A DNA stretch of 48,814 nt from Haloterrigena salina JCM 13891 (GTDB taxonomy: Archaea > Halobacteriota > Halobacteria > Halobacteriales > Natrialbaceae). The notes below the pieces were generated by a model that had not been told where the DNA came from, made no database searches, and saw nothing but the letters and a program-made list of their open reading frames with translations. A program made the position numbers and the translations under genes. Where the stretch lies: contig NZ_AOIS01000029.1 of the NCBI RefSeq assembly GCF_000337495.1, forward strand, positions 47,720-96,533. The letters are read 5' to 3'. Shown in pieces: positions 1-48,814 of the stretch. Numbering within the stretch: position 1 is the first letter of the stretch; every line of letters begins with the position of its first letter.

Positions 1-3825
<3,825 letters not shown>

Positions 3826-3863
3826 TCGGCTCTCGGACCGTTCGATCCACTGTTTCTGCTGTT

Positions 3864-3893
3864 CCGACTACCGGTAGTCGGTAATACGGTTTT
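3864..3893 (+). terminator. Palindrome plus T-run after gltB
   Basis: A perfect 18-base palindrome, CCGACTACCGGTAGTCGG (3864-3881), lies 39 bases after the gltB stop and is followed by TTTT at 3890-3893. This fits a hairpin-assisted terminator. A dyad-symmetric protein site is the alternative. Confidence 0.55.
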
Positions 3894-3966
3894 GCTATTC
3901 AGAGTGAAAGCCGGAACGCGCGTTCAGGACAGGCGGTCTGCAGAAGGTTCCGACCCAAATTGAATC

Positions 3967-4094
3967 TGCGGTGGCGCACGCTGTCGATCGGTCCGAACGA
4001 CTGTGAGGGCCGATCGATGGAGTCGTGCGAGGGACGAGGACCGCAATCGGTTGGGGAGGGCGTGGCGATTCCCTGTTGCCACGATAGCAGGGCG
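3967..4094 (+). repeat. Dispersed noncoding repeat, copy A
   Basis: Matches 17329-17524 on the same strand in two blocks. The left block contains GATCGGTCCGAACGACTGTG and GGAGTCGTGCGAG; the right block contains AATCGGTTGGGGAGGG and CTGTTGCCACGATAG. Copy B carries about 78 extra bases between the blocks. The ends are not sharply defined and no transposase is present. Confidence 0.75.
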
Positions 4095-4145
4095 CTTTTC
4101 ACCGCCAACACACTCGAGTACGCCGTTCAACGCAGACAGTCACAG

Positions 4146-4760
4146 TCACTCTCGTCCGAGCGTGTGGAATTCCTCGTTGGGACGCATATCGGCGAACATC
4201 GCCAGCCGGTTGCTCAGGTTGTAGAACGCGGTCACGGACGCGATGTCCCAGCACGCTTCCTCGTCGAACCCCGCCTGACGGAGCGCCTCGAGGTCGCCCT
4301 GCTCGACCTCGGTCGGCCGCTCGGTGAGTTTCACCGCGACGTCGAGCATCGTGCGGTGTGCGTCGTTGATGTCTGCGGTTCGGTAGTTCGCGACCAGTTG
4401 GTCCGCGAGGAGCGGATCCTCGGCGTAGATCCGCACGAGCGCACCGTGGGCGACGTTGCAGTAGTAGCAGTGGTTGACGCCCGAGACGGCGACGACGATC
4501 ATCTCGATCTCCTCGCGCTCGAGGGCCGTGTCCTCGACGAGGGCGTCGTGGTAGTCGAAGAACGCGCGGAAGTGCGAGGGCTTGTACGCCATCGCCGCGA
4601 AGACGTTCGGCGTGAACCCCGCCCGCTCGGTCTCGTCCGCGATGCGTTCCCTGAGGTCGTCGGGAAGTTCCTCGAGGTTGGGGACCGGGAACCGTTCCAT
4701 CGCGTCGTCGCGCAGTTCCGGATCGACGGCATCGTCGGTCTCGGTGTCGGATTCGGTCAT
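4146..4760 (-). CDS. AhpD-like / carboxymuconolactone decarboxylase family protein (peroxidase-related)
   Basis: 204 residues. An all-helical AhpD-fold protein with the redox motif CYYCNVAH (Cys98, Cys101, His105), the CxxCxxxH arrangement of alkylhydroperoxidase-like enzymes. It is probably a cytosolic thiol-dependent peroxide-handling protein; the substrate is unknown. I chose the ATG at 4760 because the acidic N-terminus starts there. The open frame extends further, but that upstream sequence is Arg-rich and unlike a haloarchaeal protein. A TATA-like sequence (minus strand TTATGT) lies about 25 bases upstream, implying a nearly leaderless mRNA. It is convergent with gltB. Confidence 0.88.
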   Translation of the reverse strand: MTESDTETDDAVDPELRDDAMERFPVPNLEELPDDLRERIADETERAGFTPNVFAAMAYKPSHFRAFFDYHDALVEDTALEREEIEMIVVAVSGVNHCYYCNVAHGALVRIYAEDPLLADQLVANYRTADINDAHRTMLDVAVKLTERPTEVEQGDLEALRQAGFDEEACWDIASVTAFYNLSNRLAMFADMRPNEEFHTLGRE

Positions 4761-4782
4761 GGGTACCGTTCCACACGTATTC

Positions 4783-4790
4783 ACATAACT
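4783..4790 (-). promoter_or_regulatory. TATA-like box for the AhpD-like gene
   Basis: Minus-strand GTTATGTG is centred about 26 bases before the ATG at 4760, the normal archaeal TATA-to-start spacing for a leaderless transcript. Confidence 0.45.
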
Positions 4791-4852
4791 CGCGGTGGCG
4801 GTTCGCAGTCGGGGTCTCGGTCGCGATTGCCGCTCGCCGCGGCAACAGCGGG

Positions 4853-5278
4853 CTACTCGAAATACGGGCGACCGCCTTCGGCGAGCGCCGCCTCGCGAAC
4901 GCCCGCAGCGTCGGCGCTCGGAGCAGTCAGCAGGTGCCCCGCACAGTCGCAGTCCGACGCCCCGAAGCCGTCGACCTGCTCGCCCGGCAGCGACGCCGCG
5001 AGTTCGCACTCCCGGTCGTCGTCGGGGAACGCGACCGCGCTCTCGAGGCGCGTCTCGCGGTGGCCGAGCAAATAGTCGATGTGCCAGTGTCGCGTGTCGC
5101 GCTCGCCGCGGGCGAGTTCGCGGTGGCGGTCGATCCGGCCGAAGCCGCCGGGACCGAACGCGCTGCCGACGTAGGCGTAGGCCCCGGCGTCGAACTCGCG
5201 TTCGCCCAGCGCGCCGACCTCGAGGGTCGTCGCTCGCGGGACGTCGACGACGAGCACGTAGGTGCCGCTCTCGCTCAT
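4853..5278 (-). CDS. DUF123 / GIY-YIG-like family protein
   Basis: 141 residues. It begins GTYVLVVDVP and has AYAYVGSAFGPGG and HWHIDYLL, the pattern of the archaeal DUF123 family, which has a GIY-YIG-like fold (the YAYVGSA segment aligns with YxGxS). A nucleic-acid or nuclease role is inferred from the fold. A Cys-containing segment (GASDCDCAGHLL) is also typical of the family. A TATA-like TTTTTAG lies 24-30 bases upstream of the ATG. Confidence 0.85.
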   Translation of the reverse strand: MSESGTYVLVVDVPRATTLEVGALGEREFDAGAYAYVGSAFGPGGFGRIDRHRELARGERDTRHWHIDYLLGHRETRLESAVAFPDDDRECELAASLPGEQVDGFGASDCDCAGHLLTAPSADAAGVREAALAEGGRPYFE

Positions 5279-5301
5279 GGTCGAGCGTCGGGCCCGAAGC
5301 G

Positions 5302-5308
5302 CTAAAAA
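5302..5308 (-). promoter_or_regulatory. TATA-like box for the DUF123 gene
   Basis: Minus-strand TTTTTAG stands 24-30 bases before the ATG at 5278, consistent with leaderless transcription. Confidence 0.45.
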
Positions 5309-5377
5309 CGAGGTCGGTTCGGTTCGAAACGCGGTCGAGTCGGATCGACTCGAGGCGGACGGAGACGGAAGCGGCCG

Positions 5378-7573
5378 TTAGCGATCGCGATCCTGCTCGT
5401 CGTCCCGCGGAACGGGATCGTTCTCGTGGACGTGCCGTCGGCTGTCCATGTCCTCGTCCTCGCGCTGGCTCTGCTGGCGCTCGTCGCCACCGCCGGGGAG
5501 CCCCTGACTCGACTGGTCGCCGCGGTCGGTCGAGGAGGGCTGCTCGCGCTCGCGGTTCCAGTCGCGGTTGTGGCCCTGCTCGCCGCGGTCGTCGGCGCGC
5601 CGGGACGCCTGATCGTTCGGGCTCCGGTACTTCCGGCCGAACTCAGGTTCGTCGGTCCAGTCACCCTGCTCGGAGCGCCGGCTCTGGGGCTGGTGCTCGA
5701 GGCCGCCACCGGACCGATTCTCGGGCTGGTATTGCTCGGGGGAACCGGTATCGCTCCGACCGCCGGTCCGTTGGCCGCCGCCCTGCTGTGCGCGGCCGGC
5801 GCGGGGCTGGCCGTGCTGGCCCTGGTGTTGCTGGCCGCGTTGACCCTGGCTCTGCTGGTTGTACTGGCCCTGACCGCGATCGGACTGTTGCCCCCGACCT
5901 TGTTCGTCGCGCCGAGCGTCGTCCTGCCGGGCCTCGTTACGACGCTCGTGGCCGCGCTGGAAGCCCTGCTGGCTGCCGCCCTGTTGAGCGGCGTCGCCGC
6001 GGCCGCGCTGGCGCCGCTGATCCTGCTGCTGGCCCCGATAGCCGCGCTCGCGACGGTCCTGCTGGTTCTGTTGGTCCTGCATCTCCGTCGCGCCGCGGGG
6101 CATCCGTTCGTTGATTCCGCGTTCGCGCCCGCCCTGCTGATCGGGGCGACGCTGCTGGCCGCTCGTCTGTTGGGGTTGCTGGCCCCTCTGCGGCTGGGAC
6201 TGCTGGCTTCCCATCTGTTGAGGTTGCTGGCCTCCCTGCGGTTGGGACTGCTGGCGCTCGTGGCGGGCCTCGCCGCCGTACTGGAGGTTCGACTCCCGAA
6301 TCGCGTTGGTTTCGAACCCGCTCTCCTGACTGCCCTGCTGGGACTGGCCGCGCTGGCCCTGTTGTCGTCCCGTCTGCTGGCGGTCCTGCCGCCCGCGCTG
6401 TTGACCGCCCGTCTGCCGTCCGCGTTGGCCGCCCATCTGCTGGCGATCTCGCTGGCCGCCCATTCCTTGGTGACCGCGCTGCTCGTTCATTCCTTGTCGA
6501 CGCTGCTGACCGCCAGTCTGTTGCCGGCGCTGCTGACCGCCGGTCTGTTGCTGGCGCTGTTGACCGCGCTGCTCTCGTCGGCCTTTGGGGGGCTGGGACT
6601 GGGCGCCACTCTGTCGCCGGCGCGCTTCGGCGCCGTACTCGAGGTCCGCCTCGTCGCTCACGTCGGGTTCGAACTGGCTCCCGGGCTGGCGCTGGCGTTC
6701 GCGGCGGGACTGTTCGGAGCCGCCATGGTGCTCGTACTGGCCGGTTCGCTCGCGACCCTGCCCCTGCTGGCTGCGCTGTTCGTATCCCCGGGACCCCTGC
6801 TGCGGCGACTGTCGTCCTCGCTGTCCGCGCTGTGGCTCGCCCGTTCCCTGACGGCCCTGCTGGCTGCGTTGTCCCTGTTGGCCGCGCTGTCGACCGCCCA
6901 TCCGTTGGCTCTGCTGGCCGCCCATCTGTCCGCGCTGTGGCTCGCCCATTCGCTGGCGGCCCTGCTGGCCCTGCTGTTGGGGTTGACCCTGCTGACCCTG
7001 TCGGCCGCTCCGACGCTGTTGGTCGCCCATCTGCTGGGGCCGCTGCCCGCCCTGCGGCTGGGACTGCTGGCGCTCGTGGCGCGCCTCGCCGCCGTACTGG
7101 AGGTTCGACTCCCGAATCGCGTTGGTTTCGAACCCGCTCTCCTGACCGCCCTGCTGGCCTCGGTCGCCCCGATTCTGCTGGGGCTGTCCGCGTTGGCCCT
7201 GCTGACCGCCCATCTCGCGACCCTGCTGGCCGCGCTGCGTTCGCTCGCCGCGGCCGGCCTCCTCGCGGCGACCCCGCTGTCGGTCCCCGCCGGCCGACTG
7301 GCGGCCGTAGTCCGGTTCGCCGGCGGTCCCGCGGACGTCTTCCTCCGAACTGTGCCACTCCTCCGAGCGGCCTCGAGAAGCCTCCTCGGAACGGTCTCGA
7401 GACGGGCCGTTCGCGCCCGTGTCCTCACTGCCGCCACGGCTGTAGAGTCCGTGTACCCAGCCGCGGTCGTGGTGCTGTCGTCCCTCGGACTCGCGATACC
7501 GATCGTCTCGCTCGGCGTCGCTCGAGCGGTCGGTGCCTCGGTCTCGTCGGTCGCGGTCGTATCGGTCGTTCAT
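5378..7573 (-). CDS. Gln/Gly/Arg-rich low-complexity repeat protein of unknown function
   Basis: 731 residues, not recognised as any family. The N-terminus is charged (Arg, Asp, Ser) with one short ordered-looking stretch (HDRGWVHGLYSRGG). The rest is dominated by Gln, Gly and Arg (GQQGQRGQPQQ-like blocks), ending in an acidic tail. No signal peptide or membrane span is visible. Two segments near residues 139-175 and 411-446 are almost identical (ESGFETNAIRESNLQYGGEA), and a third near 298-328 is diverged (FEPDVSDEADLEYGAEAR). Related short motifs EPDYGRQ and EPEFGRKYR lie near the two ends. The high Arg content is unusual for a halophile. The overlapping plus-strand frame is Leu/Ala-only because CAG codons read as CTG in antisense, so I take the minus strand as coding. 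Confidence 0.7.
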   Translation of the reverse strand: MNDRYDRDRRDRGTDRSSDAERDDRYRESEGRQHHDRGWVHGLYSRGGSEDTGANGPSRDRSEEASRGRSEEWHSSEEDVRGTAGEPDYGRQSAGGDRQRGRREEAGRGERTQRGQQGREMGGQQGQRGQPQQNRGDRGQQGGQESGFETNAIRESNLQYGGEARHERQQSQPQGGQRPQQMGDQQRRSGRQGQQGQPQQQGQQGRQRMGEPQRGQMGGQQSQRMGGRQRGQQGQRSQQGRQGTGEPQRGQRGRQSPQQGSRGYEQRSQQGQGRERTGQYEHHGGSEQSRRERQRQPGSQFEPDVSDEADLEYGAEARRRQSGAQSQPPKGRREQRGQQRQQQTGGQQRRQQTGGQQRRQGMNEQRGHQGMGGQRDRQQMGGQRGRQTGGQQRGRQDRQQTGRQQGQRGQSQQGSQESGFETNAIRESNLQYGGEARHERQQSQPQGGQQPQQMGSQQSQPQRGQQPQQTSGQQRRPDQQGGRERGINERMPRGATEMQDQQNQQDRRERGYRGQQQDQRRQRGRGDAAQQGGSQQGFQRGHERRNEARQDDARRDEQGRGQQSDRGQGQYNQQSQGQRGQQHQGQHGQPRAGRAQQGGGQRTGGRSDTGSPEQYQPENRSGGGLEHQPQSRRSEQGDWTDEPEFGRKYRSPNDQASRRADDRGEQGHNRDWNREREQPSSTDRGDQSSQGLPGGGDERQQSQREDEDMDSRRHVHENDPVPRDDEQDRDR
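6235..6342 (-). repeat. Internal gene duplication, copy 1 (108 bases)
   Basis: Near-identical to 7049-7156, with about three differences. It encodes the FETNAIRESNLQYGGEAR module of the Gln/Gly/Arg-rich protein. The two copies are about 814 bases apart in the same orientation. Confidence 0.85.
7049..7156 (-). repeat. Internal gene duplication, copy 2 (108 bases)
   Basis: Partner of 6235-6342 inside the same gene. The near-identity at DNA level suggests recent duplication or gene conversion. Confidence 0.85.
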
Positions 7574-7699
7574 GGCTGTGACTGTGGTGGCGCTGTGGTC
7601 GCTCGGTGGTCACTCGTCTCGATTCCTGGCCATGCGCTGCCGGCCGGTCGCGCGCGGCCGGCACCGCGGTGCTGTCGACATCGTGTGCTGGACCGTCCG

Positions 7700-7712
7700 G
7701 GCGGATAAAAGG
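7700..7712 (-). promoter_or_regulatory. Possible promoter for the repeat protein
   Basis: Minus-strand CCTTTTATCC lies about 130 bases upstream of the ATG at 7573, in the gap between two minus-strand genes. It would leave a leader of roughly 100 bases. It could instead be the T-run terminator of the upstream ATPase gene. Confidence 0.35.
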
Positions 7713-7746
7713 AAAGCGCGCGCTAGCGTGCACGCGCTCGAACGTG

Positions 7747-8754
7747 TCAGCGCCGCTCCCGAACGCCCTGCATTTCCCGCGACGGCGGGCCGCCGGGCGT
7801 CGCCTGTCCGGCGGTCTCCACGACGGACGCGAGGAGGCCCCGAACCGGTTCGTACTCGTAGGTGATCCACTGGGGGAGAAAGCGGGCGCCGGTGAGCTTC
7901 CGGACGCCCAGCTGGCGGAGTCGCGTGTCGGGCTCGAGGTGATCGGCCAGCCGCAGGTCGACGACGCCGTCGAAGACCGATTCGTCCATCGTGACACCTT
8001 CGTCGCCGGCCGTCCAGCCGCCGAAGATCGGCACGTACCGCGCCTTGCAGACCGTCGCCCGCGTCTCGGTGACGAACTCGTGGACGTGGTCCGTCTCGAG
8101 GCCGCGAGCGAGTTCACTCAGCGAATCGATCGCGACCAGCCCGGTCTCGGTCATCTCGAGGTCGTCGAGCGCCGCGTTCAGCTCCCGCAGGATCGGCTCG
8201 ACGTCGGTCGGCTCCTCGATCGGGACGATCGAGTCGGCGGCGGCCTCGCCGACGAACTCGATCCATTCGCCGCGGTGGTCGCGGAACGCGTCGCGATCCG
8301 CGAGCCGGTGGGTGAAGCAGTCGACGAGCCGGAGGCGGTCGTCCTCGAGGGCCGGCAGGACGTTCCAGCCGTTCTCGAAGAAGCGCTCGAGGACCGCCGC
8401 CGGCGGCGTGGTCGCGGTCAGGATGACGGCCGGCTCGCCGCGCTCGATGGCGCGCCAGACGAGTTCGGTCAGCAGTTCGCTCCGGCGGGTCCCCGCCTCT
8501 CCCGACAGACAGACGAACGAGTCGGCGGGGACGCCGTTCGGTACCAACGAGTCGAGGGGCTCGACGCCCGTAACGATGCGCTTGTACGCGCTCGGATCGG
8601 GCACCTCGTCTCCGTCCTTGCCGGCTTCGAGACAGGTCGTCGAACAGAACTGCCCGTCGTCGGTCTCGTCGGGTTCGCCGGGGATCGGATAGTGACAGTG
8701 GTCGCACTCGAGAGGATACTCGGGAGAGCGCTCCGGCCGCTGTTGTGACGTCAT
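7747..8754 (-). CDS. RecA-superfamily (RAD55/KaiC-like) ATPase homologue with N-terminal zinc motif and degenerate P-loop
   Basis: 335 residues. The N-terminus has a treble-clef-like cysteine set (Cys17, Cys20, Cys37, Cys41). Then comes a RAD55/KaiC-like core: VTGVEPLDSLVPNGVPADSF before the P-loop, and a Walker B-like strand GLVAIDSLSEL (Asp210). The Walker A position reads GEAGTRRS (85-92): the usual Gly-Lys is Arg-Arg, so nucleotide binding or hydrolysis is probably altered or lost. Haloarchaea carry many such HTR-like or KaiC-like paralogues of uncertain signalling or regulatory role. The gene is divergent from the SDR gene at 8930. Confidence 0.8.
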   Translation of the reverse strand: MTSQQRPERSPEYPLECDHCHYPIPGEPDETDDGQFCSTTCLEAGKDGDEVPDPSAYKRIVTGVEPLDSLVPNGVPADSFVCLSGEAGTRRSELLTELVWRAIERGEPAVILTATTPPAAVLERFFENGWNVLPALEDDRLRLVDCFTHRLADRDAFRDHRGEWIEFVGEAAADSIVPIEEPTDVEPILRELNAALDDLEMTETGLVAIDSLSELARGLETDHVHEFVTETRATVCKARYVPIFGGWTAGDEGVTMDESVFDGVVDLRLADHLEPDTRLRQLGVRKLTGARFLPQWITYEYEPVRGLLASVVETAGQATPGGPPSREMQGVRERR

Positions 8755-8929
8755 GGGTACCGTCGGCTACGACGAACGGGGAAAAAGAACCAGTTCGTGC
8801 CGCGAGTGACTTTCGTCCGCGTCGAGTGGTCACTGTCGGCGCGGCGGTCGACCGGGCTCGCCGACGGCGAGCGGGTCAAACCGCCGTCCGGTTCGCCACC
8901 GTTTTCCACGCGACCGTCGAGGATCGGAT

Positions 8930-9919
8930 ATGGACGATGCACTCGTTATCGGCGGCACGCGCTTTATCGGGCGCCACCTCGTCGAAGAACTCCTCGAGCA
9001 CGACTACGACGTGACGATCCTCAATCGCGGGAGCCACGAGAATCCCTTCGCGGACGACGACCGAGTCGACCGCGTCGAGGGCGACCGGACGAACGAAGCG
9101 GCCCTCGAGGCGGCCGCGACGACCGTCGACCCCGACGCGGTCTTCGACTGCGTGGCCTACCAGCCCCGGGACGTCCGCGAGGCGACGCGGATCTTCGCGG
9201 ACTGCGAGGCCTACGTCTACGTCTCCAGCGGCTCGGCCTACGGCCGCGAGGACATTCCCAAGCGGGAGAACGAGACGCCCCTCGAACCCTGTACGCCCGA
9301 CCAGGCGACCGACGACTCGATGGAGACCTACGGCAATCGGAAGGCCGAGGGCGACCGGGCCGTCTTCGCGGCCGCCGAGCAGGGGGTGAACGCGATGAGC
9401 GTCCGCCCGCCGGTCGTCTACGGTCCCCACGACTACACGGAGCGCCTCGACTGGTGGATCGACCGCGTGAACCGCTTCGACCGCGTCGTCGTCCCCGGCG
9501 ACGGCACCAACGTCTGGCACCGCGCGTACGTCGAGGACGTCGCCAGTGCGCTCCGGATCGTCGCCGAGCGCGGCGAGCCTGACGAGGCCTACAACGTCGG
9601 CGACCGACGGCTCGTCACGCTCGCGGAGATGGTCGAACTGATCGCGGACCGGCTCGAGACCGACGTCGAAATCGTCACCGCCGGCCCGCGCGAACTCGCC
9701 GCCGGCGACATCGAACTCGACGACTACGTGCTCTATCGGGACTACCCGCACGTCCTCTCGACGGCGAAACTCGCCGATCTGGGCTGGGAGGCGACTTCGC
9801 CCACTGAGGCGATGGACCGCGCGGTCGACGCCCACCTCGAGAGCGACCGCGACGGGAGCGAGCACGGTCCCGAACGGGACGCCGAGGAGCGTGTGCTGGG
9901 GATTCTGGACACCGTCTGA
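8930..9919 (+). CDS. NAD-dependent epimerase/dehydratase (extended SDR)
   Basis: 329 residues. The Rossmann motif GGTRFIG (8-14), a Ser-rich strand YVYVSSGSAYG (Ser99/100), the YxxxK pair (Tyr134, Lys138) and the extended-SDR region RPPVVYGPHDY are all present. It acts in the cytosol on a nucleotide sugar or similar substrate; the substrate cannot be told from sequence. The C-terminus is acidic. It is followed by egsA on the same strand after an 80-base gap. Confidence 0.88.
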   Translation: MDDALVIGGTRFIGRHLVEELLEHDYDVTILNRGSHENPFADDDRVDRVEGDRTNEAALEAAATTVDPDAVFDCVAYQPRDVREATRIFADCEAYVYVSSGSAYGREDIPKRENETPLEPCTPDQATDDSMETYGNRKAEGDRAVFAAAEQGVNAMSVRPPVVYGPHDYTERLDWWIDRVNRFDRVVVPGDGTNVWHRAYVEDVASALRIVAERGEPDEAYNVGDRRLVTLAEMVELIADRLETDVEIVTAGPRELAAGDIELDDYVLYRDYPHVLSTAKLADLGWEATSPTEAMDRAVDAHLESDRDGSEHGPERDAEERVLGILDTV

Positions 9920-9998
9920 CGGCCGACGGGGCGGCGGCTCGAGTTCCCGACGGATACGACAGGAAAAACACATAGCCCGCGGGTGAGTGAGGAACCGT

Positions 9999-11060
9999 AT
10001 GTTCGAGAAGTCGACGTGGATTCGCCTGCCGCGCAACGTCGTGGTCGGGCACGGCGTCATCGACCGAGTCGTCGACGTCGTCGACGATCTGCACCTGCAG
10101 GGCCGGCCGCTGTTCGTGACCAGTCCGACGCCGAAGGACGTCGCGGCGGACCCGATCGCCGCCGATTTCGAGGCCGCCGGGATCGACCCCGCAGTCGTCA
10201 CCGTCGAGACGGCGTCCTTCGAGGCCGTCGAGGACGTGATCGAGGCCGCCGAGGCCGCCGAGGCCGCCTACCTGATCGGCATCGGCGGCGGCAAGGCCAT
10301 CGACATCGCCAAGATGGCCAGCCACCACCTCGAGATGGGCTTTCTGTCGGTGCCGACGGCGGCCAGTCACGACGGCGTCATCAGCAATCGGGGCTCCGTC
10401 CCGGACGGTGACACCCGCCACAGCGTCGCGGCCAAGCCGCCGCTGGCGGTCGTCGCCGACACCGAGGTGCTCTCGCAGGCCCCGTGGGAACTGACGACCG
10501 CGGGCTGTGCGGACATCATCTCCAACTACACCGCGGTGATGGACTGGCGGCTCGCCAAACGGCTCAAGGACGTCGAGTACTCCGAGTACGCCGCCGCGCT
10601 CTCGGAGATGACCGCTGAGATCTTAGTCGACAACGCCGACCTCATCCGCCCGGGACTCGAGGAGTCGGCCTGGGTCGTCAGCAAGGCGCTGATGTCCTCG
10701 GGGGTCGCGATGAGCATCGCCGACTCCTCGCGACCGGCCAGCGGCGCCGAACACCTCTTCTCACACCAGTTGGATCGGTTGGCGCCCGACGCGGCCCTCC
10801 ACGGCCACCAGGTCGGCGTCGGCTCGATCATGACCGCCTACCTCCATGGCGGCGAGGACGGTATCTGGCGGGACATTCGGGACGCGCTGAACAGCATCGA
10901 CGCGCCGACGACCGCCGCCGAACTCGGCATCGACGACGAGACGGTGCTCGAGGCGTTGACGACCTGCCACGCGATCCGCGATCGCTACACCATTCTGGGC
11001 GATGGGATGAACGAGCGGGCCGCGCTCGAGGTGGCGACGAAGACGGGCGTTATCGACTGA
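9999..11060 (+). CDS. egsA: sn-Glycerol-1-phosphate dehydrogenase
   Basis: 353 residues from the ATG at 9999. Reduces dihydroxyacetone phosphate to glycerol-1-phosphate, the backbone of archaeal lipids. Evidence: the family start MFEKSTWIRLPRNVVVGHG, the NAD-binding GIGGGKAIDIAK, the VPTAASHDGV segment, and the metal-binding histidines in GAEHLFSHQLD and LHGHQVGVGS. A GTG four codons earlier is open, but the conserved family start is at the ATG. Family length is about 350. The next gene downstream is convergent, only 6 bases away. Confidence 0.95.
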   Translation: MFEKSTWIRLPRNVVVGHGVIDRVVDVVDDLHLQGRPLFVTSPTPKDVAADPIAADFEAAGIDPAVVTVETASFEAVEDVIEAAEAAEAAYLIGIGGGKAIDIAKMASHHLEMGFLSVPTAASHDGVISNRGSVPDGDTRHSVAAKPPLAVVADTEVLSQAPWELTTAGCADIISNYTAVMDWRLAKRLKDVEYSEYAAALSEMTAEILVDNADLIRPGLEESAWVVSKALMSSGVAMSIADSSRPASGAEHLFSHQLDRLAPDAALHGHQVGVGSIMTAYLHGGEDGIWRDIRDALNSIDAPTTAAELGIDDETVLEALTTCHAIRDRYTILGDGMNERAALEVATKTGVID

Positions 11061-11066
11061 TCGCGC

Positions 11067-11888
11067 TCAGCCCAGATCGGCCCGTTCGAACTTCCAGATG
11101 CCGAGCGCGAGCGGGACGACGAGCCACGCCAGCAGGATGACGATCATCATCTCGCCCTCGAGATACCACGGCTGATCCTGGAAGGCCTCTTCGGGCAGGT
11201 CCGCGAGGAAGATGTTAAACGCTCTCGAGAACGCTATCATCGGACTCACAAGCGCCTCGATGAAGGTGAGCACCTCTCCGGAGAGATCGCGGCCGAGGAC
11301 GTCGTTGAAGATCCAGCCGAGTGCGGTGTTCACCAGTCCGAACAGGACGAGAACGGTCGTCACGAAGAAGAAGGCGATCGTCCCGCCCATCGCCCGCGAG
11401 CGCGAGGCCGTCGCGGCGGAGATGCCGATCGCGATCGAGACGTACGTCAGCGTAAACAGGATCGTCAACGCGAGCGTACCGAGGAGCAACTCGAGGTCGA
11501 CCGACGGATACCAGAGGTAGCCGAGGATCGTCCCGATGCCGAAGCCGAGGAGGATCGAAGCGACGACGACGCCCGACCGGGTGAGGAACTTCCCGAGGAC
11601 GACCTCGCGACGACTGTTCGGGATCGAGAGCATGTACTTGATGCTGCCGGACTCGCGTTCGCCGGCGATGGCGAGATAGGCGGTCACGAGCGCGACGAGC
11701 GTGAGAACCAACGCTCCGGTGCCGGTCAGGCTCTGCAGGGCGTTTCGGAATTCGGGCTCCTCGGCGTTGTTCTGACCGAAGTAGAACATCGCTACCGCGA
11801 GAAGCAGGTAGAGGCTCGAGACGAACCAGACGATCTTCGCCCGGCGGACGTCGAGGAAGTCCTTCTTCGCGACGGCTAACGTGCTCAT
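11067..11888 (-). CDS. ABC-2 type transporter permease
   Basis: 273 residues with about six hydrophobic segments and the ABC-2 layout. The first span follows AVAKKDFLDVRRAK, a cytoplasmic GERESGSIKYMLSIPNSRREVVLGKF segment precedes the next spans, and the last span precedes an acidic C-terminus. It pairs with the ATPase gene just upstream; the two reading frames overlap by 4 bases, so they are surely cotranscribed and translationally coupled. It is probably an exporter of unknown substrate. Confidence 0.9.
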   Translation of the reverse strand: MSTLAVAKKDFLDVRRAKIVWFVSSLYLLLAVAMFYFGQNNAEEPEFRNALQSLTGTGALVLTLVALVTAYLAIAGERESGSIKYMLSIPNSRREVVLGKFLTRSGVVVASILLGFGIGTILGYLWYPSVDLELLLGTLALTILFTLTYVSIAIGISAATASRSRAMGGTIAFFFVTTVLVLFGLVNTALGWIFNDVLGRDLSGEVLTFIEALVSPMIAFSRAFNIFLADLPEEAFQDQPWYLEGEMMIVILLAWLVVPLALGIWKFERADLG

Positions 11889-12841
11889 GCCGACACCTCC
11901 GGTGACGGTGTCTCGGCCTTCTCTTCGTCTCCCGCGCGCTCACCGTTCGTGTAGGTGTTGAACAGTTGCTCGAGCGAGGTGTCCTCGGAGATGATGTCCT
12001 TGACGGTCGTCGTCGCGGCGACGCGCTCGACGACGTCGACCTTGACCGAGGGGTCGGCGCAGGTCGCCGTGATCGTCGTCCCCTCGACGCTGACCGAGCG
12101 GACGCCCTCGACTCGTTCGAGGGCGAGCGAGTCGGGCACCGTCGCGACCTCGAGCGAGATCGGCGCGCCGAGGTCGAGGTCGCCCTGCAGGTCGTCGAGC
12201 GTGCCGGTCGCGACCAAGTTCCCCTCGTTCATGATGCCGATTCGGTCGCAGACGGCCTCGACCTCGCCGAGGATGTGACTCGAGAAGAAGACCGTAGTCC
12301 CCCGTTCGGCCTCCTGTTGGATGATCTCGCGCATCTCCTGCATTCCCGTGGGGTCGAGGCCCGAAGAGGGTTCGTCGAGGATGAGGAGGTCGGGGTCGCC
12401 GACCAGTGCCATGCCGAAGCCCAGTCGCTGGGTCATCCCCTTCGAGTAGCCGCCGGCGGCTCGATCGCCGTCTTCGCTGGTGAGCCCGACCCGCTCTAAG
12501 AGGGCGTCCGGGTCGTCGTCGGTTCCCTTGGTATCGATGACCCACTCGAGGTGTTCGCGCGCGGTGAGCCGATCGTAGACGCTCGCGCCTTCGGGGAGGA
12601 CGCCGATTCGGTGGCGGATCTCGTCGGTGTCGGCCTGCGCGTCGAGTCCGAGCACCGTCGCGGTTCCGTCGGAGGGGCGAACGAAGTCCAATAGCATGTT
12701 GATCGTCGTTGACTTCCCGGCGCCGTTCGGGCCGAGGAAGCCGAAGACTTCGCCGTTTTCGACGGTCAAGTCGAGGCCGTCGACCGCGAGGACGTCCCCG
12801 CCGTACCGTTTGGTCAGGGCGGTCGTTTTGATAGCGGGCAT
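11885..12841 (-). CDS. ABC transporter ATP-binding protein
   Basis: 318 residues. Walker A GPNGAGKST, Q-loop region, signature-like YSKGMTQRLGF, Walker B LILDEPSSGLDP and the switch histidine in FFSSHILGEVEAVCDR. The C-terminal 90 residues form the accessory domain common in ABC-2 exporters, with an acidic end. It powers the permease at 11067. A TATA-like CTTACAG (minus strand) about 28 bases before the ATG suggests the operon promoter. Confidence 0.93.
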   Translation of the reverse strand: MPAIKTTALTKRYGGDVLAVDGLDLTVENGEVFGFLGPNGAGKSTTINMLLDFVRPSDGTATVLGLDAQADTDEIRHRIGVLPEGASVYDRLTAREHLEWVIDTKGTDDDPDALLERVGLTSEDGDRAAGGYSKGMTQRLGFGMALVGDPDLLILDEPSSGLDPTGMQEMREIIQQEAERGTTVFFSSHILGEVEAVCDRIGIMNEGNLVATGTLDDLQGDLDLGAPISLEVATVPDSLALERVEGVRSVSVEGTTITATCADPSVKVDVVERVAATTTVKDIISEDTSLEQLFNTYTNGERAGDEEKAETPSPEVSA

Positions 12842-12949
12842 ACATGTCTCTCCAGACCGATGAACTGTAAGTCTTGCTAAGGTATTGGGGAACGATTAAC
12901 GTCCGATACGAGCTAACAAAACTGGCGGCCCGAATCCGTCTCGAGTCGA

Positions 12950-14770
12950 TCAGACGTGTTCGTCGAGGAAGTCCGCGATCGCGGAGTAGGCCTCGATGCG
13001 GTTCTCGAGCTTCGAGAAGCCGTGGCCCTCGTCCTCGAAGATCAGTTTTCGGACGGGGACGCCCTGTTTCTCGGCTTTCTCGGCGATCTGCTCGGCCTCG
13101 CCGACGGGGACGCGCGGGTCGTTCGCGCCGTGGAGGACGAACAGCGGCGCCTCGATGTTCTCGATGTTGTTCGTCGGCGAGATTTCCTCTAAGAACTCGC
13201 GGTCCTCCGCGAGCGAGCCGTACTCGGCCTCACGGAGTTCGCGGCGCCAGTCGCCCGTGTTCTCGAGGAACGTGACGAAGTTGGCGATGCCGACGACATC
13301 GATGCCGGCGGCCCAGAGGTCGGGGTACTCGGTCAGAGCGGCCAGCACCATGAAGCCGCCGTAGGAGCCGCCCTTGGCGGCGATCCGATCGGGGTCGACG
13401 GCGGGGTGCTCTCGAAGCCATTCCACGCAGGCCTCGATGTCGGCGACCGAATCCATCCGCTTCTCGACGTCGTCGAGGCTGGCGTAGTCGGCGCCGTAGC
13501 CCGACGAGCCCCGGACGTTGGGTTCGAAGTAGGCGTAGCCCCGGTCGAGGAAGTACTGTTTGACGGACGAGAAGGAGGGCCGACGCTGGCTCTCCGGGCC
13601 GCCGTGGATGTCGACGATGACCGGCGTCTCACCGTCTTCGGCGTCGTCGGGAAGCGTCAGAAAGCCCGGTACCTCGAGCCCGTCGAAGCTCTCGACGTGG
13701 ACCAGTTCGGAGTCGTCGAACGATTCGGGGGGGATGCCCGCCGTCGGCGCGCTCGTCCACTGTTCGGTCTCGCCGCTCTCGACGTCGACCACGAAGACGT
13801 TCGTGTTGACCGCGTCGCCGGTCGTCGACAGCGCGAAGCGCTCGGCGTCGGGGTCGAAGCTCACGCCGCCGGAGATGCCGCCCGGGAGGTCGGGTTCGGG
13901 GAAGGTCTCGAACGCGGTGGGATCGCTCTCGTCGAATTCGCCCACGGTCAGGTCGGTATAGCCCTCCACGTTCCGGGAGTAGACGAACCGGCCCGTCTCG
14001 TCGTCCAGCGCGATGCCGCCGACGTTCCACCCGTCTCCGTCGGCGACCGTCTCGAGGGCTCCGCTCTCGAGGTCGAGATACGCGAGGTAGAGGGTCTCAG
14101 CGTCGCCCTCGTCAGTGACGAGGTAGATACCTTCGCCGTCCGGGGCCCAACTGGCGCTCTGATAGCGGACGTCGCCCTCGTGGGGCGTGAGGTGCTCGAG
14201 GTCGGGCTCGTCGGCCGCGAGGTCGAGCACGTACAGCTCCTGGTCGAAGTTGGAGTAGGCCTGAGAGACCAGCAGCCGGGAGTCGTCGGGGCTCCAGCCG
14301 GACAGCGAGAGCCAGCCGTCGCCCTCGTAGACGAGTTCCGCGTCCGCTCCCCGCTCGTCGCGGTCTTGGACGTAAATGTCGAAGACCGACTCGTCGCGGC
14401 GGTTGGAGGCGAAAGCGAACCGCTCGCCGTCGTGGCTCCAGCCGCCCCACCGGTGTTTGGCGTCGGGCATCGCCGTCAGGTTCTCGATTTCGCCCGTCTC
14501 GGCGTCGAGTGTGAAGAGTTGGGCGCGCTCGTTGCCGCCCTCGTCCATCCCGAAGATCAGTTCCGGCCGCTCGGGCGACCACGAGGCGAAGGTCACCCGC
14601 TCGTCGTAGAAGGTCCGCTGTTCGGGCCACGCGCGGGGTTCCTCGAGCGTCCAGACCTGGGGCGTCCCGGTCGTGTTCATCAGGAAGGAGAGCCGCTCGC
14701 CGTCCGGACCGAAGGAGGTCCCGTAGGCGCTTCGAATATTGAGGTAGCGTTCGATCTCGTAGCTGCCCAT
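12950..14770 (-). CDS. S9 family serine peptidase (prolyl oligopeptidase / acylaminoacyl peptidase-like)
   Basis: 606 residues from the ATG at 14770 (MGSYEIERYLNIRSAYG). The frame is open 48 codons further, but that extension is Arg-rich and lacks the family start. The N-terminal beta-propeller (WD40-like/TolB-like blades such as ASWSPERPELIFG and GGWSHDGERFAFASNR) precedes an alpha/beta-hydrolase domain with Ser469 (GGSYGG), Asp551 (GANDPRVP) and His583 (EDEGHGF). No signal peptide, so a cytosolic oligopeptidase is likely. Confidence 0.93.
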   Translation of the reverse strand: MGSYEIERYLNIRSAYGTSFGPDGERLSFLMNTTGTPQVWTLEEPRAWPEQRTFYDERVTFASWSPERPELIFGMDEGGNERAQLFTLDAETGEIENLTAMPDAKHRWGGWSHDGERFAFASNRRDESVFDIYVQDRDERGADAELVYEGDGWLSLSGWSPDDSRLLVSQAYSNFDQELYVLDLAADEPDLEHLTPHEGDVRYQSASWAPDGEGIYLVTDEGDAETLYLAYLDLESGALETVADGDGWNVGGIALDDETGRFVYSRNVEGYTDLTVGEFDESDPTAFETFPEPDLPGGISGGVSFDPDAERFALSTTGDAVNTNVFVVDVESGETEQWTSAPTAGIPPESFDDSELVHVESFDGLEVPGFLTLPDDAEDGETPVIVDIHGGPESQRRPSFSSVKQYFLDRGYAYFEPNVRGSSGYGADYASLDDVEKRMDSVADIEACVEWLREHPAVDPDRIAAKGGSYGGFMVLAALTEYPDLWAAGIDVVGIANFVTFLENTGDWRRELREAEYGSLAEDREFLEEISPTNNIENIEAPLFVLHGANDPRVPVGEAEQIAEKAEKQGVPVRKLIFEDEGHGFSKLENRIEAYSAIADFLDEHV

Positions 14771-15085
14771 ACACGGGGATGACGCCTCGAGTGGGTAGTG
14801 GTTTGGGTTGAGGCGATGCCGTTGCCGGGAATCGACGAGCCCCGACCGCCCGCCGCCGGTCGCAGTCGAGAGCGATCGCGCGCCGAACCGCGTTGTCCCA
14901 AATCGGTTCGGCATCGCAGCGCGGCTAGGGTGATCTTACAGCGACGAGCGATCGAGTCCGCGGGCGAAACGATCGATTCCGGCGCCTGCGGCGTGCACGC
15001 CCGCGCAGAGCGCCGTTCGACTCGACGACTCGACACCTGATCGCAACGCGTAACAAACTGCCTCGAGCCGAAAGCCTGCGATACG
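14771..15085. other. 315-base intergenic region, nothing recognised
   Basis: Divergent promoters of the S9 peptidase and the acidic membrane protein must lie here. No RNA gene, repeat or conserved small frame was seen. Confidence 0.5.
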
Positions 15086-15718
15086 ATGCAAGATACTGGG
15101 GGCGAACCCGACGGCGGCGAGCGCGTCTCGACCGGCGCGGTCCTCGCGATGGTGGTCGTCGTGCTCGTCGCGTTCGGGCTGACGATCGCCGCGATCGGCG
15201 TCGGATTTTCGACGGGCGAGTCGGAGACCACCGACAGCGAGGAGTCGGTCGATATCGACGGGCTCGAGGACGACGGGGCTGCGGCCGAGGAAACCGAGGA
15301 CGCCGCGGCCAACGACTCTCCGGACCGAGACGAGGGCGCTGACGGGAACGATTCGGACGACGGGAACGACTCGAGCGAGAGCGAGTCAGCTGACGGGGGT
15401 GTCGACGACGAGGACGGTGAAGACGCGGAGAACGATTCGGGAGACGAAGGCAGCGAAGGCGATGAGGACGGCGGGGAAGACGAGACGGACAGTAACGAGA
15501 CCGACACGGACGGTGACGAGTCGGACGAGAACGCTGAAACCGGCGAAGGAGACGGTGCTGACGACGAAAACGACACGGCCGGTGAATCCACAGCGGAGGA
15601 CGACAGTTCGGAAGACGCGGCGACCCCGGCGGAAGGCGACGGCGACGACGGGAGTTCCATCGTCGAGCGAATCACCGGCTTCTTCAGCGACGTGCTCCCG
15701 GTCGGTGACGGCGAGTGA
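15086..15718 (+). CDS. Single-pass membrane protein with long acidic disordered tail
   Basis: 210 residues. One transmembrane helix (about 17-41, TGAVLAMVVVVLVAFGLTIA), then roughly 140 residues made almost wholly of Asp, Glu, Ser, Gly and Asn. It ends in a short amphipathic helix (SSIVERITGFFSDVLP). No family recognised. The function is unknown; the tail could be a salt-adapted extracellular or cytosolic spacer. The opposite strand also has a long open frame, a Ser/Pro-rich artefact of the GAC/GAG repeats. Confidence 0.7.
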   Translation: MQDTGGEPDGGERVSTGAVLAMVVVVLVAFGLTIAAIGVGFSTGESETTDSEESVDIDGLEDDGAAAEETEDAAANDSPDRDEGADGNDSDDGNDSSESESADGGVDDEDGEDAENDSGDEGSEGDEDGGEDETDSNETDTDGDESDENAETGEGDGADDENDTAGESTAEDDSSEDAATPAEGDGDDGSSIVERITGFFSDVLPVGDGE

Positions 15719-15892
15719 TCGGTTCGAAACGGACCGAGGGCCGCAGCGTCCGATCCGGCCGTGTTATTCGGCTCTCGTTCCAGCGCAGGACTCGATCGTC
15801 TCGCTCGAGAGTCGCTCGGTTCGCGGGACTCGAGACGCACCGACGTCACCTCGCGACGAGCGTCGGTGCGTCAACGGGACGAAAAAAGTGAC

Positions 15893-15899
15893 TTTATAG
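15893..15899 (+). promoter_or_regulatory. TATA box for the GT4 glycosyltransferase
   Basis: TTTATAG stands 25-31 bases before the ATG at 15924, implying a leaderless mRNA. Confidence 0.6.
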
Positions 15900-15923
15900 C
15901 CGGGGGGTGCGTGGCGACCGAGT

Positions 15924-16985
15924 ATGCGAATCGCGTTCGTCTCGCTCGAAACGGTACGCCACCGCGATACCGAGACGAACCGGCGCCTCCAGTCGACGCT
16001 CGAACTCCTGGCCGATGCGGGCCACGACGTCCACCTGTTCTGTGCGCGATTTTGGGACGGCGACTCGCCGACGCTCGAGCGCGACGACGTCACCTACCGG
16101 GCCGTCACGGACGACCCCGACGCCCGGCGCTCGTTTTGCCTTCGGCTTCCGTTCGACCTCGGGGCGGCCGGACCGGATATCGTCCACGCGACCGCCCGGC
16201 CGCCGACCGCGCTACTGGCGGCCGGCTGGGGGGCGCGGATCGCGCGAGCGCCGCTGGTCGCCGAGTGGTACGGCGACGGCGGCGTCGACGACGACTGGTG
16301 GACCAGGCGGGCGACGGGACGGGCCGATCGGATCGTCGCACCCTCGGAGCTCGTCGCCACGTGGGTCCGCGAACGCGGCGCCGACGGCGACCGCGTCGAG
16401 ACGGTGCCCAATCCGATCGACCTCGAGCGCGTTCGGGACGTGTCGCCCGACGACCGCGTCGACGTGGTCTACGCCCGGCGGCTCGACGAGGGGGCGAACC
16501 TCGAGAGCCTCCTGCTCGGGCTGGCGGAACTCCGCGGTCGCGACTGGACCGCGACCGTGATCGGCGACGGGCCCGAACGTGAGGCCTACGAGCGACTCGC
16601 GAGGGACCTCCGGATCGAAGACCGACTCTCCTTTGTCGGTGACTGCTCGCTCGAGGAGCGGATCGCGGCCTACCGCGGGGCCCACGTCTTCGCGCAGACG
16701 GCCGAACACTGCGTGTTCCCCACGGAGATGCTGTGGGCGCTGGCCGCCGGCTGCGTCGGCATCGTCGAGTACCACGTCGATTCGAGCGCCCACGAACTCG
16801 TCGAGGGCTGGGAGCGGGGCTTCCGGACGACCAGCGAGGACGAACTCGCCGACGCCATCCTCTCGGCCGGTGACCTCGAACACCGGACGTTCGACGACCG
16901 GTTCGCCGACTACGATCGGTCGGCGGTCGCCGAGCGGTACCTCGAGCAGTACCGGATGCTTCGGGAGGAGTACGGGCTGTTATAA
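15924..16985 (+). CDS. Glycosyltransferase family 4-like protein
   Basis: 353 residues, GT-B fold. The N-terminal Rossmann half begins MRIAFVSLETVRHRDTETNR with DVHLFCARFW; the linker has VPNPIDLERV. The C-terminal half has ATVIGDGPEREAYERLA, DRLSFVGDCSLEERIAAYRGAHVF and a sugar-nucleotide region around AEHCVFPTEMLWALAAGC. It would transfer a sugar from an NDP or GDP donor to an unknown acceptor. The EX7E-type motif is weakly kept. A HIT-domain remnant starts directly at its stop codon. Confidence 0.88.
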   Translation: MRIAFVSLETVRHRDTETNRRLQSTLELLADAGHDVHLFCARFWDGDSPTLERDDVTYRAVTDDPDARRSFCLRLPFDLGAAGPDIVHATARPPTALLAAGWGARIARAPLVAEWYGDGGVDDDWWTRRATGRADRIVAPSELVATWVRERGADGDRVETVPNPIDLERVRDVSPDDRVDVVYARRLDEGANLESLLLGLAELRGRDWTATVIGDGPEREAYERLARDLRIEDRLSFVGDCSLEERIAAYRGAHVFAQTAEHCVFPTEMLWALAAGCVGIVEYHVDSSAHELVEGWERGFRTTSEDELADAILSAGDLEHRTFDDRFADYDRSAVAERYLEQYRMLREEYGLL

Positions 16986-17212
16986 GCGACGTTGTCGCCG
17001 TCTTCGAGACGATCCGAGAAGTCGCTGGCGCGATCCTCGATCCCGACGGCTTCAGCGTCTTTCACACCAGCGGGCCGTTAGTCGGCACCGTCGAACACGC
17101 CTCCAGCCACCTCCTGCCGCGGGACACCACCGATAACGTCTCGCTGTCGCGTGACCGACTCGCGTCCGACGAGGCGGCGGCGCTGGCGGATCGCGTGCGC
17201 GACGGACTGTAA
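16985..17212 (+). pseudogene. Truncated HIT-domain protein remnant
   Basis: A 75-codon open frame with no start codon overlaps the last base of the glycosyltransferase stop. It reads like the C-terminal half of a HIT-family nucleotide hydrolase: helix DVVAVFETIREVAGAI, strand FSVFHTSGPLVGTVEHA, then HASSHLLPRD, where functional HIT proteins have the His-x-His-x-His triad. The middle His is Ser here and the whole N-terminal half is missing. Its in-frame stop is at 17210-17212. I read it as a decayed gene. A frameshift in an otherwise intact gene is unlikely, because the upstream sequence is the glycosyltransferase. Confidence 0.55.
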
Positions 17213-17328
17213 CAGACGAGATGTGGCGCGGCGCGGTAGCAGGAGAACTTCGGGTAGGTCCGTTGCAGAACTGTTTGACGCCTCCCGAGAGTACGGACGG
17301 TCTCGAGCGCGTACCAATCGAATTCGGT

Positions 17329-17524
17329 CGCGGTGGCGAACGCTGGCGATCGGTCCGAACGACTGTGAGGACCGATCGACGGAGTCGTGCGAGAGATGAG
17401 CGAGCGGTGTGAGGGATGAACGGAGTGAATCCCTCGGAAGCGAACGGTGACCACCGGGAACCGTAAGTAGTGAGCGAATCGGTTGGGGAGGGTGGGAAAC
17501 CCCTGTTGCCACGATAGTAGGACC
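17329..17524 (+). repeat. Dispersed noncoding repeat, copy B
   Basis: Same-strand relative of 3967-4094. The left block is 17329-17396 and the right block about 17474-17524. Between them are about 78 bases absent from copy A (containing GTGAGGGATGAACGGAGTGA). Lies in the gene-poor 17213-17928 stretch. Confidence 0.75.
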
Positions 17525-17661
17525 CTTTGTTTTACTTCCAACCTCTCGAACCCCTCGCCCAATTATAGCAGATAGTAACACGATCGCATTATCCAGACTC
17601 TGGGCTGAAACGGGGTTAGATAATTCGCCGAGTACATCCGCTTACTGAACGTTCTTATTTC

Positions 17662-17669
17662 ATAATATT
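17662..17669 (+). promoter_or_regulatory. TATA box for the 31-residue microprotein
   Basis: TAATATTT within an AT-rich tract, about 29-36 bases before the ATG at 17698. Confidence 0.5.
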
Positions 17670-17697
17670 TTAGTGAACAGCCTAAGGGCACATCTGT

Positions 17698-17793
17698 ATG
17701 GACCCCAAAGATTACGTGATTATGTATATCCTCAACGTGATTGCTACCGTCGTTGGAATCTTTGTGTACGTCACTATTGGCGGCTCGTTCTAA
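17698..17793 (+). CDS. 31-residue single-span membrane microprotein
   Basis: ATG at 17698, stop at 17791-17793. The peptide starts MDPKDYVIMYIL and is one hydrophobic helix (about residues 6-27) ending GGSF. A well-placed TATA-like box precedes it. Codon use is less GC-biased than in the neighbours. No family recognised. A membrane-inserted regulator or toxin-like peptide is possible but unproven. Confidence 0.5.
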   Translation: MDPKDYVIMYILNVIATVVGIFVYVTIGGSF

Positions 17794-17896
17794 GTAGAGG
17801 CCTCTTCGGACTGCACAAGACTACACCGCTGCCGAACACGACTTCCCCTCTCACGCTGAATAAAGAAAATGTACTATCAACGACTAATCAATAACG

Positions 17897-17920
17897 CGAG
17901 AGCCGAACGCGAAACTCTCG
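17897..17920 (-). terminator. Hairpin after trpB
   Basis: CGAGAG (17897-17902) pairs with CTCTCG (17915-17920) just beyond the trpB stop. T-rich sequence follows on the minus strand. A weak terminator candidate. Confidence 0.35.
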
Positions 17921-17928
17921 TTTCCTCG

Positions 17929-19086
<1,158 letters not shown>

Positions 19087-19111
19087 ACGTTCGCAGTGGC
19101 GCGCCGACGCC

Positions 19112-19118
19112 AAATAGA
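19112..19118 (-). promoter_or_regulatory. TATA-like box for trpB
   Basis: Minus-strand TCTATTT lies 26-32 bases before the ATG at 19086, so trpB has its own promoter rather than being read only from the upstream transporter. Confidence 0.45.
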
Positions 19119-19247
19119 TTCCGTGGGCGAACCCCGATTCGATCGCGCTTTGCTCGCGGCCGGGGGAGCCGACCGGTGAGGATGGACACCGGGTCGCCGG
19201 CGCCTGCGAACACGTGTGATATGGGCAGCTACCTTCGATTCCCTCGG

Positions 19248-20231
19248 TCAAAACAGTACCAGCAACGCCGCGAGCGAGAGCGCGCTGCTGACGAGCAACG
19301 CCAGTAGAACGACGACGGCGGGCATCGGCCCGGTCGCCCGGAGATCGGCGAGCCGGATCTCGGTTCCGAGGCCGACGAACGCGAGCACGAACAGCCAGTC
19401 GTAGGCGTTCTCGATCGAGGTCACCTGGGCCGAAGAGAGGACGCCCGCGCTCGAGACGACGGCGAGCGCGAGAAAGCCCAGCACGAACGTCGGGAACTCG
19501 TTCCAGAGCGTCCGGACGGAGGGGCGACCGCCGCCACCCGCGTGGGCGTAGTAACTCGCGTACGCGAGGACGACGACGCCGATCAGAGCGTTTCGCGCTA
19601 ACTTCGTCATCGTCGCCCACTGGCCGGCGACGTCGGAGTGGGCGAAGCCGACGGCGACGACGGGCCCCGTCGAGAACATACTGACGCCGGCCCACGTGCC
19701 GAACACCATCCCGGAGAGGTCCAGCAGGTCGCCGACGATCGGGTAGACGACGATCGTGATCGCGTCGAACAGCAGGACCGTCGCGGCCGCGTAGGCGATC
19801 TGTTCCTCGCGGGCGCTGACGGCACCCGCGACCGCGACGACCGCCGAGACGCCGCAGATACTGGCGCCGGCCGCGAGCAGCGACCCCATCCGATCGGCGA
19901 GCCCGAACACGTTGCGCGCGAGGAACTCGACGGCGAGCAGCGTCGTCGCGGTCACGCCGACGACGAGCACCAGGACGAGTCCGCCGACCTCGAGGACGGT
20001 CCCGAGCGAGATCGACGCGCCCATGAGCACGATTCCCCCGGCCAGCCACAGGCCGTGCGTCGCGATCCCGGGCTCGAGGCGGTCGGGAATGCCTACGGCG
20101 TTCGTCGCGACGAACCCGAGCGCGATCGCGAGCAGGAGCCGGTTGAACCCCAGCGAGACGGCGAGCGCTCGGGCGAGTATCGCGCCGAGACAGAGGGCCA
20201 GCAGCCCCGGCAACAGTCGACGGCCGTTCAT
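19248..20231 (-). CDS. YeiH-family (UPF0324) putative anion exporter
   Basis: 327 residues, about ten hydrophobic helices. Family landmarks include [56 protein letters not shown], and [20 protein letters not shown]. These match the YeiH/PSE family, sometimes called putative sulfate exporters; the substrate is not proven. I chose the ATG at 20231 because translation then starts directly before the first membrane helix. Confidence 0.87.
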
Positions 20232-20520
20232 CGCATCATCGCGGGACCTGCAGTTCGAACGCGCTCGCCGGTGCGACGATCGCCGCGCCGACGCGGACGC
20301 TCCGCCAGTCGCGCTCGAGACCCCTCCGGCGATCCGTCGCGGCGACGGCGGTCGGCCGCCAGCCATCGATCGACATGTGTCCCGTGCTCGGGTGACGTCG
20401 CAGTTAACTGTTCTCGATTCCGTCGCCGGGAGCGCCACGTATTCCTTCGCGCTGCGACGACCGATCCGCCGAACGGATATCGTCGACGCGTTTCGCTGAC
20501 TCGATCGGGAGCCGTCGATC

Positions 20521-22206
20521 TCAGCGGTCGACGCTTCCGAGGACGATATCCAGACTGCCGAGCGAGGCGATCAGGTCGGCGACGTACTCGCCGTTTGCCA
20601 TCTCCGGCAGCGCCGAGAGGTTGTGAAAACACGGGCTGCGGATCTTGAAGCGGGCGGGCGAGTTCGAGCCGTCCGAGCGGACGTAGACGCCGAGTTCGCC
20701 CTTGGCGATCTCGACGGTGCGGTAGGTTTCGGTGCCCGCGTCCGGCTTGAGGGTCCGGGGGACGTTGCTCTGGACGGTCCGCTCGTCCTCGGGCCAGTCC
20801 TCGAGCAGGTCGAGACACTGCTCGATGATCTTGGCCGACTCCTCGACCTCCCGCAGGCGAACGAGGACCCGCGCGTGGTTGTCGCAGCCGTCCTCGGTGA
20901 CGACGTCCCACTCGAGTTCGTCGTAGTAGCCGTAGGGATCGTCCCGGCGGACGTCGTAGTCGATGCCCGAGCCGCGGGCGACGGGGCCCGTACAGCCGTA
21001 GTCTTTCGCCACCTCGGGCTCGAGAACGCCGGTGTTTATCGTTCGGAGCTGGAAGATCTCGTTGCCGGTGAGCAGGTCGTGGTACTCGTCGACCTTGGAC
21101 GGGAGTTCGTCGAGGAAGTCCCGACACTTCTCGATCCACTCCTCGCGGGGTTCGGGGAGGTCCCAGGCGACGCCGCCCAGCCGGAAGAAGTAGAACATCA
21201 TCCGTTGGCCGGTCAGGTCCTCGAGGATGTCCTGGACGACCTCCCGATCGCGCATGCCGTACTGGAAGATGGCCGTGAAGTCGCCGTAGACGTCCAGCGC
21301 GAACGTCGAGACCGCGAGGAAGTGACCGAGCATCCGCCCGAACTCGACGGACATGGTCCGCAGGATCTGGGCGTACTCGGGGACCTCGATGTCCGCGAGA
21401 TCCTCGATGGCGCGGGCGACCGCCCACTCGTTGGGGAGGTTCGCGGTGTAGTCCCAGCGGTCCGCGTAGGGGATGATCTGGTGGCGGTACGTGCCGTTCT
21501 GGCACATCTGCTCTTCACAGCGGTGGAGATAGCCGATATCGGGGTCGACGTCGACGACCGTCTCGCCGTCTAACACCGTCTCGAGGTGGAGCACGCCGTG
21601 GGTCGCCGGGTGGTGAGGGCCGATGTTCAGGAACATCGTGTCGCTCTCGGCCTCGCGGTGGTCCGGCTGGATCGGATTGGCGTGTTCGGTGTAGCTGACC
21701 ACCTGGGGCTTCTCTTGGTCGTAGTCCAGCGTGAGCGGGTGGCCCTGCCACGACTCGGGCAGGAGGATGCGCCGCGGGTCGGGGTGGCCCTCGTACTCGA
21801 TGCCGACGAGGTCGAAGGCCTCCCGCTCGTGCCAGTCGGCGGTCCGAAATACGGGTTCGGCGGTCTGACAGACGGGCTCGTGCTTCGGGAGCTGGACCAC
21901 CAGCGTCACCTCGTGGGTGCGGTTCGCGTACTTCGTGAGGTGGAGGATCGACTCGTAGCGATCCTCGTACTCCTGGGGGGTGAGACACGACAGGTGGTCG
22001 AAGCCGGCTTCGTCGCGCAACAGCGCCAGCACCTCCTGGACGTCGTCCGGGCGGATCACGAATCCGGGCGCGTTCTCGTGTTCGTCCCGGCGGAGCGTGT
22101 ACTCGGAGAGCAGCGACTCGAGGCGCTCCTCGTCGACGCCGTCCTCCCGGAGGTGGTCGTACTCCGGATCGATGCCCTTCGGTTCTCGCTGACGTTGTTC
22201 ACTCAT
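20521..22206 (-). CDS. nuoCD: NADH-quinone oxidoreductase-like subunit C/D fusion
   Basis: 561 residues from the ATG at 22206. The N-terminal NuoC (30 kDa) domain covers about residues 20-180 (WHEREAFDLVGIEYEGHPDPRRILLP). The NuoD (49 kDa) domain follows (MFLNIGPHHPATHG, IGYLHRCEEQM, YADRWDY, C-terminal RFKIRSPCFHNL and GSLDIVLGSVDR). In complex I, NuoD lines the quinone site with PSST. No other nuo subunit is adjacent. Haloarchaea normally keep nuoA-B-CD-H-I-J-K-L-M-N in one cluster, so this is an isolated copy. The quinone-site His in the HHPATHG segment looks intact. Confidence 0.93.
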   Translation of the reverse strand: MSEQRQREPKGIDPEYDHLREDGVDEERLESLLSEYTLRRDEHENAPGFVIRPDDVQEVLALLRDEAGFDHLSCLTPQEYEDRYESILHLTKYANRTHEVTLVVQLPKHEPVCQTAEPVFRTADWHEREAFDLVGIEYEGHPDPRRILLPESWQGHPLTLDYDQEKPQVVSYTEHANPIQPDHREAESDTMFLNIGPHHPATHGVLHLETVLDGETVVDVDPDIGYLHRCEEQMCQNGTYRHQIIPYADRWDYTANLPNEWAVARAIEDLADIEVPEYAQILRTMSVEFGRMLGHFLAVSTFALDVYGDFTAIFQYGMRDREVVQDILEDLTGQRMMFYFFRLGGVAWDLPEPREEWIEKCRDFLDELPSKVDEYHDLLTGNEIFQLRTINTGVLEPEVAKDYGCTGPVARGSGIDYDVRRDDPYGYYDELEWDVVTEDGCDNHARVLVRLREVEESAKIIEQCLDLLEDWPEDERTVQSNVPRTLKPDAGTETYRTVEIAKGELGVYVRSDGSNSPARFKIRSPCFHNLSALPEMANGEYVADLIASLGSLDIVLGSVDR

Positions 22207-22561
22207 TGGATACCCGTGCGCCGACGAACGGGGCGCGCGTACCGAGCGTACGATTGACACGGAATTGAGGGTTTTCCCGGGTTACGGTGACTGTCGTCGC
22301 AGCCGACCGACCGAGCGACCGGCGGTTCCGACGTCTCGTCGTTCACTGCGACGTCACGTGTTCATTGGGCACAATTAGCACGACGAACTCGCGCCAGCGC
22401 CTCGAGACCACCTTCGGTGCGACCGGTACTTCCCTGAGGGCGTCCCCCGGTACTATCGCCGCCGACGGGGCCGCTCGCCGGCTTCTCGCGGTTTGGGACC
22501 GATCCGGCAAGCCGATTACTCAATCGAATCTCCTATGAACACGGCGACAATACTCCAGACT
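22207..22561. other. 355-base divergent intergenic region
   Basis: Separates nuoCD and the acyltransferase, so both promoters must be here. No RNA gene or repeat was recognised. The stretch 22535-22561 could be coding if the acyltransferase uses its earlier ATG. Confidence 0.5.
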
Positions 22562-23452
22562 ATGACAAAGCGGTACGTCTCGCTCCCCGGGGAGGCGGAG
22601 GCGGGAATGCGCGAGTTCATCGACGAGGTCGACCGGCGACTTTCGAGCGACGAGGACACCTGTTCGGTCGTCGAGGACGTCCTAATCGATCTCTCGGGCG
22701 ACCGCGAGGCCTACGAGCGCTGGCGGAACGGCGAGTCGGTCTCGCCGGCCGAGCGCGTTCGGTTGCAGAGTTACGACCCCTGTAACACGACCCTCGAGAG
22801 CGAGTACTACGCCGAGAAGGACGAAGAAAAGTTCCGCCGCTCGAAGCACCTCCAGTGGCTGTGGCGGCAGTTCGACAGCCTGCCGATCGCGGACAACGTC
22901 GAGTTCGCGCTCCGATTCCGTCGGATGCTCGCCGAACACCTCTTCGAGGACTGCGGCGACGGCTGTCGCTTCTTCAAGGGGATCACGTTCACCTACGGTC
23001 ACAACATCACGATCGGGGACAACACCGTCGTCCACGACGAGGTCCACTTGGACGACCGCGGGAAGCTGACCATCGGCGACCGCGTCTCGATCTCCGACGG
23101 CGTCCACATCTACAGCCACGACCACGACGTCGTCGATCAGACCGAGGTCCGCAACTACCACACCGTCGTCGAGGACGACGTCCGCCTCACCTACGACGCG
23201 ATGGTCCGCGCGGGCTGTAAAGTCGGCGAGAACGCCATCGTCGGCGCGCGCGGCATCGTCCAGCACGACGTGCCCGCCCACCACATCGCCATCGGCACGC
23301 CCGCCAAGAGCGTCAAGATCAAACCCGGCTGGGAGGACGTCGCCACGCCGATCGACGAGGCCGGCGTCAACCGTCAGGAACAGCGCCGCATCGAGTACGA
23401 TCTCCCCGACGATCTTGAGGTCTTCGACGAGTTCCAACGCGACCTCAGCTGA
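22562..23452 (+). CDS. Left-handed beta-helix (hexapeptide repeat) acyltransferase
   Basis: 296 residues from the ATG at 22562 (MTKRYVSLPGEAEAGM); an ATG at 22535 adds nine residues. The C-terminal half has hexapeptide repeats typical of maltose/galactoside O-acetyltransferases (ITIGDNTVVHDEVHLDD, LTIGDRVSISDGVHIYSHDH). The active-site-like His is in HIYSHDHD, and the CoA end is HHIAIGTPAKSVKIKPGW. The N-terminal about 120 residues are helical and charged, carry scattered Cys, and are not part of the usual acetyltransferase core. The acceptor is unknown. Confidence 0.88.
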   Translation: MTKRYVSLPGEAEAGMREFIDEVDRRLSSDEDTCSVVEDVLIDLSGDREAYERWRNGESVSPAERVRLQSYDPCNTTLESEYYAEKDEEKFRRSKHLQWLWRQFDSLPIADNVEFALRFRRMLAEHLFEDCGDGCRFFKGITFTYGHNITIGDNTVVHDEVHLDDRGKLTIGDRVSISDGVHIYSHDHDVVDQTEVRNYHTVVEDDVRLTYDAMVRAGCKVGENAIVGARGIVQHDVPAHHIAIGTPAKSVKIKPGWEDVATPIDEAGVNRQEQRRIEYDLPDDLEVFDEFQRDLS

Positions 23453-23545
23453 CCGGTCGCCGAGCCTGTTAGTCGCCCCTTTCTGACTCTCAGCAATTCC
23501 TGAGGCGGGGAATATCCAAGTGCCTTGAGAACCTATCGCACACTG

Positions 23546-23875
23546 ATGGAGCTCTGGGGCTGGCTCATCGGCTACGTGGTCTTGTTCGCCCTCCTCCACC
23601 TGGTACTGTACTACGTTTACCTCCGCGGGGACGACGGCGACAGCACGGGTTCGCCCTCGTTCGCCGACCCCGACCGCGCGAGTTCCCGCACCCCGCCGGG
23701 ACCGGACCGGTATCCGCGCGCGGTCGACGACGTCGGCGACCCCGACGATCCCGAGGGCGACTACGACCTCGAGTTCGACGGCGAGACGATCCGCTGTCCC
23801 CACTGCGGCGTCCGGAACGAAGCCGACCAGACGTTCACCTACTGCTGGAACTGCATCTCGGCGCTCCGCCGGTGA
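23546..23875 (+). CDS. Small membrane protein with C-terminal zinc ribbon
   Basis: 109 residues from the ATG at 23546. One N-terminal transmembrane helix (about 4-25, WGWLIGYVVLFALLHLVLYY), then an acidic linker, and a zinc ribbon with CPHCG and YCWNC near the C-terminus. A type common in haloarchaea with no assigned function. A possible TTG start seven codons earlier is less likely. Confidence 0.8.
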   Translation: MELWGWLIGYVVLFALLHLVLYYVYLRGDDGDSTGSPSFADPDRASSRTPPGPDRYPRAVDDVGDPDDPEGDYDLEFDGETIRCPHCGVRNEADQTFTYCWNCISALRR

Positions 23876-24109
23876 GCCCGTCGCATCGGTCTCGATTCCG
23901 GTCGCCGCCTCGACGGTCGGGGACCGCCTCGCCGAAGTCCACCGAGAACCCGTCCTCGAGTCGGCCCTGTGCCCTTCGATTCGCCATTCTCGAAAAATAG
24001 ACTGTCACATTGCGTAACGAATACTCGATACATCCGTCAAAATAACCGAGTAATGAACGATTACGCTTTTGGTCTTCAAGCACACAGTGGGCAGGGACGA
24101 CGAACAGTC

Positions 24110-24430
24110 ATGCACGGAAACCCTACTCACTCCCCCGCCTCGCAGTCTCGCTCTCCATCGGTCTACCGCGCAACGCACGACCCGGATAGTTCGGCCAGGC
24201 TCAGCACGACCGTGAGCCACGCGCTGGCCGACTGCATGGGTACCGACGTCACCGACGGATACGTCTCGCTGTACGACGCCATCGATCCCGAGGCTCTGGA
24301 CAGACTCTTCCGCCCGCGCCACGACGGCCGCCAGCGAAGCGGCGGCTCGCTCGGCTTCACCGTCCGCGACCACTACGTGACGGTCTCGAGCGACGGCGAA
24401 ATCCTGATCGAACCGCCCGCCAAGCGGTAA
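24110..24430 (+). CDS. HalOD1 output-domain protein
   Basis: 106 residues. The C-terminal part (SLYDAIDPEALDRLFRPRH, then a GSLGFTVRDHYVTVSSDGEILI beta-hairpin) matches the HalOD1 domain, a haloarchaea-specific output domain often tied to sensory or response-regulator proteins. Here it stands alone with a short polar N-terminus. An ATG at 24053 is in frame but lies in promoter-like AT-rich DNA, so I prefer 24110. AT-rich sequence at 23990-24070 probably holds the promoter. Confidence 0.8.
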   Translation: MHGNPTHSPASQSRSPSVYRATHDPDSSARLSTTVSHALADCMGTDVTDGYVSLYDAIDPEALDRLFRPRHDGRQRSGGSLGFTVRDHYVTVSSDGEILIEPPAKR

Positions 24431-24554
24431 CCTTCTTCTCGTCGATCGTCGGCGTCCGTCGCGTCCGAAGTGACGACGACGGCAACGAACCCTCTCCTCG
24501 CCCGTGAGGACTGCCGATGCGGCGACGACGGCCGCGAAAAGCAACTCGACCGGC

Positions 24555-25304
24555 CTACGCCGACAGCGCGTCCGCCAGCGTCTCGAGGTGATCGACGCCG
24601 ACGACGGCGACGATGTCGTTCTCGGTCTCGGTTCGCAGCGCCTCGAGCCGATCGATCATGCAGCGCTCGCGGGTGTCGTCGCGGTAGGTGAGCGCGCTGC
24701 CCTCGGTCGCGACGCTGCCCAGCAGCGCCTGGACGCTGGCGACGTGGGAGCGCTCGTGGGCGGCCTGGCGCTCCGGCGTGTCGTCGTGGTCGCAGTCGTA
24801 CTCGATCGGATCGTCGCAGGCGATGGTCATCGACGTCGCGTGGGTCAGCGTCGCCGCGACGCGACAGGTCAGCGCCTCCCGCGTCGCGCCGCCCAGACCG
24901 GAGAGGACGCGGCGGGCCGTCGACGGCGAGACGCGGTCGGCGATCAGCCGGGCCACGAGTCGCCGGACGAACGACCAGTTCGGCGCGTCGATGCCGACGA
25001 CGTCGGCCTCGGGCGCCGCGTGGATCGCGGCGCTCATCTCGCCGCCGAAGCGGGGCGGGGACGACGCGGAGCCGTCGCGGGCGTAGGCGCGGTACAGCGG
25101 CAGAGCCGCCGACGGCAATTCGAGGGCGACCGTCTCGGGGTCGACCGACTCGAGGATGTGATCAACGCGCGCGATGCTTGCGGGGTGGTCGTGGACGACG
25201 CCGAGAAGAATACAGTCGCCCGACGACCCGGGCACCCGGCGGCAAAACTGGGGCGTGATCCGGGGGTCGTCGAACGACGCGGCGAAGGGAGGGGATTCGT
25301 CCAT
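24555..25304 (-). CDS. TraB/PrgY-GumN-like family protein
   Basis: 249 residues. It has the ordered family motifs: LLGVVHDHPAS (35-43, the GTxH-like strand), TVALELP (59-64), and a C-terminal VVGVDHLETLADAL (the VxGxxHxxG-like strand). The family has a tiki/EreA-like fold whose activity is debated. No transmembrane segment is visible, unlike many archaeal TraB proteins, which carry membrane helices at the C-terminus. Substrate unknown. Confidence 0.75.
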   Translation of the reverse strand: MDESPPFAASFDDPRITPQFCRRVPGSSGDCILLGVVHDHPASIARVDHILESVDPETVALELPSAALPLYRAYARDGSASSPPRFGGEMSAAIHAAPEADVVGIDAPNWSFVRRLVARLIADRVSPSTARRVLSGLGGATREALTCRVAATLTHATSMTIACDDPIEYDCDHDDTPERQAAHERSHVASVQALLGSVATEGSALTYRDDTRERCMIDRLEALRTETENDIVAVVGVDHLETLADALSA

Positions 25305-25461
25305 TGATCGACTGGTAATACGCGACTACCGGCATAACCCTTCTGTTGTGCACCGCTTCGAGCGGCGCCGAACGCCACTATCGCGCCGTAACCGGTGCCT
25401 ACTCGAGCGATAACGGGCGAGCGGGCGATAACGGGCCGGTGACCGGCGGAACGGTTTCGGC

Positions 25462-25468
25462 TATTTAT
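25462..25468 (+). promoter_or_regulatory. TATA box for the PRC-barrel gene
   Basis: TATTTAT stands about 80 bases before the ATG at 25547, giving a leader of about 50 bases. Two copies of GCGATAACGGG (about 25406 and 25422) lie just upstream and could be activator or repressor sites. Confidence 0.45.
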
Positions 25469-25546
25469 TGCTCGCGTCTGCCTGTCGTCGGCTAGTCGGT
25501 CCGGCCGCCGGACCGGACTCGACGCGCGAATCATCGTCGAACGAGT

Positions 25547-25792
25547 ATGAGCGAGAGGACACTCACCGAAGCGGACGAGGGGAAACGGGTCCTGAACACC
25601 GACGGGACCGAAGTCGGCCGGCTGGTCGACGTCCACGACGGACGCGGCTACGTCGAACCGGATCCGAGTCTGACGGACACGATCGCGGCGAAACTCGGCT
25701 GGGGATCCAGAAGCGAGGAGGCCCACCCGCTCGACGAGGGTAGCATCGCGGAGATCACCGACGACGCGGTCCGCCTCCGCGGAACGCTCTAG
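25547..25792 (+). CDS. Small PRC-barrel-like domain protein
   Basis: 81 residues. EADEGKRVLNTDGTEVGRLVDVHDGRGYVEPDP is the start of a PRC-barrel-like beta fold, and SIAEITDDAVRLRG closes it. Standalone PRC-barrel proteins of this size are frequent in haloarchaea. They are thought to bind RNA or cell-division partners, which is inference here. Confidence 0.75.
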   Translation: MSERTLTEADEGKRVLNTDGTEVGRLVDVHDGRGYVEPDPSLTDTIAAKLGWGSRSEEAHPLDEGSIAEITDDAVRLRGTL

Positions 25793-25953
25793 TTTTGGCC
25801 GCTCGACTGCGAGTTCGTCCCTCCGGCCTGTCGGGCCGTCTCGATCGGGACGGGCGTATCGCTATCTCAACGCCTCGAGTCGAGGCCGTCGTCGCCGTCC
25901 GCGCTTCGAGGAACCGCTCCGCGGCGGCGTGACCGCTCTCGCGACCCGCGAAC

Positions 25954-27372
25954 CTAGCTCTCGGTGCCGTAGACGGTGACCGACCGGACGGCCGAGTCGT
26001 CCGGGGTCTCGACCCGAACCGGGAACTCGGTCGTCTGGGCCGCCGGATAGGTCGTATAGCCAAGCGACACCGTCGTGCTCGCACCCGACTCGAGCGAGAC
26101 GCTCGTCGAGTCGACCTGCTGGGGATCGTGACCGACGACGAGCGCGACGGTGCCCGAGGCCGATCCGCCGCCGGTGTTCTCGACGACCGCCGTCACCTCG
26201 AGTAAATCGCCGGCGTTGACGGGCGCGTTCGTTCCGGAGATCGAAACCGAGAGGGTCCCCTCGCCGCCGTCACCGGCTCTGCTCCTGATTTCCTCGAGAC
26301 AGGATTGGGCCTGTGGGTTCGAGTGGGAGATCGTCGCGGTCGGATAGTCCGGCGGCAGCGTAATTCCGGTTAACACCGTCCCGAGCTCGCCGTAATCCGG
26401 AACCTCCACGCGAGCGCCGTCGGGCGTGGCGGAGACATCGCGTTCGTCGCCGATCTCGAAGACGATCGTGCCCGCGAACGGCGCGTCGACGTGGGCGCCG
26501 ATCTCGATCCAGTCCTCGATGATCGTGTTCCCGTAGATCGGCTCGCCCCCGGCATCGTCGTAGAAGCCGGTGCTCGCCGCCACGTTGTCGCCGTCGCCGA
26601 ACGTGCCCGAGACCTCGGCCCGCGTACACGAGGTGAAGGTCACGTTCGTCTCGACGGGATCGTCGTTCGTCCCGATCACGCGGACGGTCCGCTCTGCCGA
26701 ATCGGACGAGCCGACCACCCGGGCCGGGAACTCCTGCGTGTTGGCGACGAGGGCCGTCTCGAACTCCAGGGTCACCAGTCGGCCGCCGGTGGACGGCACC
26801 GAAACGGTCGCCGAATCGACGGTCGTCGGATTGTGGCCGACGATCAACTCGACGGTCTCCGTCGTCGACACGTCGCCCTCGGTCTCGAGCCGTGCGGTCA
26901 CCTCGAGGACTTCGCCGGTCGCGAGGGGATCATTTGTCCGGTAGATGTCGATCGCGACCGGTGGCGCGTCCGCGTAGACGAGGACGTTCGTGCGATCGGC
27001 CGCCCCGTCGACGACGACCCAGATCGGAAACTCCTGATCGTTGTCGACGATCGCCGTCTCGAACGTGAGTTCGACGGTCGCCGTGGCCCCGGCACCCACC
27101 TGTATCGACTGCGTGTCGACGACCGTCGGATCGTGGCCGACGACGAGCACGGCGTCGGTCGACAGGGACCCGCTGCCGCCGTACTCGACCGTCGCGGTCA
27201 CCTCGAGGACGGCCCCCGTCTCGACCGGACTGTTCGTCTCCTGAATCGTTACGTCGATCGGTGCGTCCTGCATCGTCGTCCGCGCCGCGGCGGTCCCCGT
27301 AGCGGCGACGGGAACGAGCCCCCCGACCGCGACACCCTCGAGTACCCCTCGGCGCGTCGGTGTCTGCCACAT
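25954..27372 (-). CDS. Tat-exported surface protein with CARDB-like repeats
   Basis: 472 residues. A twin-arginine signal (TRRGVLEGVAVGGLVPVAATGTAAA) marks export. Three CARDB/Ig-like beta repeats follow, each with VVGHDPxxVDSxxVxV and EFPxxV signatures (about 37-140, 141-240, 385-472). Between repeats 2 and 3 sits an unrelated segment of about 140 residues with two Cys (SCTRAEVSGTFG; QAQSCLEEIRSR), not recognised. Probably a cell-surface or secreted adhesion or binding protein. No C-terminal anchor is seen. Confidence 0.8.
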   Translation of the reverse strand: MWQTPTRRGVLEGVAVGGLVPVAATGTAAARTTMQDAPIDVTIQETNSPVETGAVLEVTATVEYGGSGSLSTDAVLVVGHDPTVVDTQSIQVGAGATATVELTFETAIVDNDQEFPIWVVVDGAADRTNVLVYADAPPVAIDIYRTNDPLATGEVLEVTARLETEGDVSTTETVELIVGHNPTTVDSATVSVPSTGGRLVTLEFETALVANTQEFPARVVGSSDSAERTVRVIGTNDDPVETNVTFTSCTRAEVSGTFGDGDNVAASTGFYDDAGGEPIYGNTIIEDWIEIGAHVDAPFAGTIVFEIGDERDVSATPDGARVEVPDYGELGTVLTGITLPPDYPTATISHSNPQAQSCLEEIRSRAGDGGEGTLSVSISGTNAPVNAGDLLEVTAVVENTGGGSASGTVALVVGHDPQQVDSTSVSLESGASTTVSLGYTTYPAAQTTEFPVRVETPDDSAVRSVTVYGTES

Positions 27373-27594
27373 GTTCGATCGAGGTCGGCGAACGATCGAA
27401 AAGGGTAGCGTCCGTTACATCTTCTAATCGGCGAATGCACCCCTTCTCCCGGTACTGGAGAGATTACAACTGACTGGTAACGGCTCCGTAGGGGAACGCG
27501 TTCAATCAACGGCGGTCGACGAACGAATCGGTTTGTCCGAAGTCGAGAGCAAGGATCAGCGATCGGACGGGCGAACGGAGCGAGTATGGGGTGC

Positions 27595-28854
27595 TTAGAC
27601 GCCGGTGGAGTACCGCAGGAGACCGGCGAAGCCGCCGAAGGCGTTGTAGAGCTGTTCGCCCTTCTCGAAGTCCGTCGAGATGAACTTGGTCTCGGTACCC
27701 CGCTGTTCGGCGATTTCGATGAGGTGGTCGATCGCGTCCTCGCGGTCGTCCTCGGTCGCCTCGACCTCGGTGCCGCAGTCGTTGCAGGAGTGGTCGGGCG
27801 TGGACTTGCGGCGGTCGATGACTTCGCGGTCGGTGTTGCCACACTCCGGACAGTCGTAGGTGACGACGTCCTTGCGGAGGTCCTCGCTGATGAGCAGCCG
27901 GTCGACCGCGCCCATCATCAGGTTCCGGCGGGTCTGCTCGAACCCGTAGGTAGCCTGATCGCCGGCGTTGAGTTCCTCGAAGAACTCCTCCATCACCTTC
28001 TTGTCCTTCATCACCTCGGCGTCGGCCAGCGCCTCCTCGGCGTTGTCGACGAGGTCCTTCAGGCCGGACTCGTCGGTGTAGGCGACGTCGAACTTGCCGA
28101 TGACGTTGTCCTGGATCTCGTGGTGGAGGTAGTCACCGTCGAGGAACTCGTCTTTGGTCGGTGAGGGACCGCCGACGAGGATCCCGTCGAGTTCGTGGCG
28201 CCGGGGAACGAACAGGTCGTTCGCCATCCCCGCGACCTCCTGGTAGAAGTTGTCGATGGCCTCGAGGCGCAGGCGGGCGAATCGCTGGGCGGACTGGCCA
28301 CCTTTGCGCTGCTTGCCGGGGACGAGCGAGGACGCGGACTTGACGGGTTCGATGCGCTTGCCCTTCAGCCAGCCGACGTTGGCTTCGCGCCGGTCTAAGA
28401 CGATCAGGCCGTAGAGGCCCTTGTCCGCCAGCATCTCCTCTAAGGGTTCGGTCAGAAAGTCCGAGTCGCAGTGATAGCGGAAGGATTCGACGGGCTGGGG
28501 CGGGCTCTCGAGCACTCGGGTGACCATCTCGGTCCGGCCGCCGCTGCTGTCGACGGCACCCGAGAACAGCACGAGTCCGTTCTCCGGCGGATAGGTGTCG
28601 TAGTACCGAAGTCGGTCCTTGATACTCGTCAGCGCGTCCTGGACGGCCGTCCGCGTCTGTTTGGACTTGATGTTGGCCGCTTCGCTGTGTTCCTGCGTGA
28701 CGTGTTGAACGACGTCACTGATCTGTCTATCGTCGGGAACGTAGATCGTCACAAGCTGCGTCCCGGACCCGTCGAAATCCTTGAGATCCTCGATGACCTT
28801 CCGGAACTCGTATTTCTTCCGGTCGGATTGCTCCTGTTCGCCCTCCTGGCTCAT
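27595..28854 (-). CDS. prf1: Peptide chain release factor aRF1
   Basis: 419 residues. Recognises all three stop codons and triggers peptide release. NIKS (61-64) and YxCxxxF (Tyr127-Phe133) form the stop-codon-reading site, and GGQ (185-187) is the peptidyl-transferase trigger. The C-terminal domain has a zinc mini-domain (CPECG and CNDCG, about 335-365). Length is normal. A TATA-like AAGAATACTT is about 30 bases upstream. Confidence 0.98.
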   Translation of the reverse strand: MSQEGEQEQSDRKKYEFRKVIEDLKDFDGSGTQLVTIYVPDDRQISDVVQHVTQEHSEAANIKSKQTRTAVQDALTSIKDRLRYYDTYPPENGLVLFSGAVDSSGGRTEMVTRVLESPPQPVESFRYHCDSDFLTEPLEEMLADKGLYGLIVLDRREANVGWLKGKRIEPVKSASSLVPGKQRKGGQSAQRFARLRLEAIDNFYQEVAGMANDLFVPRRHELDGILVGGPSPTKDEFLDGDYLHHEIQDNVIGKFDVAYTDESGLKDLVDNAEEALADAEVMKDKKVMEEFFEELNAGDQATYGFEQTRRNLMMGAVDRLLISEDLRKDVVTYDCPECGNTDREVIDRRKSTPDHSCNDCGTEVEATEDDREDAIDHLIEIAEQRGTETKFISTDFEKGEQLYNAFGGFAGLLRYSTGV

Positions 28855-28880
28855 TGTCCCTAGGAAACGGTCCTGTGGGT

Positions 28881-28890
28881 AAGTATTCTT
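28881..28890 (-). promoter_or_regulatory. TATA-like box for prf1
   Basis: Minus-strand AAGAATACTT lies 27-36 bases before the ATG at 28854. Confidence 0.45.
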
Positions 28891-28996
28891 TGAGACGGCG
28901 GTGTCGACGGGAGTCCCAGCGGGCGACTACCATCGCGTTCGCGGTCGCCCGCTCGGCGTTTGCGGGCCGATGTCGAGTCGCGTGCCGAGGTCACGT

Positions 28997-29003
28997 TTTA
29001 AGG
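28997..29003 (+). promoter_or_regulatory. TATA-like box for the MinD-family gene
   Basis: TTTTAAG lies 34-40 bases before the ATG at 29037, giving a leader of about 10 bases. Confidence 0.45.
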
Positions 29004-29036
29004 TCCTGCCGTTCCACTGTCCGGACAGTATCCAGT

Positions 29037-29912
29037 ATGTCTCACGAGACGGTCTATGCTATCGCGAGCGGGAAGGGCGGCGTCGGGAAGACGACGACGA
29101 CGGTGAACCTCGGCACGGCGCTGGCCCAAGCCGGCGAGCGCGTCGCCATCGTCGACGCCGACCTCGGAATGGCGAACCTCGCCGGGTTCGTCAGCCTCAC
29201 CCCCGACTCGACGACGCTGCACGACGTGCTGTCCGGCGACGCGTCGATCGACGACGCCACCTACCGGATCACCGATAACATCGTCGCGGTCCCCAGCGGC
29301 ACCAGCCTCGACGAATATGCCGACACCTCCCCTGAGGGCCTGCGCGAGGTCGTCGCGGACCTCCGCGAACGGTTCGACTACGTCTTTCTCGATGTCGGCG
29401 CCGGAGTCAGTCACGAAACCGTGCTCCCGCTCGGCCTTGCCGACGCCGTCGTTCTCGTCTCCACGCCCGAACCCGCGGCGGTCCACGACTCGAAGAAAAC
29501 CCTCGAGTTGACCGAACGCGCCGGCGGCGAGGTCTCCGGACTCGTCGTCACGCGAACCCGCCCCGACAGCGACGTCTCCTACGAGGAGATCGCCGCGCGC
29601 CTCGAGACCCCGCTCCTGGCGACGATCCCCGACGATCCCGCGGCCCGCGAGAGCGTCTACGCCGGGACGCCGCTGGTCGTCTACGAACCCGACGGACCCG
29701 CCGCCGGCGCCTACCGTCAATTCGCGGCCGATCTGGCCGGCATCGCGGTCGCCGACACGACGGTAGACGCCGACGCGGCCGCCGAGTCCGAGGCCGCCGC
29801 GGCCGACTCCGCCGACTCGTCCGATGACCCCACCGATGAGGAATCCACCGAGCGGGAGGCCGCCCACGACGACGTCTCGAGTGCGATCACCGAGGCCGAA
29901 TCCGACACCTGA
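29037..29912 (+). CDS. MinD/ParA-family P-loop ATPase
   Basis: 291 residues from the ATG at 29037. The deviant Walker A SGKGGVGKTTT (11-21), IVDADLGMANL and DYVFLDVGAGVS identify the MinD/ParA superfamily. Haloarchaea encode several MinD paralogues, some affecting motility and chemotaxis positioning (known for MinD4 in Haloferax), so division-site placement should not be assumed. The last 45 residues are an Ala/Glu/Asp/Ser-rich tail with no obvious amphipathic membrane helix. Upstream in-frame sequence lacks coding character. Confidence 0.9.
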   Translation: MSHETVYAIASGKGGVGKTTTTVNLGTALAQAGERVAIVDADLGMANLAGFVSLTPDSTTLHDVLSGDASIDDATYRITDNIVAVPSGTSLDEYADTSPEGLREVVADLRERFDYVFLDVGAGVSHETVLPLGLADAVVLVSTPEPAAVHDSKKTLELTERAGGEVSGLVVTRTRPDSDVSYEEIAARLETPLLATIPDDPAARESVYAGTPLVVYEPDGPAAGAYRQFAADLAGIAVADTTVDADAAAESEAAAADSADSSDDPTDEESTEREAAHDDVSSAITEAESDT

Positions 29913-30239
29913 TCGGCGATTCACGGTGCTCGCCGGCTTGAGCGATGAGCTCGTCTCGCCCGGTCCGGACCGGTAGGTGGTGCCTGAACGGCTCGGTTCG
30001 CGCTTGCGGCCGCCGATTCGCGTCGGGTTCGATGTCGTTCACGAGGTCGTGATAATCAGTCAATATTGTCGTTCATACAGCACATACCGTCGAGCGTCTC
30101 GTCGATAGCGACTCGCTCGAGTGCTAACAGCCGGCTTTCGAAAGTGAGGGGCCATTCTTTCGGAAAAACTCTCCGCGTAACCGTTGAACTGACTGTAACG
30201 ATCTAATTACTAATCAAATCCCGTAGCGATCGGTCGCCC
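29913..30239. other. 327-base intergenic region
   Basis: The right end (30203-30215, CTAATTACTAATC) is an AT-rich promoter for the lipoprotein gene. No RNA gene or repeat was recognised in the remainder. Confidence 0.5.
30203..30215 (+). promoter_or_regulatory. Promoter-like AT tract for the Tat lipoprotein
   Basis: CTAATTACTAATC stands 25-37 bases before the ATG at 30240, suited to a leaderless mRNA. Confidence 0.45.
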
Positions 30240-30833
30240 ATGGAGCGACGAAAGATCCTCCTTGGCAGTGGCGCAGCGCTCACAACCGCACTCGCGGGCT
30301 GTACCGGCAGCGGCAGTAACGACGACGATTCGGACGACGACAGCGACGATACCGAGTCGATCACCGACGACGAGTCCGAGAACGAAACCGAAAACTCCGA
30401 GAACGACGGGACGGAGAACGAAGCGTCCGAGAACGGCGACGAGAGCGACTCCGAGGACTCCGACGGAACCGACGAGACTGCCAGTACGGATATCCCCGGG
30501 TTCGACGGCTCGAAACTCTCCCTCGAGAGCGACGAAGTCTCGGTCTCGTCCGTCGAGCAAGCGGACAGCACGGTCGATGTCGTCGCGACGAGCGAGATCA
30601 CCGATTACCAGAAACTGTACGCGGAACTGGAGACGCTGGCCGAGGCACACGAGAGCGCGATCGTCGACACCGAGGCGTTCGCGGACGCGATCGACGCCGT
30701 CGACTGGGTCATCGACCACGACGCCAAGCGGGTGGTTTCGTTCTCCGTGAAGACCGACTGGCTCGTCGACTACCAGAACGGCGACCTCTCGGCGGAGGCG
30801 CTCCTCGAGAACGTCAAGTCGACGGCCGAGTGA
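30240..30833 (+). CDS. Tat-dependent lipoprotein, unknown function
   Basis: 197 residues. It begins MERRKILLGSGAALTTALAGC: a twin-arginine-type signal followed by a lipobox (LAGC), so Cys21 is probably lipid-modified and the protein is held at the outer face of the membrane. About 60 residues of Asp/Glu/Ser/Asn spacer follow. The C-terminal globular domain of about 110 residues (LSLESDEVSVSSVEQADSTV ... DWVIDHDAKRVVSFSVK) is not recognised. T-run downstream at 30873. Confidence 0.82.
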   Translation: MERRKILLGSGAALTTALAGCTGSGSNDDDSDDDSDDTESITDDESENETENSENDGTENEASENGDESDSEDSDGTDETASTDIPGFDGSKLSLESDEVSVSSVEQADSTVDVVATSEITDYQKLYAELETLAEAHESAIVDTEAFADAIDAVDWVIDHDAKRVVSFSVKTDWLVDYQNGDLSAEALLENVKSTAE

Positions 30834-30872
30834 GCCGTTCCAGCGACCGATCGACGTTCGACGCAACCGGTC

Positions 30873-30877
30873 TTTTT
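30873..30877 (+). terminator. T-run after the lipoprotein gene
   Basis: TTTTT lies 40 bases past the lipoprotein stop, between convergent genes. Short T-runs are typical archaeal terminators. Confidence 0.4.
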
Positions 30878-30887
30878 GACGCCGTCG

Positions 30888-30979
30888 ACCGCCGTCAGCG
30901 GCGCCTGGCGGTAGCCGCGAGCGATCCGACCGCCGTCAGCGGCGCCTGGCGGTAGCCGCGAGCGATCCGACCGCCGTCA
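30888..30979. repeat. 41-base tandem duplication abutting the argS stop
   Basis: Two perfect 41-base units (30888-30928, 30929-30969) starting ACCGCCGTCAGCGGCGCCTG, then ten bases of a third that run into the argS stop codon (complement of TCA at 30977-30979). Each unit contains GCGGC and GCCGC arms able to form a short hairpin. Confidence 0.9.
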
Positions 30980-32764
30980 CATCGAGCGCGGCGCTTCGAC
31001 GCCGAGGATCGACAGCGCGTTGGCGACCGTGTGTTTCGACGCGGCCACGAGCGCGAGTCGGGCCTCCCTGACGTCCGGGTCGACGTCGTCGGAAAGCACC
31101 GGACACTCCCGGTAGAAGGCGTTGAACCGGTCGGCGAACCCGCGCGTGTAGGTCGCGATCTGGTGGGGCTCGAGGTCGTCGGCCGCCTCGTCGACGACTG
31201 CCGGGAACCGCGCGATCGTCTCGAGGAGGTCGCGTTCGGCCTCGGTCTCGAGCAGGTCGGCCTTGAGGGCCTCGAGTTCGACGTCTTGCTCCGCGAGGGC
31301 GGTCTCGGGGTCGAGACCGGCCTCCTCCAGAATCCCGCAACAGCGCGCGTGGACGTACTGGACGTACGGTGCCGACTGGGCCTCGAAGTCTAAGGCCTGG
31401 TCCCACTCGAAGGTGATCGCCTTCGTCGGCTGTTTGGAGACGATGTCGTAGCGAACCGCGCCGATACCGACCTGGTGGGCGATCCGCTCGATGTCGTCCT
31501 CGTCTAAATCGTCGTCGCGGATGCGGTCGTCCAGGCGGTCCTCGACCTCCTCGCGGGCGCGGTCGATCGCCTCGTCGAGCAGGTCGTCTAAGTCGACGCC
31601 CGTGCCGCGTCGCGTCGACATCTTCCCCTCGGGGAGGTTGACGTACGAGTAGAGCACCTGCTGGAGTTGCTCGGTGTCGTTGCCGAGCAACTCGAGGGTC
31701 GTGTTGAGCTGTCTGGCCTGCAGCTTGTGGTCCTCGCCCAGCACGGTCACCGCGCGATCGTAGTTGTCGAACTTCCACTCGTGGTGGGCCAGGTCGCGGG
31801 TGGCGTACAGCGAGGTGCCGTCCGAGCGCAGGAAGACGAGGTTCTTGTCGATGCCGTGATCGTCCAGTTCGAGCTGCCAGGCGTCCTCCTCGTAGACCGA
31901 TTCGTCGAGTTCCTGCAGTCGGTCGACGAGGTCGTCGGTGTCCCCGTTGCGCATGAACCGCGTCTCCTTGACGAACTCGTCGAACTCCGCGGGGAGTCGC
32001 TCGAGACAGGCCGTCATTCCACCGAGCACCTGATCGACGACTTCGCTGACTCGCTCGTAGGCCTCGTCGTCGCCCGCCTCGAGGCCCTGCATGATCGACT
32101 CGATCTCGGCCTCGGCCTCCTCGACTTCGTCTTCGGGCCCGTTCTCGAGGAAGGCGTTGCCTTTCCGGTAGTAGCGCACGAGGTCGTACTCTTTCCGGTC
32201 GCGTTCCGGCTCGCTCTCTAACTCCGCCTCGTCGAAGGTCTCGTAGGCCCACGTGAAGACGGCCATCTGGCGGCCGGCGTCGTTGACGTAGTAGTGGCGA
32301 TCGACGTCGTAGCCGGCGTAGTCGAGCAAGTTCGCGACGGCGTCGCCGATGATCGGATTGCGGGCGCGGCCGACGTGGACCGGTCCCGTCGGGTTCGCGC
32401 TCGTGTGCTCGACGACGACGCTGGTGTCGCGGTCCTCGAGAGCGCCGTAGCTCTCGGCGGTCGCGGTCTCGAGGGTCTCGGCGAGGTAGGCGTCGCTCGG
32501 CAGGAAGTTGAGATAGGGGCCCTGCGTCTGTACCTCAGAGACGTAGGTCAGCTCGTCGGCGTCGAGTTCGTCGGCGAGTTGGCCCGCGACCTGCGGCGGC
32601 GGCGCGCCGGCCTCGCCGGCGAGTCGGAAGGCCACGCTCGAGGCGAGGACGCTGTCGACGTCTTCCGGCGGTTCTTCGATCCCGAGGTCGTCGGTCGGGA
32701 AGTCGAGTTCGGAGAGCGCCCGCTCGAGGGCGTCCTCGACCTCCGCGCGTAAGGCAAGGAACAT
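30977..32764 (-). CDS. argS: Arginyl-tRNA synthetase
   Basis: 595 residues. Charges tRNA-Arg. The N-terminal Add-1 domain has GPYLNFLPS. The class I signature is HVGRARN (HIGH equivalent) after [14 protein letters not shown]. The KMSK-loop equivalent is [10 protein letters not shown], followed by a helical anticodon-binding domain ending [16 protein letters not shown]. Last gene of a minus-strand run (hydrolase, PLP enzyme, NUDIX, argS), 58 bases after the NUDIX gene. A 41-base tandem duplication begins right at its stop. Confidence 0.97.
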
Positions 32765-32822
32765 ACCCGCCCGTATTCAGGGCCGAAGTAAAGGAATGTC
32801 GGGTTCGCCCGCTCGAGGGCGA

Positions 32823-33359
32823 CTAGTCGAAGTACGCCGCGGCCTCCCGGAACCGCTCCTCGTGGACCGGCCGAAACGTCTCGCCGGAGGCGTCGAACTC
32901 GCTCGGCGACCAGAACCGGGCCGCGCTCGCGTCGCTGCCCGCGAGCGGATCGCCGTCGGCATCGGCCCGATCGGCCACGTAGTGGACCGTCATCACGTGC
33001 TTGCCGTCCCGGGGTGCCATCGCGGACGCGCTCAGGATCTCGAGCGCGCCGGGGTCGACGCTGACGCTGGTCTCCTCCTCGAGTTCGCGCGCGGCGGCCG
33101 CCGCGGGCTCCTCGCCGAGCTCGATGTGGCCGCCGGGGAGGGTCCACTCGCCGACGCCCGGCGGGACCCCGCGTTCGACGCAGAGCACCCTCGCGTCCGC
33201 CCGCGAGCGATCGACGATCGCGACGCTCGCACAGGGGACCGGATTGTGCCAGACCACGTCTCCGCAGGCCGGACAGCGCTCGCGCTCGCGGCCGTCGACG
33301 GTGGCCGTCTCGAGGCGGGTACCGCAGTCGGGACAGAACGTCGGCGGTCGACTGACCAT
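32823..33359 (-). CDS. NUDIX hydrolase with N-terminal zinc ribbon (NudC-like layout)
   Basis: 178 residues. The zinc ribbon (Cys9, Cys12, Cys29, Cys32) precedes the NUDIX fold. The box starts at Gly77 (GGHIELGEEP) and continues RELEEE (91-96), matching GX5EX7REUXEE. The Gly of the final position is Ser98. Hydrolyses a nucleoside diphosphate linked to another group, such as NADH or ADP-ribose; the substrate is unassigned. 25 bases after the PLP-enzyme gene, so probably cotranscribed. Confidence 0.9.
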   Translation of the reverse strand: MVSRPPTFCPDCGTRLETATVDGRERERCPACGDVVWHNPVPCASVAIVDRSRADARVLCVERGVPPGVGEWTLPGGHIELGEEPAAAAARELEEETSVSVDPGALEILSASAMAPRDGKHVMTVHYVADRADADGDPLAGSDASAARFWSPSEFDASGETFRPVHEERFREAAAYFD

Positions 33360-33384
33360 CTGTTCGAGTTTCGGAACCGCGTCC

Positions 33385-34545
33385 TCAAAGGGTTTTCAGT
33401 CCGCTGCCGGTCAGGGGGACGACGACGTCGGCGTCGGCGTCGAGAACGTCGTCGTCGCGGTACTGCTCGAGCGCCGCGGGGGCGACCGCGCAGGTGGGTT
33501 CGACGTAGAAACCGCCGCGGTGGAGACGGTCGAGCGCGGTCTCGATCGGGTCCGCGCCGAGGGCGATGGCGTCGCCGCCGGTCTCCTCGATGGCTCGGAG
33601 GATCTCGTCCTTCCGGGCCGGTTCGGCGATCCTGATTCCGTCGGCGATATCGGCCCCGTCGGTGTCTCCGTCCTCCTCGGTCCGCTGTCCGCCGAGTTCG
33701 TCGACGATCGGGGTGTATCCCGTCGCCTGCGCGCCGAGCAGTCGGGGCATGCCGTCGACGATCCCGGCCTCGTTGAGCAGCGAAAAGCCGCGGTAGGCCC
33801 CCAGGAACAGCGTCCCGTGGCCGATCGGAAGCACGACGGCGTCGGGAACGGTCCACCCCTGTTGGGCGGCGATTTCGAACGCGAACGTCATCGTGCCCGC
33901 GTAGAACGCCGGGTTCCAGGCGTGGCTGGCGTACCATCCTTCACCGGCTTGTCGCGGGGTGTCCCCGCTCGTCCCTTCCGAGGCGCTTCGCGCCTCGCCC
34001 TCGACGGCGTCGATACAGGCGTCTGTAACGTCCTGTCGGCTCCCCTCGACTCTGACCGGGCGGGCGTCGGCCCGCTGGATGGCCATCAGCTTCGACTGTT
34101 TGACGTCCGCCGGCACGTAGATGTCCGCCTCGAGGCCGGCGCGGGCCGCGTAGGTCGCGATCGCGGCGCCGGCGTTGCCCGAGGAGTCATCGATGACCTT
34201 CTCGACGCCGAGTTCGACCGCTCGCGAGAGCGTCGTCGTCGCGCCCCGATCCTTGAACGAGCCCGTCGGGAACACGTACTCGAGTTTGAACTCGGCGTCC
34301 CAGTCGGGCGCGTCGACGAGCGGGGTAAACCCCTCGTGAAAGGTCACGTGCTTCTCGATGGGCAGGAACTCGAAGAACGTCCAGAGCCCCTCGGTGGTAT
34401 CGAGGCTCTGCAGCGGCAGGGGGTCGCCCTGCGGATGCGGCCGGTCGATGAACTCGAGGGCGCCCCCGCAGGAACAGCGCCACGGTTCGGACGGGCCGGC
34501 CTCGTAGACGGTCTCGCAGTTCGGGCAGATGAGATCGGATGCCAT
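33385..34545 (-). CDS. Threonine synthase-like PLP enzyme
   Basis: 386 residues. The N-terminal Zn-ribbon-like Cys set (Cys7, Cys10, Cys24, Cys26) is typical of archaeal threonine synthases. The PLP lysine is Lys98 in GSFKDRG; SSGNAGAA binds the cofactor phosphate region. It would convert O-phosphohomoserine to threonine, but paralogues of this family are common and the specific role is not certain. Residues about 183-203 (GEARSASEGTSGDTPRQ) look like an insertion built on a DNA palindrome at 33979-33997. The start codon directly follows the AstE-like stop (TGACATG), so the two are coupled. Confidence 0.85.
   Translation of the reverse strand: MASDLICPNCETVYEAGPSEPWRCSCGGALEFIDRPHPQGDPLPLQSLDTTEGLWTFFEFLPIEKHVTFHEGFTPLVDAPDWDAEFKLEYVFPTGSFKDRGATTTLSRAVELGVEKVIDDSSGNAGAAIATYAARAGLEADIYVPADVKQSKLMAIQRADARPVRVEGSRQDVTDACIDAVEGEARSASEGTSGDTPRQAGEGWYASHAWNPAFYAGTMTFAFEIAAQQGWTVPDAVVLPIGHGTLFLGAYRGFSLLNEAGIVDGMPRLLGAQATGYTPIVDELGGQRTEEDGDTDGADIADGIRIAEPARKDEILRAIEETGGDAIALGADPIETALDRLHRGGFYVEPTCAVAPAALEQYRDDDVLDADADVVVPLTGSGLKTL
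33979..33997. repeat. Coding-sequence palindrome inside an in-frame insertion
   Basis: CGAGGCGC TTC GCGCCTCG is a perfect 8-bp stem with a 3-base loop. It encodes the ARSASEG part of an extra loop in the threonine-synthase-like enzyme. Confidence 0.8.
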
Positions 34546-34546
34546 G

Positions 34547-35506
34547 TCAGTAGTCGTCGATGTCGGTGGCGACTGAGCAGACGTACTCGCCGCTGGCGAC
34601 CTGGGGCAGCCGTCGGGTCCGCCAGAGGATGCCGTTGCTGTCGGCGGTCACCTCTGCCTTCCGTTCGCCGAAGGGGGTCGTCAGTTCGAACAGCAGGTCG
34701 CCGCGGCGGACGCGCTCGCCGAGCTCGCGCTCGAAGGAGATCAGACCGCCGCCGGGCGCGCCGTACTGTTCGAACCCGTTGGCCCGGGTCTGGGTCTCGA
34801 CGGTCGTCTCCCCCTCGAGGAAGCCGTAGTAGTTCAGGACGTTGAACACGCCCTCGACGCCCTTGCGGATGCTCTCTTCGTCCCAGCCGACGGTGCCGCC
34901 GAGTTCTGGATCGACGGTCGGGATCCCCTCGTCCGGGGCGGCGCGAGCCAGCTGGCCGTCGGGTCCCTTCTGATCGAGGATGTAGCCGCAGCCGAAGACC
35001 TTCGCGAGTTTGAGACAGTCGTCGTGAAGGCGGTGGCGTTTCCCGCAGCGCACCCGGACCTCGTCGATCATCCGGCTGGTCGAGCCCTGGTGGAGGTCGA
35101 GGATCAGATCGGCACGGGTCGCGACCTCGAACGTCGCCGCCGCGATCCGCTCGCTCGAGGTGCCGGCCTCGTTGCCGGGGTAGGCGCGATTCATCTTCGT
35201 GTCGTCGATCGGATTCCGGTGTTCGGCGACCTGGAACGCGTGGTAGTTGACGATCCCGACGATCAGGATCGTCCCGGTGATTTCGGCGGGATCGAGCTGC
35301 GGGACGACGCGCTGGAGAACGCCGACGCCGTTGAGTTCGTCGCCGTCGCTTGCCGCCTGCAGATAGAGCGTCTTTCCCGCACGGGCGCCGTTGATCACGG
35401 CGACCGGTAACCCGAACGAGCTCCCGTCCCGGGTTTCGCCGACCTCGAGACGGCCCGTATCCATCTCGCCGGGGGCCGCACTCGCCGTTCCGAGCGTCGT
35501 CGTCAT
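34547..35506 (-). CDS. AstE/aspartoacylase-family (M14-like) zinc hydrolase homologue
   Basis: 319 residues. Family landmarks: LYLQAASDGDELNG (50-60), NRAYPGNEAG (NRxFPG-like), LILDLHQG (His139), and a C-terminal beta domain that ends in GEYVCSVATDI. In active members the first zinc ligand is the His of HGDE; here that position is Asp54 (SDGDE), while Glu57 and His139 remain. It may bind metal differently or act on another substrate. First gene of the minus-strand run ending with argS. Confidence 0.83.
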   Translation of the reverse strand: MTTTLGTASAAPGEMDTGRLEVGETRDGSSFGLPVAVINGARAGKTLYLQAASDGDELNGVGVLQRVVPQLDPAEITGTILIVGIVNYHAFQVAEHRNPIDDTKMNRAYPGNEAGTSSERIAAATFEVATRADLILDLHQGSTSRMIDEVRVRCGKRHRLHDDCLKLAKVFGCGYILDQKGPDGQLARAAPDEGIPTVDPELGGTVGWDEESIRKGVEGVFNVLNYYGFLEGETTVETQTRANGFEQYGAPGGGLISFERELGERVRRGDLLFELTTPFGERKAEVTADSNGILWRTRRLPQVASGEYVCSVATDIDDY

Positions 35507-35666
35507 GTCCCTGTGGACGGACCCGTTCGCCTTTATTGGTTCGGTGTTCGCCAGCGAGCGGGCAGTTCCGACAGTATCGCCGGGACCTGCCCGTCGGAAA
35601 CTGCGGAGCCCGACGGGCTGTCAGCTGTGGACAACAACGAAGTCACTCGGACGCTCACGTCGGACT

Positions 35667-37055
35667 ATGAGTCTCGAGCGAGACGCTCCCGAGACCGAGA
35701 CGGCCGATCCGCTGGACGCCTACCGGCAGTTCTTCGCGCTCGAACGCGACGTGCTGGTCCTCTCGGCGGCGATGTTCGCGTTCAGCCTCGGCTTCCAGAT
35801 GACCAGCCGGTACATGGCCGAGTACATGTACGCGCTGGGGGCGTCGGCGTTCGTCGTCGGCCTCTTCGGGACGGTCGGGAACGTCATCAGCGCCGTCTAC
35901 CCCTATCCGGGCGGGGCGATCTCCGATCGCATCGGCTCGCGGTACGCGCTGACCGCCTTCGGGCTGTGTTCGACGGTCGGCTTCGGAATCTGGTTGGCCG
36001 CTCCCCTGTTCGCCGACGTTTCCGTCGGTTCCGCGTCGCTCGCGGTCGTCGCGATCTTCGTCGGCCTGTTCTTCTCGCAGGCCTGGAAGTCGTTCGGGCT
36101 GGGCGCGACGTTTGCGATCGTCAAGCAGGCGGTCCCGCCCTCCCAGCTCGCCGCCGGCTTCGCGAGCACCGAAACGTTCCGTCGCACCGCCTTTCTCGTC
36201 GGCCCGCTGCTCGCCGCCGCGCTGTTCTACCCGTTCGGCTCGAGCGACGCCGACGTTCGGGTCGCCTTCCAGCTGATCTTGCTCGTCGCCGTGATCTTCG
36301 GAATCGTCGGGACGATCGTCCAGCACGTCCTCTACGAGGCCGGGGAGGACAGCGTCGGCAAGGAGTTCGCGGGCCTCTCGCAGGTCGTCGCCGATCTGCG
36401 GGCGATGCCCGACGAACTCCGACCGCTGCTGGTCGGCGACACCCTCGTCCGTTTCGCCAACGGAATGGTCTACGTCTTCTTCGTCATCGTCGTCACCCGG
36501 TTTCTCGAGGTCGGGCTCACCCTCTCACTGCCCGCGACGGGCACCCTCGAGCTCTCGCCCCAGTCGTACTTCGGCGTCCTGCTCGGGATCGAGATGCTCG
36601 TGGCCCTGCTGACGATGATTCCGGTCGCGAAGGCCGCCGAGCGAATCGGGCTGAAGCCGGTCGTCGCGCTGGGCTTTTTCGTCTACGCGGTCTTCCCGAT
36701 CCTGCTGATCAACGCGCCGACGGAGAGCGCGGGCGCTCTCACCCTCGCCGCGCTCTTCGCCTTCTCCGGGCTGCGATTTGCGGGCCTCCCCGCGCACAAG
36801 GCGCTGATCGTCGGGCCGGCCGAACAGGGTACGGGCGGGCGCGTCACGGGCACGTACTACCTCCTCCGGAACCTGATCGTCATCCCCAGCGCCGCGCTGG
36901 GCGGCCTGCTCTGGGGCGGGTTCTCGAACCCGCTCTCCGGCCGAGAGCTATTCGCCGGTTCGCCGACGCTCGCCTTCTCCATCGCGACCGTCGTCGGACT
37001 GATCGGCACCGCCTACTTCCTGCTGTTCGGCGAGGAGTTCGAGGCCTACGCCTGA
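35667..37055 (+). CDS. Major facilitator superfamily transporter
   Basis: 462 residues, about twelve membrane helices. The MFS loop 2-3 signature is present as GGAISDRIGSRYALT, and the central loop (VSVGSAS; then VGKEFAGLSQVVADLRAMPDELR) is acidic. The start at 35667 (MSLERDAPETETADPLDAY) is the first before the first helix; the frame is open 92 codons upstream, but that DNA is antisense to the hydrolase gene. Substrate unknown. Confidence 0.9.
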   Translation: MSLERDAPETETADPLDAYRQFFALERDVLVLSAAMFAFSLGFQMTSRYMAEYMYALGASAFVVGLFGTVGNVISAVYPYPGGAISDRIGSRYALTAFGLCSTVGFGIWLAAPLFADVSVGSASLAVVAIFVGLFFSQAWKSFGLGATFAIVKQAVPPSQLAAGFASTETFRRTAFLVGPLLAAALFYPFGSSDADVRVAFQLILLVAVIFGIVGTIVQHVLYEAGEDSVGKEFAGLSQVVADLRAMPDELRPLLVGDTLVRFANGMVYVFFVIVVTRFLEVGLTLSLPATGTLELSPQSYFGVLLGIEMLVALLTMIPVAKAAERIGLKPVVALGFFVYAVFPILLINAPTESAGALTLAALFAFSGLRFAGLPAHKALIVGPAEQGTGGRVTGTYYLLRNLIVIPSAALGGLLWGGFSNPLSGRELFAGSPTLAFSIATVVGLIGTAYFLLFGEEFEAYA

Positions 37056-37121
37056 TCGGCCCGGCGCCGTCGAACCGCTCGAGACGCTCGAGGCGCCCGG
37101 AGCGCGGGACGGCCGCGGCCG

Positions 37122-38651
37122 TCAGAACAGCAGATCTGAATAGTACGGACTCACGAAGCCCTCGATCGCCGCCGCGACCGCCAGCAGGACGCCGACGCCG
37201 ACCAGCACCCAGAACGCTCGCTCGAGCGCGTCGGCGAGGTCCGTTCGGCTCGCGTCCCCGCGGAAGGTTCGCCAGCCGATCAGCCCGAGCCGGATCCCCA
37301 GCGCCGAGGCGATGAAGATCGCCGGAATCTCGAAGACTCCGTGGGGGACGACGAACGCGAGCAGTTCCGTCGGTTCGGTCTCGGTTCGCGCGAAGATCCC
37401 CATCGCGAGCCCGTTGAACAGCAGCGAGGCGACCGCGGGCACCACCAGCACGACGCCGGACAACGCCGTCGTGAGCGCGACCAGCCAGTTGTTGGCGAAG
37501 AACTCGAGAGTCGCCGCGAGCGGGTTGTGGTCGACGAGCCGCGCCGAGATCGACGTCTCGACGGTGCCCTCGACCGGCGCCGCGGCCGCCCAGCCGGCCC
37601 AGAAGCTGCCGAGGGCGAGCGCGATCACGAGGGCGTGCGTGCCGGGGGTCTCGCGGACGAACGCGACCATCTCGGACCAGCCGTACCGAACGCCGTCTCG
37701 CAGCTGTCCGCCGAGGGACCGCACTGGCGCGGTCGGCGGCTCGAGGCGCCGTCGATAGTCGTTGTAGACGGCCGTCTTCAGGAGGTCGAGGGCCGGAAAC
37801 ACGACCAGCGGCGTCACCAGCGACAGCAACGTGGCGACGTCGACGAACGTGATTACCGCCGAGAGCACCGCGAGCGCGATCGTCGTCCCGAGCGCGACGG
37901 CGTAGTAGACGCCCGCCTCGAGAGGCCGCGATCGGACAAACCCGAGCGCGTTCGTCACCGCGTCGACCGCGGTCGTGTCGTCGACGACGACGGCGACCGA
38001 CGCGAACGCGAACACCGCGCGGACCGCGAGCAGCGCGGCGAGGATCACGAGCCCGGCGACGGCGCCGACGAGGAGCGCGGGGCCGCCCGACCCGGTCGAC
38101 AACGTGACGATGCCGGCGACGACTCCCACTACCAGCCCGATCGTCAGCAGGACGGCGAGCCACGCCAGCAACTCGAGGAGGTAGAGCCCGAGGAATCGCA
38201 GCCAGTAGCGGCGCGCGCCCGCGAATCCGGCCGCCACCCCTCGGTTCCCGCGGAGCCGCGCGGAACAGGCCGTCAGCTGTCCGGCGGCGACGGCCGCGTA
38301 CAGGACGATCCACACGACAAGCGCCGCGCCGATCGCCACGACGGCCAGCAGAATCAGCGTCGGCGTGAACAGCTGGTCGACGAGCACGTCGAACTGGCTG
38401 GCCCACGCTTCGAACGCCTCGGGGTCGGTGTTCGGGTCCGGCGGCTCGGTGTTCAGGTCCTGTAGCTCCGCGACGATCGTCGCGAGTCGGCCGGTCGTCG
38501 CGAGGTAGACGTAGGCGATCACCGTCGCGAGAAACGGGACGACGCGGGCGATCGCGGGGACGGCGGCGCCGAGAACGTACCAGGGGAGGAGATCGCCCGG
38601 ACGGCGACGCACTGCGGCGATGGCCGCGTCGACGGCCTCTGAGAGGGACAT
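37122..38651 (-). CDS. Polytopic membrane protein with C-terminal SpoIIM-like domain
   Basis: 509 residues, roughly eleven hydrophobic segments. The C-terminal about 190 residues (FFANNWLVALTTALSGVVLVVPAVASLLFNGLAMGIF; VVPHGVFEIPAIFIASALGIRLG) match the stage II sporulation protein M (DUF95) family, common in archaea. The N-terminal half (FARNRP-like opening SEAVDAAIAAVRRRPGDLLPWYV) is a separate membrane domain resembling DUF7847-type proteins. The fusion suggests a membrane remodelling or channel-like role; the function is unknown. Confidence 0.78.
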   Translation of the reverse strand: MSLSEAVDAAIAAVRRRPGDLLPWYVLGAAVPAIARVVPFLATVIAYVYLATTGRLATIVAELQDLNTEPPDPNTDPEAFEAWASQFDVLVDQLFTPTLILLAVVAIGAALVVWIVLYAAVAAGQLTACSARLRGNRGVAAGFAGARRYWLRFLGLYLLELLAWLAVLLTIGLVVGVVAGIVTLSTGSGGPALLVGAVAGLVILAALLAVRAVFAFASVAVVVDDTTAVDAVTNALGFVRSRPLEAGVYYAVALGTTIALAVLSAVITFVDVATLLSLVTPLVVFPALDLLKTAVYNDYRRRLEPPTAPVRSLGGQLRDGVRYGWSEMVAFVRETPGTHALVIALALGSFWAGWAAAAPVEGTVETSISARLVDHNPLAATLEFFANNWLVALTTALSGVVLVVPAVASLLFNGLAMGIFARTETEPTELLAFVVPHGVFEIPAIFIASALGIRLGLIGWRTFRGDASRTDLADALERAFWVLVGVGVLLAVAAAIEGFVSPYYSDLLF

Positions 38652-38811
38652 ACCGATCGTTCGTCCGTGTATCAGTTAAATGGACCTCCCTTCCGGAACG
38701 ACAGTTGAACGAGTTCGACGCCCCCGGTGTCGGTCGCGCGGTGAGCGGCCGCGGATCCCACAGCGGCACCTGCGCGGCGAGACTTACATCGCGCGCTCTC
38801 GTACGGTTCGT

Positions 38812-39978
38812 ATGGTCACCACGCTCTCGGCCGACCGGCTCGCCGAACTCGTCGACGAAAACGACGCGGTCACCCTCGTGGATACCCGGCCCGAAGACAG
38901 CTACGAGGCCTGGCACGTCCCGGGCGCGGTGCACTTCCCCTTCGGCCCCGAGGAGGAACTGGACGACCGCCTCGAGGAATTCGAGGACGCCGTCGGCGAC
39001 GCCGACCGCGTGATCACGATCTGCGCGAAGGGGATCTCGTCGGGCAACCTGGCGACCCGACTCGAGTCGGCCACCGACGCCTACGACGTGGCGACGGTCG
39101 ACGGCGGGATGACGGGCTGGAGCGGCGTCTACGAGCACGTCGAGCTCGACGTCGGCGGCGACGGCACCGGGACCGCGACGGACGCCCCGACGATCGTCCA
39201 ACTCCAGCGGCGGGCGAAGGGCTGTCTGGGCTACGTCGTCGGCTGTCCGGCGACGGGCGAGGCGATCGTCGTCGACCCGACGGACGATATCGACGAGTAC
39301 GAGGTCGCCGCGGAAGAGGTCGATCTGACGATCGCCGGCGTCGTCGACACCCACGTCCACGCCGACCACATTTCCGGCGGTCGGGAGTTGGCCGACAGTC
39401 TCGCGGTCCCCTACTACCTCGGCGCGCGAGCGGCCGACCGCGGCGTCGACTACGCGTTCACGCCCCTCGAGCGAAACGAGGTCCTCGACGTCGGGGACCT
39501 CGAGGTCAAGGCGCTGGCGGCGCCGGGCCACACCAGCGAGATGATCACTCTGCTCGTCGACGGCGCGGCCCTGCTGACCGCTGACACGCTGCACGTCGAC
39601 TCGGTGGGGCGAACCGAACTCGAGTTTAGCCAGAACGAAGGTGAGGAAGGTGCCGAGCTGCTCTACGAGACGCTCCACCGGACGATCCTGGCCGAACCCG
39701 AGGACGTCGTCGTCTTGCCGGGCCACGTCACCGTCACTTCCGAGGGCGAGTTCGAGCACGGCCGGCCGGGAGAACCGATCGCGACGACCGTCCGCGAGGC
39801 TCGCATCGGGATCGACCTGCTCGGCCTCGGGGAGGAGGAGTTCGTCGAGCGCATGGCCGACGCCGGCGAGAAGCCGGCGAACTACGAGGAGATCATCGAC
39901 CTGAACCGCGGCCGCGAGGAGCGACCGCCCGAGGATCGCACGGAACTCGAGTTGGGGCCGAACAACTGTTCGGCGTGA
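38812..39978 (+). CDS. Rhodanese-metallo-beta-lactamase fusion (persulfide dioxygenase-like)
   Basis: 388 residues. The N-terminal rhodanese domain (about 1-115) has the active-site loop starting at Cys71 (CAKGISSG). The C-terminal MBL domain has HVHADHISGG (181-190), PGHTSEM (His240), TADT (Asp258) and VLPGHVT (His of the last metal site), in the ETHE1/persulfide-dioxygenase order. It probably oxidises persulfides or hydrolyses sulfur-bearing thioesters; rhodanese would pass sulfane sulfur on. Cytosolic. The upstream frame is open without coding features. Confidence 0.9.
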   Translation: MVTTLSADRLAELVDENDAVTLVDTRPEDSYEAWHVPGAVHFPFGPEEELDDRLEEFEDAVGDADRVITICAKGISSGNLATRLESATDAYDVATVDGGMTGWSGVYEHVELDVGGDGTGTATDAPTIVQLQRRAKGCLGYVVGCPATGEAIVVDPTDDIDEYEVAAEEVDLTIAGVVDTHVHADHISGGRELADSLAVPYYLGARAADRGVDYAFTPLERNEVLDVGDLEVKALAAPGHTSEMITLLVDGAALLTADTLHVDSVGRTELEFSQNEGEEGAELLYETLHRTILAEPEDVVVLPGHVTVTSEGEFEHGRPGEPIATTVREARIGIDLLGLGEEEFVERMADAGEKPANYEEIIDLNRGREERPPEDRTELELGPNNCSA

Positions 39979-40025
39979 GCGCTCCCTGGGTGCGACACGG
40001 ATTCCACCGTACTTCGGAGGATAGG

Positions 40026-40032
40026 TTATATA
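40026..40032 (+). promoter_or_regulatory. TATA box for the zinc-finger microprotein
   Basis: TTATATA stands 34-40 bases before the ATG at 40066. An inverted repeat (ACTAT CCC ATAGT, 40045-40057) lies over the expected transcription start. Confidence 0.6.
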
Positions 40033-40044
40033 CTACTGTGGCAT

Positions 40045-40057
40045 ACTATCCCATAGT
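40045..40057. promoter_or_regulatory. Possible operator inverted repeat
   Basis: ACTATCCCATAGT is a perfect 5-bp inverted repeat with a CCC centre, located about 15-25 bases after the TATA box, where a repressor could block initiation. Confidence 0.4.
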
Positions 40058-40065
40058 GATATCGA

Positions 40066-40236
40066 ATGCAGGTTACAGCGATCCGCGAAGCCGAATGTCC
40101 GCAGTGTGGGAACCGAACGAGTATCCCCGTTCCCGTTCGTAGCGACGACCGCACGTCCGCCCGCCTCGGGACGCGGTTCGGCGAACGGCGGTCCGTGACC
40201 TGTTCCAACGGCCACTCCTACTGGGTGTCGCTCTGA
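40066..40236 (+). CDS. 56-residue zinc-finger microprotein
   Basis: ATG at 40066, stop at 40234-40236. Contains CPQCG near residue 11 and CSNGH near residue 46, a C2CH-like zinc knuckle with a basic middle (RSDDRTSARLGTRFGERR). Haloarchaea encode many CPxCG-type microproteins with regulatory effects. A strong TATA box and an operator-like dyad precede it. Its specific role is unknown. Confidence 0.7.
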   Translation: MQVTAIREAECPQCGNRTSIPVPVRSDDRTSARLGTRFGERRSVTCSNGHSYWVSL

Positions 40237-40248
40237 CTCTCCGCGAGG

Positions 40249-40638
40249 TCACCGCGAGTACGTCTCGAGGCGAGCGATTCGAACGTCTCCGTTTTCATCT
40301 CCGTCCCCGTCCTCGAGGTCGAAGAAGTCCGCGAACTCGAACAGCGTCTGCTCCCCGTCGGCGTCGAGAACCCGACCCCGGACCGCGACGCGGTCGGCTC
40401 CGCTGTCGGCGACGACGCCCTCGAGTTCGTGGCTGGTGTCGGGGTTGGGCCGATCGTCGCGCATGAAGCGGACGAACGCCGCGCGGTCCTCGAACGTCCG
40501 ATCCGGCCGCCGCTGGACGAAGTCGGGTGTCAGGAGGTCCTCGAGCGTCTCGTAGTCGCGCTCGTCGAGGGCGTCGTAGTAGCGACGGACGAGCGACGCG
40601 GCGTCCGGATCGTCGGTCGGATTCGGCTCCGTGCCCAT
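40249..40638 (-). CDS. SnoaL/NTF2-like domain protein
   Basis: 129 residues. RRYYDALDERDYETLEDLLTPDFVQRRPDRTFEDRAAFVRFMRDDRP is the opening of a SnoaL-like cone fold, and the closing strands end in an acidic loop (LEDGDGDENGD). Many such proteins are orphan small enzymes or ligand binders; the role is unknown. Convergent with the zinc-finger microprotein, 12 bases apart. Confidence 0.8.
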   Translation of the reverse strand: MGTEPNPTDDPDAASLVRRYYDALDERDYETLEDLLTPDFVQRRPDRTFEDRAAFVRFMRDDRPNPDTSHELEGVVADSGADRVAVRGRVLDADGEQTLFEFADFFDLEDGDGDENGDVRIARLETYSR

Positions 40639-40704
40639 ACCCGACCGTTCGGCGCCACCGCCAAAAGCACTCGAGATCTCGTCTTCGGACTGGCGGGGGC
40701 CGAG

Positions 40705-42993
40705 TCAGTCCGTCTCCTCGGTGCCCAGTAGTCGTTCGCGCATACTCCGCTTTCGGGCCGTCTCCGCGAGGAGTACCGAACATTCGACGTCGTCGAGGAC
40801 GTCGATAACCAGCGATCCCTGGATGAGTCGCGACAGCAGCCCCTCTCCGGTCGCGCCGATCACCAGGAACGTCGCGTCGCTGGCCGCGTCGGCGATCGCG
40901 GTCTCGACGTCTCGGTCGTCGACGACCAGGTCGGCGTCGCCGAGGCCGTTCTCGACCGCCCACTCCTCGAGGAATCGCTCGCCGTCCTCGCGAGTCTCGT
41001 CGTCATCGAGGGCGTGCAGGAGCGCCACGCGTGAACCGAACTCGTCGCGAAGCAGTCGGACGACCTCCGCTCCGAGCGCCGAGTCGGGGCCGCCGGCGGT
41101 CGGCAACAGCACGTGCGACGGATCGAAGCCGCGATCCTTCAGGACGAGGAAGTCACAGGGGAGGTCGTGGGTCAGCTCGTCGAGTCGCGACTCGGCGCGG
41201 CCGTGCGTGGCGGCGCCCCAGCCCATGACGACCTGATCGACGTCGAAGGCGCGAGCGGCGTCGAAGATCTCCTCGAACGATCGGTGTGAGAGTATCGTGT
41301 GCGTCTCGAGCGGGACGCCGAACGTCTCGGCGTCGTCGCGGGCCTGCGCGAGCAACTTCTCCGATTCGGCGTCGACCCGCCCCTCCTGTTCGGCGCGTTC
41401 GAGCGGCGTCTGGTCGGGTACCTGGACGATGTGGACCGCGTGAACTGTGCCGCCGCGTTGCTTCGCGATCGCGCCGGCCAGCGTGATGAGTTCCGTTTCG
41501 GTTCGTGGATTCGCCAACGGCACCATGACGTCGAACTCGTCGGCGTCCGACTCGCGCGCGGCGTTGGGTCGGATGGAATCGGCCGCGGCCACCGCCGGTT
41601 CGGGCATCTCCTCGGATCGGTCGAGGACCCAGTTGACGAACACGCCCGCGCTCTCGACGCGTTTGCGCGCGTACAGCAGGTACCACAGCGCCGCGAAGGC
41701 GACGAGCCCCGCCGAGAGTGCGATGACGACCGGCTCGATGTACGCGATCAGCGCGAACGACGAAATCATCCCGATAATCGGGACGAACGGATACAACGGC
41801 ACCTCGAAGTCCGGATCGTAATCGGCCGGATCGGCCTCCCGCATCACGATCAGCGCGATGTTCAACAACCCGTAGACGATCAAGTGGAGGACCGACCCCG
41901 CGGTCGACAGCAACTCGAGGTTGCCGAACAAAAGGAAGACGATGATGAGCGCCCCGGTGATCAGGATCGACTTGTAAGGCGTTCCGAACCGGTCGTGAAT
42001 CTCGTTGACCGACGGCGAGATGATCTTCTCTCGACCCATCGCGAAATTGATCCGGGACGAGGAGAGGATCGACGCGTTGGCGCTCGAGGCCGTCGCCAGG
42101 AGCCCGCCGAACAGCAGCATTCCCCAGCCGAGGGCGCCGAGACCGACGCCGAACACGGAGTACTGTCCGAACAGCAACTCGGCGGCCTCGACGACCGCGG
42201 TCTCGTTGTCGGCCACCAACTCGGTCGGCACGGCTGCCAGCAACACGACGAGGAACAGCGCGTAGACGACCGTGACGATGAGAACGGAGCCGATAACGGC
42301 CAGCGGAAGGTTCCGGCCGGGGTCTTTGATCTCTTCGGCGACGGACGTGATCTGGACGAACCCGAGGTACGAGACGAAGACGATTGCGGTCACCGGAAGC
42401 ACTTCGCCGGTCGTTCCCGGCGGTGCGATCGGTCGTAGCGAATCCAAATCGGCGTTCAGGAGCCCGATGACGGTGAACGCCGAGAGGATAGCGAGGAGCG
42501 TGAGAACGATCGCGACCTGCAATCCGCCGGTTTCCTTCGCGCCGAGATAGTTGACGGCGATGAACAGCGCCGCACCGACGAGGCCGATCGTCTGGGCGGC
42601 CGTCACGGTCACCGGGCCGAGCGCGAACGTCGGGACGCCGACCAGTTGGTTGACGTACTCCCCGAAGCCGTACATATAGAACGCAGACGCGAACGCCAGC
42701 CCGAGCCAGTTCGCCCACCCGCTTATCGATCCGAACATCGGTCCGAGCGCGCGATTGATGTAGAAGTAGGCGCCACCGGACTTGGGCATCGCCGTCCCCA
42801 GCTCCGAGGCCGACAGCGCCGTAAACAGCGCGGTCACGCCGCCGATGACGAACGTGGCGGCCGCGAGCGGACCCGCTCGCGCAACCGCGGTCCCCGGCAG
42901 GACGAAGATACCGGCGCCGATCATCGTCCCGATGCCGATCGTGAGCGCCGAGAGGAGGCCGAGGTCCTTCGCGAGTTCCTCGTCGGCGCTCAT
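40705..42993 (-). CDS. APC-family permease fused to tandem universal stress (UspA-like) domains
   Basis: 762 residues. The N-terminal about 440 residues form an APC-superfamily amino acid/polyamine transporter with about 12 helices (GIGTMIGAGIFVLPG at the first broken helix; SSRINFAMGREKIIS). After a short linker, two UspA-like modules follow: one with VPLANPRTETELITLAGAIAKQ and QVVMGWGAATHGR, a second with HVLLPTAGGPDSALGAEVVRLL and DATFLVIGATGEGLLSRL. The UspA part probably senses nucleotides or regulates transport. A TATA-like sequence lies near 43121, leaving about a 100-base leader. Confidence 0.9.
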   Translation of the reverse strand: MSADEELAKDLGLLSALTIGIGTMIGAGIFVLPGTAVARAGPLAAATFVIGGVTALFTALSASELGTAMPKSGGAYFYINRALGPMFGSISGWANWLGLAFASAFYMYGFGEYVNQLVGVPTFALGPVTVTAAQTIGLVGAALFIAVNYLGAKETGGLQVAIVLTLLAILSAFTVIGLLNADLDSLRPIAPPGTTGEVLPVTAIVFVSYLGFVQITSVAEEIKDPGRNLPLAVIGSVLIVTVVYALFLVVLLAAVPTELVADNETAVVEAAELLFGQYSVFGVGLGALGWGMLLFGGLLATASSANASILSSSRINFAMGREKIISPSVNEIHDRFGTPYKSILITGALIIVFLLFGNLELLSTAGSVLHLIVYGLLNIALIVMREADPADYDPDFEVPLYPFVPIIGMISSFALIAYIEPVVIALSAGLVAFAALWYLLYARKRVESAGVFVNWVLDRSEEMPEPAVAAADSIRPNAARESDADEFDVMVPLANPRTETELITLAGAIAKQRGGTVHAVHIVQVPDQTPLERAEQEGRVDAESEKLLAQARDDAETFGVPLETHTILSHRSFEEIFDAARAFDVDQVVMGWGAATHGRAESRLDELTHDLPCDFLVLKDRGFDPSHVLLPTAGGPDSALGAEVVRLLRDEFGSRVALLHALDDDETREDGERFLEEWAVENGLGDADLVVDDRDVETAIADAASDATFLVIGATGEGLLSRLIQGSLVIDVLDDVECSVLLAETARKRSMRERLLGTEETD

Positions 42994-43185
42994 GCGGTCC
43001 CCCCGCCCCGTGGCACTTTCCTACTCGTCGGTCCGAACGCGACGATCGGCGGAAGCCGTTTCGACAACTCGAGCGAACGGTAACGACGATTCATTAGGTC
43101 GAAATTGAGGAGAAAGCCGTGATAAAACTCCTGATGCAATCGCAATCGAGGTCGGCTCGGAAACGACGTCCTAACCCGGAACACT

Positions 43186-43563
43186 GTGTCAGGCACCCGC
43201 CCTAAAGGGGTGGGCTTGTCAGTGGCCTCCCGCTCTGACCACAGGTCGTGGCAGCCGGACGCGCCGTTCGGTCCCGACGAAGGAACGAGCTGCGACCGGA
43301 TCACCGACTTCGTCACTCTCTCGGGCGACGTCGAAGTCGCCGTCAACGACGAGGCGCCCATCGCCGACCTGATCCTCGAGCACGCGGTTCGACGGCAGAC
43401 CCTCCCCGAAGAGAGCCTCGTGATCGCGATCGAGCGGGGCGACACCGTCCTGGCGCCACACGGCGAGACGACGATCGGAGCCGACGACATCGTCACCGCG
43501 TTCCCGAAGGGCGGGATCGGCTCGAGGACGCTCGACGCGCTCCGTCGCGATGGACCGTCGTGA
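43186..43563 (+). pseudogene. TrkA-C (RCK_C) domain fragment of a lost transporter
   Basis: The C-terminal about 85 residues (FVTLSGDVEVAVNDEAPIAD; EESLVIAIERGDTVLAPHGE; TTIGADDIVTAFPKGG) are a TrkA-C domain, normally the regulatory tail of a potassium or chloride transporter. The transporter part is missing. The first about 40 residues from the GTG at 43186 have no domain character and begin inside a hairpin resembling an IS-element end. Probably a truncated remnant; a functional stand-alone TrkA-C protein is possible. Confidence 0.5.
43194..43214. repeat. Transposon-end-like hairpin (IS200/IS605 or IS1341-type candidate)
   Basis: The sequence contains ACCCGCCCTAAAGGGGTGGG, a strong GC stem with a CTAAA/AAAG-type loop. 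GC hairpins of this CCC-loop-GGG type are often seen at the right end of haloarchaeal IS200/IS605-family elements. No transposase or TnpB is present, so this would be a solo end or scar. Confidence 0.4.
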
Positions 43564-43674
43564 CGCCCGTCTCGAACCTGTGGCCGGACACCGCTGTCTC
43601 GAGAACCGACTCGCTCCGCAGTTCGTGGCACCCATTCCGCGGCGCTTTTCTCCCGTTGTGTCCAACGCTCCGCC

Positions 43675-44178
43675 GTGGAGTGTCACGTCTACTACGAGGG
43701 CGACGACGACCCGAACAAGTGCACCGCCAAGCGCCTCGAGAAATTCGACGAGGCGACCCTCTACCGGTCGATGGGGCAGGTGCCCTACGGCGTCGTCCTC
43801 AACCCCCACGCCGAGCAGGCGCTGTCGCCGGCCGACGCCGAGGAGGGGCTGGAGACGCTGGTCGCGCTCGACTGCTCGTGGGAGTCCGCCGAGGCGGCGT
43901 CGTTCAAAATGCGCGGCGTCCACCGGGCGCTGCCCTTCCTCGTCGCCGCGAACCCGGTCAACTACGGGCGGCCGTTCCGGCTGACCACCGTCGAGGCGCT
44001 GGCCGCCGCCTGCTGTATCTTCGGCGACCGAGAGCGAGCCGCGGAACTGCTCGAGCCGTTCCGCTGGGGCGAGACCTTCCTGACGCTCAACGAGGAGCCC
44101 CTGCGAAGATACAGCGAGTGCGCCGACTCGAGCGAGGTCGTCGCGGTCCAGGAGGAGTATCTGGCCGACGAGGAGTGA
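43675..44178 (+). CDS. tsr3: 16S rRNA aminocarboxypropyltransferase (Tsr3/DUF367)
   Basis: 167 residues with a GTG start at 43675 ([21 protein letters not shown]). Hallmarks: [57 protein letters not shown] and [20 protein letters not shown]. Transfers the 3-amino-3-carboxypropyl group from SAM to a pseudouridine in small-subunit rRNA. Next to ribosomal protein L40e, in keeping with a ribosome role. Confidence 0.92.
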
Positions 44179-44287
44179 CTGTCGTCGACGAGGCGTGTCA
44201 GCGGCCCTGATCGACGAGGAGCGATCGGCGACCACACGAGACGGTCGCCAGCCGGCTCGGTGGGACGGGGCCGTACAATCACAGCGA

Positions 44288-44293
44288 TTATAT
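44288..44293 (+). promoter_or_regulatory. TATA box for rpl40e
   Basis: TTATAT stands 24-29 bases before the ATG at 44317, giving a leaderless or near-leaderless transcript separate from tsr3. Confidence 0.6.
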
Positions 44294-44316
44294 GCACCAC
44301 TGGCTAACGGGCCGGT

Positions 44317-44466
44317 ATGCCAAGTTTCGACGCCGCCGAGAAACGGACGCTCGAGAAGATGATCTGCATGCGCTGTAACGCCCGCAACTCCCCGGGAGCC
44401 GACCGCTGTCGCAAGTGCGGCTACAAGAACCTCCGCCCCAAGGCGAAGGAACCGCGCGCCGCATAA
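44317..44466 (+). CDS. rpl40e: Ribosomal protein L40e (eL40)
   Basis: 49 residues, [20 protein letters not shown] to an Ala-rich end. One zinc ribbon: [19 protein letters not shown] (CxxC...CxxC), then a basic tail [13 protein letters not shown]. It is a small basic component of the large ribosomal subunit and has its usual length. Its own TATA box is 24 bases upstream. Confidence 0.95.
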
Positions 44467-44478
44467 CGCGGACGTTCC

Positions 44479-44490
44479 GTTTTCGTTCTC
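44479..44490 (+). terminator. T-run after rpl40e
   Basis: GTTTTCGTT starts 13 bases beyond the stop codon, a typical short archaeal T-run terminator. Confidence 0.4.
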
Positions 44491-44504
44491 TCAGCACCGT
44501 CCCT

Positions 44505-44630
44505 CGAGTGGCGACTGCGCTCTTTCGAGTGGCGACTGCGCTCTTTCGAGTGGCGACTGCGCTCTTTCGAGTGGCGACTGCGCTCTTTCGAGTGGCGTCT
44601 GCGTCCCTTCAAGTGGCGTCTGTGCCGTCG
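44505..44630. repeat. 21-base tandem repeat, six units
   Basis: Four perfect units starting CGAGTGGCGACTGCGCTC (44505, 44526, 44547, 44568), then two diverged units (44589, 44610). The period is 21 bases with no spacers. It lies between the convergent rpl40e and MBL genes. Every frame is open across it because 21 is divisible by 3, but no start or ribosomal signal marks it as coding. Confidence 0.92.
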
Positions 44631-44672
44631 AAATGGCGGGCGCGCGAAAAACGGGTCAGGTAGTCGACTCCG

Positions 44673-45290
44673 TCAGCCGTCGGGATACTTCGGCTCGCGC
44701 TTCTCCGCCCGCTCGAGGGCCGTCGCTACGACGTCTCGCACCGTTCCGTGGAAGACGCCGCCGTGGCCGGCGTACATGTGTTCGACCTCCGCGGGCATGC
44801 GCTCGAGGAGGTCCTCGATGCTCTCGATGAGTCGCTCGCGGGACTGGCCGGCCATGTCGGTGCGGCCGAAGCTGCCGTAGTCGAAGGCGCCGTCGTCGTG
44901 GACGACCACGTCGCCCGAAAACAGCGACGAGTCGGAGACGAAGGAGACGTGGTCGTCGGCGTGGCCGGGCGTGTAGACGACGTCGAACGCCTCGTCGCCG
45001 ATCGTCACGGTGTCGCCGTCCTCGATCACGTCGGTGCGGGTCGAGTGGTCGTCGTATGCGTAGACGTCGGGATCGAAGGCCTCGACGACGGCCTTGAGTC
45101 GGTCGACGTGATCGCCGTGCTGGTGGGTTACGACCACGCTGTCGACGTCGTCGGCGTGGCGTCGGATCTCGTCGACGACGCCGTCCCACGCGCCGGCGTC
45201 GACCAGCGTCGCCGTTCCGTCCTCGCCGATCGCGAGGAATGCGTTGCAGGTGAACGTCTCCGCGTCCTCGGTGACGTGATGGACCTCCAT
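44673..45290 (-). CDS. Metallo-beta-lactamase-fold hydrolase
   Basis: 205 residues from the ATG at 45290 (MEVHHVTEDAETFTCNAFLA). The zinc site is THQHGDHVDRL (THxHxDH), with downstream His in TPGHADDHVS, Asp in FSGDVVV and His in YAGHGGVFHG. A glyoxalase II-like or other thioester/phosphodiester hydrolase; the substrate is not assignable. The frame is open nine codons upstream. Confidence 0.9.
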   Translation of the reverse strand: MEVHHVTEDAETFTCNAFLAIGEDGTATLVDAGAWDGVVDEIRRHADDVDSVVVTHQHGDHVDRLKAVVEAFDPDVYAYDDHSTRTDVIEDGDTVTIGDEAFDVVYTPGHADDHVSFVSDSSLFSGDVVVHDDGAFDYGSFGRTDMAGQSRERLIESIEDLLERMPAEVEHMYAGHGGVFHGTVRDVVATALERAEKREPKYPDG

Positions 45291-45474
45291 ACCGGATGGC
45301 TCGAGCGCTGGCCCCAAAAACGGTGTCGTCGCGGGTGCTCGCTCCCGTCGCGAGTTGCGCTCGGAATGTGGACGGATGCGGACCGACGGACACAGCGTCC
45401 GCTAGCGACGACATAAACGCAGATAAACAGGTAACCACGAGATTTTTCACTCGTAAGCCCAAAGTGATCACTGT

Positions 45475-45648
45475 ATGGGATTCGGGAGCTACGACGAATC
45501 CGAGCAACAGGAAGTCGACGCTGATTTTGATGACGACGACGCGGTAAAATCCGGTGAGAACAGCCACGAAGGGACGATCGAGTTCGAAAACGGCGCGTCC
45601 AGCGACGAACTGCTCGATCGACTCAAGGAAATCAAAGACGAGACCTGA
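45475..45648 (+). CDS. DUF5786 family small acidic protein
   Basis: 57 residues, starting MGFGSYDESEQQEVDADFDD and ending in a helix SSDELLDRLKEIKDET. This start is characteristic of the haloarchaeal DUF5786 family. Function unknown. Its stop codon overlaps the start of the DUF99 gene by one base (TGATG), a tight coupling. Confidence 0.85.
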   Translation: MGFGSYDESEQQEVDADFDDDDAVKSGENSHEGTIEFENGASSDELLDRLKEIKDET

Positions 45649-46235
45649 TGAAGCCCGGGGTGCGGGCGCTGGGCATCGCCGAGTCGTTTCGTCGCGATGC
45701 GGAGCAAAGCACGCTCGCCGGTGCCGTCGTCCGTGCCGACCGTGTCCTCGACGGACTGGCGTACCGTCGGTGTACCGTCGGCGGCACCGACGCGACCGAG
45801 GCCGCTGTGGAACTGGTCGCCGAGTTGGGTCGACCCGACGTCCAGTACGTCCTGCTCGGCGCCGTCGCACCCGCGTGGTACAATTTTCTCGACCCGTCTC
45901 GCGTCCAGGAGGCCGCTGATCGGCCGGTAATCACCGTCACCTTTGAGGCAAGTGACGGCCTCGAGGCCGGCCTCCGAGACGCCTTTTCCGGACGGGAACT
46001 CGAGCGGCGCCTCGAGACGTATCGCTCGCTTCCGGATCGGCGCGAACTGTCGGTCAACGACGAGACCGTCTACGTGCGCCATCGCGGCTGCGATCGCGAC
46101 GAGGCGGCCACGGTCGTGCGCGCGTTCACGCCCGACGGCGGGCGGCCGGAGCCGATTCGGGTCGCGAGCACGGCGGCTCGAGCGGGCGATTCGCTCGTCG
46201 GATCGCTCGAGGACGGAGACGAAAACGCTGGGTGA
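45648..46235 (+). CDS. DUF99 (UPF0215) family protein
   Basis: 195 residues. MKPGVRALGIAESF, LAGAVVRADRVLDGLAYRRCTVGGTDAT, VLLGAVAPAWYNFLDP and RPVITVTFEASDGLEAGL match DUF99. The fold resembles endonuclease V, and a nucleic-acid role has been proposed for the family; not proven. Translationally coupled to DUF5786. Confidence 0.9.
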   Translation: MKPGVRALGIAESFRRDAEQSTLAGAVVRADRVLDGLAYRRCTVGGTDATEAAVELVAELGRPDVQYVLLGAVAPAWYNFLDPSRVQEAADRPVITVTFEASDGLEAGLRDAFSGRELERRLETYRSLPDRRELSVNDETVYVRHRGCDRDEAATVVRAFTPDGGRPEPIRVASTAARAGDSLVGSLEDGDENAG

Positions 46236-46515
46236 GCGATGCTATGTCGCTCGGCCCGAACAGAACGTGCGATAGCAGCCCTGGTTAGCCACCGCTGGGT
46301 GGGACTGAAAGGGGCTTTCGCTCTCGGCGAACCCGGACGACGTAAGCACTGCAGGGAGTGAGCGTAGCGAACGACCGAAGCGCGCAACGAGGCCCGGGAG
46401 TCGAGAGCGAAAGGGGCTTTCACCGTAGTGTTCGTCGAAGTACTAGTGATGGTTCCTCGAGAGACTCCGGAGGAGACCCGAAAGACGTAGGAGGCGACCG
46501 CCTGTCTCAGACCGT
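46236..46515. repeat. Stem-loop repeat region between DUF99 and udg
   Basis: Contains a 12-bp perfect inverted repeat, CTTTCGCTCTCG (46315-46326) and CGAGAGCGAAAG (46402-46413), enclosing a 75-base loop. It also has two copies of GAAAGGGGCTTTC (46307-46319, 46409-46421) and a GAGTGAGCGTAGCGAACG tract near 46360. No coding sequence. Looks like a dispersed haloarchaeal repeat or structured RNA. Confidence 0.7.
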
Positions 46516-47121
46516 ATGGACGAGTCGGAAGCGATGGACGGCCTCTGCGTGACCGAGTGTACGCGCTGTCCGAAACTCGTGGACTCGCGGAGCCGGATCG
46601 TCAACGGCGCCGGGCCCGAGGACGCCGACCTGCTGTTCGTCGGCGAGGGGCCCGGTGCCAACGAGGACGAACAGGGCGAACCGTTCGTCGGACGCAGCGG
46701 CACCGTCCTCGACGACGGCCTGCGGACGGTCGGTCTGGATCGGACGGACATCCGCATCACCAACTGCGTGCGCTGTCGGCCGCCGGAGAACCGCGACCCC
46801 ACGAAAGACGAACTCGCGAACTGCCGGGGCTACCTCGAGACCGAGATCGACCGGCTGGATCCGGACGTGATCGTCACGCTGGGGAAGGTCCCCAGCGAGC
46901 ACCTGCTCGGGCGCTCGGTGGCGGTAACCAAGGAGGCCGGCTCGCTCGAGGAGGTCCGAATCAACGGGACGCCACAGCGAGTCCTCCTCTGTGTCCACCC
47001 GGCGGCGACGCTGTACGACCGCAGCCAGGAGGAGACCTTCGAGAACGCGCTCGAGCGGGCGGCAGAGCTGGCGGACGTCGGCGACGGCGACAGCGGGCAG
47101 ACGCGACTCGATGGATTTTGA
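46516..47121 (+). CDS. udg: Uracil-DNA glycosylase, family 4 (Fe-S)
   Basis: 201 residues. Removes uracil from DNA. [4Fe-4S] ligands Cys15, Cys18, Cys87 and Cys103 (CTRCPKL; NCVRCRPPENRDPT). Motif 1 is GEGPGANEDEQGEPFVGRSG (44-63); motif 2 is VHPAATLYDRS. Cys84 sits next to the usual cluster and is extra. C-terminus QTRLDGF. Length is normal for the family. The adjacent gene on the other strand stops 12 bases downstream. Confidence 0.95.
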   Translation: MDESEAMDGLCVTECTRCPKLVDSRSRIVNGAGPEDADLLFVGEGPGANEDEQGEPFVGRSGTVLDDGLRTVGLDRTDIRITNCVRCRPPENRDPTKDELANCRGYLETEIDRLDPDVIVTLGKVPSEHLLGRSVAVTKEAGSLEEVRINGTPQRVLLCVHPAATLYDRSQEETFENALERAAELADVGDGDSGQTRLDGF

Positions 47122-47133
47122 AAAGAAAATATA

Positions 47134-47946
47134 TTATGTTTCTAATTCGATCTCGGGAAGATATTGCTTCGCCCATTTTTTATGCTCTTTACGTCTATCA
47201 TCCGGATATCTAATCCGTCCCGAGTTATCATCGCACCAGTCAAAATACTCTATAAGCAAAATTCTCATCAAACCAGCTATTTCTTCATAATCGTTCTCTC
47301 CAAAACGGTGATGATACCAATCCAACCAAACTCTATTAAAGGGGTCATCACCTTTTGAGGAGAATCCTCTTGCAGACTCATCGATATAAACACCATAAGG
47401 GGGTGCATTAGATTCAGAATCAAATGCTTGAGATATCGGGTCTCCAAGCACAATATCACTTTTATCAACCGTTGAATTAGAATGTGAAATTGTATTATCT
47501 AATGTAGAATCGTCTATATCACTACCATGGATTATTGGTCCGTATGCGATTGAACCACGGATTATAGGAAGATAAAATATTTTATCAGTTCCAAAGATCC
47601 GATCAATTGCTGTTCGAGCCATTGTGGCAAATGTTTCTTCTAATGCTCGAACTATAGTTTCTTTATCTTCCGCTACTAAATAGAAACCATCCATAGCTGT
47701 ATATACATAGAGGTCGTCTTGGATCTCTAATCGATATGTAGCACTAGCAACAGCAGTATGTAATTTGTAGATATGATTTGCAGCATGGGTAATTGAACGT
47801 AGTAGCCATGACCGGGTACCCATTAGGTCAACCCATGCGACATAGGAATTGTCTGGATCTTCCAGATCATCTGCATCAAAATATATTTTATCCCCATTAT
47901 CAAATAAGTCGTGGTTTGGATTATAGACATCTGATTTATCAAGCAT
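47134..47946 (-). CDS. AT-rich orphan, class III nucleotide cyclase-like fold
   Basis: 270 residues, coded in strikingly AT-rich DNA against a GC-rich genome, so probably acquired. No family was recognised by name. The order of motifs matches a class III (GGDEF/adenylate cyclase palm) fold: strand YVAWVDLMG with Asp40, then YVYTAMDGFYLV with Asp86 as the second metal position, RGSIAYGPIIHG (130-141), and VLGDPISQAF (dimer-edge GxxVNxAA-like) followed by APPYGVYIDESARG. Similar cyclases occur in antiphage pyrimidine-cyclase (Pycsar) systems, but no effector gene is beside it. A TATA box lies 25-31 bases upstream, so a leaderless mRNA is likely. Activity is inference. Confidence 0.7.
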   Translation of the reverse strand: MLDKSDVYNPNHDLFDNGDKIYFDADDLEDPDNSYVAWVDLMGTRSWLLRSITHAANHIYKLHTAVASATYRLEIQDDLYVYTAMDGFYLVAEDKETIVRALEETFATMARTAIDRIFGTDKIFYLPIIRGSIAYGPIIHGSDIDDSTLDNTISHSNSTVDKSDIVLGDPISQAFDSESNAPPYGVYIDESARGFSSKGDDPFNRVWLDWYHHRFGENDYEEIAGLMRILLIEYFDWCDDNSGRIRYPDDRRKEHKKWAKQYLPEIELET

Positions 47947-48090
47947 ACTCTTGCATGTTGTTTCAAATATGATAAAGCTTCTCGTCGTAATTCATATTAG
48001 AAGAATACAATATACTTATTCCAGTAGTTATACCCGTCTCTATAGCTCTTAAACAGCAATACACTTCAAGACGGGACGCCGAATACCGGT
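47947..48090. other. AT-rich promoter region between the orphan gene and hisH
   Basis: 144 bases continuing the AT-rich composition. Minus-strand CTTTATC at 47971-47977 serves the orphan gene. CTCTTAAA near 48048-48054 is a TATA candidate for hisH. The composition shifts to GC-rich at about 48060, marking the right edge of the foreign segment. Confidence 0.55.
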
Positions 48091-48753
48091 ATGAGCACGC
48101 TTTCGACTTCCAGCGAGCAGTCCCTCGCCTCGGTCGTCATCGTCGACTACGGCTTGGGGAACCTCCGGAGCGTCACTCGCGGCCTCGAGCGCGCGGACGC
48201 CGACGTCGAAATCACCGACGATCCGGCCGCCTTCGCCGACGCGGACGGCGTCGTCCTCCCCGGCGTCGGCGCGTTCCGCGAGGGCGTCGAGAATGCCGAC
48301 CCGCTCCGCGAGGATCTCCTGGAGGTCGCCGAGCGCGGCACCCCGTTGTTCGGGATCTGTCTCGGCATGCAGATGTTGCTGACGACCAGCGAAGAGGGAG
48401 AGAACGACGGCGAGTCGGCCGTCCAGGGGCTGGATCTGATCCCGGGCACCAACGTCCGCTTCGCGGAGGGCCAGAAGGTGCCCCACATGGGCTGGAACGA
48501 ACTGGACGTTCAGCGCGATCACCCGCTCGTCGAGGGGGTCGACGGCCAGTACGCCTACTTCGTCCACTCCTATTACGCCGTGCCCGACGACGAGAACGCG
48601 GCGGTCGCGATGACCGACTACGAACGCGAGTTCCCCTCGATCGTCGCCAACGAGGACGGGAACGTCTTCGGCACGCAGTTCCACCCCGAAAAGAGCGGGG
48701 AGACGGGACTGCAGATCCTGCGGAACTTCGTCGAAATCTGTAGTCGAGAGTAG
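48091..48753 (+). CDS. hisH: Imidazole glycerol phosphate synthase glutamine amidotransferase subunit
   Basis: 220 residues. Supplies ammonia from glutamine to HisF in histidine synthesis. Catalytic triad: Cys90 in FGICLGMQML, His198 and Glu200 in TQFHPEKSGETG. The oxyanion-hole region is VVLPGVGAFREG and VPHMGWNEL. The short acidic-free N-terminal extension (about 13 residues) is before the usual VVIVDYGLGNLRS start. hisF is not within the window. Confidence 0.96.
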   Translation: MSTLSTSSEQSLASVVIVDYGLGNLRSVTRGLERADADVEITDDPAAFADADGVVLPGVGAFREGVENADPLREDLLEVAERGTPLFGICLGMQMLLTTSEEGENDGESAVQGLDLIPGTNVRFAEGQKVPHMGWNELDVQRDHPLVEGVDGQYAYFVHSYYAVPDDENAAVAMTDYEREFPSIVANEDGNVFGTQFHPEKSGETGLQILRNFVEICSRE

Positions 48754-48785
48754 TCGACCGCGAACGACCGGCGGGAGTGAGCGGC

Positions 48786-48803
48786 TTTTTGGTCCAGATT
48801 TTT
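48786..48803 (+). terminator. Double T-run after hisH
   Basis: TTTTT at 48786-48790 and again at 48799-48803, about 35-50 bases after the stop, as in tandem archaeal T-run terminators. Confidence 0.5.
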
Positions 48804-48814
48804 GCGTGAGTGGT

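Follow-up and report, generated by a model that had tools for sequence, protein, structure and literature searches.

A lineage-specific, predicted disordered Gln/Gly/Arg-rich protein family with a predicted promoter of its own in Natrialbaceae

The DNA analysed here, a stretch of 48,814 nucleotides from Haloterrigena salina JCM 13891 (hereafter the window), carries a minus-strand open reading frame at 5378-7573 that had been read, from the letters alone, as coding for a 731-residue low-complexity repeat protein, and the frame was recovered exactly at this position and length. The source genome contains one copy of the gene. Glutamine (22%), glycine (18%) and arginine (17%) account for 57% of the protein, which has two lysines and no cysteine. 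Digestion with trypsin would yield very short peptides. The gene and its closest neighbours are the following:

5378..7573, minus strand: coding sequence of the 731-aa Gln/Gly/Arg-rich, predicted disordered protein (MNDRYD...PVPRDDEQDRDR)
7705..7732, minus strand: predicted promoter block TGCACGCTAGCGCGCGCTTTCCTTTTAT, made of an upstream element with a 10-bp-spaced CAMGC..CRCGC repeat and a TATA box (7705-7710)
7747..8754, minus strand: KaiC-like ATPase, neighbour
4853..5278, minus strand: DUF123 protein (PF01986), downstream neighbour, conserved synteny

The gene occupies one syntenic locus wherever inspected, and the gene order across genera is glutamate synthase, peroxidase-related, DUF123, the 731-aa gene, (KaiC-like) and epimerase. 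The KaiC-like ATPase shows a weak treble-clef match at its N-terminus, below Pfam's cut-off. Elsewhere in the window, a 270-aa orphan-looking ORF (47134-47946, minus) lies in a low-GC island (41% versus about 67%) and was perhaps recently acquired.

The minus-strand ORF is a real protein-coding gene. Over six genomes of its own genus, dN/dS is 0.17-0.43, indicating purifying selection, and the changes between G000 and G001 are distributed over codon positions 1, 2 and 3 as 17, 34 and 90, third positions dominating. Concerning the plus strand, an ORF of 760 aa lies antisense to the gene, and the sequence-only reading had raised the possibility of a transcript from that strand only. This frame remains open in 500 of 500 synonymous-codon shuffles, so that its length is a by-product of amino-acid composition, and none of the five other orthologues of the genus keeps it uninterrupted; we therefore rule it out as a gene, and the codon-position pattern and the shuffles together identify minus as the coding strand. 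It is highly improbable that the locus is non-functional, either as a repeat expansion without function or as the shadow of the plus-strand ORF: the repeats, the length variation, the gene losses described below and the sheer length of the antisense frame would fit such a reading, but it is contradicted by the selection and third-position bias, by the behaviour of the antisense frame in shuffles and relatives, and by the retention of the terminal block and the promoter over many genera.

The repetitive character of the protein also holds up: one stretch of 34 aa recurs exactly, whereas 200 shuffles never gave an exact repeat longer than 9. Both copies of SNLQYGGEAR fall within a direct repeat of 165 bp (6200-6364 and 7016-7180; 85% identity), and the pattern YG[GA]EAR occurs three times against none in 2000 shuffles. 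All five motifs that had been quoted as related are found, though they are not all of one kind: the two YGGEAR copies and the YGAEAR copy form a true, conserved module family, whereas EPDYG and EPEFG stand outside it, because relatives vary there (EPSMG/EPDWG and EPEFDREY, respectively) while the three YGG/YGA modules stay conserved. Two tandem repeats are present elsewhere in the window, one of 21 bp (44504-44622; 5.7 copies, 94% matches) and a perfect one of 41 bp (30886-30979; 2.3 copies) with stops in some frames.

Ten blocks, delimited by conservation, cover 309 of the 731 residues:

7490..7573, minus strand: N-terminal block, aa 1-28 (MNDRYDRDRRDRGTDRSSD...)
7427..7468, minus strand: block aa 36-49, DRGWVHGLYSRGGS, Trp/Tyr-containing, dN 0 versus G002
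7283..7363, minus strand: block aa 71-97 with EPDYG, at genus level only; not a YGG module
7064..7138, minus strand: YGG module 1, aa 146-170, SGFETNAIRESNLQYGGEARHERQQ
6614..6715, minus strand: YGA module, aa 287-320, ...GSQFEPDVSDEADLEYGAEARRR
6248..6322, minus strand: YGG module 2, aa 418-442, a copy of module 1
6002..6127, minus strand: block aa 483-524, RERGINERMPRGATEMQDQQNQQDRRERGYRG...
5927..5983, minus strand: block aa 531-549, QGGSQQGFQRGHERRNEAR; compare GRHQRSQGF in other genera
5477..5716, minus strand: block aa 620-699, RSGGGLEHQPQSRRSEQGDWTDEPEFGRKYRSP...
5414..5458, minus strand: C-terminal block, aa 706-720, DEDMDSRRHVHENDP, the family's most conserved peptide

In the genus alignment, gapped columns make up 8% of the blocks and 50% of the linkers, which, with homologues in 16 genera, bears out the expectation that the YG modules would be conserved while the linkers vary. 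In the same alignment, dN is some two- to threefold lower in the blocks than in the linkers; dS is also lower in the blocks, so that part of the contrast reflects lower overall divergence or poor linker alignment, and the contrast in dN/dS is weak. The linkers are devoid of Ile, Leu, Phe, Trp and Cys, and 18 of the 22 aromatic residues lie inside blocks (Fisher p 2e-4), although the choice of blocks by conservation makes this test partly circular.

A profile built on the C-terminal block detects the family in 56 of 125 Natrialbaceae genomes, representing 16 of 29 genera. This profile replaced a full-length one, which found nothing beyond the family and also missed many of its true members. A profile scan of genome contigs gave 12 named loci, while a scan with the N-terminal quarter gave no matches; named carriers include Natronorubrum halalkaliphilum, Natronolimnohabitans, Natrinema species, Halopiger djelfimassiliensis, Natrialba aegyptia and Natrialba taiwanensis. 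Outside Natrialbaceae, matches among 392 sampled genomes of the order are few and weak. The best of them (E 1e-4, G244) is Gln-rich but has neither terminal block, and we dismissed it as a composition match. That protein (L169, 6169-7539, minus) is an unrelated Gln-rich low-complexity protein of another haloarchaeal family, and may be an analogue. No match to the protein family was obtained in Pfam, NCBIfam or PHROGs, nor any Pfam family at E 0.1 in the 13 members tested; a PDB profile search returned nothing, and no paper on this family emerged from the open literature searched. These proteins are an undescribed, lineage-specific family of a known kind, the low-complexity disordered protein; what is new, judged from that literature, is the family itself, its setting in a halophile and the way it is regulated.

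The intact members examined range from 256 to 759 aa, and natural length variants carry zero to three YGG modules. The start block is present in all 43 intact members, the YGGEAR pattern in 40, GGGLEY in 38 and RRHVHE in 40. The YGG modules are thus not obligatory, as three of the 43 members do without the pattern; nearly every member, by contrast, has the N- and C-terminal blocks. One allele (G004; L017, 6318-8219) lacks the C-terminal RRHVHE block and ends in DWNRDR.

The gene has also been lost. In some Natrinema genomes and in one of the genus Natronorubrum (G138) it is absent between the KaiC-like and DUF123 genes; three genomes (G097-G099; L117, L120, L121) keep a short apparent remnant of the C-terminus at the gene-less locus; and in a further one (G113, L131) the promoter and start codon are retained and the gene body is deleted. 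Frameshifts in related strains, about which the sequence-only reading had been wary, do occur: homologues with conserved modules exist and most relatives keep the frame, but in several Natrinema genomes the gene is broken or deleted, the copies of G093-G095 being frameshifted or truncated (in G094 a gap in the draft may be the cause). The copy of Natrinema gari JCM 14663 looks interrupted in its draft assembly; another strain of that species, J7-2, is open to gene editing (PMC10433800). Distribution and natural losses, taken together, indicate that the gene is old in Natrialbaceae yet dispensable in places.

Upstream of the start codon lies a predicted promoter pattern of 28 bp, TGCANGCNANCNCRCGCY-N4-TTTWAT. 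Its two CAMGC/CRCGC half-sites, one helical turn (10 bp) apart and just upstream of the TATA box, occupy what would be an activator position. Where the block is clear, the TATA box is 64-166 bp from the ATG, which with a predicted start site would make the 5' leader about 40-140 nt long. Reading the leader alignment by eye for conserved RNA structure revealed short conserved strings with no obvious structure, and an Rfam search of the window gave no matches. Within the genus, the block occurs once per genome, at the disordered-protein gene only. Among the 125 genomes, 52 have matches with at most two mismatches, and coordinate comparison places every one of the 38 matches that have no more than one mismatch at this locus: in 37 cases the gene, whole or broken, is there, and the remaining case is the G113 deletion. 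The other gene-less loci that were scanned no longer have the block. In G021 and G091 the TATA box is present and the upstream element absent. We found no wider regulon, since two-mismatch matches elsewhere in the 125 genomes are no commoner than those of a reversed-pattern control. That such a promoter stands at one gene per genome, and is kept across many genera, suggests either autoregulation or a regulator that has one target only.

As the KaiC-like gene adjoins the disordered-protein gene on the same strand, the protein might be a dedicated partner, client or scaffold, of this ATPase. The two genes occur together in 39 genomes, whereas 17 have just the disordered protein, 21 just the KaiC-like gene and 48 neither (odds ratio 5.2, a statistic that ignores shared ancestry). 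However, the ATPase accompanies the gene in just those 39 of 56 carriers: Natrialba (g27), g14, g3 and others, where no KaiC-like gene was found, retain the disordered-protein gene and mostly its promoter too, and the gene has this promoter to itself. An obligate partnership is thereby ruled out, and we regard a dedicated one as improbable.

Concerning structure, an AlphaFold2 prediction from an alignment of 12 sequences only gave a mean pLDDT of 41, with no residue at or above 70 and no secondary structure; PMC6384707 cautions that predictions of disorder go wrong in halophiles. Together with the conservation of the modules and the variability of the linkers, this prediction agrees with the earlier proposal of a disordered, multivalent protein. 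The protein is most likely cytoplasmic, as it has no hydrophobic stretch for secretion. Its description as Arg-rich and non-acidic stands relative to its surroundings, with a pI of 10.8 and a net charge of +21 (R+K 17.5%) beside neighbours of pI 4.3-4.7, but not in absolute terms, as D+E reach 14.6%.

Such a composition could point to a hydrophilin-like protectant, a bulk hydrophilic disordered protein for drying or osmotic change that shields proteins and membranes without specific partners. All 43 members fall within the compositional definition, having Gly at 8.0-21.3% (above 6%) and GRAVY from -2.20 to -2.67 (below -1), and like hydrophilins and LEA proteins they have no Cys; a single dedicated promoter would suit induction by stress. 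However, composition criteria are by themselves not sufficient according to the authors who give them (PMC4190154), Arg takes the place of Lys, which is almost nil (38 in 21,794 residues, 0.17%), and no LEA Pfam model matched at E 0.1 among 13 members. Moreover, the short blocks are conserved as sequence, beyond composition alone. This explanation fits the composition as well as the scaffold discussed below but leaves the conserved peptides unexplained, and we consider it a real contender, though an unlikely one.

An RG-type RNA or DNA binder, in which Arg-Gly linkers would coat nucleic acid and YGG blocks stack on bases, is a further contender, though a rather unlikely one. RG is enriched 1.45-fold (1062 observed, 735 expected) and GR is not (0.90), QRG and RGQ are about 2.4- to 2.7-fold enriched, and the net positive charge and high pI among acidic neighbours point the same way. 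Against this, RGG is just 1.3-fold enriched (156 versus 122), the net charge is small (+21 in 731 residues; -10 to +32 over 36 members), molar KCl screens Arg-phosphate contacts, and no known nucleic-acid-binding domain was matched in Pfam, NCBIfam or PHROGs.

The best explanation, which we favour tentatively and at less than even confidence, is a cytoplasmic sticker-and-spacer scaffold whose aromatic/Arg blocks would condense at molar salt. Composition, predicted disorder and block layout fit it, the combination of disorder and multivalent stickers being found by prediction in the low pLDDT and the conserved aromatic-bearing blocks. In such a scaffold, the blocks, with their aromatics beside Arg and Glu, would bind weakly and reversibly to one another and to a partner, and the Arg-rich, nearly Lys-free linkers would keep the chain soluble yet prone to condensation. 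Charge is screened in the molar-KCl cytoplasm, and a reentrant condensed phase at high salt would arise from Arg/aromatic contacts. A specific client or partner would be recruited by the conserved ends (MNDRYD...GWLHGLxSRG and DEDMSNRRHVHE), and a dedicated regulator at the private upstream element would set the synthesis of the protein.

FET/FUS proteins carry an RRM and a RanBP2-type zinc finger beside their low-complexity regions. The present family resembles the prion-like and RG segments of FUS in being Gln/Gly/Arg-rich, with sparse YG tyrosines (YG is 2-fold over shuffles) and a sticker-and-spacer layout; unlike FUS, it is found in a halophile context and has no RRM, zinc finger or other Pfam domain (13 members), and we found no homology between the two. 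Reentrant phase separation at high salt has been described for Arg-rich but not Lys-rich peptides (PMC9705477), and condensation of FUS at high salt proceeds via hydrophobic and non-ionic contacts (PMC7889641). Scarce Lys and abundant Arg fit this regime because it is Arg-rich, not Lys-rich, peptides that show reentrance; protamine and PR25 are likewise Arg-rich and nearly Lys-free, but are strongly cationic whereas the present family is nearly charge-balanced (PMC9705477, PMC7889641). Besides the partly circular aromatic enrichment, the weak dN/dS contrast and the caveats on the disorder prediction, further points count against the scaffold: GC-rich haloarchaea are in general Lys-poor and Arg-favouring (Lys is 0% in the DUF123 protein and 2.6% in glutamate synthase), and the gene is dispensable in the several Natrinema genomes and the Natronorubrum genome that lack it at the locus. 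That the protein is, further, the dedicated scaffold of a membraneless body working only in a salt-in cytoplasm through Arg/aromatic high-salt reentrant contacts, with a regulator for this gene alone, seems to us unlikely.

Reentrant condensation at high salt is known from test-tube work; for a salt-in archaeon, molar salt is the permanent condition, and this family is a good candidate for self-assembly in near-saturated salt. Its members are natural proteins of simple layout, Cys-free and almost Lys-free, that come with length variants, and with them one can test directly whether haloarchaea form condensates and whether these matter. The private promoter, for its part, offers a handle on the signal that the disordered-protein gene answers.
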